Shown piece by piece: positions 1-64,000 of a stretch of 64,000 nt of DNA; the first letter of the stretch is position 1, and every line of letters begins with the position of its first letter. This DNA is from Deltaproteobacteria bacterium (GTDB taxonomy: Bacteria > UBA10199 > GCA-002796325 > JACPFF01): positions 62,001 through 126,000 of the forward strand of contig JACPFF010000016.1 of the NCBI GenBank assembly GCA_016183065.1. Reading direction: 5' to 3'. The position numbers and the translations under genes were made by a program. The notes under the pieces were generated by a model. The model made no database searches and had not been told where the DNA came from. It saw nothing but the letters and a program-made list of their open reading frames with translations.

Positions 1-810
1 GAGACGGTTTTCCACGATATCGACGCGGCCAATGCCATGCCGTCCACCGAGTTGGTTCAGATGTTCGAGCAGGGCCACGGCGGTCAGGGCCTCACCATTC
101 AGGTGGGTCGGGGCGCCGCTGGTGAATCCGAGTTCGATCGTTGCTGCCGTGTCCGGTGCCTGCCGCGGATCTGTGGTCATGTGGTAGATCTCGTCGGGCG
201 GGGTGTTCCAGGGGTCCTCCAGGACTCCGCCTTCGCTCGAGAGATGCCAGATGTTGCGATCGTGGCTGTATAGTTTTTCCCGACTCGACGTGACCGGAAT
301 CCCCTTGGCTTCGGCATAGGCTAGACACTCTTCGCGGGACCGCAGCGTCCATTCGCGCCAAGGGGCGATGATCCGTACGGTGGGATCAAAGGCCTTGCAG
401 GTCAGTTCAAATCGGACCTGATCATTCCCCTTGCCGGTGCAGCCGTGTGCGACCGCATCTGCGCCTTCTTTCTCCACGATGTCCATCATGTGCGCGGCAA
501 TGATGGGACGCGCGATGGCGGTTCCCAGGAGATATTTTTCCTCGTAAATGGCCCCGGCCTGCAGCATCGGAAAACAGTAATCGGTCAGGAACTCTTCCCG
601 GAGGTCGCGGACAATGCACTTCGAGGCCCCGGATTTTTTTGCCTTGGCCTCAAGCCCATCGAGTTCGCTCCCCTGGCCGATGTTCGCCGCAAACGCGATG
701 ACATCGCAGTCATACGTTTCGCGCAGCCATGGAATGATGATGGAGGTGTCGAGTCCTCCGGAATACGCAAGGACCACCGTGCGGACCGACCGCGTATTGG
801 GTGTCGTCAT
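1..810 (-). CDS. argG: Argininosuccinate synthase (C-terminus cut by window edge)
   Basis: Joins citrulline and aspartate in an ATP-dependent step of cytoplasmic arginine synthesis. Translation of the minus strand from the ATG at 810 gives 270 codons that stay open to the window edge, so the C-terminal part lies outside. The N-terminus carries the PP-loop ATP pyrophosphatase motif AYSGGLDTS (residues 15-23), and further in are the family segments GCTGKGNDQVRFEL and APWREW. The gene is divergent from the DUF6178 gene, with about 100 bp between the two starts. Function is secure from family knowledge; completeness cannot be judged. Confidence 0.95.
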   Translation of the reverse strand, partial: MTTPNTRSVRTVVLAYSGGLDTSIIIPWLRETYDCDVIAFAANIGQGSELDGLEAKAKKSGASKCIVRDLREEFLTDYCFPMLQAGAIYEEKYLLGTAIARPIIAAHMMDIVEKEGADAVAHGCTGKGNDQVRFELTCKAFDPTVRIIAPWREWTLRSREECLAYAEAKGIPVTSSREKLYSHDRNIWHLSSEGGVLEDPWNTPPDEIYHMTTDPRQAPDTAATIELGFTSGAPTHLNGEALTAVALLEHLNQLGGRHGIGRVDIVENRL

Positions 811-914
811 GCCGCTCGGCTAATGTGCTGCGCGGACGTTGTCAATTAAAACGATGGGCGGTGAAGAGAAGCTTCACATTGGCAGCGGGCGGTGGATCTG
901 CTAGGGCGCCGCAT

Positions 915-2258
915 ATGATACAGGACGGTGACCTCCTCCAGCTCGATCCGGTGGCATTGTTGGCCCGCGATCGTGTCGCAGCTGAAAAAGTCTGGAACCG
1001 GTTTTCGCTCGAGCAACAGGTGGCATATCTGTTGGCCGCCCCCATCGAAGTGCGGTCTACGCTCTGCGAACTCTCCCATCAGGCGCGGGTCCTGGTGGAG
1101 GCCTTGCCGGCCCAGGAGCTCTGGCTCACAGTGCAGACGGTGGGAGGGACCGATGCTCTTGCGCTCTTTCATCTCGCGTCCGTCGCGCAGGTGCAATTCT
1201 GCCTCGATGTTGATTGCTGGGCAAAGGATCGATGGCTGGCCGAACCGACCTTCGAATGGCTCCGTCTCATTGCCGCCGGCGGGATCGACCGTATTGTGCG
1301 GTTTTTTCAGGAACAGGATATCGTCCTGATCGGTCTGTTGCTCAAACAATGGGTCACGATTTTTCTCCGGACCTCGCCCGATGAAGAGGTGTCCGAGGCC
1401 GTACCATGGCCCCGTCCTGAGCCGCCGACGACGCTGGACGGGGTCCTCTATTTTCAGGTCGCCGATGTCCGGATCGACCAATGGCTCCGTCCCATGCTCG
1501 AGATCTATGGCAAGGCCGATCACGAGGGTTTTGTCCATCTCTGCAAGGCCGTCCTCGGCCTTGGCGCGAGTGAACAGGAGGAAGAGGCCTTCGAAGTCCG
1601 CGGGCGACGGATGGCGGAATATGGCTTTCCGCCATTGGACGAGGCCATCGGCGTCTACCATCGTCTGCGGGAAGGTGAGCTGACGGTGTGTCCGCCCCGG
1701 AAGGCATTTTCTCCCGAAGCGCTCCGTGCGCCGCTCCATTTTGCCCTGGCCCATCTGGAACGCGAAACCCTCTTTCTGCGCAAGGTGTTCGGGATGCTCG
1801 ATCCGGGGCTCCGCGAGGCCTGTGGCCTGGAACTGGCGCGCATGGCAAATCGCATTGTCATTGCCGATGGGCACCAGGTGGCGATCGGTACGCTCCAGGT
1901 TGCCCTCCGCAAGGCCATCGGGTATCTGAATCTGGCCCTGGAACAGGTGAGTCATGGGGATGCGCAGCATGCGGCACAGCTCGTCGCGCAGCATTGGCTC
2001 ACGCACCTGTTTCAGGTCGGGTTCCACCTCGTCATGGCAGTGGCCGAACGGGCACGACGATGGGTGGCCGCGCATCCACTGGCCGAGAGGCCCGACGATC
2101 CCGCGACCGATGTTGCCATCGGGCTGGAACGGATCCGGGCGGCGGGTTGGCGGTGGCCGAAATATTATGTCGGACCCCATGCGGTAGACGGGGTCCTGCA
2201 TCGCGACTTTCAGTGCTGTCGCGAACTCGACGCGGTGAACGTGCTGATGGATGCCTGA
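915..2258 (+). CDS. DUF6178 family protein
   Basis: A 447-residue soluble protein of unknown function. I start it at the ATG at 915 (MIQDGDLLQLDP); the frame stays open further upstream but runs into the argG promoter region. It matches my recollection of DUF6178, a family common in deltaproteobacteria: an N-terminal helical repeat region resembling 'LALFHLASVAQVQF', then 'DCWAKDR' and 'WLRLI' segments near residues 100-125. There is no signal peptide or membrane segment. The stop overlaps the start of the DedA gene (TGATG), so the two are probably translationally coupled. Family assignment is from memory of the sequence pattern. Confidence 0.7.
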   Translation: MIQDGDLLQLDPVALLARDRVAAEKVWNRFSLEQQVAYLLAAPIEVRSTLCELSHQARVLVEALPAQELWLTVQTVGGTDALALFHLASVAQVQFCLDVDCWAKDRWLAEPTFEWLRLIAAGGIDRIVRFFQEQDIVLIGLLLKQWVTIFLRTSPDEEVSEAVPWPRPEPPTTLDGVLYFQVADVRIDQWLRPMLEIYGKADHEGFVHLCKAVLGLGASEQEEEAFEVRGRRMAEYGFPPLDEAIGVYHRLREGELTVCPPRKAFSPEALRAPLHFALAHLERETLFLRKVFGMLDPGLREACGLELARMANRIVIADGHQVAIGTLQVALRKAIGYLNLALEQVSHGDAQHAAQLVAQHWLTHLFQVGFHLVMAVAERARRWVAAHPLAERPDDPATDVAIGLERIRAAGWRWPKYYVGPHAVDGVLHRDFQCCRELDAVNVLMDA

Positions 2259-2935
2259 TGGAGACATTTTTTGCCTTTTTTAGCGGTGGTGGACTCTATG
2301 TGGCATTTCTGCTGCTGCTCCTCTTGTGCGGCGTCGGGAATCCCGTTCCTGAAGATCTGGTGTTGCTGACGGCCGGTTACTTTGCCTATGCGTCGCTCGT
2401 AGAGCTCTGGCCGGTGGTGCTGGTCTGTTATGTTGGTGTGGTTGCGGGCGACTCCATCCTCTACTTCTTTGGCCGGCACTATGGGCAGCGCATTATTTCC
2501 CATCGGTGGCTGGCCCGCATCCTTCCCGCGGACCGCCTGGAGCGCATCCGAAAAAATTTTCAGCGGCGAGGTCATTGGACCATCCTGTTGGCACGATTTC
2601 TCGTCGGCCTCCGGTCACCGACCTTTTTGGTCTCCGGTGTCCTCCATGTCCGGTTTCGGACGTTTCTCCTCCTGGATGCCATTGGCGCCGTGGTGAGCGT
2701 TCCGTTCTTTGTCGGTCTGGGATATCTCTTCGGCAATAACATCGAGAGCATCCAGCAAGACATGCAGCACGTGGGGCACTGGATCATGGCCATTGGCATT
2801 GGACTCCTCTTGGTCTGGGTCTGGTGGATCTGGTGGCGTGTCCGCCGCGAAGAGGTCGCGGAGGAACGTGAGCGGCAATTGTTTCAGGGACCGGAGTCGG
2901 GCGAGATCGCGCAGAACGCGCGCTCACTGCCATGA
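2258..2935 (+). CDS. DedA family membrane protein
   Basis: A 225-residue inner-membrane protein of the DedA/SNARE-associated (VTT domain) family, whose members act in lipid carrier (undecaprenyl phosphate or phospholipid) translocation and envelope homeostasis. Visible are the 'GNPVPEDLVLL' segment typical of the family, the 'GDSILYFFGRHYG' loop, the basic 'ARFLVGLRSPTFLVSG' re-entrant motif and a final hydrophobic helix ending in a charged tail (RREEVAEERER). The start ATG overlaps the stop of the DUF6178 gene. The specific substrate cannot be told. Confidence 0.85.
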   Translation: METFFAFFSGGGLYVAFLLLLLLCGVGNPVPEDLVLLTAGYFAYASLVELWPVVLVCYVGVVAGDSILYFFGRHYGQRIISHRWLARILPADRLERIRKNFQRRGHWTILLARFLVGLRSPTFLVSGVLHVRFRTFLLLDAIGAVVSVPFFVGLGYLFGNNIESIQQDMQHVGHWIMAIGIGLLLVWVWWIWWRVRREEVAEERERQLFQGPESGEIAQNARSLP

Positions 2936-2966
2936 GTGCATGGCAGCGCATGGTGATTGTTGTACG

Positions 2967-4010
2967 TCATCGTGCCGCGATGGTTCCATGGCCGATGGTA
3001 CGCCAGCCTTGCTCTAAGCTCCCTGCCAGTTGCACGGCGTCCGGTGCGTAGGTGGTGTGCGTGACAAAGCGGGCGAGGCCGGGATGGTAGGTCCGTTCAA
3101 TGTCGAGGATGGGGGTCGAAAAATCGGGTCCGAGAAAATGGATGTCGGTCATTCCGGGGAATCGGCCGCGATTGATCCATTGCACCACCCCCGTTATTCC
3201 GGCGATTGCGCCGACTTCTGCCGCAAGCCACTGAAGAGCACTCATCCAGAGGATATCGACTTCGGCAGTGGGCAAGAGGGTCACGTTGAGAAACATGGTC
3301 GCGAGCGCGCCAAGCGCACCAAGCAACATAACCCGCTCTGTCGATGGCATGGCGTAATAGGCTCCGAACGCCGTCGTGCTGGCGATCGGTCCGGCTAGTG
3401 CCAGCAGATTCATGGCTGGTATGGGAAGGGCCGTATCGACCGAAATAAAATAGCGCACGGCGGGGAATGCCGCGAGAGCCGAGCAGATGTGCTCGCAGAG
3501 CGGATGCGCAATAGGTGTGAGGTCCTCAAAACCGAGCAGGGAGCCTTTCCGGGGAGACGTGATGGCAATGCGTGCATCAAATGGCATCTCGGGAACAGAG
3601 AGGTCCACTCGGTCCGGCGCAGTCAGGTGAATCCGCTGCATACCGCTGCCATAGAGCCACGGCAACTGTGCCCGAAGGAAGGCATCATAGAGTTGCGGCG
3701 TGACGTCTATGGTGAGGGAGTCGAGGCCAAAACCGAGTTGAAACGGTCCAAACAGCCGATGCTCGTCGATGATGGCCTGGAGCGCACCAAACATCTCCTC
3801 ATGCGAAGTCCTCAGATCTCTGGTGGAAAGTCTCAGATGACGGCCCCCCTGATCGTGGTGCACCGCAATGGTGGGCATCGTCGCTTGGGACCCCACACGC
3901 CTGTAGATGGAACTCGGTGTGGGGAGCGCAGCGGATGGTGCGCCCATCGATGGTGACGCGCGATGGAGTTTCCACGGTGTCCAGGCGTATGGAGCGGTTG
4001 CGAGTGACAT
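2967..4010 (-). CDS. Unknown protein with two membrane segments; 5' end uncertain
   Basis: I do not recognise this protein. From about residue 45 onward (MPTIAVHHDQGG) it looks like a genuine product. A soluble N-terminal region of roughly 150 residues is followed by two hydrophobic segments (around 'ALAGPIASTTAFGAYYAM' and 'VMLLGALGALATMFLNVTLL') and a soluble C-terminus. It lies downstream of ackA on the same strand with a 40-base gap, and converges with dedA. The first 44 codons look poor. The adjacent reading frame over 3890-4030 encodes a more protein-like stretch (TVETPSRVTIDGRTIRC) with higher third-position GC, so either the true start is the ATG at 3878 or a frameshift splits the 5' end. 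Confidence 0.5.
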   Translation of the reverse strand: MSLATAPYAWTPWKLHRASPSMGAPSAALPTPSSIYRRVGSQATMPTIAVHHDQGGRHLRLSTRDLRTSHEEMFGALQAIIDEHRLFGPFQLGFGLDSLTIDVTPQLYDAFLRAQLPWLYGSGMQRIHLTAPDRVDLSVPEMPFDARIAITSPRKGSLLGFEDLTPIAHPLCEHICSALAAFPAVRYFISVDTALPIPAMNLLALAGPIASTTAFGAYYAMPSTERVMLLGALGALATMFLNVTLLPTAEVDILWMSALQWLAAEVGAIAGITGVVQWINRGRFPGMTDIHFLGPDFSTPILDIERTYHPGLARFVTHTTYAPDAVQLAGSLEQGWRTIGHGTIAAR

Positions 4011-4049
4011 ACGGTGTATTTGTCGCGGCGGTGCCGAAAAGGTTGCTTC

Positions 4050-5243
4050 TCAGACCAGGGCAGAGGCATCGCGGGCCATCATCACTCCTTCGTTCGTCGG
4101 AATGACCAGGATGGCGGCCTGGGATCCCCTGGCATGGATGGCGGCTGCCGTGCCGCGAGTGCGGCAATTTTTCGCGCCATCGATCGTGAGCCCAAATCCC
4201 CGGCACCACTTGACGATTTGTGCACGAATTTCCGGCTGATTCTCGCCGATTCCCGCGGTGAAGATCAGACCATCGATCCCCCCGAGGGTTGCCACATACG
4301 CCCCGATATATTTTTCCACACGATAGCAGAACATTTCAAACGCGAGCGTGGCGCGCGGATCGCCATCGACCATGCGTCGCAACACCTCGGGCATGGTGGC
4401 AGCACCGCCGGAGACCCCCAGAAAACCAGACTGGTGATTCAGCAGGCGGTTGAGCCGGTCCGGCGTGAAGCCGTGGGCCATCTGCAGGTGGAGGAGGATG
4501 CCGGGATCGATGTCGCCGCTCCGTGTCCGCATCATCAGGCCCTCTGCCGGCGTAAAGCCCATGGAGGTGTCGACGCTCTTTCCGCCCGCAATGGCGCAGA
4601 CACTGCATCCACTCCCGAGATGGCAGGCAATGAGCCGCAAGGCCTTCACGGGACGGCGCATCATCCGGGCGGCCTCGCTCATGACATAGCGATAGGAGAT
4701 GCCGTGAAATCCGTACCGACGGATCAACAGGCGTTTGGACAAGGCATGGGGGAGTGGATAGATGGCGGCATAGTCGGGAATCGATTTGTGGAACCCGGTG
4801 TCAAACACGGCCACATGGGGGATGTCCGGAAAATAGCGGTGTGCGACACGAATCCCCTTCAGGTTCGGCGGGGTGTGCAACGGCGCGAGCTTCGTGTTTG
4901 CACGGATGCCGGCGAGGACCGTCGGGGTGATGCGCACCGAGTCGACATAGTGCGATCCGCCATGCACGACGCGATGGGCCACCGCGCGGAGGGCATTGTC
5001 TCTCTGCAGGGGGGAACGGGGATCGCGCAGGAAGGTCCGCATCACATATCGCAGGCCATGTTCGTAGGTGGGGAACGCTTCATGGCCATGTGTGGCGATG
5101 CCGTTGCATTGCCACGCCCATGTACCGTGTTTCAGTCCGATGTCGGAGACGTGGAGATTTGCCAGCTCGTGTTCCTGCGGCATGGTAAAGAGTGCCGCCT
5201 TGATGGACGATGACCCGCAATTGAGTGTGAGAATATATGTCAT
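4050..5243 (-). CDS. ackA: Acetate kinase
   Basis: A 397-residue cytoplasmic enzyme that interconverts acetate plus ATP with acetyl phosphate. It shows the family signatures in order: LNCGSSSIK at the N-terminus, 'AVAHRVVHGG', 'FDTGFH', 'RRYGFHGISYRYV', 'ACHLGSGCSV' and the adenosine-binding 'IFTAGIGEN' near the C-terminus. Length matches the usual 390-400 residues. No phosphotransacetylase gene is adjacent. It is divergent from the M42 peptidase gene, with about 60 bp between the starts that must hold both promoters. The unknown membrane protein gene follows downstream. Confidence 0.95.
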   Translation of the reverse strand: MTYILTLNCGSSSIKAALFTMPQEHELANLHVSDIGLKHGTWAWQCNGIATHGHEAFPTYEHGLRYVMRTFLRDPRSPLQRDNALRAVAHRVVHGGSHYVDSVRITPTVLAGIRANTKLAPLHTPPNLKGIRVAHRYFPDIPHVAVFDTGFHKSIPDYAAIYPLPHALSKRLLIRRYGFHGISYRYVMSEAARMMRRPVKALRLIACHLGSGCSVCAIAGGKSVDTSMGFTPAEGLMMRTRSGDIDPGILLHLQMAHGFTPDRLNRLLNHQSGFLGVSGGAATMPEVLRRMVDGDPRATLAFEMFCYRVEKYIGAYVATLGGIDGLIFTAGIGENQPEIRAQIVKWCRGFGLTIDGAKNCRTRGTAAAIHARGSQAAILVIPTNEGVMMARDASALV

Positions 5244-5302
5244 CCGATCCTCGCAAGACCGTAACAGTTTACACCACTCGGCACTTAGCGTAGAGAGGGG
5301 GA

Positions 5303-6358
5303 ATGCGCAAGGATTGGAAACCCTCCCGTCGTCTCCTGTGCGATCTCTTGGCGTTACCGACGGCTCCCCTGCTTGAATCCCATGTGATTGCCTTCGTCCG
5401 CCGCTTTGCCGCGCGGTATCGGTTGCGTCTGCGTCAGGATCGCTTCGGCAATATTTTCCTCGCCAATCGCGGACGCGGGCGGACCCGGTGTGTGGTGATG
5501 GCCCATATGGATCATCCGGGCATTGTGGTGACGGCCATCCATGGCAGGCAGATGGAGGCCAAAATCCTCGGCGGACTCCATCGACCGCACATGGCGCGGG
5601 CGCGCTTCCGCTTTTTTCCCGATGAGCGAGGTTCGCGGCCGGTCCGTGTCACAGGACGCATCGGTCGGGACCATCTGCGATTGCCGTTACTCACCGATGT
5701 CACGGTGGGGACGTTTGGCATGCTCGATCTTCCCCCGGTGCGATGGGCCAGGGGACTCGTGCTTGCCCGCGTGATCGATAATCTGGCCGGCTGTGCAGAG
5801 GTCCTTGACTGGTTGCGGGCCTTCGCGCGTTCGCCGCATCGCGTGATGGGCGTACTGACGCGCGGTGAGGAGATCGGCATGCGCGGGGCCGCGGCGCTGG
5901 TACGGAGCCGACAGCTGCCGCGACACGTGCCCATGCTGGTGCTCGAGGCGAGTTCCGCGGCGGCGGCCCGCGTGGAGATCGGTGGGGGACCGGTGTTGCG
6001 TGTCGGCGATCGCCTGGTCAATTTCGATCCACGGATCGATTGCTGGGTGCAGGAGACCGCGAACCGATTGGCGGGAGAGGACCGTGATTTTGTCTATCAA
6101 CGCGCCCTCATGTGCGGCGGGGTCATGGAGGCATCGCTCTACGTGTTGGACGGACTCCTGGTCGGTGCGCTGGCCCTCCCTCTCGGGAACTATCACAATC
6201 GCGGACCGCGTGGCCCGGCGCCCGAGTACATTGCGTGGCGCGACTGGTGCCGGTTGCAGCAGTTGTTGCGGGCGCTGGTGGTCGCGCCACCGGTGCCGCA
6301 GGTGGTGCGATGTTTGCGTCGCAGGCTGCTGCAGGCCCAGGTGCCTGAGAGGAGATAA
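5303..6358 (+). CDS. M42/M20-like zinc aminopeptidase
   Basis: A 351-residue cytoplasmic metallopeptidase-like protein. The di-zinc residues of the M42 fold are recognisable: MAHMDHPG (His68 and Asp70), VIDNLAG with the bridging Asp159, and TRGEEIG with the catalytic Glu189 and metal-binding Glu190. 'LPLGNYHNRG' near the C-terminus resembles the last His ligand region. The start is the ATG at 5303. The stop is two bases before the cdd start, so the two are probably cotranscribed. Specificity (aminopeptidase, glucanase-like or other) cannot be told from sequence. Confidence 0.8.
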   Translation: MRKDWKPSRRLLCDLLALPTAPLLESHVIAFVRRFAARYRLRLRQDRFGNIFLANRGRGRTRCVVMAHMDHPGIVVTAIHGRQMEAKILGGLHRPHMARARFRFFPDERGSRPVRVTGRIGRDHLRLPLLTDVTVGTFGMLDLPPVRWARGLVLARVIDNLAGCAEVLDWLRAFARSPHRVMGVLTRGEEIGMRGAAALVRSRQLPRHVPMLVLEASSAAAARVEIGGGPVLRVGDRLVNFDPRIDCWVQETANRLAGEDRDFVYQRALMCGGVMEASLYVLDGLLVGALALPLGNYHNRGPRGPAPEYIAWRDWCRLQQLLRALVVAPPVPQVVRCLRRRLLQAQVPERR

Positions 6359-6360
6359 CG

Positions 6361-6771
6361 ATGGACACTGTGCAGAGCGATCCCCTGTTTCGCGCGGCGC
6401 TGGCCGTGCGGGATCATGCCATTGCCCTCCACAGCGGCGTGAAGGTCGGGGCCGCGCTCGAGACCGCTGATGGGGCCATCGTGACCGGATGTAATGTCGA
6501 GAGCCCCTCGATTATTGTGCATATCTGTGCGGAACGGGCCGCGCTTATCGCGGCATTGGGGGCCGGGCACCGCACATTTCATCGCATTGCCGTGGTGGGC
6601 GATTTTCGACATCCGATTCCCCCCTGCGGGTTTTGCCGGCAGGCGCTGGTGGAATTTGCGCCGGACCTGCTGGTCACCATGGCCACAGTGGCTGGTGCCA
6701 GCGAAACCCTCCCCCTGCGCGACCTCCTCCCCCGGGCGTATGACATTCGCGACCGTGCAGACAAGTCTTGA
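6361..6771 (+). CDS. cdd: Cytidine deaminase
   Basis: A 136-residue homotetrameric-type cytidine deaminase of pyrimidine salvage. The zinc and catalytic residues are in place: Cys56 and Glu58 in HICAERAA, and Cys89 and Cys92 in PPCGFCRQ. The substrate-recognition segment GCNVESPS is residues 43-50. It follows the M42 peptidase gene with a two-base gap and precedes the FAS gene by about 85 bp, so all three may share a transcript. Confidence 0.93.
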   Translation: MDTVQSDPLFRAALAVRDHAIALHSGVKVGAALETADGAIVTGCNVESPSIIVHICAERAALIAALGAGHRTFHRIAVVGDFRHPIPPCGFCRQALVEFAPDLLVTMATVAGASETLPLRDLLPRAYDIRDRADKS

Positions 6772-6855
6772 CGCAGTGAGTTGACGCAATTGCGCTTTAC
6801 CACGGGGATGAGATTACCTAACGTCCGCGCTTTTACTCTCTGGCAGGAGGCATCG

Positions 6856-9800
6856 ATGGAAACGGCATATCACTCACCCCTTTCGCCGTATGGTGCGTCG
6901 CACTGTGTGACGCAGGTACGGGAAGGGACGATTGTTCCCCTGATTGAATTTGGGGGGAATGCCATCGCCTATTGGGAGGAACTGGTTGGGCGGTATCATG
7001 AGTCGATGACCGTCCGGAATCTGGTCGATAGAGTCGCAAAAAAACTGAATGATACCATCGAATTATCGGATATTTCCACCAGCGGAATCCTCGCGCGCGG
7101 TCTCCCATTACAGCGCTGGCTGCAGGAACCGTCCGCCGTTCCTCCGGCAGACTATCTGGCCTCGGGAACGGTCTCCATGCCCCTCATTTTTTTGACGCAG
7201 ATCGGCCATGTCATCAGTTTGCGCGACCAGCATCCCATGCTCGGGGAGATTTTTGACCGGGCCGTGGGATATGTCGGCCACAGCCAAGGCGTGATGACCG
7301 GACTCTGTTTTGCCACGGGCCGCGAAGGGGAGGGCTTTGCGGAATTGGTCGAGGCGGTGGCCTGTTATTTCCTCTGGCAGGCGTTTCGCATGCAGCAGGC
7401 CCTCCTCCCCGGTCGGGTGACGCCCGCGGAATATGACGCCTCGACACACCGTGGCGACGGTGCCCCGGCGCCGATGGCCGCGATTGCCGGACTGGAGCGC
7501 CACGAAATCGAGACACTCCTCACGCAGGCACCAACGACCGGACCGGTCGTGATCTCGGTGATCAATGACTGGGACCGGATGGTCCTGTCAGGGAGCATGA
7601 CCGACCTCCTGCGGGTACGCGAGCAGTTGCTGCAGTGGGAAAGTGCCTGGACACACGATCTTGTCACCAAACATCGTCGCGTCGGATGGCAGTATCTCCA
7701 GATGTCGAGCCCGTTTCATTCCCCCTATATGGTCGCCACGCAGGGACAATTCGAACACGATCTCGTCCGTTTGGGGATCCACTTTGATGCCCATGCCTTG
7801 CGGGCGCCTCTCTATGGGACTGCGATGGGGAACAATCTCCAGCAGGCCGATGATCTCACCGCGGCCCTCATCGCCATGCAATGGACGGGGGCCGTGGACT
7901 GGCCCACGGTCTTGCGGAAGGCGACGCACCCGGCAGGAGGGGCGTGCGTGACGCATATTGTCGATTTTGGTCCGGGCGATGGCGTGGCCAAGATCACGGC
8001 CCGGCAGCAGCGGGGGCGCGGCATTGGGGTCATCATGGCCGCGACCGATGCCGGACGGACGCAGCTGCTCAGTGAGGATCCGGCGGCGGTTCCCCGTGGA
8101 GAGGATTGGGAACGGTTTCGGCCCCGGCTCCACGCGGTGGCATCGGTCCCTTCCTCTGACAGCCGCGCGACGCCGCGTTTGTGGCTCGACAACCGGTTTT
8201 CGCGCTTTACCAAGGTCCCGCCGATTTTCGGGGGAGGGATGACGCCAACGAGCGTGGAGATCGACATGGTGGTGGCCGCGGCGAATGCCGGATATCTGCA
8301 GGAATGGGCCGGCGGTGGACAGGTCACCGAGGCCATCTGGGATGGACGGGCTGACGAGCTCCGTCAGGCGTTGCTACCGGGGCGGGGGATCATCTTCAAT
8401 GCGCTCTATCTCGATCCCTATCTCTGGCGGCTCCATTTTCCGCGCATTCTGGAACAGAAGCGCCGCGGTATTCCCTACATCGGCATGACGATCTCTGCCG
8501 GCATTCCCGAGGTCGAGGAGGCCTCAAGAATTTTGCGGGCCTTGTTGGCGGAGGGGCTCTGGTGCAATGCCTTCAAACCGGGCAATGACGCACAGATCGC
8601 GCAGGTCTTGCAGATTGCCGACGCCAATCCGGATGTCACCTTGTTGATGCACGTCGAAGGCGGCAAGGCGGGGGGGCATCATAGCTGGGAAGATCTCCAC
8701 GGGCTGATCTTGCGCAATTACGCGGCCATTCGCGTGCGCGCCAACGTGATCCTCTGTGTCGGCGGTGGCATCGGGACACCGGAAGCGGCTGCGTGCTGGC
8801 TTATGGGGAGCTGGCATCATCGCGACACCCTCCCGGTGATGCCGGTCGATGCGGTCTTTCTCGGCACGCGGCTCATGGCCTGCAAGGAGGCCAAGACCTC
8901 GCCGCAGGTGAAGGCGCAATTGGTCCGATTGCAGGGGACCACCGAATGGATCCGTCCGCAGCAGGTCTGTGGCGGAATGACGTCACAAAAATCGCAGATG
9001 GATGCGGATATCCATTGTGCCGAGTCCGGGGCCACCCGTGCAGGGCGTCTCCTCGATGCGCTGGCCGGACAACCACGCGAGACGATCGTTGCGCGGAAAC
9101 AAGAGATCGTTGCACTCCTGGCCAAGACCGCCAAGCCGTATTTTGGCGATCTGCCGGCCATGACTTATGCCGGTGTCTTGGCACGGATGGTTGCGCTGAT
9201 GGCCCCCGGCGCTATTGCTCCCCATCTTCCCCACGATGGTCCCTGGTACGATCGGAGTTTTCGCGAGCGGGCACTGGCCTGGGCGCAGCGCGCGGAGGCC
9301 CGTTGCGCACCGCGCACCTCTGGTGCAGCTCGCTGGGTGGGGGACCCGCGGCAGCTCGACGATCCCGCGCAATGTCTCTCGGCACTGCGGGACCGCTATC
9401 CGGCGATGGAGACGACACGCCTCCATGCAGAGGATGTGGCCTATTTTCTTTTCCTCTGCCGGCAACCGGGGAAACCGGTCAATTTTGTGCCGGTCATCGA
9501 TGAAGACGTGCGGCGTTGGTACAAGGCCGACAGCCTCTGGCAATCGCATGATCCGCGGTACCCCGCCGATGCCGTCATTACGGTCCCAGGACCGGAAGCC
9601 GTGCGGAGTATCACCGCCATGGATGAGCCCATTGCCACGGTCTTTTCCGCATTTGAGCAGGCCGCGATTGCCGCGGTAGAGCGCGCGGATGCAACCCGTG
9701 ACAGGGAAAGGCCGCTGATCAGTTTTGTGGGCGAGGGAGTACCGACGGCATGCACCGAGCTGACCACCGCAGTCCTTGCGCGCACACCACGCGGCGCCAA

Positions 9801-12800
9801 GACCGTCTACACGCTCACGGCCGGTCCCGCGACAGTCCCCGATGGCCGCGAGTGGCGTGCCGCGATTGCCCAGTGGGGGAGCGGGCCACTCTGCGCGTTT
9901 CTCCGCGCCCCGGCGTGGTGGGTGGAAGGGCGCACGGTCCCGAATCACGCGGAACGGTTGTTGCAACCGCTCCCCGGTGAGACATGGCAAGTGACGGTCC
10001 GCAATGGGCGCGTGCACGAACTCGCCACGTCATGGTGCACGATCGCGATTCGCGGAGATCATCTCTCGTGGACTCTCCGATCCCAGTCATCAGCGCCATC
10101 GATGCCGGAGATGACACTGCGCTATGGCTGGTGTCCCGAGAACGGGATGGTTCCGATCCGTGCGAACGATGCCGAAAACCGGCGGGCCATGCTCGGACTC
10201 TATGCGGCCGTATGGACCGGGACGACGGACGCCGGCGAGATCCTGCCGCTGCGCGTCGGGACGACCTTCGAAGGGAAAGTGCGTATCACGGCTGAGGCCA
10301 TCCGGGCCTTTGTGGCCGCGACCGGCGAGACCGCTGCCCCCTGCATCTCTGGAGACGTGGCTCCGCCGGCGATGGCGGTCTGCTGTGCCTGGGCCCCATT
10401 TGCGCGGGCCTTGCTTGCCTGCGGAACGGTCGCCGATCTGTTGCAACTCGTGCATACGAAACAGACCATCGAGATGGTGCGACCGATGCCGATTTGCGCG
10501 GGCGACCCCTTGCGTACGCGGCTCACGATCACCGCGATTCGGTCCGAGGCCCATGGCACGGTCGTGGCGTTTTCCGGCACAATACTGCGCGGTCGCGAGC
10601 CGTTGGTACGCCTGACGAGCGAATGTTTTCTCCGGGAGTGCTTTCTCGCCGCGGCGGCGAGTGATCCCTCCAAGACCGATCTGTCGACTTCGCACGCCGT
10701 GCCACTCGAGACGCCCTATACAGCGTTTACCTCTGTGATCACAGCCCCCCATACGGCCGAGGCCTATGCAGCGGCCTCTGGTGATCGCAACCCGATCCAT
10801 CGTGAGGGGCCTCTGGCGGTGCTGGCGGGATTCGACGGGCCGATCATGCACGGCATGTGGAGTGCCGCCGCACTCCTGGCAGAAATGACACATCGCTGGG
10901 CGGACGGGGATCCCACGCGCATTGCCCGCTGTGCCGTGCAATTTGCCCAACCCCTCTTTCCCGGCGAACCCGCGACCATTCAGGCGCGGCATCTGGCCAT
11001 GCGCAGCGCCGCCAGTTGCCTTGAGGCGCAAGTGCGTACGGAACGGGGCGTGATTGCCACGGCGCAGGTCGATCTCTGGCCGGCATCGACGGCCTATCTC
11101 TTTACGGGCCAGGGGTCACAACAGGTCGGCATGGGGATGGCCGCCTATGCGCGGTCGGCAGCGGTGCGCGACGTGTGGGATCGTGCGGAGGCCTTTTGTC
11201 GTGCACGCTACGGTTTTTCCATCCTGACGATTGTCCGGGAGAATCCGACGGTGCTCCACCTGCCATTGCCGCACGGGGGGATCGAGACCATTCGGCATCC
11301 TCGCGGAGTCCTCCATCTGACACAATTCACGCAGGTCGCACTCACGGTCGTGGCGATTGCGGGGGTCGCGGAACTCCGGGAGCGGGGATGCGATCATCCG
11401 CGGGCCATTTTTGCCGGGCATTCGCTCGGCGAATATGCGGCACTCTCCGCCTCCGGCATTCTTCCGCTCGAGACGGTGTTGTCATCGGTGTATCATCGCG
11501 GACTGACCATGCAGCATTATGTGCCGCGCACTGCCGATGGCGTCTCTCCGTATCGCATGGCTGTGGTCAGACCCAATCTCGTCGGCATGTGCGAGGACGA
11601 TCTGCAGGCGGACATTGCCCGGATTCTTCAGCAGAGAGCGGGGAGTCTCGAGATCGTAAATTTCAACATCACGGGTGAGCAATATGCCGTCACGGGGGAG
11701 ACCGCACTCCTCAAAACACTGGAGGAACGTCTGCAGGTACGGGCGTCTGCGCGTGGTGTCGACAAACCGCCGATGCTCATGCTCGAGGGGATTGATGTCC
11801 CGTTTCACTCCACGGTCCTGCGCGAGGGGGTGCCAGCATTTCGGGCGACGTTGGAGGAGACCATCCCGGCCCGCATCGATCCTGCAGCACTCATTGGGCG
11901 ATATATCCCCAATCTGAATGCCGACCCCTTTGCGATTGAGCGCGCCTATGTCGAAGCCGTGGCGACGCAGACCGACAGTCCGCTGCTCCGCGCGCTCCTG
12001 GCGAGACCGGTCGGCGATCGGGCATGGCGCCCTGCGGCGGTGGCGCGGACGCTGTTGATTGAATTGCTGGCCTACCAATTTGCCTCGCCCGTGCAATGGA
12101 TACGGACACAGGAACTCCTGTTGACCGACCCACGGTGCCGTGTGGCACACGTGGTCGAGATCGGTCCGCAGCCGGTCCTCGCGAATATGCTCCGTCGAAC
12201 CCTCAAACATCTCCCGGTGCAGCGCGCGCCGTCTATTGCCCATATCGAGCAGGATCGGGCCGTGGTCTTTTGCCTGCGTCCCGATGCCGGGCCTGCGGAG
12301 ACTTCGTCTCCCGCGGCGGTCAGCGAGCTCCGCGAGCGAGAAGGGGGGGGGCCATCACACTCCGCACAGTCTTCGACTGTGCTTCGCGGCCCAGCACAGC
12401 TGGGTCTTGACCCGGCTTTACCCGTTGGGGGGGGAGTGGCGACGACCGAGTCCGGGGACCCAGCGCAGCTGGGTGGACGAGGAAGTCCCCGCAGGCGAGA
12501 GCCGGAGGGGACGCGAGCTCCCCAGGGTTTTCAGCAGCCGCACAGCGGCGCTGAAGGGGGGACCCAACGGGCTTTGCCCGTTGGGGGGGCGACGCGAGCC
12601 CCTGTAATCGACGTTCCATATGATGTGACGACCGGTTTGCGCGCGCTGATGGCGCTCAAACTCCGTCTCCGACCCGATGAGATTGCCCCGAGCGACACGA
12701 TCGAACGGCTCACGCGGGGCAATTCGGCACGACGCAATGAGATCCTCGCGGATATCGGTGCGGAATTCCAGGTCGGCGCCATCGATGAGGCCCACAATAA

Positions 12801-15800
12801 ACCCGTCAGCGAGCTGATCGCCCTCATCACGGCCAAGGGGAGTTACACGGCTCCCGGTCCGTATTTGCGGGTGGCGACGGATCACGCGATCACGCAGGGG
12901 CTCCCCTTGTCACGCGCGGAGATCCTCACTCATCTGCAACGGACGTGGCAACTGGCCGACGGTCGGTTGCTGGCACTCACCGTGCTCCTGCCGTGTGCCG
13001 TGCGGCACGGTGTCTCCAGTGGCAGTGGACCGCTCTCGCCGATCGGGTTGGAGCACAAAATGGGCGCGCGCGAGGTCGCAACAGCGTGGCTCGACCGCTT
13101 GGTGGAGTGGTATGGCCTCCTGCATGACGTCCATGTCCCGCGCCGCGCAGAGACGACCGCAGGGGGTGGTGCCACCGTGGATGCCGCCGCGCTCGAGGCG
13201 CTGGAACAGAAATATTTCGGACGGGAGGGACTGCTGGGCGATGTGACGACCGCCCTGTTGCGTGCCGGCAATCGCGATCCCTATCAACCGGTGCTCGAGG
13301 CCGATCAGGAATTGTTGAAGGCGACTATTGGAGGGGCTCACGTCGCCCCCTCCAGCGGCAAAGCCGCTGGAGCCTCCCCTTCAACGCCGCGGTGCGGCTT
13401 GGGCGTGAGCCCGTGGGGCCCCACGCACGAGCTTGCGCTCTATCGTGGGGCCCTGGGGCCGCAGTTTGAACGGGTCATGGCTCCCTGCTTCGATGCAGAG
13501 CGTGCGGTCACGCTGAGCAGTCACTGGAACTGGGCGCGCCGGGATCTCATCGACCTCTATTGGCGGGTGGAGAGGGGCAGCTGTCCGATTGCCAAGGCGC
13601 GCCGGGAAGGGACGGCGATTGCACAACGTGCCGACGAGATGGTGGTCGTCACCGCCGCCTATTGTGCAGCCCGTGCCGTGTCCGAGGGACGCACAGTCCA
13701 GGCCAGACTCTTTGCCCGCATTCAGAAAGAGGCCCAGCAGGTGTTGCGCACGGCTCCCGCTCTGCGCCCGTCGCCGGACGTTGTCGCGGCCGTGGAACGG
13801 CTGTTGTCGCACGGCGGCCTCCCCGATGTTGTGAGGCAGGCCGTGCGTATGGTGCTTCGTGACGGCCTCTCGCTCGCCGGACAGGTGGTGTTGGTCACGG
13901 GTGCGGGGCCGGGGTCGATCGGTGCGGAAATTGCCGGCTATGCCTTGCAGGGAGGGGCGACGGTGATTGTCGCCTCCTCCCGTCTCGATCAGGACCGCGT
14001 GTTGTGGTGGCGCGAGCGGTACCAGCGCGATGGCGCCCGGGGCGCGACATTGGTCCTCCTCCCTGCCAATCAGGGCAATCAGGCCGATTGTCGCTCGCTC
14101 GTCCGCTGGATCTCCGCCGAATATGGCCATCTCGATCTCCTCTTCCCCTTCGCGGCCATCAAGGAGTTCGGCGATGTGACCACCATGGATGCCGGCGCGG
14201 CGACCGCGACCTGGCGCGTCCTGGTGCAGGGGGTGGAGTGGTTGACCGCTGCCGTGGCCGAGGAGAATGCCGCACGCAATCTGGCTCCACACGCCACCAC
14301 GATCTCTCTCCCGGGATCGCCCAATCAGGGCCTCCTGGGGGGCGATGGGGCCTACGGGGCCTCCAAGGCCGCGCTCGAGGTGTTGACGCGTCGGTGGCGC
14401 TCCGAGTTTTCCGCCTGGGGACGGTACACCCGCATGATCGGGGCACAGATCGGCTGGACGCGCGGGACCGGCCTGATGCAGGCCAATGACGCGATCGCGC
14501 AGGCACTCGAGGCGCGGACCGGTTGTCAGACCTTTGCCACAACGGAGATGGGGTTTCTCCTGGTCGCGCTGATGCATCCCTCGCTGCGCGCCTTGGCCAC
14601 GCAGGAACCGCTGTGGGTCTCGCTGACCGGCGGTTTTGAACGGATCCCGGAGATCGGCGCTGTGCTGCGGAGTGTGCGTGAAGCACTGGCTGCGCACCGG
14701 GCGGACCCTGCGATGCCCTCCACGGCGGTGGAGATCCCTTTCAAGGCCGACCCGGCATATTTTGCCTTTCCACCGCTGTCAGATCCGGAACAACGCCCCA
14801 CGCCTATGTCGGCAAAGGCCTTGCCACCCGACGAGGTGTATGTCGTGGTCGGTTACGGCGAGGTCTCGCCCTATGGCAGTGCACGGACCCGATGGGAAGT
14901 CGAATGCGGCGGACTCTCCAATGAGGGATGTCTCGAATTGGCATGGTTGACCGGTCGTATCCGGTTTTCCGCGGGTCGCGATTACGTGGGATGGCTCGAC
15001 GCCGCCAGCGGGGAACCGGTCCCCGACCACGCCATGAAGGCCCGTTATGAAACGATCCTGCGGAAACATGCGGGGGTCCGTTTGGTCGATCCCGCTGCGC
15101 AGGGGTTCGATCCCCGGGCGTTGACTGTCCTGGCCGATGTCCAATTGCCGGGACCGCTCGTGATTCCCGTGACATCGCAGGCCGAAGGGGAGGCGTACTG
15201 TGCCAAGTTCCCCGGCGAGGCCGAACTGGTCGTCGATCGGCTCGACGCGTCGCCCTCACACTATGGTGTCCGTCTTCCCAAGGGGTCGGTGATCAAGGTG
15301 CCGATGGCCGCGCGGCTTTCGCGATATGTTGCCGGGCAGATTCCGACCGGCTGGGATGCGACACGCTACGGTCTTCCACAGGATCTGATCCAACAGGTCG
15401 ATCGTAATACCCTCTTCAACTTCGTCGCCACGATCGAGGCCTTTCACAGCATGGGCGGATTGCCCGACGAGATGTGCGATGTGCTCCATCCCACGCGGAT
15501 CGGAAATACCCAGGGGAGCGGGATGGGCGGACAGCAATCGCTTGAGCGGCTCTATCACGATCATCGCGAAGGACGTCCCCGCAAGGGGGATACGCTCCAG
15601 GAGATGCTGATTAACGTCATGGGCGGATGGATCACGCAGAGCTACGTCGGGAGCTATGGCCCCATGGTGCATCCGGTGAGTGCGTGTGCGACCGCGCTGG
15701 TGTCACTCGATACGGCCGTGAATCTCCTTGCGGCCCGGAAGGCGGATTTTGTGGTGGCCGGGGGCTTTGATGACCTGAGCGCCGAGGGGATGATCGGCTT

Positions 15801-16701
15801 TAGCGATATGGATGCCACTGCCAATGCCGATGTCATGCTGGCCAAGGGGATTGCACCGGAACGGTTCAGTCGCCCCAATGACCGGCGTCGTGGCGGGTTT
15901 GTGGAGGGGCAGGGTGGGGGGACGATCCTCGTCACCCGTCTCTCCATTGCCGCGCAATTGGGACTTCCGGTCTATGCCGTGGTGGCCCACGTGGCCACAC
16001 ACGCCGACGGGATCCACACGTCGATTCCGGCCCCGGGTCTCGGCCTCCTGGGGTTGGTGAGCCCGATGCGCGATGGCACGACGCCGCTCGGCCGGGCCCT
16101 TGCCGATTTTGGGCTGACCGCGGACGACATTGTCGTCGTCTCCAAACACGATACCTCAACGCGCGCCAACGATCCGAACGAAAATCACCTCCACGATCAG
16201 ATCCAGCAGGTCTTGCAGCGCAGTGAAGGATGGCCGCTCCTCGTCCACTCGCAAAAAGCCCTGCTGGGGCACGCCAAGGGTGGTGCCGGGGCCTGGCAGA
16301 TCGGCGCGGCCCTGCAGATGCTGGCGACCGGGGTCATTCCGGGCAATCCGCACCTCGAAGATGTGGATCCCGCCATGCAGGCCTTCTCGCGACTCTGTTT
16401 CAGCGATCGGCCTGTGGCGACGCCGCCAGGCACCGTCCGCGCCGTGCTCCTGACTGCGCTCGGATTCGGACACATCGGGGCCGGTGCCCTGCTCGTTCAT
16501 CCTGATTATGCCCTGCGACTCTTGTCGAAGCGCGAATGGAACGGATATGTCGAGCGTCGGACGGTCCGGGAACGATGGCGCATCGAGCGGGAATGGGCCA
16601 TCCGCATGGGGACCACGCCTGCGTTTGTCCAGCGGCGGGGGAAACCGTACGACGATGCCGAGGCGGAAGTCGCGATGCTGTTAGGGTCGGGGGGATCTTA
16701 G
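6856..16701 (+). CDS. fas: Type I fatty acid synthase, AT-ER-DH-MPT-ACP-KR-KS
   Basis: A 3281-residue megasynthase that builds long-chain acyl-CoA from acetyl- and malonyl-CoA. The start is the ATG at 6856, behind a strong AGGAGG; upstream in-frame starts lack a ribosome site. Domains: acetyltransferase (GHSQG, Ser143); FMN-type enoyl reductase (~450-700, FGGGMTPTS and HSWEDL); dehydratase (~1000-1390, GDRNPIH and GPIMHG); malonyl/palmitoyl transferase (FTGQGSQ, GHSLGEY with Ser1523); fungal-type ACP (RGNSARRNE, phosphopantetheine Ser1957, with the extra helical half); ketoreductase (VTGAGPGSIG ~2348; Tyr2500 and Lys2504); ketosynthase (Cys2944, His3098, His3139). No phosphopantetheinyl transferase domain is fused at the C-terminus, unlike the fungal alpha chain; acpS is nearby instead. 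Two repeat inserts sit in interdomain linkers (residues ~1812-1917 and 2157-2190). Known families with this order are fungal and actinobacterial. Confidence 0.96.
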   Translation: METAYHSPLSPYGASHCVTQVREGTIVPLIEFGGNAIAYWEELVGRYHESMTVRNLVDRVAKKLNDTIELSDISTSGILARGLPLQRWLQEPSAVPPADYLASGTVSMPLIFLTQIGHVISLRDQHPMLGEIFDRAVGYVGHSQGVMTGLCFATGREGEGFAELVEAVACYFLWQAFRMQQALLPGRVTPAEYDASTHRGDGAPAPMAAIAGLERHEIETLLTQAPTTGPVVISVINDWDRMVLSGSMTDLLRVREQLLQWESAWTHDLVTKHRRVGWQYLQMSSPFHSPYMVATQGQFEHDLVRLGIHFDAHALRAPLYGTAMGNNLQQADDLTAALIAMQWTGAVDWPTVLRKATHPAGGACVTHIVDFGPGDGVAKITARQQRGRGIGVIMAATDAGRTQLLSEDPAAVPRGEDWERFRPRLHAVASVPSSDSRATPRLWLDNRFSRFTKVPPIFGGGMTPTSVEIDMVVAAANAGYLQEWAGGGQVTEAIWDGRADELRQALLPGRGIIFNALYLDPYLWRLHFPRILEQKRRGIPYIGMTISAGIPEVEEASRILRALLAEGLWCNAFKPGNDAQIAQVLQIADANPDVTLLMHVEGGKAGGHHSWEDLHGLILRNYAAIRVRANVILCVGGGIGTPEAAACWLMGSWHHRDTLPVMPVDAVFLGTRLMACKEAKTSPQVKAQLVRLQGTTEWIRPQQVCGGMTSQKSQMDADIHCAESGATRAGRLLDALAGQPRETIVARKQEIVALLAKTAKPYFGDLPAMTYAGVLARMVALMAPGAIAPHLPHDGPWYDRSFRERALAWAQRAEARCAPRTSGAARWVGDPRQLDDPAQCLSALRDRYPAMETTRLHAEDVAYFLFLCRQPGKPVNFVPVIDEDVRRWYKADSLWQSHDPRYPADAVITVPGPEAVRSITAMDEPIATVFSAFEQAAIAAVERADATRDRERPLISFVGEGVPTACTELTTAVLARTPRGAKTVYTLTAGPATVPDGREWRAAIAQWGSGPLCAFLRAPAWWVEGRTVPNHAERLLQPLPGETWQVTVRNGRVHELATSWCTIAIRGDHLSWTLRSQSSAPSMPEMTLRYGWCPENGMVPIRANDAENRRAMLGLYAAVWTGTTDAGEILPLRVGTTFEGKVRITAEAIRAFVAATGETAAPCISGDVAPPAMAVCCAWAPFARALLACGTVADLLQLVHTKQTIEMVRPMPICAGDPLRTRLTITAIRSEAHGTVVAFSGTILRGREPLVRLTSECFLRECFLAAAASDPSKTDLSTSHAVPLETPYTAFTSVITAPHTAEAYAAASGDRNPIHREGPLAVLAGFDGPIMHGMWSAAALLAEMTHRWADGDPTRIARCAVQFAQPLFPGEPATIQARHLAMRSAASCLEAQVRTERGVIATAQVDLWPASTAYLFTGQGSQQVGMGMAAYARSAAVRDVWDRAEAFCRARYGFSILTIVRENPTVLHLPLPHGGIETIRHPRGVLHLTQFTQVALTVVAIAGVAELRERGCDHPRAIFAGHSLGEYAALSASGILPLETVLSSVYHRGLTMQHYVPRTADGVSPYRMAVVRPNLVGMCEDDLQADIARILQQRAGSLEIVNFNITGEQYAVTGETALLKTLEERLQVRASARGVDKPPMLMLEGIDVPFHSTVLREGVPAFRATLEETIPARIDPAALIGRYIPNLNADPFAIERAYVEAVATQTDSPLLRALLARPVGDRAWRPAAVARTLLIELLAYQFASPVQWIRTQELLLTDPRCRVAHVVEIGPQPVLANMLRRTLKHLPVQRAPSIAHIEQDRAVVFCLRPDAGPAETSSPAAVSELREREGGGPSHSAQSSTVLRGPAQLGLDPALPVGGGVATTESGDPAQLGGRGSPRRREPEGTRAPQGFQQPHSGAEGGTQRALPVGGATRAPVIDVPYDVTTGLRALMALKLRLRPDEIAPSDTIERLTRGNSARRNEILADIGAEFQVGAIDEAHNKPVSELIALITAKGSYTAPGPYLRVATDHAITQGLPLSRAEILTHLQRTWQLADGRLLALTVLLPCAVRHGVSSGSGPLSPIGLEHKMGAREVATAWLDRLVEWYGLLHDVHVPRRAETTAGGGATVDAAALEALEQKYFGREGLLGDVTTALLRAGNRDPYQPVLEADQELLKATIGGAHVAPSSGKAAGASPSTPRCGLGVSPWGPTHELALYRGALGPQFERVMAPCFDAERAVTLSSHWNWARRDLIDLYWRVERGSCPIAKARREGTAIAQRADEMVVVTAAYCAARAVSEGRTVQARLFARIQKEAQQVLRTAPALRPSPDVVAAVERLLSHGGLPDVVRQAVRMVLRDGLSLAGQVVLVTGAGPGSIGAEIAGYALQGGATVIVASSRLDQDRVLWWRERYQRDGARGATLVLLPANQGNQADCRSLVRWISAEYGHLDLLFPFAAIKEFGDVTTMDAGAATATWRVLVQGVEWLTAAVAEENAARNLAPHATTISLPGSPNQGLLGGDGAYGASKAALEVLTRRWRSEFSAWGRYTRMIGAQIGWTRGTGLMQANDAIAQALEARTGCQTFATTEMGFLLVALMHPSLRALATQEPLWVSLTGGFERIPEIGAVLRSVREALAAHRADPAMPSTAVEIPFKADPAYFAFPPLSDPEQRPTPMSAKALPPDEVYVVVGYGEVSPYGSARTRWEVECGGLSNEGCLELAWLTGRIRFSAGRDYVGWLDAASGEPVPDHAMKARYETILRKHAGVRLVDPAAQGFDPRALTVLADVQLPGPLVIPVTSQAEGEAYCAKFPGEAELVVDRLDASPSHYGVRLPKGSVIKVPMAARLSRYVAGQIPTGWDATRYGLPQDLIQQVDRNTLFNFVATIEAFHSMGGLPDEMCDVLHPTRIGNTQGSGMGGQQSLERLYHDHREGRPRKGDTLQEMLINVMGGWITQSYVGSYGPMVHPVSACATALVSLDTAVNLLAARKADFVVAGGFDDLSAEGMIGFSDMDATANADVMLAKGIAPERFSRPNDRRRGGFVEGQGGGTILVTRLSIAAQLGLPVYAVVAHVATHADGIHTSIPAPGLGLLGLVSPMRDGTTPLGRALADFGLTADDIVVVSKHDTSTRANDPNENHLHDQIQQVLQRSEGWPLLVHSQKALLGHAKGGAGAWQIGAALQMLATGVIPGNPHLEDVDPAMQAFSRLCFSDRPVATPPGTVRAVLLTALGFGHIGAGALLVHPDYALRLLSKREWNGYVERRTVRERWRIEREWAIRMGTTPAFVQRRGKPYDDAEAEVAMLLGSGGS
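12290..12606 (-). repeat. Modular palindromic insert, copy A (in FAS MPT-ACP linker)
   Basis: A GC-rich stretch that translates within the FAS as a Gly/Pro/Arg/Ser-rich linker between the malonyl transferase and the ACP. On the minus strand it begins AGGGGCTCGCG and shares the modules of copies B-E. These are a hairpin with loop CAAAG (here AACGGGCAAAGCCCGTT), the 'CAGCGCCGCTGTGCGGCT' block, a CTCGTCCACCC hairpin, and a CGGACTCGGTCGTCGCCAC block. Extra hairpins (CACAGTCTTCGACTGTG and others) lie at the left end. It is inserted antisense to the gene yet leaves the frame open. The left boundary is approximate. Confidence 0.8.
13326..13424 (+). repeat. Modular palindromic insert, copy B (in FAS ACP-KR linker)
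   Basis: A 99-bp insert (33 codons) beginning TATTGGAGGGGCTCACG and ending GGGGCCCCAC, in the same orientation as the FAS gene. It holds the CCAGCGGCAAAGCCGCTGG hairpin and the CAACGCCGCGGTGCGGCT block. Taking it out would join 'LLKAT' directly to 'HELALYRG'. The two bases AC occur at both junctions. A further complementary stretch (GTGGGGCCC at about 13455) suggests the hairpin structure may continue slightly beyond the right end. Confidence 0.85.
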
Positions 16702-17357
16702 TCATGCTGCATAGCCCGCCAGCGTGTGGCGGCATGACGCAGAATGCGCCGCGCAAGGCGGGTCTTGTCGAGGAGCGGCAGATGGACCATGGGGCCATGA
16801 TGATCCAGGAGGACCGCACGTTGCCGGGGCGCACCGATTGCGGCAACGGTGTTGGCGACGAGCATGTTACAGCCTGTGGCGCGCAATTTTTTTCGCGCCT
16901 GACGGAGGAGATTGCGGGATTCGAGTGCAAATCCGACCACCATCTGGTCCGCGCGTTTCCGGCGGGTCACGGTGGCCAGGATGTCCGGATTCGCGACCAG
17001 CGAGAGGGTGAGCCGCTGCGTGCCACTCCGCTTCATTTTGTGCCGGTGGATGGTTGCCGGGCGAAAGTCGGCGACCGCCGCGGCCATGATGACGATGTCG
17101 GCGGTGGGGGCCGTGCGGACCGTGGCACGATACATGTCGCGCGCCGTGATCACCCGGATGAGGCGGACGCGTCGTGGCGGCACCAACGCGGCCGGTCCGC
17201 TGATGAGCGTGACGCGTGCGCCACGCTCCCGGGCCAGGCGCGCCAATGCGTACCCGAGCTTCCCCGACGATGCATTGGCCACAAAACGGACCGGGTCGAT
17301 CGCTTCGTGCGTGGGTCCCGCGGTAATGACCACATGACAGTGAGAGAGTATGCCCAC
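16698..17357 (-). CDS. coaB: Stand-alone phosphopantothenoylcysteine synthetase (CoaB domain)
   Basis: A 219-residue protein matching only the C-terminal half of the usual bifunctional Dfp/CoaBC. It would join 4'-phosphopantothenate and cysteine with CTP on the way to CoA. Visible are ITAGPTHEAIDPVRFV with the following NASSGK nucleotide-binding segment (residues 11-33), 'AAAVADFRP' and the 'KMKR' lysine loop. No flavin decarboxylase (CoaC) half is attached or adjacent. The gene converges on the FAS gene and their stop codons overlap by several bases. Its start is 48 bp from the divergent acpS start, so CoA supply and ACP activation share one intergenic region. Confidence 0.88.
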   Translation of the reverse strand: MGILSHCHVVITAGPTHEAIDPVRFVANASSGKLGYALARLARERGARVTLISGPAALVPPRRVRLIRVITARDMYRATVRTAPTADIVIMAAAVADFRPATIHRHKMKRSGTQRLTLSLVANPDILATVTRRKRADQMVVGFALESRNLLRQARKKLRATGCNMLVANTVAAIGAPRQRAVLLDHHGPMVHLPLLDKTRLARRILRHAATRWRAMQHD

Positions 17358-17404
17358 ACCGTGATCGTTAGCAGAAGAGGCGACCGGCCCACAAAAGGTT
17401 TTTT

Positions 17405-18036
17405 ATGATCCGCGGCATCGGCATTGATTTGTGCGAGATTCCGGCGATGGAGGCCCGTCTGGCCGACCCGGCCTCCCATTTTCTCGCAACACATTTCACG
17501 GCCCAGGAGCGTGCGACGCTCGCGGAGCGCGGGAGCGGGTGGCCGGCGCAGCACGCGGCAGCGCGGTATGCCGCCAAGGAAGCGGTGATCAAGGCCCTCT
17601 CCCAGGCGGCGGGTGGTGCCGTACTCCTCCCCACTATTGGAGGGGCTCACGTACCCTGCGGCTCCGCCTCCGGGTACTCCCTCGTCCACCCGCTTCGCGG
17701 GTGCCCGGACTCGGTCGTCGCCACTGCCCCCTCCAGCGGCAAAGCCGCTGGAGCCTCCCCTTCAACGCCGCGGTGCGGCTGGGTCGTGGGGCCCCGGACG
17801 CCAGTCCGGGGGGTGTCGTGCGCGGGCGAAGCCTTCTCCCAGGGTGCCACGGGCGTAAGCCCGTGGGGCCCCACGGTCGATTATCGCGAGATCGAAATTG
17901 TCGCAGTGGGCACCGGGGTGCCGCAGGTGCGATTGCATGGGGCGGTGCGCACCGTGGCCACACAACTCGGCGTCGCGCAGATTGCGCTCTCGTTGTCGCA
18001 TGAAGCGGCAATGGCCGTTGCCATGGTCGTCATCGT

Positions 18037-18040
<4 letters not shown>
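17405..18040 (+). CDS. acpS: Holo-[acyl carrier protein] synthase carrying an 80-codon insert
   Basis: Transfers 4'-phosphopantetheine from CoA to the ACP serine; the evident substrate is Ser1957 of the adjacent FAS. The family motifs GIGIDLCEI (Asp8) and ARYAAKEAVIKAL (Lys58, Glu59) are intact. At 211 residues it is far longer than the usual 120-130. The excess is a single in-frame block of 80 codons (copy C of the palindromic insert) between 'GAVLLP' and 'VDYREIEIV', a point where the normal family runs straight into the next beta strand. Without it the protein is 131 residues. The stop overlaps the carboxylase start (ATGA). Confidence 0.92.
17635..17874 (+). repeat. Modular palindromic insert, copy C (in acpS)
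   Basis: The longest bounded copy, 240 bp (80 codons), in frame in acpS and in the gene's orientation. It begins TATTGGAGGGGCTCACG and ends GGGGCCCCAC; CCCCAC is found at both junctions. In order it holds a CACCCGCTTCGCGGGTG hairpin, the CGGACTCGGTCGTCGCCAC block, the CCAGCGGCAAAGCCGCTGG hairpin, the CAACGCCGCGGTGCGGCT block, and GC-rich hairpins around CCGGACGCCAGTCCGG and CCACGGGCGTAAGCCCGTGG. Compared with copy B, the additional modules account for the extra length. Confidence 0.88.
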
Positions 18041-23658
<5,618 letters not shown>

Positions 23659-23755
23659 AGAGGTCTCCGACTGTCCGACTTTCCTCCATCCCTGTGTGAA
23701 ATCGCATCACGTGTCGACCGCTCTCGGTGTTTTAACCTCCTGTTTTTTCGGGAAT

Positions 23756-23882
23756 GGGGACCTCAAAAAACCGCCCATCTGCGTTGTTGCCCACAAACTC
23801 GCCGTCCTCACGTACACCACCAGTACGCTCCGGCGGCTCGTTTGCGGGGCGCCTAGCATCTGGGCGGTTTTTTGAGGTCCCC
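23756..23882. repeat. Long stem-loop repeat R1
   Basis: A 127-bp element bounded by perfect 22-bp inverted arms (GGGGACCTC...ACCGCCCA and its complement), with a GTACGCTCCGG block in the interior. The same interior block recurs in R2-R4 near dinB and lexA. It looks like a non-autonomous (MITE-like) or bacterial interspersed mosaic repeat; no transposase is nearby. The gene-free stretch 23659-24022 consists of a short spacer after the carboxylase, this repeat, and about 140 bp of leader for the ComEA-like gene. Confidence 0.85.
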
Positions 23883-24022
23883 AAAAGAGAGATTTTTTTA
23901 AGGTGCCCGGATGTCATATTGGCATGCGACTTGCTTTGGTACAGCGCCATGGCGTGGCCACGCACCATATGCAGAGAACGAATCAACCCGATGCAGGATC
24001 TCATCACGAAAGGACTTATCAG

Positions 24023-24415
24023 ATGCAAACATTATCAGTGAGCAAGTCGTCCCTCTCCATGCTCCTCCTTCTTGGCCTGTTCAGCGCGGCGACCGCGCGG
24101 GGAGCGGGAGCCACCACGGCACCGCAAGGCGTCATCAATATTAATACCGCGACGGTCGAAGAGTTGATGCAGTTGCCGGGGATCGGCAAGGCGAAAGCGG
24201 AGGCCATTGTGACCGCGCGGACCGATACGAAATTCACCTCGGTGCAAGACCTGCAACGCGTGCGGGGTATTGGCAGCGCCCTGCTGCAACAATTGGAACC
24301 GTATGTGACCGTCAATGGTCCATCGACCCTTGCCACACCGGTCAAGCGACAAAAGTCGCCCAAGACCTCCTCCCTCGTGCCTCCTCGCACACCAACGGCA
24401 GCGGGCCTCGTCTAG
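24023..24415 (+). CDS. Exported ComEA-like helix-hairpin-helix DNA-binding protein
   Basis: A 130-residue protein with a cleavable-looking signal peptide (SLSMLLLLGLFSAATARG) followed by the ComEA-type double helix-hairpin-helix. The first half is INTATVEELMQLPGIGKAKA and the second 'FTSVQDLQRVRGIG' before LLQQLEPYV. Family members bind DNA in the periplasm for uptake during transformation, though many short ComEA-like proteins have unproven roles. I start at the ATG at 24023, behind GAAAGGA with good spacing. The C-terminus is a basic Pro/Ser-rich tail. Confidence 0.85.
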   Translation: MQTLSVSKSSLSMLLLLGLFSAATARGAGATTAPQGVININTATVEELMQLPGIGKAKAEAIVTARTDTKFTSVQDLQRVRGIGSALLQQLEPYVTVNGPSTLATPVKRQKSPKTSSLVPPRTPTAAGLV

Positions 24416-24436
24416 CCCACTGTCCCCCGCGAGGGT

Positions 24437-24471
24437 CGGTGCCTCCCCCAGGCACCGGCCCCCGATGGGGC
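24437..24471. terminator. Two adjacent GC hairpins after the ComEA-like gene
   Basis: CGGTGCC pairs with GGCACCG around a TCCCCCA loop, followed directly by GCCCC-CGAT-GGGGC. The position just past the stop codon suggests transcription termination, but there is no T-run, so an intrinsic terminator is not proven. Confidence 0.4.
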
Positions 24472-24525
24472 ATCTGCGCAGGCTATGACGTCCATGACTG
24501 GCCCGTGATGTCGGAGGGAAAAGAG

Positions 24526-24561
24526 TGGACGATGCCGTCTAAACATGTCTATAATAGACAT
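24526..24561 (+). promoter_or_regulatory. Toxin-antitoxin promoter with palindromic operator over the -10
   Basis: A perfect 17-bp palindrome, ATGTCTATAATAGACAT (24545-24561), contains a consensus TATAAT -10 (24550-24555). A partial -35 (TGGACG, 24526-24531) is 18 bp upstream. The predicted transcription start falls at or within a base or two of the antitoxin ATG at 24562, and no ribosome site is visible. The message may therefore be leaderless. A palindrome over the -10 fits autorepression by the antitoxin. Confidence 0.7.
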
Positions 24562-24852
24562 ATGAAAAAGGTCTCTATAGCCGAACTCAAGAACCGTCTG
24601 AGTCAATATCTTCGGTATGTCAAAGCGGGTGAGCCCGTTGTGATTATGGAACGCAACCAGCCCGTCGCACATATGATCCCTATTCCGCCACCCGGTAAAA
24701 ACCCTGATGAACGTCTCTCACGTCTCGAGGCAAGGGGGATCGTTCGTCGCGGACGTTCGGCGAGGCTTCGCGGATACCAATTCCCCGATGCGGATGGAGC
24801 GGAGAGCGGAGTGGTCGAGGCATTACGGCGCGAGCGTGAGACCGGACGATGA
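24562..24852 (+). CDS. Phd/YefM-family antitoxin
   Basis: A 96-residue protein with the classic N-terminal DNA-binding half of Phd/YefM antitoxins: MKKVSIAELKNRLSQYLRYV, then GEPVVIMERNQPVAHMIP. The C-terminal half is charged and probably wraps the toxin. The start at 24562 matches the family's N-terminus; the upstream in-frame ATG at 24532 would put the operator palindrome inside the gene. The stop overlaps the PIN toxin start (ATGA), as is usual for toxin-antitoxin operons. Confidence 0.9.
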   Translation: MKKVSIAELKNRLSQYLRYVKAGEPVVIMERNQPVAHMIPIPPPGKNPDERLSRLEARGIVRRGRSARLRGYQFPDADGAESGVVEALRRERETGR

Positions 24853-25313
24853 GGTTCTGGGACACCTCGGCGATTTTGCCCCTTCTCGTGACCGAGAAAG
24901 AATCTGTCTTGTGTCGCCGGCTGCTCGAAGACGATCCAGAGATGCTGGTCTGGGTGCTGACACCGACGGAAATCTACTCTGCCTGTTATCGAAAAGTCCG
25001 CGAGGGAATGCTTGGCGAAGACGTTATCAGTGATGTCCGATCACGCCTGATGGTCTTGGAGACCTGCTGGTCGACCGTGGTCTCCTTTGAGGTGGTCCAG
25101 GCCATCGCGACGCGGCTTTTGGCGGTGCATCCATTACGGGCGGCAGACGCGTTGCAATTGGCCGCCGCGCTGGTTGCTTTTGAAGAACGACCCATCGGGG
25201 CGGAATTTGTCTCCCTGGATGCCCGTCTGAACCACGCCGCGCAACGCGAAGGCTTTCAGATCCTGCCGGATGATCCGGCAAATCGGTCGGCGTCTCCCTG
25301 TGCCTGCAAGTAG
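24849..25313 (+). CDS. PIN-domain toxin (VapC type)
   Basis: A 154-residue PIN-domain ribonuclease, predicted to cleave RNA when free of its antitoxin. The acidic quartet is visible: Asp5 (MRFWDTSAI), Glu41 (LTPTEIYSA), Asp100 (RAADALQLAAA) and Asp124 (VSLDARL). The last dozen residues after 'FQILP' (Cys/Ala-rich) are unlike the family and overlap a possible antisense small gene. The toxin is coupled to the upstream Phd antitoxin by an ATGA overlap. Confidence 0.9.
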   Translation: MRFWDTSAILPLLVTEKESVLCRRLLEDDPEMLVWVLTPTEIYSACYRKVREGMLGEDVISDVRSRLMVLETCWSTVVSFEVVQAIATRLLAVHPLRAADALQLAAALVAFEERPIGAEFVSLDARLNHAAQREGFQILPDDPANRSASPCACK

Positions 25314-25447
25314 TACGTAATGATCTCGCGGTAGGGCATTTCGTAGCGGTCTGCGAGGCGCTTCAGGAGAAGAAAACTGCCAATGGCGAGTGCGCCATCG
25401 CCATCCGCGTCCGTAAAATGGAGTGCCGTGTTGGACGAATTGGTCCA
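25256..25447 (-). CDS. Possible small protein with an EF-hand-like loop
   Basis: Downstream of gpsA on the minus strand is an open frame of about 63 codons with the look of a real protein. It has an EF-hand-like 'FTDADGDGALAIGSF' followed by 'LLLKRLADRYEMPYREI'. No ATG, GTG or TTG begins it. The nearest ATG (25445, MDQFV) is in the neighbouring frame, so it is either a remnant, a frameshifted gene or an illusion. Its end overlaps the toxin's 3' end in antisense by about 58 bp. Confidence 0.3.
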   Translation of the reverse strand, partial: WTNSSNTALHFTDADGDGALAIGSFLLLKRLADRYEMPYREIITYYLQAQGDADRFAGSSGRI

Positions 25448-25460
25448 TATGGCGGCGCCG

Positions 25461-26477
25461 CTACCCCAGCAGACTGTGGAACTCTTCCTTGAGATCAAGG
25501 TGGACGAGGTCGAGGAGGGCGTGTGTGGGCGTCTTCCCCGTGTAGAGGATGTCGTGCACGGCGCTGCAGATTGGGGCAAAGACACCGGTCCGCTGGATGA
25601 GTAACTGGACCGCCTTGGTGGTTTCCACCCCTTCGGCGACCATCCGCATTTCTCGCATCACGTCGTGGCATGTTCGGCCACGGCCGATTTCGATCCCGAC
25701 ATGGCGATTGCGTGACAGGGCGCCGGTGCAGGTGAGGACCAGGTCGCCCAGGCCGGAGAGGCCGGCAAAGGTGAGTGGGTCGGCGCCGAGGGCCTTGCCG
25801 AGCTTGATCATCTCGTAGAGCCCGCGCGTAATGAGTGCGGCGCGTGTATTGTGACCGAGCCCCATCCCTTCGACCATGCCGGTGGCCAGGGCCATGACGT
25901 TTTTGAGGGCCCCGCCGAGTTCCACGCCGATCACGTCGCGATGGGTAAACGTCAGAAAATAGTCGGTGCGAAACATCTCTTGCACACGAGTCGTGGTCTG
26001 TGCATCCGTTCCCGCAATGACCACCGCCGTCGGTTGTCGTTCGGCGACCTCCTTGGCAAAGCTCGGCCCGGAGAGGACGCAGCACCGGGCATGCGCCGAT
26101 GCGGGCAAGAGCTCGGCAAGGATCTCCGACATGCGCATCCCCGTGCCGCATTCAATCCCCTTTGCGCAGCAGACAATGGTTGTGGTCGCGGTCAGATGCG
26201 GGAGAGACTGTTGCATGACTGCACGGACGTGCTGGCTTGGCATCACGAGAACCCACACCGTAGTATCCGCGAGTGCGGCTGCCAATTGCGATGTGGCGAC
26301 GATACCTGCCGGGAGTGTGATGTCGGAAAGATAGAGGGGATTTCTCTGCGTCCGTGTGATGGTCTCGGCCACTTCCGCTTCATAGGCCCAGAGCGTCACC
26401 CCATGGCCGCGTTCCGCGAGGACCTTGGCCAAGGCCGTGCCCCAACTCCCTGCACCGAGAATGGCAATCTGTTCCAT
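25461..26477 (-). CDS. gpsA: Glycerol-3-phosphate dehydrogenase [NAD(P)+]
   Basis: A 338-residue enzyme that reduces dihydroxyacetone phosphate to sn-glycerol 3-phosphate for phospholipid synthesis. It has the N-terminal dinucleotide fold GAGSWGTALA, 'CCAKGIE', 'LSGPSFAKEVA', the catalytic-lysine segment GGALKNVMALATGM, and 'GLSGLGDLVLTCTG'. The length is normal. The gene is divergent from the PilZ gene, with a 75-bp gap. Confidence 0.95.
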   Translation of the reverse strand: MEQIAILGAGSWGTALAKVLAERGHGVTLWAYEAEVAETITRTQRNPLYLSDITLPAGIVATSQLAAALADTTVWVLVMPSQHVRAVMQQSLPHLTATTTIVCCAKGIECGTGMRMSEILAELLPASAHARCCVLSGPSFAKEVAERQPTAVVIAGTDAQTTTRVQEMFRTDYFLTFTHRDVIGVELGGALKNVMALATGMVEGMGLGHNTRAALITRGLYEMIKLGKALGADPLTFAGLSGLGDLVLTCTGALSRNRHVGIEIGRGRTCHDVMREMRMVAEGVETTKAVQLLIQRTGVFAPICSAVHDILYTGKTPTHALLDLVHLDLKEEFHSLLG

Positions 26478-26551
26478 TGAGCGACCCCGTATCGCGAAGA
26501 TTTTGATAGCGCGCCCGCAACTTCTTCAGTAATGGGTCGATAGTGGGGATG

Positions 26552-26911
26552 ATGAACGAAGGCAAGCGTACAGGCGTTGTCGCAGAGCGTCGAACGCACG
26601 AGCGGCTCCCGGTCGCGCTCCCCGTGACGCTCCGGTATGAAGGGCGCCTCATCCCCGCCACGGCACTCAATGTGAGTTGTGGCGGCATGCTCCTCGATGC
26701 GTCGCTTGTCGGTTTTGTGCACGGATCCCCTGTGGAAGTGATCGTCGATCTCTCCGCCGTGGAACGTGACGTCTCGCTCCGCGGAACGATCGCCCGTGCC
26801 GAGATTCTCGATCACGTGACGCGCGTCGGGATCCGCTTTACGAACCTCTTTGCCGTGGGTCACGATGCCTTGACCCGCTATCTTGGCCGCAAAAAAAGAC
26901 GGGACCATTGA
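26552..26911 (+). CDS. PilZ-domain protein (c-di-GMP receptor)
   Basis: A single-domain protein of about 119 residues. It carries the PilZ signature: an N-terminal Arg-rich switch (ERRTHERLPV) followed by the 'NVSCGGML' variant of the (D/N)xSxxG motif, so c-di-GMP binding is likely. GTG at 26543 and ATG at 26549 are alternative starts a few codons upstream. It precedes the nuo genes by 33 bp. Confidence 0.8.
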   Translation: MNEGKRTGVVAERRTHERLPVALPVTLRYEGRLIPATALNVSCGGMLLDASLVGFVHGSPVEVIVDLSAVERDVSLRGTIARAEILDHVTRVGIRFTNLFAVGHDALTRYLGRKKRRDH

Positions 26912-26944
26912 CATCGCAGCTCTTTTGAGTGAAGTCCTCGTCAC

Positions 26945-27319
26945 ATGGACCAGAGTTATTTTGCCGTCGGTGTCCTTTTTTGCTTCGCGCTCCTGCTCGG
27001 CGGCGGGTTTCTCGGTCTTTCGGCGCTCCTGGGGACCAAGCGTCGCACGAAAACCAAACTCATGCCCTATGAGTGTGGCGTGGATCAGGCCTCGAATCCG
27101 CGTCATCGATACTCGGTCCACTTTTTTCTCACGGCCATGCTCTTCCTCCTCTTCGATGTGGAAGTGACCTTTCTCATTCCGTGGGCCGTCCTCTTTCAGG
27201 ACTTCACATCGATGGGATTGGGACGCTTTATTCTGGTGGAAGGATTGGTGTTTATCGGTATCCTCGGCCTCGGACTGATCTATGTCTGGCGACGCGGGGC
27301 CTTGGAGTGGGAACACTAA
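26945..27319 (+). CDS. nuoA: NADH-quinone oxidoreductase subunit A
   Basis: A 124-residue membrane subunit of complex I with three hydrophobic helices. Family marks are '[23 protein letters not shown]', whose Cys lies in the switch-prone loop at the quinone site, and the acidic '[14 protein letters not shown]'. Its TAA shares an A with the ATG of nuoB. Confidence 0.95.
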
Positions 27320-27819
27320 TGGCACTGCAACAGGTCATGCCGGAGGGATTCTTCGCGACGAAACTCTCCCATGTCTTGAGCTGGGGACGGAAATATTCCC
27401 TCTGGCCCATGCCGTTCGGGACCGCCTGCTGTGCCATTGAATTCATGGGGGTGGTGTCGTCCCGTTTCGATATCTCACGCTTTGGCGCCGAACTCGTCCG
27501 GTTTAGTCCGCGACAGGCCGACCTCATGATGGTCATGGGAACCATCTCGTACAAGATGGCGCCGATCCTCAAACGCATCTGGGACCAGATGTGCGAGCCG
27601 AAGTGGTGCATTGCGATGGGTGCGTGTGCCTCGTCGGGGGGATTCTACAACAACTACGCCACCCTCCAGGGAATCGATGAAATCATTCCGGTCGATGTCT
27701 ATATTCCCGGCTGTCCGCCAAGGCCGGAACAGATCATCCATGCGATTGTGAAACTGCAGGAGAAGATCGCGGGAGAGGGAAAGGCGTTTCCGATTCCTCC
27801 CCAGGTTATCAACGGTTAG
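27319..27819 (+). CDS. nuoB: NADH-quinone oxidoreductase subunit B
   Basis: A 166-residue peripheral-arm subunit that holds cluster N2. The tandem cysteines of [10 protein letters not shown] (Cys37 and Cys38), the GACASSGG cysteine and the [11 protein letters not shown] cysteine make up the usual ligand set. The start ATG overlaps the nuoA stop, and nuoCD begins 9 bp downstream. Confidence 0.96.
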
Positions 27820-27827
27820 AGTCCATT

Positions 27828-29525
27828 ATGGCCCAGCAAATCGTCGCGAAGATTGTGGCACAATTTCCTGAAGAGGTCCTTGCGACAGAGGCATTCCGCG
27901 GAGACGAAACACTCGTCGTGCACCGCGACCGCGCGCACCAGCTCTGCCAGTGGCTCAAAGAGACGCCGACGCTCGACTTCAACATGCTCATGGACCTCTG
28001 TGGGGTCGATTATCCGGAACGTGCCGAACGATTCGATGTGGTCTATCATCTCTACTCGACCAGGCATCATCATCGCTTGCGCCTGAAGGTGCGCGTGGGT
28101 GGTGAAGAGCCGACGGTCGAGTCGGTGACCGATATCTGGGCGGGGGCGAACTGGTATGAACGGGAGTGCTTCGACCTCTTCGGGGTCCGGTTTCGTGGAC
28201 ATCCGCATCTCACGCGGATTCTGACGTTCCCGGAATTTGAGGGGCATCCGCTCCGCAAAGACTATCCCATCGATCGCCGGCCACAGATCCCCACGCCCGA
28301 CAGCCTGTCGGATCGTGTGGTGCCACGCGGGGCAGGCCAGACGCCGGACGATCTGCTCCATCACCGGCAGATGCTCCTCAACATGGGACCCTCGCATCCG
28401 ACCATGCACGGGACGCTGCGCGTGTTGCTCACGCTCGATGGCGAGCAGATCATCGGTGCGGAGCCGGAGATCGGCTATCTCCACCGCTGTTTCGAGAAGG
28501 AATCCGAGGACCATACCTACACGCAGATCATCCCCTACACCGACCGCCTCAACTATGTGTCGCCGCTCATGAATAATGTCGGTTTTGCCATGGCGGTCGA
28601 GAAGCTGATGGGGATCGAGGTGCCGCCGCGTGCACAATATATCCGGGTCATCATTGCCGAGCTGTCGCGCATCATGGATCACATGGTCTGTATTGGGACG
28701 AATCTCGTCGATCTGGGGGCGCTGACCAATTTCTGGTACTTTTTCAACGTCCGCGAAATGATGTACGTCTGGGTCGAGGCCCTCACCGGCGCCCGTTTGA
28801 CCAACACGTATACGCGCATCGGGGGTGTGGCGCGGGACCTCCCCGAGGGATTCATTGGCGGCGTGCGCAAGAACCTCAGGGAGTATGCCAAGGCCGTGGC
28901 CGATGTGCGCGGCTTGATCGCCAAAAACCGGATCTATCTCGATCGGACGCGCGACGTCGGCGTCATCTCACGTGAAGACGCGATTGCGTATGGTTTCACA
29001 GGCCCATCTCTGCGGGCGACCGGCGAACCCTACGACGTGCGCAAGGTCCATCCGTATCTCTGTTACGACGAGTTCGATTTCGATATTCCGGTCGGTGCGG
29101 TCGGCGACAGCTATGACCGCATCGAAGTCCGTTTTGAAGAGATGCGGCAGTCACAACGGATCATTGAGCAGGCCCTGGCGAAGATCCCCGAGGGACCGAT
29201 CATCAATCCGCAGGGCCAGACGGCATTGCCCCCCAAACACGAGGTCTATAACAGCATTGAGGGCCTGATCCGGCACTTCGAGATCATCATGTTCGGCATC
29301 AAACCGCCGCCCGGCGAGGTCTATGGTTTCACCGAGGCGGCCAATGGCGAACTCGGATTCTACATTGTCAGCGACGGGAGCGGCAAACCGTACCGGATCA
29401 AGGTGCGCCCCCCCTGTTTTGCCATCTATCAGGCCTACCCGCTCCTCATCCAGAATCGACTGCTTGCCGATGCCATCGCCGTGCTCGGCAACCTCAACAT
29501 TGTCGCAGGCGAGCTCGATCGGTAA
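27828..29525 (+). CDS. nuoCD: NADH-quinone oxidoreductase fused subunits C/D
   Basis: A 565-residue fusion. Residues ~1-175 are the 30-kDa NuoC subunit (WYERECFDLFGVRF, then HPHLTRIL and LRKDYP). Residues ~185-565 are the 49-kDa NuoD subunit (NMGPSHPTMHGTLR, 'RIGGVARDLP', C-terminal 'NIVAGELDR'). The nuo run ends here: no nuoE-N follows, and the next gene is an unrelated nucleotidyltransferase. The rest of complex I must therefore be elsewhere. Confidence 0.96.
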   Translation: MAQQIVAKIVAQFPEEVLATEAFRGDETLVVHRDRAHQLCQWLKETPTLDFNMLMDLCGVDYPERAERFDVVYHLYSTRHHHRLRLKVRVGGEEPTVESVTDIWAGANWYERECFDLFGVRFRGHPHLTRILTFPEFEGHPLRKDYPIDRRPQIPTPDSLSDRVVPRGAGQTPDDLLHHRQMLLNMGPSHPTMHGTLRVLLTLDGEQIIGAEPEIGYLHRCFEKESEDHTYTQIIPYTDRLNYVSPLMNNVGFAMAVEKLMGIEVPPRAQYIRVIIAELSRIMDHMVCIGTNLVDLGALTNFWYFFNVREMMYVWVEALTGARLTNTYTRIGGVARDLPEGFIGGVRKNLREYAKAVADVRGLIAKNRIYLDRTRDVGVISREDAIAYGFTGPSLRATGEPYDVRKVHPYLCYDEFDFDIPVGAVGDSYDRIEVRFEEMRQSQRIIEQALAKIPEGPIINPQGQTALPPKHEVYNSIEGLIRHFEIIMFGIKPPPGEVYGFTEAANGELGFYIVSDGSGKPYRIKVRPPCFAIYQAYPLLIQNRLLADAIAVLGNLNIVAGELDR

Positions 29526-29616
29526 TTTTTTTTCGTGATCGATTGGTGATGCACCAGTCCTGATCCACGCCGATTCTGATATTGCGATGTTTCTGAGAGG
29601 GCGCTACGCTGAATAT

Positions 29617-29937
29617 ATGATCAAAGAGACGCTCGAACAAGAGATTGCCCACATTACTCGACAAATTGTCGAAAAATTTCATCCAGAAAAGATCATCCTT
29701 TTTGGCAGTGCGGCAAGGAGAGATGCCACACATGTGCATGATCTCGATTTTCTCATTATCAAGCGGGACCTTCCAAATAATGGAGGGGGGCGTGCGCGAC
29801 GTGTGCGGAAAGCCATTGTCAAACGGGTTGCAGCGGATTTTCTGGTATATCGTCCGGAAGAAATCCAGGAGCGAACCCGCCTCGGAGACCCATTCGTCCT
29901 CTCCATTTTACGGCATGGTCGGGTACTGCATGGCTGA
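29617..29937 (+). CDS. MNT-type nucleotidyltransferase domain protein
   Basis: A 106-residue minimal nucleotidyltransferase. The active-site pattern GSAARRDATHVHDLDFLI matches the G-S-x(n)-D-x-D arrangement of the family. Such proteins usually pair with a HEPN partner as antitoxin. Here the stop overlaps an ATG that opens a frame of only 26 codons (MADSDSHRRR...), which could be the remnant of a lost HEPN gene. The ATG at 29587 is an alternative start. The surrounding DNA is less GC-rich than its neighbours, hinting at transfer. Confidence 0.75.
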   Translation: MIKETLEQEIAHITRQIVEKFHPEKIILFGSAARRDATHVHDLDFLIIKRDLPNNGGGRARRVRKAIVKRVAADFLVYRPEEIQERTRLGDPFVLSILRHGRVLHG

Positions 29938-30102
29938 TTCGGACAGCCATCGAAGACGTATTACGGGAGAGAAGATAGGGACGTTAACCACCAATATATC
30001 ATGTGAAATCTGACTATTCGGACGTTCTGTATTTCTGGTGTCAACCTCCTTTACACAACCTTTTCGGCCATTTGCCGATAATGCTTCTGAGAGGACATGG
30101 GC

Positions 30103-31389
30103 ATGCCAAGGCTCTCAGTACAGCACGGCCGCACGCCTGTTCGGTACGATCAGCTGCGGACGCCGGCTTTCCGGACCACTCGCCTCGAGTGTCTTACCCA
30201 CGATCTTGGCCGATTGGTGGGGCGAGGTTCCGCAGGACCGGTGCCGCTTCCCCGGTGGCCGGCCTGTGCCGGTTCCATGGAATGCCATCAACTCGGGACC
30301 CCGCAAGTCGGGTTTGCACCGCACCCGCATCTGCTCGATGTCATGCGCGAGCCGCACGCTGTCTTGATGCCGCCAGCGGATCGCCATGTGCACCTCGATT
30401 TTGAGGCCGGACGGGGGGCATATGCCACAGCGCTGGCCCGTACGAACCCGGAGAAACACTTTGTGGCGATCGACGATGGCGGGCTTGTCTTTCCTGTCTC
30501 CGATGATGCAACAGCGGTCGAACGGGGCCGCTATACGATTCCACGGCTGCGCCGGCATATCGGGTGGACGGGTACGGAAACGTTACACTATCACAAGCCG
30601 GACAAGGCATGGACCGCCGCGCTGCAACGGGAAATCACGCGACTTGACGATGTGAAACGAATATGCTCCAGCGACTATCGGCCTCGTGAATGGTTGGGGT
30701 TTTGGCGTTCAATGCTGCATCACCAGTTACAGTTAGGGGATTGCGAGCTTCAGTGGGGAAAGATTGCGTATGACGGTTATGGTCGGAGACTTCAAGAGCA
30801 GTATCCTCGTTGGCTGCGCGGTTTGCGGGCCTATTGTACAGAGAGCGCGACCGCCGCACTGATCGATGACATCGAGCGTGTCTGTCAGGGATGCGTACAA
30901 CAAAGCAACACGAGAGCTTCGATACACCACGCCGATCTGCTCGCCGCACTCTTGGTGCTTTCCGGCCTCTTTCTCCATTTTCAGCCAGACGATAGTGCGC
31001 AAGCATTGCCGGGCAATCTCTCTGTCATCCGTGCCCCGACTGCCCTCGAAACAGAGTTTGGTCACACCGGCATTCCGCTCCCAGGTGCCTCGGTGGATAC
31101 GATCAGTTGGATCGGACCCTTTGGGCATCACGATGACATGGATCCGATCCTAGGCGAGTTCGCGCGTATCCTGCGGACGGACTGGCTCTTTTGTGATGTG
31201 GCGGTCTTGCCGCTCTATGCCCATGTCGATGTGGTGCCAGACTTGGAGGAGCGTCTTGCAGCACGGCTCGGCGCAGAGGTCACGATGAGCTGGGTCAGCA
31301 CGGCCAACTATCCCGGGCTCTTTTCGGAGCACTCGGGGGAAGCACAACATCAGTTGTATCATTGCACGCGTATGAAGAGGAGCGGATGA
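30103..31389 (+). CDS. Unknown protein with a methyltransferase-like motif
   Basis: A 428-residue protein I do not recognise. Residues around 'HVHLDFEAGRGAYATALART' followed by 'HFVAIDD' look like motifs I and II of a Rossmann S-adenosylmethionine methyltransferase. The C-terminal part ('SVDTISWIGPFGHHDDMDPIL', 'FARILRTDWLFCDVAVLPLY') fits the later strands of that fold, with a large helical insertion between. I prefer the ATG at 30103, seven bases after GAGAGGA, over that at 30097. It is coupled to the next gene by an ATGA overlap. Confidence 0.6.
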   Translation: MPRLSVQHGRTPVRYDQLRTPAFRTTRLECLTHDLGRLVGRGSAGPVPLPRWPACAGSMECHQLGTPQVGFAPHPHLLDVMREPHAVLMPPADRHVHLDFEAGRGAYATALARTNPEKHFVAIDDGGLVFPVSDDATAVERGRYTIPRLRRHIGWTGTETLHYHKPDKAWTAALQREITRLDDVKRICSSDYRPREWLGFWRSMLHHQLQLGDCELQWGKIAYDGYGRRLQEQYPRWLRGLRAYCTESATAALIDDIERVCQGCVQQSNTRASIHHADLLAALLVLSGLFLHFQPDDSAQALPGNLSVIRAPTALETEFGHTGIPLPGASVDTISWIGPFGHHDDMDPILGEFARILRTDWLFCDVAVLPLYAHVDVVPDLEERLAARLGAEVTMSWVSTANYPGLFSEHSGEAQHQLYHCTRMKRSG

Positions 31390-32894
31390 TTGGCATGAGC
31401 GGGTCCGTATTCTCATCGGTCCAATGGTTAACCGGGACGCGCCCGAGGATCCCGGCATTGCAGACCACGAGGCAGGCATTGCGACCGGTGGCGCCATGGA
31501 TCGTGCAGCACTTCCCCGCGCAGACACGAAGCGCATTTGAGACCTGGCGGGGTCGGAACGCCCCGGGAGAGACCTTGGAAAGCGCGCTTGGCGGCTGGCT
31601 GCACCGGCAGCCTGCGGTCACATCACACTTACCCTTTGCCACGGAATCCTACCGACTCCATGCAGTGCCATTCCGGGACACCCGGGTCGCCGGTGCGCGA
31701 CTCTTCCTGGGCTACGTCCCTCCGACGGAGATCTTTGGAAAGCCGCGCACCGCGCCGATGCTGGAGAGCATACACAACTTTTTCTATGCCATCGAAGGGT
31801 ATTATGTGCTCTGTGGGTTTCCGTCTCCCACGGAACGCAACGATTTTGTCCGGGCGTTCGAGCACAAGACACTCCCCCCCGGGGCGACGTTTCTCCGTCC
31901 GAGTGGCATTCACTTTTTTTCCGGTGGATGGGCCCATGCCGGGGAGATGGTCTGTGATGGGGCGACATGGTCTCTCGCACTCCTCACGCCGCAGGCCTTT
32001 GCGTTCTTTCTTCCGGCGACGCGATATGAAGAGATTGCACCGGCGCAGTTGTATCGCCCAGGGGCGATATCGGAAACAACCGCCAATGGAACGACCTATG
32101 TCTTTCATCCGGTATTGGGGTTCATTGGTTATGAACAACGGGGACATTGCTACCGTCTCTGCCGAGATCCTGACCAGACACCTGGCGCGACCGTGGCGTC
32201 GCATGTGGAGATCTTGCGGCGTCAGCTTGATCCGTACGGCCTGGGACTGACGGTCGATCGACCTCTCGCGACCCAGTTTGTGACCGCCCGTAGCATACTC
32301 GATGAAGCGCTCCATTCGATCGGCGTTTCAACCGTGCGATCGGAGGGAGGGAGGAGCGCCCAGGACATGGCGGCCTTGGTGAGAGAGATCAACCTACGCC
32401 TTGTCAGGGTCCGTCGTGCGGCTGCAGCTCATACGGGAGGATCGACCATGGTCCAGGCCCTGCAATTGGTCCATGCCGGGATCGATGCGTGGCGCCGTGT
32501 GGCCGATGGGACGCCCCGACAGCAGCACCTGCGATTCATCTGGCTCCGTGACGCGGAATCCCTCGAGACCGGATTTGTGGCGAGCCGGGATGAGACATTC
32601 CTCCACTATCAATTGGCGTTGATGGCCCTCGGGCCCGATGCCCTCCCGGATGCGCTCGCTGTCGGTGCGGCAGCCCTGCTGTTGCAACAACTGCGGGGCG
32701 GGGCCTTGGTGCTCGACTATGATACAACCGGTCTGTTGCGTGACGTCCAACTGGTTGACACCCAGATGCTCTTTCCGGGACGTCCGCCATTTTCCGAGGG
32801 TGGTGAAGGGCTCCAGCGGATTGTGATGACCGCCGAGGAGCGCGCAGAGCTCCTCCGCCGCGTGCGGTGCCAGATTCACGAGCGGAGATGTTGA
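31386..32894 (+). CDS. Unknown protein, coupled to the methyltransferase-like gene
   Basis: A 502-residue soluble protein without motifs I can name and with no signal peptide or membrane helices. Stretches such as 'ESIHNFFYAIEGYYVLCGFP' and 'GIHFFSGGWAHAGEMV' look conserved in style. The C-terminal third is helix-rich. Its start overlaps the stop of the preceding gene (ATGA), so the pair probably works together. It converges with queA, six bases away. Confidence 0.6.
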   Translation: MIGMSGSVFSSVQWLTGTRPRIPALQTTRQALRPVAPWIVQHFPAQTRSAFETWRGRNAPGETLESALGGWLHRQPAVTSHLPFATESYRLHAVPFRDTRVAGARLFLGYVPPTEIFGKPRTAPMLESIHNFFYAIEGYYVLCGFPSPTERNDFVRAFEHKTLPPGATFLRPSGIHFFSGGWAHAGEMVCDGATWSLALLTPQAFAFFLPATRYEEIAPAQLYRPGAISETTANGTTYVFHPVLGFIGYEQRGHCYRLCRDPDQTPGATVASHVEILRRQLDPYGLGLTVDRPLATQFVTARSILDEALHSIGVSTVRSEGGRSAQDMAALVREINLRLVRVRRAAAAHTGGSTMVQALQLVHAGIDAWRRVADGTPRQQHLRFIWLRDAESLETGFVASRDETFLHYQLALMALGPDALPDALAVGAAALLLQQLRGGALVLDYDTTGLLRDVQLVDTQMLFPGRPPFSEGGEGLQRIVMTAEERAELLRRVRCQIHERRC

Positions 32895-32900
32895 GACCAG

Positions 32901-33932
32901 TCAGACGACGAACATCGCATCCCCATAACTGAAGAGCCGGTACTGGGCGCGCACGGCTTCGTGGTACGCGCCGAGGAGCGGTGTGCGGCCAGCAAAGGCG
33001 GAGATGAGGAGCATGAGGGTGGTGCGCGGTTGGTGAAAATTGGTGAGGAGGGCGTCGATCATCTGAAAGTCGTCACCGGGCGTGATGAAGAGACGGGTTT
33101 CGCCGGACGTTTGCCGGAGTGCTGCAGAAGATTCGAGGGCACGGACGACCGTGGTGCCGACGGCGACGACGCGGTGACCGGCGCTTTTTGTGGCCTCGAT
33201 CTGTGTCAGCGTCTCGGCGGGGATGTGAAAAAATTCGCCATGCATGACATGTTGCCGGATGTCACTCGCGCGAATCGGTTGGAACGTGTCGATCCCCACA
33301 TGGAGGATCACCGATGCGATGCGGATCCCGCGCGCGCGGCATGCTGCCAGAAGCGCCTCGCTCAAGTGGAGGCCCGCCGTGGGTGCCGCAGCCGATCCCG
33401 GTGTGGTAGCATACACGGTCTGATACCGTTCCCGATCTTCCGGTGTCGGGGTATGCGTAATATAGGGCGGGAGTGGCGTCGTGCCAACGCGTTCGAGGGT
33501 GTGGATGAGTGTGGCGTACGGCTGGTCAAAGCGCACCACGAGTCGGTCACCATCGCGGGATTCGACAACGCCTCTCAGTGTTGCATCAAACGTCAACCTC
33601 ATGCCTGACCGAAACCGCTTGAGCCGTGTCGCAAGGACCATCCAACGCCGTTCATCCGGGGCGTTCGTCAGCGGATGGAGGAGCAGCAGATCTGCGACAC
33701 CGCCGCCAGGGCGGTACCCACGCAGATGAAACGGCATGACCTTCGACGTGTTCACCACAAGAAGATCGCCGGCCTGGAGCAACGCAGGGAATTCACGGAT
33801 CTGTCGGTGTGTTATGGTGCCGCTGTGGCGTCCCAGCACCAGCAGCCGCGAGGCATCGCGTTCCGGCAACGGGGTCTGGGCAATCAGCGCCTCCGGGAAA
33901 GCGTAGTCATAGGCCGAGAGGTCGTGGGTCAT
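32901..33932 (-). CDS. queA: S-adenosylmethionine:tRNA ribosyltransferase-isomerase
   Basis: A 343-residue enzyme of queuosine synthesis that transfers and isomerises the ribosyl group of SAM onto preQ1 in tRNA. Family segments include YDYAFPEALIAQTP near the N-terminus, 'VNTSKVMPFHLRG', 'APTAGLHLSE', 'LHVGIDTFQPI', 'HGEFFHIP', 'VGTTVVRALES' and the C-terminal 'LLTNFHQPRTTLMLL'. I start at the ATG at 33932, which matches the family N-terminus; the frame runs open further upstream into the SpoIID gene. Confidence 0.95.
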   Translation of the reverse strand: MTHDLSAYDYAFPEALIAQTPLPERDASRLLVLGRHSGTITHRQIREFPALLQAGDLLVVNTSKVMPFHLRGYRPGGGVADLLLLHPLTNAPDERRWMVLATRLKRFRSGMRLTFDATLRGVVESRDGDRLVVRFDQPYATLIHTLERVGTTPLPPYITHTPTPEDRERYQTVYATTPGSAAAPTAGLHLSEALLAACRARGIRIASVILHVGIDTFQPIRASDIRQHVMHGEFFHIPAETLTQIEATKSAGHRVVAVGTTVVRALESSAALRQTSGETRLFITPGDDFQMIDALLTNFHQPRTTLMLLISAFAGRTPLLGAYHEAVRAQYRLFSYGDAMFVV

Positions 33933-33948
33933 TGTCTCTGAACCGGCA

Positions 33949-35109
33949 TCAATAATGTTTTTCAATGGTTGTTCCTGGATAATAAAAGGACAAAATCTGT
34001 TCGGCGCTTCTGCCCCGGTCCCCCATGGTTTTGGCGCCCCACTGGCAGAGCCCGGCGCCGTGCCCGAAGCCGCGCCCGCGAAAGAGCCAGCCATGGCGCG
34101 TGTGGCGCACGGTGAACCATGTGCTCTTGAGTTGGTCGTAGCCGACAATTTTTCGGAAGGTATTGCTGTTGATCGAAAATGGTTCTCCCTCCGTCTGGAG
34201 TCTCACGTCCGTGACACGTCCCCCGTAGGGGACGGGCATTGCCGTGACTCCGTGAATGCGCGAGACAATGTAACCCGCGGCATCGAGCCGGGATTCGAGG
34301 TCCTCCTCTGTCAACTGCAATGACCACTCGTAATGCGGCGATCGCCGGCAGTACGGGTCGCGTACGGTCCGCAGTTCATGCGCAGCAGATGTCCCCCAGA
34401 TGGTTGTTGGCGACACGGTGGTGCCCCCGCAGCAGCTGTGAAAATAACTTTTCACGATGTGGTGCTGGTGCATCAGGACTGTGCCGTGCGTGGCATGGAC
34501 CGCAGCCGCGATGGCCGCGGGCGGCGTAAAGTCTGGACGATAGACTTGATCCTCGACCGTGGCCAGGACGTCATAGGGCGCACGCGCATCGGTCTGTTCT
34601 TCGAGCCGTGCCATGACATAACTCCGGGCGGCAATGGCCTGCGCCTGCAATGTCGCAGCTGGCCAGCCGGCCTGCATTTCGCCGGCAATGACGCCGAGCA
34701 GATATCGCTCAATGGGAATCTCCTCGATCGCGGTGAGACGGGCATTGGCCGGCGTCTCCCCCGATCGGACGACAAGGACCATGGTCGTGATCGGGAGATT
34801 ATTCAGAAAAAGTGTCCCTGTGGTTGCGGCGCAGAGGAGATGGGTGCCGGTAAAAAAATTGTCATTGACGAGGAAACCGGCGGGCGTCGGCGTTACGTGA
34901 GCCTGCTGTATGAGCCGTGGGTCATCCGGCTGGTCCACGGTGGAGAGGGGAGGCGGGCTGCAAAAGAAGGGAGCGGCCTTCAGGGTAATACCCGTCGCAT
35001 TGTGCACCAACGCGACGCGGATCTGCGGTTGGGGTGCAGACCCCCCGTGGGCGGGGATTCCCCAGCCACCGGCAATCGTCAACATGATGAGGATCATGTA
35101 GCGCGGCAT
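33949..35109 (-). CDS. Exported SpoIID/LytB-domain protein
   Basis: A 386-residue protein with a signal peptide (YMILIMLTIAGGWGIPAHG) and a C-terminal SpoIID domain (~120-380). Family marks are the 'IPIERYLLGVIAGEMQAGWP' entry segment, 'LQAQAIAARSYVMA', 'YFHSCCGGTT' and 'RGFGHGAGLCQWGA'. SpoIID proteins are lytic transglycosylases acting on denuded peptidoglycan. Outside spore formers they are envelope-remodelling or amidase-enhancer proteins, which I infer here. A GTG at 35127 is an alternative start. It is followed by queA and divergent from the cytochrome cluster. Confidence 0.88.
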   Translation of the reverse strand: MPRYMILIMLTIAGGWGIPAHGGSAPQPQIRVALVHNATGITLKAAPFFCSPPPLSTVDQPDDPRLIQQAHVTPTPAGFLVNDNFFTGTHLLCAATTGTLFLNNLPITTMVLVVRSGETPANARLTAIEEIPIERYLLGVIAGEMQAGWPAATLQAQAIAARSYVMARLEEQTDARAPYDVLATVEDQVYRPDFTPPAAIAAAVHATHGTVLMHQHHIVKSYFHSCCGGTTVSPTTIWGTSAAHELRTVRDPYCRRSPHYEWSLQLTEEDLESRLDAAGYIVSRIHGVTAMPVPYGGRVTDVRLQTEGEPFSINSNTFRKIVGYDQLKSTWFTVRHTRHGWLFRGRGFGHGAGLCQWGAKTMGDRGRSAEQILSFYYPGTTIEKHY

Positions 35110-35196
35110 TATAGTGGGGATATACACCGTGCCATGGCCACGGCAAGAAAAAGTCTCCCCGCAGGTCTGGCCGTCATGCCACCCATGTTGCCCGAT

Positions 35197-37236
35197 ATGA
35201 CAAACGACCCTGCAAAGAGTCCCCTGCGATGGGGCTTTCTTATCGTTGCGGCGTTCGTGCTCAATGCCTGTTTCTCCCCTTCATCGCGATTTGGTGAAGA
35301 GCCTTCCCCCACTCCTCCCGAGCCGACAGTGACCATTCCGTTTCCCCATCCGGCAGATTATGCCTTGCCGACCCAACATGGGGAGACCGTGAAGGCGTTT
35401 GGATTTACGGCCGATGCCTGTGCTATCTGTCATGGTGCGAGCCTTGAGGGTGAAAGCGGGCCGGCGTGTCGGGACTGTCATGCCACGTACCCGCATGATG
35501 CGGGATGGGCTGCGCCCGATCAACACGGGGCCTTTGTCGGTGAAAACGGCTCGAGTGGGTGTGCCACGCAATGTCACGGGGCCAATCTGGATGGAGGGCT
35601 CTCCGGCACGGCCTGTACCGATTGTCATACCCTTTGGCCGCATGATCAGGCCGGATGGACCGATGGTGCGGTGCACGGCGCGCCCGCACGCACGCTCGGT
35701 CCCACGGCGTGCACGGGGTGTCATCAGACCGACGATCCGCCGGGCGGGTTTACGGGGGTCGACTGTGTCACGTGCCATCCCAGCCTGTTGGCACATTGGG
35801 AGGCCAATTGGCCGGCCGATGGCCATGGGGGGTATGCCCGTGCGGTCGATGTCACCGCGCCCACGGAGTGCGTCTTGTGTCATGGCGCGCAATTGACGGG
35901 TGGCGAGGCATCCTCGGACCCCACACTCTCACCCGCCCCTCCCTGTGCCAGCTGTCACCCCAGCTATCCGGTTGTTCACAGTACGGCCGGATGGGGCACC
36001 GCAAGTGGACACGGTGTGGCAGTCACCAATGCTCTCTATCCGCTGACCCAATGCCAGCTCTGTCACGGTGACTCGTATGAAGGACGCGGCGGTGCACCCT
36101 CATGCTATCAATGCCACGCGAATTATCCGGAACCGCATCTGACGTCTGATGGCACGCAGAATCCCTCGTGGCATGCCGGAGTCCATGGGACAACGCTCTG
36201 GGCGAATGGTGGTGCCGCTGCCACTGGGAAGGCCGCTGCAGCTGTGGCAGGCTGCACGGATTGTCATGGAACACCGCTGACTGGCGGCAGCACAGGCCTC
36301 TCCTGCTACAACAGCGGATGTCATCCGAGTTATCCGCATGCGCCGCCAACGGCGGTGAGTGGTGCGACCTTTACCGATGCGGCATGGGGTGGCGTGGCCG
36401 GGGGGCATGGCAGTTATGTGGGGCTCTCTGCCTTTGTGGGGAAAGTTGCCGTGACAGCCATCGTCGAATCGCAGTGTGCCACGTGCCATCACCTGACGCT
36501 CGAGAGCGAACATGCCCCGTCGTGTACCGGATGCCATGGGCACGATCCGGTGGCCGTCTATCCCCACCCTGAAGGTTGGTATGACAACACGGATGCCCAC
36601 GGTGGACTGCATGGCAGCGTGGTGGTTGCCGCCGGGGGACCGAATGCGGCAAAAGCGGCCGGTTGTCTGACGGCGTGTCATGGCAAAGACGGGGCCTCCG
36701 GGATTGTGGGGAGCGCGCAGGGTTGTCCGCAATGTCACGCCGCGTATCCCCACCTGGCGACGGATTGGACCACGGCGACGAGCACGACCTATCCCGCGCA
36801 CGCGCGCGAGGTCCTCTCAACCCAAAATACCGCGACGAAAAATGATGACCAATTGAATCAACAAAAGTTTTCACAGTGTACCCCCTGTCATGGGGGACTG
36901 GAGACATTTTCTTCTGAAACCTATCCCATCCCGGCCGCATGGCAATCGGGTGAGTCCGGCGTGGTCCGGTGCTATCAGTGCCATTACTATCCCCATACGG
37001 CGTACCTGAGCAATGGGACGTCCCTCGACTGGACCGCAACGCCGGGACCCCATGTGATCGGCGTTGTGCAATGGTACATGAAACAAACTGCGGCACCGGC
37101 GCCGTATGTGGCACAAACGTGTGGCACAGCCGGTGAGAATGTCGTAGGGTGCCACACCGATGGGCCGACGAATGCACAGTTTGTTCCGCCACCAAGTGCT
37201 ATGGAGTACTGCACGCTGTGTCACAAGGTGAAGTGA
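35197..37236 (+). CDS. Giant multihaem c-type cytochrome lipoprotein (about 19-20 haems)
   Basis: A 679-residue cytochrome with a lipoprotein signal (RWGFLIVAAFVLNAC), probably anchored on the outer membrane for extracellular electron transfer. I count 16 CX2CH motifs, two CX3CH (CATQCH, CLTACH) and one CX4CH (CYNSGCH). A further CX9CH candidate (TCGTAGENVVGCHTDG) lies near the C-terminus. Motifs are spread through repeated modules of the form CxxCHG..L.GG...CxxCH..YPH, as in the Geobacter CX4CH/CX2CH family. The ATG at 35197 gives a normal lipoprotein signal length; in-frame ATGs at 35134, 35176 and 35185 would make it too long. The porin gene follows directly. Confidence 0.88.
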   Translation: MTNDPAKSPLRWGFLIVAAFVLNACFSPSSRFGEEPSPTPPEPTVTIPFPHPADYALPTQHGETVKAFGFTADACAICHGASLEGESGPACRDCHATYPHDAGWAAPDQHGAFVGENGSSGCATQCHGANLDGGLSGTACTDCHTLWPHDQAGWTDGAVHGAPARTLGPTACTGCHQTDDPPGGFTGVDCVTCHPSLLAHWEANWPADGHGGYARAVDVTAPTECVLCHGAQLTGGEASSDPTLSPAPPCASCHPSYPVVHSTAGWGTASGHGVAVTNALYPLTQCQLCHGDSYEGRGGAPSCYQCHANYPEPHLTSDGTQNPSWHAGVHGTTLWANGGAAATGKAAAAVAGCTDCHGTPLTGGSTGLSCYNSGCHPSYPHAPPTAVSGATFTDAAWGGVAGGHGSYVGLSAFVGKVAVTAIVESQCATCHHLTLESEHAPSCTGCHGHDPVAVYPHPEGWYDNTDAHGGLHGSVVVAAGGPNAAKAAGCLTACHGKDGASGIVGSAQGCPQCHAAYPHLATDWTTATSTTYPAHAREVLSTQNTATKNDDQLNQQKFSQCTPCHGGLETFSSETYPIPAAWQSGESGVVRCYQCHYYPHTAYLSNGTSLDWTATPGPHVIGVVQWYMKQTAAPAPYVAQTCGTAGENVVGCHTDGPTNAQFVPPPSAMEYCTLCHKVK

Positions 37237-37254
37237 TATGTGTGGAGACCAGTG

Positions 37255-38514
37255 ATGAAACAGATTGTGAGGGCGCATTTTCTGATCTGCTCTCTCATGG
37301 TCCTCGGCATGGGACGCCTTGCCGATGCCAAACCGACGCTCAATCTCTGGACCAGTATCGAATCGCAAGTGCGGGGGACGCAGGCGGGGAGCCGTGAGGC
37401 GCCGCTGGAACTCTTTCAGCGTGTGCATGCCACACAGTTGCCCGGTGATGGGATCCTCGATACCTATGTGCAATACGAACGACTGATCGGTCCGGACACG
37501 CAAGATGGAAATCTGTATGTGGCACAATACGAGGCCGCACACATCACCAAAGGTTTTGGGATGACGCTGGGCCGGCAAGTCCTTGCCCGTTCCACCTACG
37601 AGGGCCTCATGGATGGCGCTACGTTCCGGCTGATGCCGTCTGGCGGTCGATGGTCCTTCGACCTCTTCGGTGGTGTCAGTCGCTCGGCGGAATTGGGCGA
37701 CTTCGAAGGGACCCATGGATTGTTGACAGGCGCCACGGGCCGGTGGACGCCGGGCCTGTCGACGGCGTTCAGTCTCACCACCCTCTATCGCCGCGATCTG
37801 CTCAAGAATTCTGCATGGAAGACCAACGGGACACTCTTGGTGGCGCTCGCCGGCAGCCAGAAAATCGGCACGCATCGCGATGCACAGATTTATCTCGATG
37901 CCACATACGATGTCGCCGGCAAGACGGTGCCGGTCGCGACATTGGGGATGCAGTGGCGACCTTCCGGCGTCTTTGCCGTCAATCTGAGTGGCAGTCGGTA
38001 CGATGCAAATCGCCAGCGGACGCAGGCGACGATCTTTTCCCTCTTTGCCGACGACGACATGTGGCAGGGACGTCTCGGTATCGAGTATACGATCGCCCAG
38101 GCCGTGACGGTATTCACGAATTATGATTTTCAGCGCATGGCCGTTGGCGGTGCTACACAGTATGGCCATGTGGCCGAAGTGGGTGTGGAGTGCTCCCTGC
38201 GCAAGCTGCCGGTCGATGGGACGTTGCTCTACCGCTTCATCGATAGTTTTGGCGGGCGGGCGAACGACGTGATGCTGGCGCTGCAGGTGGCGCCATGGGA
38301 CTTTCTGGCCTTTGATGCGCTGACCAATGTCACGCAATATACAAAAATCACCAACAATAATGATACGGCCATTGCCACGGCGCTGGGAGCAACGCTCTTT
38401 CCGACAAAGGCGGTTGCCCTGCGGGTCGGTGGCGAATATTTGCGCAACGACCATTTCAACAGAGAATGGCGTTTTGCGGGGAACCTGACCGTCAACTGGG
38501 ATGCGGTCCAATGA
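37255..38514 (+). CDS. Outer-membrane beta-barrel protein (porin of the cytochrome conduit)
   Basis: A 419-residue exported protein with a signal peptide ending near 'LADA' and a mature part made of alternating short strands and turns ('TLNLWTSIESQVRG', 'GRWSFDLFGGVSRS', 'LRVGGEYLRN'). It ends 'NLTVNWDAVQ', typical of outer-membrane beta barrels. Position between multihaem cytochromes fits the porin of a porin-cytochrome conduit, analogous in role to MtrB, PioB or OmbB; I see no direct sequence match to a named family. Its stop overlaps the next gene's start (ATGA). Confidence 0.78.
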   Translation: MKQIVRAHFLICSLMVLGMGRLADAKPTLNLWTSIESQVRGTQAGSREAPLELFQRVHATQLPGDGILDTYVQYERLIGPDTQDGNLYVAQYEAAHITKGFGMTLGRQVLARSTYEGLMDGATFRLMPSGGRWSFDLFGGVSRSAELGDFEGTHGLLTGATGRWTPGLSTAFSLTTLYRRDLLKNSAWKTNGTLLVALAGSQKIGTHRDAQIYLDATYDVAGKTVPVATLGMQWRPSGVFAVNLSGSRYDANRQRTQATIFSLFADDDMWQGRLGIEYTIAQAVTVFTNYDFQRMAVGGATQYGHVAEVGVECSLRKLPVDGTLLYRFIDSFGGRANDVMLALQVAPWDFLAFDALTNVTQYTKITNNNDTAIATALGATLFPTKAVALRVGGEYLRNDHFNREWRFAGNLTVNWDAVQ

Positions 38515-39065
38515 AGCGGCCTTTCGCATATCTGATCGGCATCCTCTGGTGCGGCCTTGCGCTCTCTGCGCCGGCCAAAGAGACGCGCATGCATCTGATC
38601 GACATGTTCGATCATGCAATGCACACCCAGATTTTTGAGGGGGCCGAATCGTTCGATTGTACCCTGTGTCACCGGACAGACGATAGCTACAACCGGGAGA
38701 AGGTCGATCTCCGCGGGTGTCACATGTGCCACAACAATCCGAAGGCCCCGATCCCGGCCAATAACGATTGCTCGATGTGTCACGGGGCGACGGTCCAACC
38801 GATCAGACCGAAGAATCATACCAAGGGATGGCGTTCGATCCATCCCGTCATGGCCAAGCAGGATGCCAAAAACTGTGCCGCCTGTCATCAGGTGGCCTTT
38901 TGCATTGACTGTCATCAACAACGCGATACGGTCCGCCAGACGCGTCACCTCCGGAATTTCCGATTCTTCCATTCCGTCGAGGCCCGGGCCAATCCGGCCT
39001 CCTGCGACCGCTGTCACACGGTCGTCTTTTGCACGAACTGTCATCAACAACGGGGCATCCCATGA
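38511..39065 (+). CDS. Periplasmic heptahaem c-type cytochrome
   Basis: A 184-residue cytochrome with a signal peptide (YLIGILWCGLALSAPA) and seven CX2CH motifs in order: CTLCH, CHMCH, CSMCH, CAACH, CIDCH, CDRCH, CTNCH. Two sit in a repeated 'CHQQR' context. Coupled by overlapping stop and start to both the porin and the next gene, it is the natural periplasmic partner that would feed electrons into the barrel. Confidence 0.9.
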   Translation: MKRPFAYLIGILWCGLALSAPAKETRMHLIDMFDHAMHTQIFEGAESFDCTLCHRTDDSYNREKVDLRGCHMCHNNPKAPIPANNDCSMCHGATVQPIRPKNHTKGWRSIHPVMAKQDAKNCAACHQVAFCIDCHQQRDTVRQTRHLRNFRFFHSVEARANPASCDRCHTVVFCTNCHQQRGIP

Positions 39066-39373
39066 GAGGGCGGCGACGCATATTTTGTCTCCTCCTTTGC
39101 GCGGTCGTAGGCGGTGTTGCCTGTGGGAGCGAGCAACTGCAGGGGGAGGACTACGGGGATCTCCTCGTCTCGCCGAGCGGGTTGGTTCTGACGCAGGATG
39201 AGCACGCTGTGGGATGGGGAAAGTCGGATTGCACGCTCTGTCATAATTTCAACAACCTGCATCTCGTGGACCAGACGAACACGGGGATCAATGTCACGGC
39301 CATTCAGGACCTTGTTTTTTCCGACGGACTCGATAGTTGTGCTGTCTGTCATGGCACGAATGGCGTTGAGTAA
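39062..39373 (+). CDS. Small dihaem c-type cytochrome lipoprotein
   Basis: A 103-residue lipoprotein (lipobox VGGVAC) with two haem motifs, CTLCH and CAVCH, the second almost at the C-terminus. ATGA overlap with the heptahaem gene. A small relay at the membrane is the likely role. Confidence 0.85.
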   Translation: MRGRRRIFCLLLCAVVGGVACGSEQLQGEDYGDLLVSPSGLVLTQDEHAVGWGKSDCTLCHNFNNLHLVDQTNTGINVTAIQDLVFSDGLDSCAVCHGTNGVE

Positions 39374-39409
39374 GGATGTCGCTTTGTGCTGCAGGCGGAA
39401 TATGGTAAC

Positions 39410-41887
39410 ATGGACTCTATGTGTTTGATCCGCAGTCTCTTCCTCCTCTCTCTCCTCGCTCCCTTGTCCGGATGTTTTTCTGCAAAGACGCCCTACGAAG
39501 GTCCTGCCACGGATGAAACGGTGCCACTTGCCGGTCAGAACGCCATCTTTCCCCATGCCAAAGGGTGGGCCGTTCCCGAAGGGCATGGGGCCTACGTCCG
39601 CGATCTGCTCCAGTTTTCGCCCACGGCCTGCCTGTCGTGCCATGCGGTGGAGGGCGATGGTGGCACTGGTCCGGCCTGCCGCACATGTCACCCCCTCTAT
39701 CCACACGAGGAGGGATGGAGTGTGCCAACGGGTCATGGCGCTTATGTGCAGTCCTCCGGACCGAATGCGTGTGCCACCAAGTGTCATGGCAAGGATCTTG
39801 GTGGAGGCCTCTCAGGCATTGCCTGCCAAAGTTGTCATGATCTCTATCCGCATCCGGAGGAGAACTGGGGCGGCGCCGGATTGCATGGTGAGACCGCCCG
39901 AATCGTGGGGCTGGGAAAATGCAGTGGCTGCCACACAGAAGATCCGCCTGGCGGGGCCACCGGTGTCGATTGTACGAGCTGTCACGTCAGCCTCTTTTCT
40001 CATTTTGAGGCCGGGAACAATTGGTTCGTCACGCATCGCGCGTATACCAAGGAGCACGATGCCGTGACGACGGGCGAGTGTGCGGTGTGTCATGGTGAAA
40101 CACTGTCCGGTGGCTCAACTCCGACATCGCCGAAGTTGGATCCGGCACCGGCCTGTCTCTCCTGCCATACCTATCCGCACGATGCGGCGTGGACGGACAT
40201 CACCCAACATACGCACGGGCCCTATCTCATGGCCAAGCCGTTGCTGGGCGAGGCCATGGCCAATGAATGTGCGCCGTGCCACGGGGAGCAGTTCGACGGG
40301 GGCACCTCGGGCAAGTCGTGCGCGCAAGCAAGTTGTCACGCCAGTTTTCCACATCCGGACCAATGGATCGAACAACATGGCAACTACTATGTTGCCGTGG
40401 AGGGGGCTTCGAAACAACCGACCTGCGCGACTGCGGCGTGTCATGGAGTAACGCTGGAGGGGAATCCCCCGAATGTCGCGGTTGCGGAAAAAACCGTGTT
40501 TGGCTGCGGCGACTGTCACATGAAGATTCCGCATCAGGAAGGCTGGCAGGTGACCCATGGCACATCGGCCACCTTGACCGAAAACGGGGTCATGATCGGT
40601 GTGCAGACGTGCGATGACTGTCACGCCTTGGCGGTCGGGGGAACGGGCACTGCTCCCTCGTGCGACGGGGCCTGCCACCAACATTTCCCCTTTCCGCACG
40701 AGACTGCCGCGCTGACGTCGAATGCGGCATGGACCAAAGGCGGCGATGGCGCCGGACATAACGTGACCGTCTGGGCTGCAGCGACAGCCGGGGAGAGCGG
40801 CAAGAGTGCGGCGGCAAAGGCCACCTGCGATGTCTGTCATGGGGATCCGGCAACGGGCGACTGGTCTGGCGGAGGGAGTGCCAAGGTGTCGTGCTACAAT
40901 ACCGCGTGTCATCCCAGTTATCCGCATGCCCCGGCAACAACGTCTCTCGGCGTCACCTTTACGGATGGAGTATGGGGCGATGGGAGCGCGGGAACAATTG
41001 GCCACGCGTTGTACATTGCCGAAACGATGAAGCAGGCGAAGCAGTCGTTCAAGACCGCGGTCAAGGAGTGCACGTTCTGTCATGCGACCATTCCGGCAGA
41101 GAAAAAGTCATGGTCCCAGGCACCGCCCTGCTATAGCTGCCATGATCCCCAGGGGTATTACCCGCATGTCGCAGGCTGGCTCGACGTTGGAAACGAATTC
41201 GGGGGTGAGCATGGCGATGCTATTGCCAAGGGCAACCAGCCAATCGCACAGTCACAATGTCTCACGGCCTGTCATGGGACCGATGCCAAGGGTGGTTTCA
41301 TCGGTGCGGCAGGCCAGTGTTCGCAGGAGAGCTGTCACCCACAGTATCCGCATCTGTCGTCTAAGTGGAATCCCGGCGCCAACACCAAGGGGACCTATCC
41401 ACACCATGCGCTCGCCGTGCTGGACACCAATCTGACCGTGACCCGTAGCGATGATCTTTTCGTGGAGAAGGCGTTCAATACGACCTGTGCCGGGTGTCAT
41501 GGTGGCATCATCACTTTTTCACAGACAGTTCCCGATCTCTCTGTCGATAGCAGTAATCTCTACACGGAGAAAAATGGGGAGGATCATCTCAAGCGTTGTG
41601 CGGCCTGTCACCAACGATACCCGCATCGTCTCTACACCTGGAAAAATTGGCAGGGGCAGGCCAAGCAGAATTTCTGGGGACCGGAGCAGGGGGATACGGT
41701 TGGCCATTACCTGTCGCTGCTCGATTGGGAGATTGTCGATCTCACATTGACACCCGATGAAGAGGTCCAGGCGCTTGCTACCGTCAAAGCGACATGCGGC
41801 ATGGATGGCAGCGAGTGTCATACGGACAATGCCGGACCAAAATCTGCGTTCGCCATGGGAACCTGCAAAACCATCTGCCATAAGTAA
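39410..41887 (+). CDS. Giant multihaem c-type cytochrome lipoprotein (about 23 haems)
   Basis: An 825-residue lipoprotein (signal SLFLLSLLAPLSGC) paralogous to the cytochrome at 35197-37236. I count 15 CX2CH, four CX3CH (CATKCH, CDGACH, CLTACH, CKTICH) and four CX4CH motifs (CAQASCH, CATAACH, CYNTACH, CSQESCH). There is also a CX6CH candidate, TCGMDGSECHTDN, at the same relative place as the long motif of the paralogue. The modules repeat 'GHGAYV' and 'CxxCH..YPH'. It closes the porin-cytochrome cluster and is probably the terminal surface reductase. Confidence 0.88.
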   Translation: MDSMCLIRSLFLLSLLAPLSGCFSAKTPYEGPATDETVPLAGQNAIFPHAKGWAVPEGHGAYVRDLLQFSPTACLSCHAVEGDGGTGPACRTCHPLYPHEEGWSVPTGHGAYVQSSGPNACATKCHGKDLGGGLSGIACQSCHDLYPHPEENWGGAGLHGETARIVGLGKCSGCHTEDPPGGATGVDCTSCHVSLFSHFEAGNNWFVTHRAYTKEHDAVTTGECAVCHGETLSGGSTPTSPKLDPAPACLSCHTYPHDAAWTDITQHTHGPYLMAKPLLGEAMANECAPCHGEQFDGGTSGKSCAQASCHASFPHPDQWIEQHGNYYVAVEGASKQPTCATAACHGVTLEGNPPNVAVAEKTVFGCGDCHMKIPHQEGWQVTHGTSATLTENGVMIGVQTCDDCHALAVGGTGTAPSCDGACHQHFPFPHETAALTSNAAWTKGGDGAGHNVTVWAAATAGESGKSAAAKATCDVCHGDPATGDWSGGGSAKVSCYNTACHPSYPHAPATTSLGVTFTDGVWGDGSAGTIGHALYIAETMKQAKQSFKTAVKECTFCHATIPAEKKSWSQAPPCYSCHDPQGYYPHVAGWLDVGNEFGGEHGDAIAKGNQPIAQSQCLTACHGTDAKGGFIGAAGQCSQESCHPQYPHLSSKWNPGANTKGTYPHHALAVLDTNLTVTRSDDLFVEKAFNTTCAGCHGGIITFSQTVPDLSVDSSNLYTEKNGEDHLKRCAACHQRYPHRLYTWKNWQGQAKQNFWGPEQGDTVGHYLSLLDWEIVDLTLTPDEEVQALATVKATCGMDGSECHTDNAGPKSAFAMGTCKTICHK

Positions 41888-41995
41888 CCCGGGGTCTCTT
41901 TGCAAGCATCCCGTCAGCCGATGTCAAAACCCTCGACAACCACTGAACGGTTGTGATAGTTCCCATCCCCTGTCAATCGAGACAAAGGGGGGAAT

Positions 41996-42358
41996 ATGAT
42001 CTTGTGTCAACACTTTCACGCCCATAGTGCGCTGGCATTGTCACTCCTCGCGCTGATTGCCGGCGCAGTCCTCTGCGGTAAAAGTTGCACCGAACAATCC
42101 GGTTGCCAGAAGATGGGCAAAATCCTCGGCGGTTTCGTGATGCTGCTGTCGCTCTTCTCCACCATCTGTATCCTCTATCTGTCGATCATGGCGTGTTACC
42201 AGAAGAATGGCGGTGCGATGATGGGATGCGATCGTTGCGCAAAGCACGGGATGCAGCATGGGGATTATCATCAGGGGATGCAGTTGCCAGAGGGCTGGAA
42301 ACATCCACCGCTTAGCGCCCCAGAGGGGAACGCCCCCAAAGGGGATGATGGACAATAA
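41996..42358 (+). CDS. Small two-helix membrane protein, unknown
   Basis: A 120-residue protein with two hydrophobic helices (ALALSLLALIAGAVLCG and 'GGFVMLLSLFSTICILYLSIMA') separated by a short Cys/Lys-rich loop. The C-terminal tail is soluble and rich in Cys, His, Met and Pro (GCDRCAKHGMQHGDYHQGM), which could bind metal or haem. A GGGGGGAAT ribosome site precedes the ATG. I do not recognise the family. Confidence 0.6.
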   Translation: MILCQHFHAHSALALSLLALIAGAVLCGKSCTEQSGCQKMGKILGGFVMLLSLFSTICILYLSIMACYQKNGGAMMGCDRCAKHGMQHGDYHQGMQLPEGWKHPPLSAPEGNAPKGDDGQ

Positions 42359-42515
42359 CTCATTGGTATTATTCAGTAATTTTCTCTCAATCACACTGGA
42401 CAGCTCGCGGGACCAGTAGTGTGCTACTGCGCCGCATCGCAACATTTCACGATTTCTGTCGATAAATCCTCCAGAATATCCTCACTATGCATGCTGGGGG
42501 AGATGGAATGGACCG

Positions 42516-43952
42516 ATGTCACTCGTGAGCAAGAAAGCCATGCAGCCTCCGCTGGCGCTCTGGGCGCGACTGATTGTTGTGGCCGGGCTCACGTATGTCA
42601 TTGTCCATCTGGCCGGATACATTCTCGTGGCCATCATCGGGCAATTCGGAGATACGGCCACCGCACTGCCAACCGCCATCACCTGGTGGAAGACGCTCGA
42701 GGCGATGGCAGTAGTCACCGCGGTTGTGGTCGTGAGTGGACAGGCTGTTCGGCGACGGGTGCCGCGTCCACCCGCTCCCGTTGCCATTGACCCATGGCTG
42801 AGCGGCCTTGCCCACGATGCTGAGCGGATCAACTTGAGTCCCAGCGTGGCACGAGCCGTGATCAGGGACCTCTCGCTCCTCTATGCGATTGGCCGGGGGA
42901 TCAGCGCCACCATCGAACTCGACGAACTGTTGAATCGCATTACCGAACTCCTGCAACGGCACCTGCGATTGCGTGAATTCGCTGTCCTCTTGTTGGATGA
43001 CGAGGGGCAGTATTTGCAGGTCAAGGCCGCGTACGGGTTTCCCTCGAACCTGCGCGTGCAGGATATGATTTTTCAAATGGGAGAAGGGGTGAGCGGAGAG
43101 GTCGTGCGTACGGGGGAGCAGATCTACGTCCCGGACGTGACGCTGGATCAGCGGTACTTGAGCTATCGCGGCGAGCTTCCGGCGGAAGGGGCGCTCCTCT
43201 CCCTGCCGTTGCGATACAAAAAGGAAATTCTGGGAGTCGTCAATTTTGGTCGCAAGAAATGCCGCAGTTTTTCCGACAGTGAAATCCGGTTGCTTGCGCT
43301 CGTGGCCAACCAGATCAGTCTGGCCATTGCCAATGCACGTCTCTACAGCAAGACGCGTGAACTGGCCGTCCGCGACGATCTGACGGGGCTCTACAATCGC
43401 CGGCATTTTCTCGAGGTGTTGCAGATTGAATGGAAGCGGGCGGTCCGTTTTCATCGCGGCCTTGCAGTGCTGATGCTCGATGTCGACCATTTCAAGGCAT
43501 TTAACGACGACTTTGGCCATCTGCATGGCGACCATGTTCTGCGGGAGATTTCGGCGTTGTTACGGCGGAACCTGCGTGAGGTCGATACCCTGGCGCGCTT
43601 TGGCGGGGAGGAATTTATTGCGTTGCTCCCGGATACGGACCGTGACGGGGCAATACACGTCGGCGAAAAATTGCGTCGCATGGTTGAGCTGGAGCGGTTT
43701 CAGGGGGCGCAACAGGCGGAGAACCATCCGATGACGGTCAGTATCGGGATCTCCGTCTATCCTGACGATGCCCTGCAGATGGATGATCTCATCGACCATG
43801 CCGATATTGCCCTCTATGAGGCGAAGGACGGGGGGAGAAACAAGACAGTCTGTTATCCCGCGAACGGGGACGCCTCGGCGCATGCGGTACAACACGGGAC
43901 GGAGCCCCCTGCGCCGGAGAGATCATTCGCCGAGCCAGAGGTAGATGAGTAG
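42516..43952 (+). CDS. Membrane-bound GAF-GGDEF diguanylate cyclase
   Basis: A 478-residue signalling protein: two N-terminal membrane helices (about residues 14-75), a GAF sensor domain (~115-275), and a GGDEF domain with 'LTGLYNRRHF' and the active-site GGEEF near residue 363. The inhibitory-site pattern RxxD (REVD) lies five residues before GGEEF, so product inhibition is likely. The sequence suggests an active cyclase making c-di-GMP; a possible receptor is the PilZ protein at 26.5 kb. Its 3' end overlaps that of the NRAMP-like gene by about 30 bp, convergently. Confidence 0.93.
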   Translation: MSLVSKKAMQPPLALWARLIVVAGLTYVIVHLAGYILVAIIGQFGDTATALPTAITWWKTLEAMAVVTAVVVVSGQAVRRRVPRPPAPVAIDPWLSGLAHDAERINLSPSVARAVIRDLSLLYAIGRGISATIELDELLNRITELLQRHLRLREFAVLLLDDEGQYLQVKAAYGFPSNLRVQDMIFQMGEGVSGEVVRTGEQIYVPDVTLDQRYLSYRGELPAEGALLSLPLRYKKEILGVVNFGRKKCRSFSDSEIRLLALVANQISLAIANARLYSKTRELAVRDDLTGLYNRRHFLEVLQIEWKRAVRFHRGLAVLMLDVDHFKAFNDDFGHLHGDHVLREISALLRRNLREVDTLARFGGEEFIALLPDTDRDGAIHVGEKLRRMVELERFQGAQQAENHPMTVSIGISVYPDDALQMDDLIDHADIALYEAKDGGRNKTVCYPANGDASAHAVQHGTEPPAPERSFAEPEVDE

Positions 43953-45188
43953 GCCGTTGCAAGCGAGGAGCATGCCCATCAGGCTGTAGCAGAGGATATT
44001 CATCCGCCGGCTGTTCGTAAATTCTCCCATCAATTCGGTACTACTGGCCAGCTGAATCACAAAGAGCATGACGAACGGGAGGAGGAGGGCGTTGACGACC
44101 TGCGAGAAGACCATGAATGGGAGCAACGGGAAGCGGGGCCACAGGACGGCGATGGCCCCCATGGCAATGATGGCCGTATAGAGGCCGTAAAAATGCGGGG
44201 CCTCGCGAAAGGTCTTGTTGACGCCCGCCTCGAAACCAAGGCCCTCGGAGATGGTGTAGGCAGTGCTCAGCGGCAGGATTGATGCCGCAAAGAGGGAGGC
44301 CACAAAGAGGCCGAACGAAAAAAGGAGCGAGGCGTAATGGCCTGCCAGGGGCCTCAGGGCGAGGCCGGCCTCCGCGGCAGAGGTAATGGCGATTCCGGAT
44401 TTACCGAGCGTGGCGCCGCACGCCATCATGATGAAAAAGGCAACGGTATTGGCCACAATGCAACCGGCCACCACATCCCACTTGGCCAATTGATAATCAT
44501 CGGCCGCGAGCCCCTTTTCCACAACCGCGGCCTGCACATAAAACTGCATCCAGGGTGCAATCGCGGCACCGATGAGCCCGATGACCATGTAGAGATACTG
44601 CTGACTCCACTGGATGCGTGGTGCAAGCACGGCCAGGCCGACTTCTTCCCAGCTCGGTTTCGCCATGACGCCCGAAATGATGTACGCCACATAAAAGAGG
44701 GTGGCAAAGAGAAAGACCTTCTCGACGATCTTGTATGATCCCTTCACGACGAGAAACCAGACAAAGATGGCCGCGAGGGGGACGGAAAGCCACTTCGCAA
44801 TGCCGAAAATTTCAAGACTGGCCGCGACGCCGGAAAACTCGGCAATCGTGTTGCCGATATTGGCAATCAGGAGCGCACTCATCAGATAGAACGTTGTACG
44901 CAATCCTTTTTTTTCGCGGATCAGGTCGGCCAGACCCTTCCCGGTCACGGCCCCCATCCGGAATCCCATCTCTTGCGTCAGGATCAGCATGAGCGTGATG
45001 GGGACGATGGTCCAGAGACAGGCATAGCCAAAGGGGTACGCCCCGGCCATGGAAAAGGTCGCGATACCGCCGGCATCATTGTCGACATTGGCCGTGATAA
45101 AACCGGGGCCGAGGACGGCGAGTGCAATGCCGAGTTTTTTCCACAACCCGCCGGTCGATGGACGGCGGACCTTGATCCATTTCATCAC
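43923..45188 (-). CDS. NRAMP-like divalent metal transporter
   Basis: A 421-residue inner-membrane protein with about 11 hydrophobic helices of the NRAMP (LeuT-fold) family. The unwound-helix-1 site reads 'ANVDNDAGG' (residues 33-41) where manganese and iron NRAMPs have DPGN, and the helix-6 site reads 'IAPWMQFYV' in place of MPHN. The changed metal site suggests a different cation; the NRAMP-related magnesium transporters are the obvious comparison, given the partner gene. The start overlaps the stop of the MgtE-N/CBS gene, so the two are coupled. Confidence 0.8.
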   Translation of the reverse strand: MMKWIKVRRPSTGGLWKKLGIALAVLGPGFITANVDNDAGGIATFSMAGAYPFGYACLWTIVPITLMLILTQEMGFRMGAVTGKGLADLIREKKGLRTTFYLMSALLIANIGNTIAEFSGVAASLEIFGIAKWLSVPLAAIFVWFLVVKGSYKIVEKVFLFATLFYVAYIISGVMAKPSWEEVGLAVLAPRIQWSQQYLYMVIGLIGAAIAPWMQFYVQAAVVEKGLAADDYQLAKWDVVAGCIVANTVAFFIMMACGATLGKSGIAITSAAEAGLALRPLAGHYASLLFSFGLFVASLFAASILPLSTAYTISEGLGFEAGVNKTFREAPHFYGLYTAIIAMGAIAVLWPRFPLLPFMVFSQVVNALLLPFVMLFVIQLASSTELMGEFTNSRRMNILCYSLMGMLLACNGLLIYLWLGE

Positions 45189-46477
45189 ATGAGCCCGCTT
45201 TTCTCTCCCCAGGCCGCGTCAATCGCGATGCTGAGGATGTCATCCACGGTGACAATCCCCTGCAGAATGCCCTGGTCATCGATGACCGGCACGGCAAAGA
45301 GATTGTATTTATCGAGAATAAAGGCGACTGCTTTGGCACTGTCATTGACGCGCACGGCAATGGGCCGTTCCCCCATGATCTCCGTGATCGGACGATCCAA
45401 CGGTTCCACCAGGAGCGTCCGAAAGGAGGCAACCCCTTCCAGGTGCTGCTGGTCGTCCACGACATAGGTGTAATACAAGGTCTCGGCAATGCCATGCATC
45501 GCCTTGATCCGCTCAATTGCCTCACCCACGGTACAGGTGACCTGGAGGCGAATCAGTTCCGTGGTCATCAATCCGCCGGCAGAGTCCTCCTCATGGACCA
45601 GCAACTCGGAGAGCTTGTTGGCCTTCCGTACGCTCATGGCCCCGAGGATCCGTTCCCGGTCGCGGCGGGGGACTTCCTGGAGGATATCTGTCGCCTCGTC
45701 CGCTGGCATCCGTTCCAGCACATCGACTGCGGTCTTGATGTCGAGTTCGCTGATCAGTTCCCGCTGGAATCGCTGCTCGAGTTCGCCAAGGATCTCCCCC
45801 TGCATCTCCGAATCGAGGGATTTGAAGAGGGCGACCCGCTGGTAGGGATCGAGTTCGACGAGAATGTCGCTCAGATCCGCGGGCGGGATCTTGTCGAGCT
45901 CGGCCTGCGAGACGGCAAGCGGGATGGTCCCCACCACCGGATTGATGGTGAGCGGTTGGACATACTTCCAGGCGATAAATCCGTCGCGGGTCAGATAGCG
46001 CGCATGGGGATGCACCAGATGCAATGCCCAGTCGACCGGTTTTTCCCATCCCAACCGGCGGATCATGCCGCGCAGGCCCACATCGACATGGGCAATGCGA
46101 AAGCTGCTGTTGACGCGGAGGAGGTGGACGTCGTTGACGCGGACGACCTTGCGATTATACGTGTCCACCACCTGCTGGTCGAGGATGTTGCGTCGCAACG
46201 TCGGTTCCGCCGGGATGGGGGGGTGGCGTGTAAACACCAGCGACTCGAGCGGGAGGCGCACCTGGAAGGCCTCCTGCCGGTGCACGGTGGTCATGTGTAT
46301 CTGCGACCACGGGACGACGACGTATTGGCGGCGGAGTCGACCGGTCCGAATGATGAGTCCGGTTACGGGCGGATAGGTCCCATCAAAATTGATGAGAAAA
46401 TCATGCGGCCACCCGATCCATCGACCATGGCGATCGATGACGTCCCGCTTCTGTAATTGTGTATAAAAGAGAAACAT
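45185..46477 (-). CDS. PRC-barrel, MgtE-N and CBS-pair protein without membrane domain
   Basis: A 430-residue soluble protein. The N-terminal ~200 residues resemble PRC-barrel segments ('FLINFDGTYPPVTGLII', 'QQVVDTYNRKVVRVNDVHLL'). Next is an MgtE N-terminal superhelical domain ('LPLAVSQAELDKIPPADLSD' is its entry; 'DIKTAVDVLERMPADEATDIL'), then a CBS pair ('VGEAIERIKAM', 'GIVTVDDILS'). In MgtE these cytoplasmic domains sense magnesium and gate a channel that is missing here. Coupling to the NRAMP-like gene suggests it gates that transporter. The ATG at 46477 avoids overlap with the upstream gene; 46513 is the alternative. Confidence 0.85.
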   Translation of the reverse strand: MFLFYTQLQKRDVIDRHGRWIGWPHDFLINFDGTYPPVTGLIIRTGRLRRQYVVVPWSQIHMTTVHRQEAFQVRLPLESLVFTRHPPIPAEPTLRRNILDQQVVDTYNRKVVRVNDVHLLRVNSSFRIAHVDVGLRGMIRRLGWEKPVDWALHLVHPHARYLTRDGFIAWKYVQPLTINPVVGTIPLAVSQAELDKIPPADLSDILVELDPYQRVALFKSLDSEMQGEILGELEQRFQRELISELDIKTAVDVLERMPADEATDILQEVPRRDRERILGAMSVRKANKLSELLVHEEDSAGGLMTTELIRLQVTCTVGEAIERIKAMHGIAETLYYTYVVDDQQHLEGVASFRTLLVEPLDRPITEIMGERPIAVRVNDSAKAVAFILDKYNLFAVPVIDDQGILQGIVTVDDILSIAIDAAWGEKSGLM

Positions 46478-46485
46478 GGGCACGC

Positions 46486-47403
46486 TCACATGACATCGAA
46501 GATGTCGGGCCATTCAATATCGCGTTGATACATCCCGGCAAGGAGCGTGCGATCACAGAGTGCCACGAGGTGATCGCCCTGTTCCTTCCGCAACTGCCGG
46601 CGCCGCATGGCGCGCCGCATCCGTTTCATCAGGCGGATGGCCTCCATTTCTCGCGGATGCCCTGTCGGGTCGCCCGAGAGGCAACGAGCCTTGTCGGGCA
46701 ACCGGAGGAATTCATCGACCGTGACGTCGACAAGCCGGCGAAAGTGGACAATCCGCGATTCCTCGAGCGGGAGACGCGACTGCCGCGCAAAGCGGCGGAG
46801 ACTTTCCTGCAACTGCTCCATCTTGTGGATGACGAGAATGCTCTTGAAAATCCGTTTGCTCGTCTTGAACGAAAAGAGGGTCTTTTTCAGGACACGCTCC
46901 AGCAGGCGGTCAAACTCCTGATAATTGCCGCGCACAATGGTGGGGACTGCGCGCCACGCCGATGGCGGGACCGTGAGGTCGAAGCGCATCTCCCAATAGG
47001 CATGCGGCACGACGATCCGCGAGGAGAAACTGCGGATGGTTTTATAGGGGACGAAGTAATTATGCGCGACGACATCGGCCGCAAGATGGACTAGATAGCC
47101 GAAGACCGAGGCCTGGAGACGATCGGAGGTCGCCTCGGAGAGGAGGAGTTTTCCCATCCGCCAGTTATGGCAGTGAAAGAGGTATCCGGCACGCATTTTG
47201 GAGAGAAAGATGTCTGGGCTGACGGCCCCATAGAGAAAGTCATGGGGATAGCGGTGCAGCAGTGCGGCAATCGCCGGAGTGGCCAAAGGAAGTTTTTCGA
47301 GGCAACCCAGCGCAATTTCGAGGTGCATCCCCGGACCCCAAGCGAACGCATCGCTTGGCCATGCCACGATAGAGAGGAGGCATGTGAGAAAAATGCACCA
47401 CAT
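46486..47403 (-). CDS. Zinc-dependent phospholipase C-like exported protein
   Basis: A 305-residue protein with a signal peptide (IFLTCLLSIVAWPSDAFA) followed at once by WGPGMHLEIA, the N-terminal metal-binding start of the zinc-dependent phospholipase C family. 'YGAVSPDIF', 'HCHNW' and 'YLVHLAADVVAHNYFVP' supply the other expected ligands. The C-terminal half is basic and helical. The substrate is unknown. It lies upstream of, and on the same strand as, the MgtE-N/CBS and NRAMP-like genes. Confidence 0.75.
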   Translation of the reverse strand: MWCIFLTCLLSIVAWPSDAFAWGPGMHLEIALGCLEKLPLATPAIAALLHRYPHDFLYGAVSPDIFLSKMRAGYLFHCHNWRMGKLLLSEATSDRLQASVFGYLVHLAADVVAHNYFVPYKTIRSFSSRIVVPHAYWEMRFDLTVPPSAWRAVPTIVRGNYQEFDRLLERVLKKTLFSFKTSKRIFKSILVIHKMEQLQESLRRFARQSRLPLEESRIVHFRRLVDVTVDEFLRLPDKARCLSGDPTGHPREMEAIRLMKRMRRAMRRRQLRKEQGDHLVALCDRTLLAGMYQRDIEWPDIFDVM

Positions 47404-47549
47404 TGGGACCCCTTCGATTGTCTCTTGCGACTGCCATCATCGTCCATAAACGGGGGCGTCATACAGGAATCGGTAGAGAATGCAAGAAGAACACACATGG
47501 ATACACGCGCTGCTTGCGTTCCATGCGAGATCCACGCTAGAGACCATGG

Positions 47550-48284
47550 ATGACTGATACACGCTCGGCACTCCTCTCCGCGGTGCACCAGCAATTCTGT
47601 GCGCTCGAACGGATGGGCCTCACCATGGTGCCACGCAGTCCGTCTTCAACACCGGGCCCGATGCAGGATCGTTGTGCGCAAGCTGCGGTACCGGAGTCGT
47701 TGGCACAGATCCGTGCCGATCTCGGCGCGTGTCAGCGGTGTCCATTGTGCCAGGGACGGACACAGATTGTTTTTGGCGTCGGGAACCCGCAGGCCGCACT
47801 CATGTTCGTCGGGGAAGGACCCGGTGCCGATGAGGATCTCCAGGGCGAACCCTTTGTAGGACGTGCCGGGCAGCTCCTCGACAAAATTATTCAGGCGATG
47901 GGGTTGCAGCGGAGCGAGGTCTACATTGGCAATATCGTCAAGTGTCGTCCTCCCGGCAATCGGGCGCCGCTTCCCAACGAGGCGGAGACGTGTCTGCCGT
48001 TTCTCATGCGGCAGATCGCCGCCATTCAGCCGAAGGTGATCGTGACCTTGGGGAGTATTGCCACGCAATATCTCTTGGGGGATGCGTCGATCAAAATCAC
48101 CAGGGTGCGCGGTATGGTGCGGACCTGGCATGGCACTGCGCTGATGCCGACCTATCATCCCGCATTTCTCTTGCGCAATCCGGCCATGAAGCGCGCCGTC
48201 TGGGAGGATATGCAAAAAGTGATGGGTCTGCTGGGCGGTTCATCCCCCGGGCGGAGTAAACCCACCGCTCCTTATTGCACCTGA
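47550..48284 (+). CDS. udg: Family 4 uracil-DNA glycosylase (Fe-S)
   Basis: A 244-residue base-excision repair enzyme. The first iron-sulphur ligands are in 'CQRCPLC' and the next in '[11 protein letters not shown]'. The catalytic motif GEGPGADED and the late '[11 protein letters not shown]' loop are intact. The first 60 residues are an extension. The C-terminal tail after 'KVMGLLGG' overlaps the convergent pilin-like gene by 13 bp. Confidence 0.92.
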
Positions 48285-48733
48285 ATATACCCGGTGGTGG
48301 CCACGATGGTGACCGTGCGCGTTTGATTCCCAAGGCTCAACTGGCACTGTGTCCCGCCGCCAATCGACGGGCGGCCAAGGGTATCGAATTCAATCTGATA
48401 GGCGCCGCCGAATGCCACTCCATCATAGCCGGTGTTGAAATCGATCGAGAGGGCCTGCTGCGTGTGGGGGTCCGTGATGAGATTGCCGGGATTCTGGCAA
48501 TAAATCGAATAGCTGTTGGCCCCTGTGGTGATCATCCCGCAGTTGGATTCCTCGGCAGCGGCCGTCTGTTGGGCGTATCGGAGATCGGATTCCAGCCGAC
48601 GGGTCGCACGGTCGAGCGCGTTTGAGGTGAAATCGACCGTTGTCAGAAAAACGCCGACACTCAACGCCACCATGAGTGTCGTCAGGGTGAGCTCAATCAA
48701 TGTAAAACCTCGGGGACGAACCTTCTTCATCAC
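48272..48733 (-). CDS. Minor pilin, FimT/GspH type
   Basis: A 153-residue type IV prepilin-like protein. It has a short basic leader and the cleavage site RG|FTLIEL with Glu5, a hydrophobic helix, then a beta-rich C-terminal domain with two Cys ('SNCGMI', 'IYCQNP') typical of GspH/FimT. It is the last gene of the five-gene minor-pilin operon. Confidence 0.88.
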   Translation of the reverse strand: MMKKVRPRGFTLIELTLTTLMVALSVGVFLTTVDFTSNALDRATRRLESDLRYAQQTAAAEESNCGMITTGANSYSIYCQNPGNLITDPHTQQALSIDFNTGYDGVAFGGAYQIEFDTLGRPSIGGGTQCQLSLGNQTRTVTIVATTGYIQVQ

Positions 48734-48739
48734 GATGCA

Positions 48740-50086
48740 TTACTGTATGGTCATCAACACCACCAGATCCTGAAAGTCTGCGGCCAGATTATTCGGGTTC
48801 CCGCTCATATTAACCCCCAGTTCGAAGAGGAGGAGGACCTGGTTCGCGTTCAACTGGACCGTGCCATTGTTGAGCAGGTACGGCGCAACGCACTCCGACA
48901 CCGGCTTCTGCCCGCCAAATCCGGCGAGCGGCGGGGCTTCGTCGCCATTCACGAGCGTCTTGACCTGTGCCACATTGCTGGAGGTGTACGTGGCCGAAAA
49001 GAGGGTCTTCTTTCCACTCTTGTACTGGGCCTTTGCTTTGAGCGTATAGGTGGCACCATTGACACTGCTGGTCGAATATTGCTCCCCGCCCTGGACCGGT
49101 TGTCCGCCAAAGAGCGGGGTGTCGTAGCTGCCATTCACGCCCAGCCATGCCCAGACCGGAATGACAGGGCCATAGGCGCCATAGGTGATCTCCGAGCAGA
49201 GCGCATGGACGACGACTGCCTTATTGGCATCGACCACGACATTGCCATCGGCCTCCACGTCATAGCCGGGCGTGGTATCGTCGCCGGTCTCCTCGCCGCC
49301 ACCCTCGCCACTCCCGTTGTCGTTATTCCCGTTATTGCCATTATCCCCGTTGTTGCCGTTTCCGACGATGGGATCGACAAAACTCTTCGTAACGCTGCTG
49401 CCATCGGATAAATACGCGGTGAGGGTGTACGTTTTTCCTGGGAGGAGATTCGTGTTGAATTGCAGCTTGTTAATCGGAATCGGCGAATTGGGATTATTGC
49501 TGGTCAGTGAATAATCGGTGGCATTGATTTTCGTCCCCGAGGCGAATCCGACCTGGTCATCATAGAGCGTAATGATCTGGCTCCCCTGGACCTGCATCAG
49601 GGTCGTTTTTTCCGCAAGATTCGGGGACCATGCAATCGTCCAATCCGTGACGGTCGTCGTTGACAGGCAGGTCTTGAAAATCTTTGCCCCGACGATATTG
49701 TCTGCCGCGCTGTGGGCCCCGGTCACATCGATGTCAAAGCAGTCCTTGCCGAATGGCGTGGTGAGGGTGAAGGTTTTTTTCGCGTTCCCCACCTCCCCCG
49801 TGGCGGTGATGCTCCCCGCATCCGGGAGCGCGGCCACGGTAAACGTCCCACTGCCGAGCGATGCATCCTGCACGACCGGATTGCCCCCCTGATCGATCTT
49901 GTTTTTTGCATACTCGATGCCCGCCTGGGCCAGACCATAGGCCTGATCGGACGCCAGGCTGGCTGTGCCACTCGATTGATTCGTTGAGACGATCGCCACG
50001 GTCGTGGCGCCCATCCCGCTCAGGAGGAACAAGGCCATCACCGCCATGAGCACTGCGGATCCCTGTTGCTGTTTTTTTACGCCCAT
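48740..50086 (-). CDS. PilX-like minor pilin, large paralogue
   Basis: A 448-residue protein. The N-terminus (QQGSAVLMAVMALFLLSGMG) is the PilX-type class of prepilin helix without the classical GFTLIE site. The next 200 residues parallel the upstream paralogue ('DQAYGLAQAGIEYAK', 'LAEKTTLMQVQG'). An Asn/Gly/Glu/Asp-rich linker (about residues 232-265) then leads to an extra C-terminal domain with scattered Cys. The extension is the main difference from its neighbour and may be an adhesive or tip module. Start is the ATG at 50086. Confidence 0.8.
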   Translation of the reverse strand: MGVKKQQQGSAVLMAVMALFLLSGMGATTVAIVSTNQSSGTASLASDQAYGLAQAGIEYAKNKIDQGGNPVVQDASLGSGTFTVAALPDAGSITATGEVGNAKKTFTLTTPFGKDCFDIDVTGAHSAADNIVGAKIFKTCLSTTTVTDWTIAWSPNLAEKTTLMQVQGSQIITLYDDQVGFASGTKINATDYSLTSNNPNSPIPINKLQFNTNLLPGKTYTLTAYLSDGSSVTKSFVDPIVGNGNNGDNGNNGNNDNGSGEGGGEETGDDTTPGYDVEADGNVVVDANKAVVVHALCSEITYGAYGPVIPVWAWLGVNGSYDTPLFGGQPVQGGEQYSTSSVNGATYTLKAKAQYKSGKKTLFSATYTSSNVAQVKTLVNGDEAPPLAGFGGQKPVSECVAPYLLNNGTVQLNANQVLLLFELGVNMSGNPNNLAADFQDLVVLMTIQ

Positions 50087-50102
50087 AATGTCCCCCGCTC
50101 TC

Positions 50103-50849
50103 TTAGTTGTCCACGAAGCTGCTCGATGTGCTACTCCCATCCTTAAAATAGATGGTGATAAAAAACGTTTTGCCGTCAGGAAGATTCTGATCGAACTTCC
50201 ATTTATTGACCGGCGTGACGCCATTATTGTTCGGCATGGTGAAGTCGGTGGCGTCGATCGTGGTGCCCGAAGGGTAGCCGAGCGGGTTATTATAGAGCGT
50301 GTAGAGTTGATCGCCTTGAATCTGCAACAGGGTCGTTTTTTCCTGCAAATCCGGGGTCCACGAAATGGTCCATGCCACGATCGTCGGCATGGAGAGACAG
50401 GATTTGATGAGTTTGATGTTCTCGATATTCGGTCCCGCAGAGACGGCCTCTGCGACGTCCAGCACGACACAATTTTTGCCGAAATTGGTCGTCGTCGAAT
50501 GAGTTTTTTGTGCGTCGCCGACCGTGCCGATGGCCGTGACGAGCCCGGCATCGGGGTTCGTGTTGATGGTAAATGTCCCGGTCCCGAGCGCAACATTTGC
50601 GGCGGAAGGATCGTCGCCCTGATCGATTTCATGTTTGGCATATTCAATGCCGGCCTGTGCCAGGGCATAGGCCTGATCCATGGTGGCGGTCGTCGTCCGT
50701 GTGGCCTGCTGTGTGGAAATGATGGCGAGCGTCGTGCTGCCAAGCCCCGCAAAGAGAAGGAGGGCAATCACGGCCATGAGGACGGCGGAGCCGCGGGAGC
50801 CGCCGGCAGGGGAGTGAGACGACGCGTGATGGTTGGGCATGGTTTGCAT
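50103..50849 (-). CDS. PilX-like minor pilin, short paralogue
   Basis: A 248-residue protein with the PilX-type N-terminal helix (RGSAVLMAVIALLLFAGLG) and the body shared with the larger downstream paralogue ('DQAYALAQAGIEYAKHEIDQG', 'LQEKTTLLQIQGDQLYTLY'). It ends at the point where the larger copy begins its Asn/Gly linker. Tandem duplication followed by domain gain (or loss) is the simple explanation. The start could be 50849 or 50840. Confidence 0.8.
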   Translation of the reverse strand: MQTMPNHHASSHSPAGGSRGSAVLMAVIALLLFAGLGSTTLAIISTQQATRTTTATMDQAYALAQAGIEYAKHEIDQGDDPSAANVALGTGTFTINTNPDAGLVTAIGTVGDAQKTHSTTTNFGKNCVVLDVAEAVSAGPNIENIKLIKSCLSMPTIVAWTISWTPDLQEKTTLLQIQGDQLYTLYNNPLGYPSGTTIDATDFTMPNNNGVTPVNKWKFDQNLPDGKTFFITIYFKDGSSTSSSFVDN

Positions 50850-50856
50850 ACATCCC

Positions 50857-51345
50857 CTACTGAAAGTTGGTGTAGACAAAACTCCGGGGAAAGACCTCGG
50901 ATCGGAGCGTGAAGATCCCCTGCGGAGGGGTGTCCACACGGAGCACGATCGAGATCCGCCGAACACTGGCGATCACATTGGTGATGTTTCCCTGATCATC
51001 GAAATAATTGAACGTCAGCGCGTTCACATTGGGGACGAGCATGGTTTGGCCACGGAAGACGTTGGTGCCCGTCTGGCTGTACTCGGTCGCCACATTGTTT
51101 TCGTCGACGAATTGGAGTTGTGAACCGTTGATCCCCTGGAGATCGCCAGCGTCGAGGAGGAGGAGTTCGCGCGTGATCTGGAACATGGCATGGCGGGCAT
51201 CGTGGAGGGCGCGTGAGCGGGAGGCGGCCAGCGAATAGGAAGCCACAGTCTGTGTCAGGAGCGGTGCGAAGGCGAGCGCGACAATGGACATGATGAGCAT
51301 GCCCAGAATCAGTTCGGTCATGGTAAAGCCGCGTGTCGCGCGCAT
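50857..51345 (-). CDS. Minor pilin, PilW/GspJ-like
   Basis: A 162-residue prepilin with leader MRATRG|FTMTEL (Glu5 present), a long hydrophobic helix and a beta-rich C-terminus. Its size and second place in the operon after a PilV-like gene fit PilW or GspJ. The start at 51345 lies 8 bp after the PilV-like stop. Confidence 0.82.
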   Translation of the reverse strand: MRATRGFTMTELILGMLIMSIVALAFAPLLTQTVASYSLAASRSRALHDARHAMFQITRELLLLDAGDLQGINGSQLQFVDENNVATEYSQTGTNVFRGQTMLVPNVNALTFNYFDDQGNITNVIASVRRISIVLRVDTPPQGIFTLRSEVFPRSFVYTNFQ

Positions 51346-51352
51346 AGGGCCC

Positions 51353-51778
51353 TCAATAGGTCGTGACCAATGTCGTGACCGTAATCTGTTGTGCGGCCGC
51401 ATTGCCCCAGCCGACCGTAATATTGATCCGTTTGAGGCCGGAGCCGGCAAGCGGGGTGATCAAGTCATTCGGATCGACTTCCTGAATGGCGGTGGTCCGC
51501 GTAAATCCGGTAAAGTCACCAACCAGTGCTTCTTGGGGGTAATTGGCATTCAGGATGGTGTTGTATCCCTGATACATTTTGTCGGCGATGACTTGATCCA
51601 TTTTTTCCTGGGCAAGGACCGAGGCCTTGACCGTCATATCGCCATCGAGCATTTGTTGATTGACCGACGTGAAATACGCCATCAGCCCGGCCATACCGAT
51701 GCCGACAACGAGCATCATGAGGATCGAGTCGACCAAGGTAAATCCCCGTCGTTGCCACGACTGATTTTGGAGCGGCAT
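51353..51778 (-). CDS. Minor pilin, PilV/GspI-like
   Basis: A 141-residue prepilin, first gene of the operon, behind a GGGGGGAGC ribosome site. The leader site reads RRG|FTLVDSIL, so position 5 is Asp where nearly all pilins have Glu. The DNA between this gene and the divergent dehydrogenase gene (51780-51950) is AT-rich and should hold both promoters. Confidence 0.82.
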   Translation of the reverse strand: MPLQNQSWQRRGFTLVDSILMMLVVGIGMAGLMAYFTSVNQQMLDGDMTVKASVLAQEKMDQVIADKMYQGYNTILNANYPQEALVGDFTGFTRTTAIQEVDPNDLITPLAGSGLKRINITVGWGNAAAQQITVTTLVTTY

Positions 51779-51953
51779 TGCTCCCCCCTTGTGACGGTCG
51801 CCACCATAATTTTATGCGACTAATTGAGGGTTTTCCATGGGTATAATGCCACCGCGACAGTGGAGCGTATTAATTTAATAATTTCATATTGTTATGAGTT
51901 TTTCAGATTATTCGGTAGACAGTAAAAATATGGCATATTAGCTCGTATTGCCC

Positions 51954-52832
51954 ATGAGCCTCCATGTCGGTTTTATCGGCCTTGGTCTGATGGGTCGACC
52001 CATGGCCCTTCGGTTGTTGCGGGCGGGCTATCGCGTCACGGTCTGGAATCGGACCAACAGCAAAGCCAATCAGGTTGCGGAAGAGGGCGGGACGGTGGCG
52101 GTCTCGCCGAGGGAGCTCGCGCGGACCACGGATGTTGTGGTGATCATCGTGACCGGTCCGCGGGACGTGGAGGCGGTGCTCGCAGGGGACGACGGGGTGT
52201 TGGGAGGGGTTCGCGCCGGTACGACCATTATCGATATGAGCACGATCGGGTTCGTGCGAGCGCAGCAGATTGCGGCCTGCTGTGCGGCAGCGGGTGTCAC
52301 GTTTCTCGATGCGCCGGTGACCGGGAGCGTCCCGGGCGCGGAAAATGGGACCCTCACGGTCATGGTCGGTGGTGATTCGGAGGTCTTCGCCCGTTATCGT
52401 CCCCTGTTACAGACGTTTGGCGAACCGATCTATGTCGGTTCGCAAGGGATGGGCGCCCTGATGAAACTGACGCAGAATTTGATCACGGCCGCATTGGTCG
52501 AGGCCTTGGCCGAGGGGCTCGCTCTGGCAGAGGGGCATGGCCTTGACATGGCGACGGTGATGCAAGTTTTGGCGCATACCGGGGTCCATTCCGAATTTCT
52601 CCGCATGAAGGGAGAGAAGATGGTTGAGCAGGAATTTTCCCCGCAATTTTCCCTGGCGAATATGACCAAAGACTTGGCACTCGTGTTGGAAACGGCCCGG
52701 AAGGGAAAGGTACAGCTTCCCCTTGCCGAACGCCTGTTGGATGTGTATCAGCACGGGGTTCTGGCAGGCTATGGAGGAGACGACTATGCCGTCTTGGTGC
52801 GGGTCTTGCGCCCGTGTCGACGCGAGGGCTAG
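51954..52832 (+). CDS. 3-hydroxyisobutyrate dehydrogenase family oxidoreductase
   Basis: A 292-residue NAD(P)-dependent beta-hydroxyacid dehydrogenase. Family signatures: GFIGLGLMGRPMALRLL nucleotide fold at the N-terminus, the substrate loop 'DAPVTGSVPGAENGTL', the catalytic-lysine segment 'GMGALMKLTQNL' and 'FSLANMTKDLALVLE'. Which acid it uses (hydroxyisobutyrate, tartronate semialdehyde, succinic semialdehyde) cannot be told. Start is the ATG at 51954; a TTG two codons upstream is the alternative. Confidence 0.85.
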   Translation: MSLHVGFIGLGLMGRPMALRLLRAGYRVTVWNRTNSKANQVAEEGGTVAVSPRELARTTDVVVIIVTGPRDVEAVLAGDDGVLGGVRAGTTIIDMSTIGFVRAQQIAACCAAAGVTFLDAPVTGSVPGAENGTLTVMVGGDSEVFARYRPLLQTFGEPIYVGSQGMGALMKLTQNLITAALVEALAEGLALAEGHGLDMATVMQVLAHTGVHSEFLRMKGEKMVEQEFSPQFSLANMTKDLALVLETARKGKVQLPLAERLLDVYQHGVLAGYGGDDYAVLVRVLRPCRREG

Positions 52833-52883
52833 GGGAGCGGCAGAGGGGTGTCCCGGTCTCTGCAACGAGAAAGGAATGAGGCG

Positions 52884-53876
52884 ATGAATCGGCTGGCAGC
52901 GTCATCGGTGATATTAACGAGTCCCCGTGGTTTTTGCGCCGGGGTGGAACGGGCCATTGAGGTCGTTGAGGTCTGCCTCAAGCGCTATCCACATCCGGTC
53001 TATGTCTATCATGAAATTGTCCACAATAAGCATGTGGTCGCCCGACTGCAGGCCTCCGGTGCCGTGTTTGTCGATGATATTGAGATGGTCCCCGACCATG
53101 CCGTCCTGATTTTTTCCGCGCATGGTGTCTCGCCACAGGTGCGACACGCGGCGGAGTGCAAGGGGCTGACCACGATTGATGCGACCTGTCCGCTCGTGAC
53201 AAAGGTGCACCGGGAGGCCATCCAATTTGCGGGGAAAGATTTTACCATTCTGCTCGTGGGCCATGCCGGTCACCAGGAAGTGATCGGAACCATGGGCGAG
53301 GCCCCCGAACGGATCCGGCTGGTCGAAACGATCGACGATGTCGAGCGGGTTGTGGTCGATGACCCGGAAAAAGTGGCGGTGATTACGCAAACGACCCTCT
53401 CGATTGCCGATACCGAAGACATTATCAAGGCGATCAAGCGGCGGTTCCCGCAGGTCACCTTTCCCCCAAAGGAAGATATCTGCTATGCCACGACCAATCG
53501 TCAGCGCGCCGTGCTGGATCTCGCGCAGAAGGTCGATTGTATTTTGGTCATCGGTTCGCAAAACTCCTCCAATTCACAGCGCCTGGCTGAAGTGGCCCGC
53601 GATTGCGGCAAGCCGGCCTATTTGATCAATGATGTGCAGGAGATTGATCCGGCATGGTTTGTCGGCGTGGCATCGGTCGGGATTACGGCGGGGGCCTCGG
53701 CGCCGGAGAATATTGTGCAACAAGTGGTGGCATTCTTTCGGGAGCGCGGGGTCGAAGAGGTTGAGGAGCAGGAAGTCATCCCGGAGACGGTCCGTTTTGG
53801 ATTGCCATTGACCTTACGCACGACGGAAAAATCCGGGCAGGTTGGCCCCAACGGCCCAGCCGCACCGCGGCGTTGA
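52884..53876 (+). CDS. ispH: 4-hydroxy-3-methylbut-2-enyl diphosphate reductase
   Basis: A 330-residue iron-sulphur enzyme, the last step of the MEP isoprenoid pathway. The three cluster cysteines are in GFCAGVERAI, 'DATCPLVTKVH' and the late 'EDICYATTNRQ' region, with 'GSQNSSNSQRL' for substrate. The start ATG at 52884 follows GAAAGGAATGAGG. The last ten or so residues (GPNGPAAPRR) and the stop codon are encoded by fragment E of the palindromic insert family, so the original C-terminus has been replaced or extended. Confidence 0.95.
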   Translation: MNRLAASSVILTSPRGFCAGVERAIEVVEVCLKRYPHPVYVYHEIVHNKHVVARLQASGAVFVDDIEMVPDHAVLIFSAHGVSPQVRHAAECKGLTTIDATCPLVTKVHREAIQFAGKDFTILLVGHAGHQEVIGTMGEAPERIRLVETIDDVERVVVDDPEKVAVITQTTLSIADTEDIIKAIKRRFPQVTFPPKEDICYATTNRQRAVLDLAQKVDCILVIGSQNSSNSQRLAEVARDCGKPAYLINDVQEIDPAWFVGVASVGITAGASAPENIVQQVVAFFRERGVEEVEEQEVIPETVRFGLPLTLRTTEKSGQVGPNGPAAPRR

Positions 53877-53902
53877 TAGGGCGTGGCGACGACCGAGTCC
53901 GG
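53844..53902 (-). repeat. Modular palindromic insert, fragment E (ispH 3' end)
   Basis: A 59-bp fragment containing, on the minus strand, CGGACTCGGTCGTCGCCAC followed by CAACGCCGCGGTGCGGCT, in the same order as copy C but lacking the CAAAG-loop hairpin between them. It supplies the final codons and stop of ispH and ends a few bases before the MFS gene stop. Confidence 0.8.
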
Positions 53903-53908
53903 ATCTTG

Positions 53909-55249
53909 TCACCGGGAGTCCCGCGCATCGAGATGCGGGATCCAGAAGATCAGGATCATGGAGGGGACGGCGGCACAAAATCCGAGGATATAGAGCCAGA
54001 CATAGCCAATGGACTCCACGATGACTCCGCCAAACCCCCCAAAGAGTGTACTCCCCACGGACATGAGCGCCGAGCCCACCGCGTAATGGGCCGCCTTGAA
54101 TTCCGCCCGGCATGTCCGCATGAGGTAAATCATCAAGACCGCATTGCCAAGCCCTGCGGCCCACTGTTCATAGGTATGGACGGCGGCGATCAACGCAATG
54201 CCGGTGAAGGTGGCAGGGTCGGGCTTCCAGTAGGCCAGGGCGACATAGGCCCAGATATTGAGGTTCATCAGCAGGGTCAGCGGCCAAATGGCACGGCGCA
54301 ATCCGACCCTGGCAATCCAGGTGGCACTGAGTACCGATCCCAAAATCGTCCCGATTGTCCCGAGAATACCCGCAACCCACGAGAGCTGTCCCTTGGTCAT
54401 GCCGAGTTCGCGCAGCAAAAACGGGGTGTTCATGGAGAACATGATTTCATCGCCGAGCTTATAGCCGATGACAAAAAGGAGCATGATGGCCACCCGGGGT
54501 TGTGTCAGATAGGTGCGAAAGGCGGCAAAGAAATGCCGGAAGAGATCGGTCAATCGGTTCGATCCCCTCGTCTGTTGTTGTTCGGGCGATGGGAGAAACC
54601 AGCTGTGAAAGGCGAAGAGGAGGAGCATGGTGCCGGCTGCCGCGGTCCAACTCCAGAACCAGCCAATCGTGGCCGCCGCGGCAACAAGGAGGCTTTTGAC
54701 GTAGATGACCGCGATGCGATACGACAAGACGCGGTCGCCCGTGTACCGAGCCTGTGCCGCGGGATCCGTGAGCGCTGCCAGATAATAGGCATCGATGGCG
54801 ATATCGTGGGTGGCGCTGATGAAGGCCAAGGCAATGCAGATAAAAATAATCCATTGCAATACCATGGCCGGATTGTTCAGCAGGGCAAACGAGCTTGCCT
54901 GCAAGGAGGATTGGATCCCCCACGGTGCGAGGGAGGCAATGAGCAAGATCCCGCAGGTGAGCATGGCCTCGATGGTGAGGAGCCAGCGCCGTTTGGTGCT
55001 GAAGTAATCGACCAATGGGGCCCAGAGAAATTTCAGATTCCAGGGGATGCCCAAAAAGTTGAGGAAGCCGAGATAGGCCTCACGCACGCCAATGTCGGTA
55101 AAATAGACCGATGTCATGTAGCGGACGATCATGTAGGGAAACCCTTCGGCAAAATAGGTCGAATTCACCCACGTGGTGATGGTACGATTCCGTGTGTGTC
55201 GAGAGGCGGCGGCAGCGGTCAGACGGGGTTCATCGGTGGGAAGCGCCAT
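53909..55249 (-). CDS. MFS permease, AmpG-like
   Basis: A 446-residue inner-membrane transporter with about 12 hydrophobic helices. The pattern 'YFAEGFPYMIVRYMTSVYF', 'WNLKFLWAPLVDYF' and 'THDIAIDAYYLAAL' is that of AmpG-type permeases, which import anhydromuropeptides during cell-wall recycling. No other recycling gene is adjacent, so the substrate is inferred. It converges with ispH and lies downstream of dinB on the same strand. Confidence 0.82.
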   Translation of the reverse strand: MALPTDEPRLTAAAASRHTRNRTITTWVNSTYFAEGFPYMIVRYMTSVYFTDIGVREAYLGFLNFLGIPWNLKFLWAPLVDYFSTKRRWLLTIEAMLTCGILLIASLAPWGIQSSLQASSFALLNNPAMVLQWIIFICIALAFISATHDIAIDAYYLAALTDPAAQARYTGDRVLSYRIAVIYVKSLLVAAAATIGWFWSWTAAAGTMLLLFAFHSWFLPSPEQQQTRGSNRLTDLFRHFFAAFRTYLTQPRVAIMLLFVIGYKLGDEIMFSMNTPFLLRELGMTKGQLSWVAGILGTIGTILGSVLSATWIARVGLRRAIWPLTLLMNLNIWAYVALAYWKPDPATFTGIALIAAVHTYEQWAAGLGNAVLMIYLMRTCRAEFKAAHYAVGSALMSVGSTLFGGFGGVIVESIGYVWLYILGFCAAVPSMILIFWIPHLDARDSR

Positions 55250-55260
55250 TATGGGAGGGA

Positions 55261-56628
55261 CTATGCAGAAGATTCCCCCGAATCACAACAGGTTTGTCGC
55301 AGGCTGTTCAAAAAGGGCCACCTGCTTCGTTGGACCACCACCCCGCGATCCTCACGTACAACCAAGTACGCTCCGGTCGCGGGGTGGTGATCCGTCTCGC
55401 ATCTGGCCCTTTTTGGACAGCCTGCCTGTTCGGTGCGTCCCAAAGAGAGTCCGTCGCTCAAGAAAAGGGTGTGCTTGCCAAAGCGGGCATTGACCGTATC
55501 GATGGCGATGTTGGCCTGATCGGTCTTGCGCACACGCTCCCCGTCTTCGAAGAGGTCTCCCTGCGTGGGACGTGCCGGTTGGAGCCGGCCCAAGGTTACA
55601 CTCGTGGCGCGATAGCGCCTTCCGTGCCGGTGGAGTTGTTGGAAGAGCCCTCGGAACATGGGGAGACAATCGAGCGGTGAGTTGCTCGGTCGGTGGAGAG
55701 AGATTGCTGCGCCGGTCGCATGAAAGGTCTCCTCACGCAGCGAGAGGGAGACCGTGGTTGCGCTGAGGTGATAGCGGCGGGCCTTGATGCACGCCGATTC
55801 GAGGTTACGGGTGACCTGGGCAAAGAGGTACGCGGGATCTGCCGAGGATGGGGCAAAGGTTTTCGATTTACTGATGGAGAGATAATCCGTTTTTGGCAGT
55901 GTCGTGATGGGATGCACGCTTTCCCCACGGAGTTCCAGCCAGATCTCGACGCCGGTCTTGCCCAGGAGTCGTTCGATGATGTAGCGGGGCTGCAAGGCAA
56001 AATCGAGGGCCGTGGTGCAACCCTGCTTGCGCAAAAGGGCCACCGTGTTCGGGCCGAATCCCCACACGGTTGGCAGCGGGGTGCGCTGCAGGAGCCGGTG
56101 GATCAGGTGGCCCGGCACTGCCGTAAATCCGCGCGGTTTGCGGAATTTCGAGCAAAGTTTTGCCAACCCCTTGGAGAGACTGATACCCACAGAGACAGAG
56201 ATGTCGAGCTCTTGCAGGATCGTCTGCTGGATTTTTTTGGCAATGCCCTGATATCCCTCGCGATAGAGTCGTCGCAGTCCGGTCAAATCGGCAAAGGCCT
56301 CGTCGATGGAATACGCTTCGATGTCCGGGGTGAAGCGTCGCATGATCTCGAACATGCGGTGCGAATAGAGGTTGTAGGTTTCATAGTCGCTCGGGAGGAG
56401 GAGGAGTGTGGGACAGCGGTGGACTGCCTCGGTGAGCGAAACGCCCCGTCGAATGCCGAGGGCCTTGGCCTCGTAGCTGGCAGCGACCACAATGCCCCGT
56501 TCAGCGCCGGTGATCACGGCTTTTCCTTTGAGTGCCGGATGGAGGGCCTGTTCGACACCGACAAAGAAGGCATCGGCATCGAGATGCATGATGGCGCGGG
56601 GCCAGGGGCGGAGGACGAAGGGTTGCAT
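55261..56628 (-). CDS. dinB: DNA polymerase IV with repeat-encoded C-terminus
   Basis: A Y-family translesion polymerase of about 455 residues. Catalytic motifs are intact: 'IMHLDADAFFVGVEQ' and 'YSIDEAFADLTG'. The little-finger region is followed by 'PTQGDLFED', near a likely clamp-binding site. The start ATG at 56628 follows GAGGTG with good spacing. From roughly residue 400 ('TEQAGCPKRARC') to the end, about 55 residues are read from stem-loop repeat R2, so the native C-terminus was extended by insertion. It follows lexA on the same strand, which fits SOS control. Confidence 0.92.
   Translation of the reverse strand: MQPFVLRPWPRAIMHLDADAFFVGVEQALHPALKGKAVITGAERGIVVAASYEAKALGIRRGVSLTEAVHRCPTLLLLPSDYETYNLYSHRMFEIMRRFTPDIEAYSIDEAFADLTGLRRLYREGYQGIAKKIQQTILQELDISVSVGISLSKGLAKLCSKFRKPRGFTAVPGHLIHRLLQRTPLPTVWGFGPNTVALLRKQGCTTALDFALQPRYIIERLLGKTGVEIWLELRGESVHPITTLPKTDYLSISKSKTFAPSSADPAYLFAQVTRNLESACIKARRYHLSATTVSLSLREETFHATGAAISLHRPSNSPLDCLPMFRGLFQQLHRHGRRYRATSVTLGRLQPARPTQGDLFEDGERVRKTDQANIAIDTVNARFGKHTLFLSDGLSLGRTEQAGCPKRARCETDHHPATGAYLVVREDRGVVVQRSRWPFLNSLRQTCCDSGESSA
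55299..55425. repeat. Long stem-loop repeat R2 (in dinB 3' end)
   Basis: A 127-bp near-palindrome with outer arms GCAGGCTGT-TCAAAAAGGGCCA and its near complement, and inner arms ACCACCCCGCG / CGCGGGGTGGT around a GTACGCTCCGG block. It is read through as the dinB C-terminus. Confidence 0.88.
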
Positions 56629-56641
56629 CAGGGCACCTCGA

Positions 56642-56762
56642 GCCTGTTCACAAAGACCCATCTGCGTCGTTGGACCGCCACCCCGCGATCCTTACGTACG
56701 GGAGAGTACGCTCCGGTCGCGGGGTGGCAGTCCGCCTCGCATCTGGGCCTTTGTGAACAGGC
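56642..56762. repeat. Long stem-loop repeat R3 (between lexA and dinB)
   Basis: A 121-bp element with outer arms GCCTGTTCAC / GTGAACAGGC and the same inner CCACCCCGCG stem and GTACGCTCCGG block as R2. It ends 14 bp before the dinB start codon on the minus strand, so it sits in or against the dinB leader. Confidence 0.88.
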
Positions 56763-56773
56763 TGTCCGAACAA

Positions 56774-56897
56774 AGTTTTCAACAACCTGCTAGAAGCCAG
56801 GCGCCCCGCACACGAGCTGCCGGAGCGTACCGGGAGTGACCGTGAAGACGGCGAGTATGCAGGTAACAACGGAGATGGGCGGTTTTTCGAGATCCCC
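56774..56897. repeat. Long stem-loop repeat R4 (at lexA 3' end)
   Basis: A relative of R1 in reverse orientation: it shares the GGGCGGTTTTT and GGGGATC end and the CGGAGCGTAC block. The other arm is different (AACAACCTGCTAGAAG), so it is a hybrid or decayed copy. It ends two bases from the lexA stop codon. Confidence 0.75.
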
Positions 56898-56898
56898 A

Positions 56899-57468
56899 TC
56901 AATATCTCTGGATGACGGCCTGGATGACGCCGACGAGGTTGAGTTCCTGTGTGGGGACAATGACGGGATACTTCGGATTCGCCGGGCGCAGTTCGATCCG
57001 CCGACCTCGCCTGTGGTAGTACTTCAAGGTCCACTCCCCGTCGACATGGGCAAGGACGATCCGCCCGTTGCTTGGTGTTGTCCCCCGTTCAACAATGACC
57101 AGATCGCCGGGGTGAATCCCCGCATCGATCATGGAGTCGCCACTGACCTTCAGGAGAAAGCTCGCCTGGGGTTTGCGGATCAGGTATTCGTCGAGACTGA
57201 TGGTGTCGCCCAAGGCTTCCTCGGCAGGAGAGGGAAATCCCGCCTGGACCGCACCGCACAGCGGGATGCCCAGACGGGAGGGGGAGAGGGCAAGACGACC
57301 AGTCGGATCACGCGACAAGAGACCGGCGTCGATCAGTTTTTGGGCCAGCCGGTAGGCCGCCTGTTTTGAGGCATAGCCGCACAGTTGCGCCAATTCACTG
57401 TAGCTTGGGCCCCGGTGGTGTGTCTGAAAAAAAGTCCGCAATTGGTGGGTGATCTGCTCAAACGCCAT
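56899..57468 (-). CDS. lexA: LexA-type SOS repressor
   Basis: A 189-residue repressor. An N-terminal winged-helix region (GPSYSELAQLCGYASKQAAY) is followed by the self-cleavage site Ala76-Gly77 (CGAVQAGFP). The S24 peptidase domain has the catalytic Ser112 (SGDSMIDAG) and Lys149 ('DGEWTLKYY'). I start at the ATG at 57468, which leaves the operator palindrome (57481-57500) upstream. The recognition helix differs from the E. coli form, in line with the Gram-positive-type operator. dinB follows on the same strand beyond two repeats. Confidence 0.92.
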   Translation of the reverse strand: MAFEQITHQLRTFFQTHHRGPSYSELAQLCGYASKQAAYRLAQKLIDAGLLSRDPTGRLALSPSRLGIPLCGAVQAGFPSPAEEALGDTISLDEYLIRKPQASFLLKVSGDSMIDAGIHPGDLVIVERGTTPSNGRIVLAHVDGEWTLKYYHRRGRRIELRPANPKYPVIVPTQELNLVGVIQAVIQRY

Positions 57469-57480
57469 GCAGTGCACTAT

Positions 57481-57500
57481 AAGTGAACGATCGTTCACTT
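57481..57500. promoter_or_regulatory. SOS box upstream of lexA
   Basis: A perfect 20-bp palindrome with core GAAC-GATC-GTTC, centred about 22 bp before the lexA start. GAAC-N4-GTTC is the LexA operator known from Bacillus and actinobacteria. It overlaps the stop codon of the alpha/beta hydrolase gene. Autoregulation of lexA is inferred. Confidence 0.85.
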
Positions 57501-58421
57501 GTCAAGCGTTGGTCGCAGTACGTGGGCCACCGCGATGCGTGGGGGGGTGTGCAACCATGCCGACAACAGACGGACAAACGCGGCCGGGGCATCGATGTGG
57601 GGCCAGTGGCCGGCCTCCCGGAGTGTGGTCAACGTTGCGGTGGGGAAATGTCGGTGGATCACGGGGAGATCCTCCTCGCTCAGGTAATCGGACCGTCCGC
57701 CCCGGACAAAACGTGTGGGGCCTGTAAACGTGCCGTGCAGCGGTGGCATGCCGATCAGGGCGTCATAGTGGGCCGCGATCGCCTCGAGATGCCATTGCCA
57801 TCGATAGTGGGGCCCCGGACTGATGTCCGGGGCCCCACGACCCAGCCGCACCGCGGCGCTGAGGGGGAGGCTCCAGCGGCTTTGCCGCTGGAGGGGGCGA
57901 CGTGAGCCCCTCCAATAATGGCCGTTTGTCTCGCGCACCAGATTGGCCAGAAGAAATTGGCGTGTCACGCGATCGGGGACGCGTTCCGCCAACTGCCGGT
58001 CGACCTCCATACGGCTCTGCACCGTTGTCACATCGACCGATTGCAGGGCGGCAATGATGGGGGAGTGTATCGGGGGATAGGCTTTTGGCGCAATATCGAC
58101 GACCATCAGTCGTGCCACATGGTGGGGCTGGCGTGTGGCAACGACCATGGCGACTTTGCCTCCCATGGAATGGCCGAGCAGCGAGAGATGGGTCAGGTGC
58201 TGTGCCTGCAGAAATTGTTCCACATCCGCGGCCATGATCTCATAGTCCATGACCGGATCATGGAACGAGGCCCCGTGGTTGCGCAGGTCGAGCAAGAAGA
58301 CGGCATGGGTCTCCTGCAATTGCTTGGCAATATGGCGCCAATTCTTCCCAGAACCAAAGAGTCCGTGCAAAATGACGAGCGGTGGGCCACTCCCAATCTG
58401 TTCACACGTGAGGGTTGGCAT
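57495..58421 (-). CDS. Alpha/beta hydrolase with a 37-codon in-frame insert
   Basis: A 308-residue serine hydrolase-fold protein. It shows 'VILHGLFGSGKNW' (oxyanion loop), the nucleophile elbow GHSMGG (Ser85) and a late 'EAGHWPH' catalytic His. It resembles the YbfF/abhydrolase-1 esterases. After 'LANLVRETNGHY' the frame runs through copy D of the palindromic insert (37 codons) and resumes at 'HYRWQWHLEAIAAHY'; His-Tyr is duplicated at the junctions. Removing the insert gives a normal-length family member. The insert falls in the cap region, where extra residues may be tolerated. Confidence 0.88.
   Translation of the reverse strand: MPTLTCEQIGSGPPLVILHGLFGSGKNWRHIAKQLQETHAVFLLDLRNHGASFHDPVMDYEIMAADVEQFLQAQHLTHLSLLGHSMGGKVAMVVATRQPHHVARLMVVDIAPKAYPPIHSPIIAALQSVDVTTVQSRMEVDRQLAERVPDRVTRQFLLANLVRETNGHYWRGSRRPLQRQSRWSLPLSAAVRLGRGAPDISPGPHYRWQWHLEAIAAHYDALIGMPPLHGTFTGPTRFVRGGRSDYLSEEDLPVIHRHFPTATLTTLREAGHWPHIDAPAAFVRLLSAWLHTPPRIAVAHVLRPTLDK
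57807..57917 (-). repeat. Modular palindromic insert, copy D (in alpha/beta hydrolase)
   Basis: A 111-bp insert in the orientation of the hydrolase gene, from TATTGGAGGGGCTCACG to GGGGCCCCAC. It contains the CCAGCGGCAAAGCCGCTGG hairpin, the CGCCGCGGTGCGGCT block and a terminal GGGGCCCCGGAC / GTCCGGGGCCCC hairpin. It is translated in a different reading frame from copies B and C, so the element is stop-free in at least two sense frames. Confidence 0.88.
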
Positions 58422-58427
58422 TGGATG

Positions 58428-59285
58428 TTACTGCAGGAAGCCGGAGATGGTCACAACCCCATGACGCAGTGGCACCGGAGTTTCCCGCGGATACATGTCG
58501 GTATCGAGAAAGACGGCGGTCCCCGTTCCCTCTTTGTGGAAGGCATCGTGATAGAGGTTGATATAGTCGGGTTCATTTTCAAACGAGGCGACCACGGTGC
58601 CGAGTGATTTGACATGGGCAATGGCCTTCTGCTTCCAATCGAGATCCGTTTGACGCAGCGCCGCACTCTTTTCGCCAATGGTGGCATTGACGGTCGGTTT
58701 CATCAGCAGCAGGGTGCGCGATCCATTGATGGGAAACCCGTCTTTTTTCAGTTTTGCCACCGTCCCTGCACGCATGTTTTTTTCATCGCGCCCGGTAATA
58801 TAGACAATGTGCGCCCCGGCTTTGTAGAGCACCTTCACGAATGCGACGGCACCCGGCAGCGCCTCGTCGTATCGGAGGTACGGATTGCTGAAGAATCTGG
58901 TGGTCCAGAAGGTTTTGAACTCCGGAAGGAGCCGTTCGGCCAGCGCGCGGTCGAGACCTGCATCGTGGTGCAGGACGCCGAGATGATCAAAACTGTCGCT
59001 GATCTGTGTGGCGGTGATGCGTCGCAAGGCCGGGATGTTTTTCATGGCGCCAAATTCGTGCAGGATCACAACCCATCGTCCATAATTTTTATACAACGTG
59101 GAATCGAGATCGAAGACTGCCACGGGGTGTGGCGTCTCTTGCACCAGTTGCGCCACCGTGGTGAGTAGCGCCGTTTGCTGTGGCGATGTGGTCGTCTCTT
59201 GCCATTTGCCCCATCCTGTGGTGGCTACGCACAGAGTGAGAACCGTGGCGCAGAGGGGGACACCGTGACGGATGCTGCGGAACAT
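58428..59285 (-). CDS. Exported HAD-superfamily phosphatase-like protein
   Basis: A 285-residue protein with an N-terminal signal peptide (VPLCATVLTLCVATTGWG). HAD motif I is FDLDSTLY (Asp59 and Asp61), motif II is the segment 'IVYITGRDE', and a lysine follows ('AKLKKDG'). 'SFENEPDYINLY' looks like the late acidic motif. A periplasmic phosphatase role is inferred. The substrate is unknown. It ends six bases before the alpha/beta hydrolase start. Confidence 0.75.
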   Translation of the reverse strand: MFRSIRHGVPLCATVLTLCVATTGWGKWQETTTSPQQTALLTTVAQLVQETPHPVAVFDLDSTLYKNYGRWVVILHEFGAMKNIPALRRITATQISDSFDHLGVLHHDAGLDRALAERLLPEFKTFWTTRFFSNPYLRYDEALPGAVAFVKVLYKAGAHIVYITGRDEKNMRAGTVAKLKKDGFPINGSRTLLLMKPTVNATIGEKSAALRQTDLDWKQKAIAHVKSLGTVVASFENEPDYINLYHDAFHKEGTGTAVFLDTDMYPRETPVPLRHGVVTISGFLQ

Positions 59286-59462
59286 GCATGCTCCTTTCGC
59301 TCTCCCTCGATGATGATCCGACGAGTGCTACGCGATCTTCCCCTACCGCGAGGGTTCAATCGCAGCTCCCACCGAATGTCAACTCTGCTCCGAGAAGTAG
59401 TGACGGCCTCTCTCCGGAACTCCTTGACCCTCATGGGGAATCCCGCTATAGCCGCCCCTACC

Positions 59463-60194
59463 ATGGCCATTTTCTGGAAGCAGGAGCTTCACCTGCTCAA
59501 GCGGTTCCAAGATCACACACTGACAATGGGACAACTGGAGCGGGATGCCGCCACCATGGAGGAGCGTCGTCGGGCCGTTGCAGTACGAATCGCGACCATA
59601 CGTGAGGCTTTGACAGAGCAACAGCACGTGAAAGGCGAGGGAGAGCATGCGCGGCGGAGTGAAGAGCTTGAGATTGAGGTGGAACGGGAACGTCTGCGGG
59701 AACGGGAAACGCGGCTCTATGCCATTAAGACCAACAAGGAATACCAGGCGGCAATCAAGGAAATAGCTGAATCAAAGCAAAGGCTTAAAGATCGGGAAGA
59801 TCAGGCGATCGGGTTCATGGAACAGATTGAGCAGTGTGAGACGCGGATCGCGCAACTTTCCGCGCAATTGGCCGATACCGAAACCGAGTGTGCGACCCAA
59901 CGTGCTGCACTGGCGCAGGAGGAGATGGCGCTGAAAGAAGCGATGACGCGCGAGCGGCAGGCGCGGGACGTGGTGGCCCAGCAGATTGCCGGGGAGGCGA
60001 TGGAGTTGTATCGCAAGACCCAGCGGCGTTTCCCGGATGCCTTGGCCATGGTTCGTAGTGGGGTTTGCAGCGGTTGTCACATGCGGTTGCCGCCCCAACG
60101 ATTTGTGGAGATTCGGCAATATGTGCGGATATATGACTGTCCGAATTGTCACCGGTTGTTGACGATTGAAGAAGAGACGTCCGACGAAGCATGA
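59463..60194 (+). CDS. Coiled-coil protein with C4 zinc ribbon
   Basis: A protein of about 243 residues: a long charged coiled coil (about residues 10-190, rich in Glu, Arg and Gln) ending in a C4 zinc ribbon (VCSGCHMRLP ... YDCPNCHRLL). This is the CT398-like/zinc-ribbon family found in bacteria as conserved but uncharacterised proteins, often near RNase H and other nucleic-acid genes as here. I choose the ATG at 59463; 59433 is an in-frame alternative. About 180 bp of leader separates it from the divergent HAD gene. Confidence 0.8.
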   Translation: MAIFWKQELHLLKRFQDHTLTMGQLERDAATMEERRRAVAVRIATIREALTEQQHVKGEGEHARRSEELEIEVERERLRERETRLYAIKTNKEYQAAIKEIAESKQRLKDREDQAIGFMEQIEQCETRIAQLSAQLADTETECATQRAALAQEEMALKEAMTRERQARDVVAQQIAGEAMELYRKTQRRFPDALAMVRSGVCSGCHMRLPPQRFVEIRQYVRIYDCPNCHRLLTIEEETSDEA

Positions 60195-60553
60195 CCCACC
60201 CGAAGGATGCGAGACTCTTGAGTATGAAAGCGATGACTGATACTATGCCGGCCATGGAACTCAAAAGCATGCCACTCGATACCGCGGCGGAGGTCTTGCA
60301 ATTTCTCTCCGATCATGAGGAATTCGACTCGTTAACGGTCGCCATGAGTGAAGAGATGACCCGTCACGATATCAAAACCATGTTGCGGGAATTGGCGGTG
60401 GAATTGCGCAAGGTCGCTGCGGCCTCGGCGCGTCCCTATCATCCAAAGGATGACAAGAATTTGACGCCAAAGGCCCGCAAGACGCTGACCTGTCTTTCCC
60501 CTATGGAAGAGAAAACGCTCTTGACCGCCTTTGGACTCATCGAACGACGGTAA
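60191..60553 (+). CDS. Small unknown protein between zinc-ribbon and RNase H genes
   Basis: A soluble, helix-rich protein of up to 120 residues that I do not recognise. Its start overlaps the zinc-ribbon gene stop (ATGA); internal ATGs at 60224 and 60233 are alternatives. A motif-like stretch is 'FLSDHEEFDSLTVAMSEEMTRHD'. Ribosomal coupling and the same strand suggest one operon with the zinc-ribbon and RNase H genes. Confidence 0.6.
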   Translation: MTHPKDARLLSMKAMTDTMPAMELKSMPLDTAAEVLQFLSDHEEFDSLTVAMSEEMTRHDIKTMLRELAVELRKVAAASARPYHPKDDKNLTPKARKTLTCLSPMEEKTLLTAFGLIERR

Positions 60554-60564
60554 TACGGCAAGCC

Positions 60565-60978
60565 ATGAAGCAGCTGAGACTCGCAACTGATGGCGGAGCG
60601 CGCGGAAATCCTGGCCCTGCAGGGATCGGTGTCGTGCTCTCCGATGCGCACGGGGCGCTGGTCGAGACGATGGCACAATATATTGGCGAGGCCACAAACA
60701 ATCAGGCAGAATATCGTGCCTTGATTGCCGGGCTGGAGCGCGCCATGATATTGGGGGCCACGGACGTGGTGATCCAGAGCGATTCCGAGCTGATGGTGCG
60801 GCAGATTTTGGGGGAGTATCGGGTCAAGAATGAAAAGATGAAGCCATTGTACGAAAAGACCCGTCGGCTCCTGACAGCGTTTGCGACATTTACGATCCGG
60901 CATGTGCGGCGGGAAGAGAATAGCGAAGCCGATGCCCTGGTCAATGCCGCCCTTGATCAGGCGATGACGCATCGATAA
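60565..60978 (+). CDS. rnhA: Ribonuclease HI family protein
   Basis: A 137-residue RNase H-fold protein. The four acidic residues of the active site are visible in ATDGGARGNPG, NNQAEYRAL, QSDSELMVRQI and 'NSEADALVN'. It cleaves RNA in RNA-DNA hybrids. The basic handle region of E. coli RNase HI is absent, which places it among the shorter RNase HI variants. rnpB follows about 60 bp downstream; a CCCGC-CGAA-GCGGG hairpin lies between. Confidence 0.9.
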   Translation: MKQLRLATDGGARGNPGPAGIGVVLSDAHGALVETMAQYIGEATNNQAEYRALIAGLERAMILGATDVVIQSDSELMVRQILGEYRVKNEKMKPLYEKTRRLLTAFATFTIRHVRREENSEADALVNAALDQAMTHR

Positions 60979-61036
60979 TCGCGGCGGTTCCGCTCTCATG
61001 CCCGCCGAAGCGGGAATCATACGCGTTCTTTGACAC

Positions 61037-61472
61037 GGTTGATCATGTGATCGCCCACCGCTGCAATGGGTGGGAGGAAAGTCCGAACTCCACAGGAGAC
61101 CATGCTGGATAACATCCAGGCGGGGAAACCCGACGGAGAGTGCCACAGAAAAGAGACCGCCCATTGCCATGCCGGAATGGGTAAGGGTGAAATGGTGGTC
61201 GCTGCGTTGTGCAGTGACGGTGCAATCGCGATTGCACGGGGTAAGAGCCCACCGCATTGTTGGTGACAACAATGGCACGGCAAACCCCATGGGGAGCAAG
61301 GCCAAATAGGTCATGGTTTTTGCGTGGTCCGCGCGAGTCCAATACAGCAGTCCAACGTTGGTATTGGCGCCATGACGGGTAGGCTGCACGAGGTGTCTGG
61401 TAACAGGCATCCCAGAGGAATGATCACACAGCGGGAGAATCCCGTTGACAGAATTCGGCTTATCGATCAACC
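61037..61472 (+). ncRNA. rnpB: RNase P RNA (bacterial type A)
   Basis: The catalytic RNA of RNase P, about 436 nt. The 5' end GGTTGATC pairs with GATCAACC at the 3' end (helix P1). The universally conserved core is present: GAGGAAAGTCCGAACTCC with the following ACAG early, 'AGAGTGCCACAGAAA' in the middle, 'GGGTAAGAGCCC' further on, and 'GACAGAATTCGGCTTAT' just before P1 closes. Ends are taken from P1 and could shift by a few bases. Confidence 0.93.
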
Positions 61473-61477
61473 TTCGA

Positions 61478-61508
61478 GGCCCCGGGAATACCCCGGGGCC
61501 TTTTTTTT
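61478..61508 (+). terminator. Intrinsic terminator of rnpB
   Basis: GGCCCCGGG pairs perfectly with CCCGGGGCC around an AATAC loop and is followed by eight T. It begins six bases after the end of rnpB. Confidence 0.95.
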
Positions 61509-61568
61509 ACTGGCATCGCTCGAGCATTGGGGGAGCGCGGTGTCAGGGTCTGACCCTAAGGAGGGAAC

Positions 61569-62327
61569 ATGCGCTATCTTCTGATAACGATTGCCGGCCT
61601 CGCGGTGAGCGGGCCTCTTATGGCCGCGACCTCGGCACATGAGATGCTGCAGACGTATCTCTCGCGCTCGCAGCGTGGTGAAGCCCCGGTCCGGATCAGC
61701 TACGATTTTACCGCAGAGATTGCCGCATTCGGACGGGCGCAGCAATCGGTCCTGCCGGTCGAAGTGCTGCGCACCGGCAATGATACGGTCGTGACCGCCT
61801 TTGAAACGCCGGCCGTTCGAGTGGAAATGGGAACGCATTCTCTCTGCGTCCATCACGACGCGGGGTGGCAATGTGCCGTGGTGGATGCCGATCAATTCGC
61901 CGAAAACCTCCGCAACCGTCACATGTCGCTCTATCCCTCCACGGCGATGTATCTCGTGGAACAATTGATCACGCGGTATCCCCAGCGGGTCATGGTGTCG
62001 GCGGCCGGCACGACACGCGTTGCGGATCGTGCGTGTGAACTCTTCCGGGTCGTGGTTGACGCGGTCGCACTGCCGCATGCGGCCGTGCAGGAGTATCTCT
62101 ACGTCGATCTGCAGCATCCCTTTCCGCAGCAGTATCTGCTCGGCACGACGCTCCATCTCTGTTTCGATCGCGAAAATGGGGAAGTCCTTCGCTATGAGAA
62201 CGAATTCGTCCTCGATCAAGCCCGGATGGTCCGTGACGGCATCCTGACAGCCGATGAGGCCCAGCAGGTGAACGATCAACCGACAGGAACGGTTCGTGGC
62301 GGGCTCCTGGCCCGCCGCGTCGAGTAA
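61569..62327 (+). CDS. Exported protein of unknown function (DUF1571-like)
   Basis: A 252-residue protein with a signal peptide (YLLITIAGLAVSGPLMA) and a beta-rich body of the kind seen in periplasmic lipid-carrier-like folds. A strong AAGGAGGGA ribosome site precedes the ATG. 'VEVLRTGNDTVVTAF' and 'YVDLQHPFPQQYLLGTTLHL' are the most family-like segments. I only tentatively relate it to DUF1571. It is placed between rnpB and the thiolase gene, facing the same way. Confidence 0.6.
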   Translation: MRYLLITIAGLAVSGPLMAATSAHEMLQTYLSRSQRGEAPVRISYDFTAEIAAFGRAQQSVLPVEVLRTGNDTVVTAFETPAVRVEMGTHSLCVHHDAGWQCAVVDADQFAENLRNRHMSLYPSTAMYLVEQLITRYPQRVMVSAAGTTRVADRACELFRVVVDAVALPHAAVQEYLYVDLQHPFPQQYLLGTTLHLCFDRENGEVLRYENEFVLDQARMVRDGILTADEAQQVNDQPTGTVRGGLLARRVE

Positions 62328-62380
62328 TCCGCGTCACACACTGTGCGATCTGGTGCGACGACCATACGGATGGGGGGCCT

Positions 62381-63547
62381 ATGACTACAGCAGCAGTGAT
62401 CGTTGCCGCAAAACGGAGCCCGATGGGACGGGCACTGAAGGGGCAATTCGCGCATACGCGGATTGATGACTTGTGCGCCGAGGTGTTGCGCGCGACACTC
62501 CGCGAGATCCCCCAGCTGCCACCAGGCGACATCGACGATTTTCTCCTCGGTTGCGCCATGCCCGAGGGGGAGCAGGGACTCAATGTGGCCCGCAATATCG
62601 CTTTCCTTGCCGGTTTGCCGCTCTCTGTCGGCGCCGCCACGATCAATCGGTTTTGTGCCTCGTCGCTGACCACCATCGATGTGGCCGCCGCCCTCATTGC
62701 TTCGGGCCATGGCGATGTCTTTGTGACCGGCGGGATCGAATCGATGTCGCACGTCCCCATGGGTGGTTTCAATCCTTCGCTCAATGCCAAATTACTGACC
62801 ACCGACGGGGCGCCGCAGGCCTATATTGGCATGGGGACAACGGCAGAGCATCTTGCCCGGAAATATGCCATCACGCGGGAGGCCCAGGATCACTTTGCAC
62901 TCGTGTCACATCAGAGGGCCATTGCGGCCATGACCTCGGGTGTGTTTGCCAAGGAAATTGTCCCCGTGATGGCTGTCCAGGCCGGGGGGGAAGCACGGCA
63001 GGTTATGACCGATGAGGGACCGCGTGCCGATGCAACGCTTGCGGCGTTGGCGAAACTCACACCCGCGTTTGAGGCCGGCGGGACCGTGACCGCGGGGAAT
63101 TCGAGTCCACTCACGGACGGTGCGGCCATTGTGGTCATCATGTCGGCGGTCAAGGCCAAGCAATTGGGGCTGACGCCATTGGCCAGGATTCGCAGCTGTG
63201 CCGTGGGCGGTGTGGACCCGGCGCTCATGGGGATCGGGCCGGTGGTGGCCGTCCCCAAGGCGCTCAAGGCGATCGGCATGCAGCTCTCCGATCTGGATCT
63301 CATTGAGCTCAACGAGGCCTTTGCCGCACAGGCATTGGCAGTGGTGAAAGCGCTCTCGATCGATCCGCAGCGGCTCAATGTGCATGGGGGGGCGATTGCG
63401 TTGGGGCATCCCCTCGGATGCACGGGGGCGCGGATCATGGCCACGCTCCTCAATGCGTTGACGGTCCACGACAAGACGACCGGTCTCGAAACGATGTGCG
63501 TCGGTGGCGGGCAAGGCGTGGCCACGATTGTGGAACGGCTTTCATGA
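62381..63547 (+). CDS. fadA: Thiolase (acetyl-CoA acyltransferase)
   Basis: A 388-residue thiolase. The acyl-accepting cysteine is in INRFCASSL, and the second active-site elements are GGAIALGHPLGCTGAR and CVGGGQG. Acting in fatty-acid beta-oxidation is likely because a 3-hydroxyacyl-CoA dehydrogenase gene follows with an ATGA overlap; acetoacetyl-CoA formation is the alternative. Confidence 0.93.
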   Translation: MTTAAVIVAAKRSPMGRALKGQFAHTRIDDLCAEVLRATLREIPQLPPGDIDDFLLGCAMPEGEQGLNVARNIAFLAGLPLSVGAATINRFCASSLTTIDVAAALIASGHGDVFVTGGIESMSHVPMGGFNPSLNAKLLTTDGAPQAYIGMGTTAEHLARKYAITREAQDHFALVSHQRAIAAMTSGVFAKEIVPVMAVQAGGEARQVMTDEGPRADATLAALAKLTPAFEAGGTVTAGNSSPLTDGAAIVVIMSAVKAKQLGLTPLARIRSCAVGGVDPALMGIGPVVAVPKALKAIGMQLSDLDLIELNEAFAAQALAVVKALSIDPQRLNVHGGAIALGHPLGCTGARIMATLLNALTVHDKTTGLETMCVGGGQGVATIVERLS

Positions 63548-64000
63548 CCACGCCGATCAAAAAAGTGGGTGTGATTGGTGCGGGGGTGATGGGGAAGGGG
63601 ATTGCCGCGCATTTGGCCAATTGCGGTATTCCCTCGCTGCTGCTCGATCTTGAACGAGGTACGGTCGGGAAGGCCCTGCAGGATCTTCCCAAGCGGAAGC
63701 CCGCATTGCTTTACGATGCCGCGGATCTCGCATTGATTACGCCTGGCAGTATCGACGAAGACCTCGCAAAAATGGAGGGATGCGATTGGGTGATCGAAGT
63801 CATTGTCGAGCAGCTGAAACCGAAGCAGGCACTCTACGCGAAACTTGACGCCGTGCATCGACCGGGGCAGATCATCAGTTCCAACACCTCGGGGATTTCA
63901 TGGCAGCTCCTGACAGAGGGACGCACGGCACAGTTCAAGCAACATTTTTGCATTACCCATTTTTTTAATCCGGTCCGGTATCTGAAATTGGTCGAACTTG
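63544..64000 (+). CDS. 3-hydroxyacyl-CoA dehydrogenase (N-terminal part, cut by window edge)
   Basis: The first 152 codons of an NAD-dependent dehydrogenase: KVGVIGAGVMGKGIAAHLA nucleotide fold, the acidic 'LLDLE' after the second strand, then 'VIEVIVEQLKPKQALYAKLD' and 'SSNTSGIS' with 'HFFNPVRYLKLVEL', all classic for the 3-hydroxyacyl-CoA dehydrogenase domain. It starts at the dehydrogenase domain, so a hydratase, if present, would be C-terminal. Coupled to fadA. Confidence 0.92.
   Translation, partial: MTTPIKKVGVIGAGVMGKGIAAHLANCGIPSLLLDLERGTVGKALQDLPKRKPALLYDAADLALITPGSIDEDLAKMEGCDWVIEVIVEQLKPKQALYAKLDAVHRPGQIISSNTSGISWQLLTEGRTAQFKQHFCITHFFNPVRYLKLVEL

What the first reader, a model, noticed from the sequence alone, without database searches (positions are those of the whole stretch)
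6856..16701. Complete type I fatty acid synthase in a deltaproteobacterial-looking genome
Seen: one 3281-residue chain with intact active sites in the order AT-ER-DH-MPT-ACP-KR-KS. It includes the fungal-type ACP with Ser1957 in RGNSARRNE and a ketosynthase with Cys2944, His3098 and His3139. Established: this layout is known from fungi (as two chains) and actinobacteria; most other bacteria use the dissociated type II system. Inference: acquisition from, or shared ancestry with, an actinobacterial or fungal-type FAS, in a background of Geobacter-type cytochromes.
Basis: partly seen in the sequence, partly recalled or inferred. Interest (0 to 1): 0.92.

Follow-up and report, generated by a model that had tools for sequence, protein, structure and literature searches.

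The report
Fungal-style fatty-acid factory in obscure bacteria
An uncultured bacterium, and scattered members of its class, carry the giant one-protein fatty-acid synthase thought to be limited to fungi and mycobacteria-like bacteria, next to a eukaryote-style malonyl-CoA enzyme and without detectable standard bacterial synthase genes, and other members of the class hold the closest bacterial relatives of the fungal enzyme found here.

Summary
It heads a lipogenic gene group: FAS-I, AcpS (17405-18040), then a single-chain acetyl-CoA carboxylase (18037-23658) whose centre folds like the AC4-AC5 part of eukaryotic ACC. CoaB lies between FAS and AcpS on the other strand. The same FAS-AcpS-ACC order occurs elsewhere in the class and in uncultured Myxococcota. 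The genome has one ketosynthase C-domain (this one), no FabA/FabZ and no PlsX; across 46 genomes of the class PlsX is in none and FabA/FabZ in 4. FAS-I occurs in 13 of 46. KS and ER trees put the window's enzyme with its own class. Grouping it with actinobacterial or with fungal FAS is rejected (AU p 7.9e-6; 3.9e-4, KS). Fungal FAS groups with other members of this class in both trees (100/99, 100/100). So acquisition from an actinobacterial or fungal FAS is not supported; shared ancestry is. Genome-wide repeats inserted in frame in FAS and AcpS show the locus is native, not contamination. Function is inferred from homology. The direction of transfer to or from fungi is open.

The parts
6856..16701 (+). 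Type I fatty acid synthase, 3281 aa, AT-ER-DH-MPT-ACP-helical-KR-KS, all catalytic motifs present
6979..8172 (+). Acetyltransferase domain region (S143 of GHSQG at 7282, H288 at 7717)
8173..9645 (+). Enoyl reductase plus FAS-specific helical domain PF08354 (H608 at 8677)
10270..11013 (+). Dehydratase region: FAS1_DH plus MaoC hot-dog (H1332 at 10849)
11095..12280 (+). Malonyl/palmitoyl transferase (S1523 at 11422, H1651 at 11806)
12340..12620 (+). Interspersed-repeat insertion, in frame, in the linker between MPT and ACP
12610..12975 (+). Fungal/actinobacterial-type ACP domain (S1957 at 12724)
13320..13440 (+). Second in-frame repeat insertion, between ACP and the helical/KR part
13882..14478 (+). 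Ketoreductase domain (Y2500, K2504)
15253..16485 (+). Ketosynthase domain (C2944, H3098, H3139); lacks the extra KS segment found in fungal FAS
16701..17357 (-). CoaB-type phosphopantothenate-cysteine ligase (DFP C-terminal domain), opposite strand between FAS and AcpS
17405..18040 (+). AcpS holo-ACP synthase, 211 aa, split by a repeat-derived insert of about 85 aa
17628..17877 (+). Interspersed repeat (51 matches genome-wide) lying in frame inside AcpS
18037..23658 (+). Single-chain acetyl-CoA carboxylase, 1873 aa: BC, BCCP (AMKM motif from residue 635), central region with AC4-AC5-like fold, CT; start overlaps the AcpS stop
25464..26477 (-). GpsA, NAD-dependent glycerol-3-phosphate dehydrogenase (phospholipid backbone); neighbour, link inferred

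Best explanation
This is the organism's de novo fatty-acid synthase. The single-chain ACC makes malonyl-CoA, AcpS puts the phosphopantetheine arm on ACP Ser1957, AT loads acetyl, MPT loads malonyl, KS condenses, KR-DH-ER reduce, and after repeated cycles MPT releases acyl-CoA for phospholipid synthesis. By analogy with mycobacterial FAS-I the chain should form a hexameric barrel. The enzyme was inherited within, or long resident in, its own bacterial class, where FAS-I stands in for type II synthesis in a minority of members; it was not taken from actinobacteria or fungi. Shown here: gene content, domain order, catalytic motifs, gene neighbourhood, phylogeny, absence of type II marker families. 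Inferred: activity, assembly, co-transcription, acyl-CoA product.
For: Complete domain order and active sites. FAS-AcpS-ACC adjacency here, in G037, another family of the class (ACC, AcpS N-half hit), and in Myxococcota MAGs L058, L061, L065 with ACC frames of 1818-1936 aa. Own genome: one KS_C hit, the FAS itself; no FabA/FabZ; no PlsX; only two weak FabH-like frames, in a separate cluster. Class of 46: PlsX 0, FabA/FabZ 4, FAS-I 13. KS and ER trees place the window with G001 (99/91 and 100/97) and then other class members; AU tests reject window+Actinobacteria and window+fungi. A genome-wide repeat family inside FAS and AcpS shows the locus is native.
Against: No expression, protein or lipid data. 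The genome is 88.8% complete, so absence of type II genes in this one genome is not proof; the class-wide pattern carries that claim. AcpS carries an 85-aa repeat insert whose effect is unknown. Most class members lack FAS-I and 16 of 29 good-quality genomes lack any KS_C, so fatty-acid scavenging is probably common in the class and could also operate here. The Myxococcota-labelled L056 and proteobacterium-labelled L053 fall among the class sequences, so some transfer between lineages is likely. In the KS tree without long branches the wider class grouping beyond G001 is not resolved as one clade. PlsB/PlsC-type acyltransferases were not searched for.
Confidence: 0.82

Rival explanations
1. 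The FAS-I was acquired by recent lateral transfer from an actinobacterium or a fungus.
For: Best solved-structure hits are mycobacterial FAS-I.
Against: KS and ER trees put it with its own class; holding it with Actinobacteria or with fungi is rejected (p 7.9e-6, 3.9e-4). It shares a gene group with class members and Myxococcota. Transfer between this class and Myxococcota or other lineages at some point is not excluded.
Confidence: 0.06
2. It is a specialised synthase (for example for an unusual storage or envelope lipid), while membrane fatty acids are scavenged.
For: Many relatives lack every KS_C and probably import fatty acids; FAS-I is patchy in the class.
Against: Full saturating FAS domain set, AcpS and ACC next to it, no other KS_C in the genome.
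Confidence: 0.12
3. The locus is decaying: repeat insertions have damaged FAS and AcpS.
For: Three in-frame repeat insertions; the close relative G001 has a frameshift and loss of the MPT active-site His segment in its assembly.
Against: All insertions keep the frame and lie outside the matched catalytic stretches; no stop in 9.8 kb; all motifs intact. The G001 defect may be an assembly error.
Confidence: 0.05
4. Binning or assembly artefact: an actinobacterial or fungal contig.
For: Draft assembly in 30 contigs.
Against: A 128-kb contig; genome-wide repeats inside the genes; close homologues in separate genomes of the same family, order and class.
Confidence: 0.01

Closest known systems
Actinobacterial FAS-I (Mycobacterium, Corynebacterium, Nocardia)
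   Same: Single chain of about 3100 aa, same domain order, same active sites; KS about 50% identical to M. tuberculosis and M. smegmatis, ER 480 bits
   Different: Separate clade (AU p 7.9e-6); here accompanied by a single-chain ACC next to FAS and AcpS, and no detectable type II markers in the genome
Fungal FAS (FAS1/FAS2)
   Same: Homologous domains and order
   Different: Fungal FAS is usually split inside MPT, carries a fused PPT and an extra KS segment; the window has none. Other members of the class (G008, G025 in KS; G008, G030 in ER) group with fungal FAS; G008 also has the extra KS segment, but with AcpS as a separate gene
Actinobacterial/eukaryotic multidomain ACC (SACE_4237 type, PMC6491548)
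   Same: BC, BCCP, central region and CT in one chain of about 200 kDa; central region folds like AC4-AC5 of yeast/human ACC (Z 11-13)
   Different: BC and CT score best against bacterial MCC/PCC-type subunits; placed next to FAS-I; no ACC-central Pfam match
[quoted passage not shown]
   Same: Single-chain bacterial carboxylase
   Different: LCC has 1093 aa and only weak CT similarity (E 9e-13)

Membership tests
FAS-I (fungal/actinobacterial type) | AT-ER-DH-MPT-ACP-KR-KS in one chain or collinear pair | tested here: met
FAS-I (fungal/actinobacterial type) | FAS-specific domains: PF08354 helical, Fas_alpha_ACP, FAS_I_H | tested here: met
   among 14 control genomes PF08354 is found only in C. 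glutamicum
FAS-I (fungal/actinobacterial type) | Catalytic residues of each domain present | tested here: met
   alignments
FAS-I (fungal/actinobacterial type) | KS groups with FAS-I KS, not with FabF | tested here: met
FAS-I (fungal/actinobacterial type) | Hexameric barrel and acyl-CoA product | not testable with these tools
   needs biochemistry or cryo-EM
Actinobacterial FAS-I clade | Sequence falls within the actinobacterial clade | tested here: not met
   AU p 7.9e-6; only mycobacterial and one Micrococcales sequence sampled
Fungal FAS clade | Sequence falls with fungal FAS; extra KS segment; fused PPT | tested here: not met
   AU p 3.9e-4; KS match about 411 aa against about 497 aa in fungi; AcpS is a separate gene
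Polyketide/PUFA synthase | Full-length match to PKS or PfaA models | tested here: not met
   NCBIfam PKS and PfaA models score far under their cut-offs; FAS-I-specific Pfam domains present; no PKS rows were in the trees
Eukaryotic-type multidomain ACC | BC, BCCP and CT in one chain with an ACC-type central region | tested here: met
   domains; fold of central region (AC4-AC5 part only; the rest of the region is low-confidence)
Eukaryotic-type multidomain ACC | CT and BC group with eukaryotic/SACE_4237 homologues in trees | not tested
   PDB sequence search favoured bacterial PCC/MCC subunits; no tree built

The most novel reading that the evidence does not exclude
This bacterial class, which appears to have largely lost (or never had) type II synthesis, is a long-standing home of FAS-I and the lineage from which, or from whose close relatives, fungi obtained their fatty-acid synthase.
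Probability: 0.4. Interest if true: 0.92.

Novelty: new variant of a known kind. Interest (0 to 1): 0.8.

Why it matters
[quoted passage not shown] Here FAS-I appears in a class deposited as Deltaproteobacteria, in uncultured Myxococcota and in another small phylum, as an apparent replacement for type II synthesis and next to a eukaryotic-type ACC. Two independent domains join fungal FAS with sequences from this class rather than with Actinobacteria, which makes the origin of fungal FAS directly testable and offers natural intermediates: a single-chain fungal-like form with separate AcpS (G008) and a natural two-chain form (G003).

Tried and rejected
Viral contigs gave no relative. The G001 'two-chain' FAS was first read as a fungal-like split inside MPT, but it is a frameshift with a missing stretch of about 28 residues, so it is not used as evidence. 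G003's split, between MPT and ACP, looks genuine. FabH-like frames in the own genome were checked: weak matches in a separate cluster with an acyl-CoA dehydrogenase and a PreATP-grasp protein, not taken as FabH. Paper searches for FAS-I in these lineages found nothing relevant; the library lacks most subscription journals and preprints. Fungal contamination as the source of the fungal-like FAS in G008 was rejected: its contig carries bacterial UvrC, CysS, efflux and MFS genes and an uninterrupted 5655-aa frame. Six class FAS-I sequences as one clade without fungi were rejected by AU (p 4.6e-5).

Full report
The observation. The frame 6856-16701 is uninterrupted and gives 3281 residues.

The surroundings. 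AcpS follows at 17405-18040, and its stop overlaps the start of a 1873-aa single-chain acetyl-CoA carboxylase at 18037-23658. CoaB lies between FAS and AcpS on the other strand, so the FAS is not immediately adjacent to AcpS, and a single transcript is an inference. AlphaFold of the ACC central region is moderate overall (mean pLDDT 69), but its well-predicted part matches the AC4-AC5 part of yeast, Chaetomium and human ACC: the 17 best entries are all ACC, Z 10.9-13.2, the next unrelated row 8.4 (Foldseek ranks ACC first). The BC and CT parts score best against bacterial MCC/PCC-type subunits. A multidomain ACC of this general architecture is known from actinobacteria (PMC6491548). G037, in another family of the class, has a 1853-aa ACC behind its FAS with an AcpS-like hit between them. 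Myxococcota MAG loci L058, L061 and L065 have FAS frames of 3460-3761 aa followed by ACC frames of 1818-1936 aa.

The genome. G000 is 1.97 Mb in 30 contigs, 88.8% complete, 0.5% contaminated, with one KS_C match, which is this FAS. It has no FabA/FabZ, no PlsX, one weak PP-binding match and two weak FabH-like frames in an unrelated-looking cluster. Across the 46 held genomes of its class, PlsX is in 0, FabA/FabZ in 4, a KS_C in 20, FAS-I (PF08354) in 13; 16 of the 29 better genomes have no KS_C at all. Class members therefore either use FAS-I, rarely retain type II genes, or presumably import fatty acids. Most keep a small stand-alone ACP, whose use is unexplained.

Who they are. From memory only, I suspect the GTDB class UBA10199; this was not tested.

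Native, not foreign. A repeat family with 51 matches in the genome is inserted in frame in the FAS linker (12340-12620), between ACP and the helical part (13320-13440), and in AcpS (17628-17877). NCBIfam AcpS models match AcpS in two pieces that flank the insert. This ties the operon to the genome.

Phylogeny. The KS tree (36 rows) and the ER tree (23 rows), from independent domains, both place the window with G001 and then other class members. Myxococcota and Actinobacteria form other clades. L053 (labelled proteobacterium) and L056 (labelled Myxococcales) fall among the class sequences in the KS tree, which suggests some lateral movement or mislabelled MAGs. Fungal FAS joins G008 and G025 in KS (100/99) and G008 and G030 in ER (100/100). 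Removing the three longest class branches keeps the KS grouping of fungi with G008 and G025 (100/100), while the class members near the window then no longer form one resolved clade. AU tests on KS reject window+Actinobacteria, window+fungi, fungi+Actinobacteria, and six class members together without fungi. G008's KS scores 524 bits to fungal and 273 to mycobacterial FAS and carries the extra KS segment of fungi; its flanks are bacterial and a separate AcpS-like gene follows its FAS. In the ER tree fungi sit inside the bacterial set with weak support (91/77). The root of the KS tree is unstable, and only Ascomycota were sampled, so the direction of transfer is open.

Mechanism. By homology: ACC makes malonyl-CoA, AcpS activates the ACP, FAS-I runs the cycle and MPT releases acyl-CoA. 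Absence of PlsX fits direct use of acyl-CoA by PlsB/PlsC-type acyltransferases, which were not searched for. GpsA, which makes the glycerol-phosphate backbone, is nearby. Nothing here has been tested biochemically.

Verdict. The enzyme is a true FAS-I and a new member of that family. The system - FAS-I with AcpS and a multidomain ACC, in a class mostly without type II markers - is a variant for which I found no description in the papers searched. The larger interest is that the class contains the closest bacterial relatives of fungal FAS found here.

Noticed in passing
window 12340-12620, 13320-13440, 17628-17877, 57813-57923; L032: A family of palindromic interspersed repeats (about 90-250 bp, 51 matches genome-wide) inserted in frame into protein-coding genes, reminiscent of Rickettsia palindromic elements (comparison from memory).
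   Followed up: partly
class genomes, e.g. G002, G010, G011, G016, G017, G022: 16 of 29 good-quality genomes of this class have no ketosynthase C-domain and none of the 46 has PlsX: probable fatty-acid auxotrophs or users of an unrecognised route, although most keep a stand-alone ACP.
   Followed up: partly
L044 336-19697 (G023): A 6454-aa open frame joins proline dehydrogenase and aldehyde dehydrogenase (PutA-like) to a highly diverged FAS-I-like protein.
   Followed up: no
L043 1-9027 (G030): Fungal-type FAS-I with two Fas_alpha_ACP stretches in tandem.
   Followed up: no
L034 367-5013 and 5009-8755 (G003): Natural two-chain FAS-I split between MPT and ACP, a different point from the fungal split inside MPT.
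   Followed up: partly
L038/L086, G008 FAS N-terminus: The fungal-like FAS of G008 carries an unexplained N-terminal extension of more than 1000 residues.
   Followed up: no
L081-L083 (G173, G387 and relatives): A small separate phylum (5 genomes held, 6.6-10.8 Mb) has FAS-I in 4 of 5 genomes; its KS is sister to actinobacterial FAS-I.
   Followed up: partly
window 24439-25310: Phd/YefM antitoxin and PIN-domain toxin pair just downstream of the ACC.
   Followed up: no
   Followed up: no
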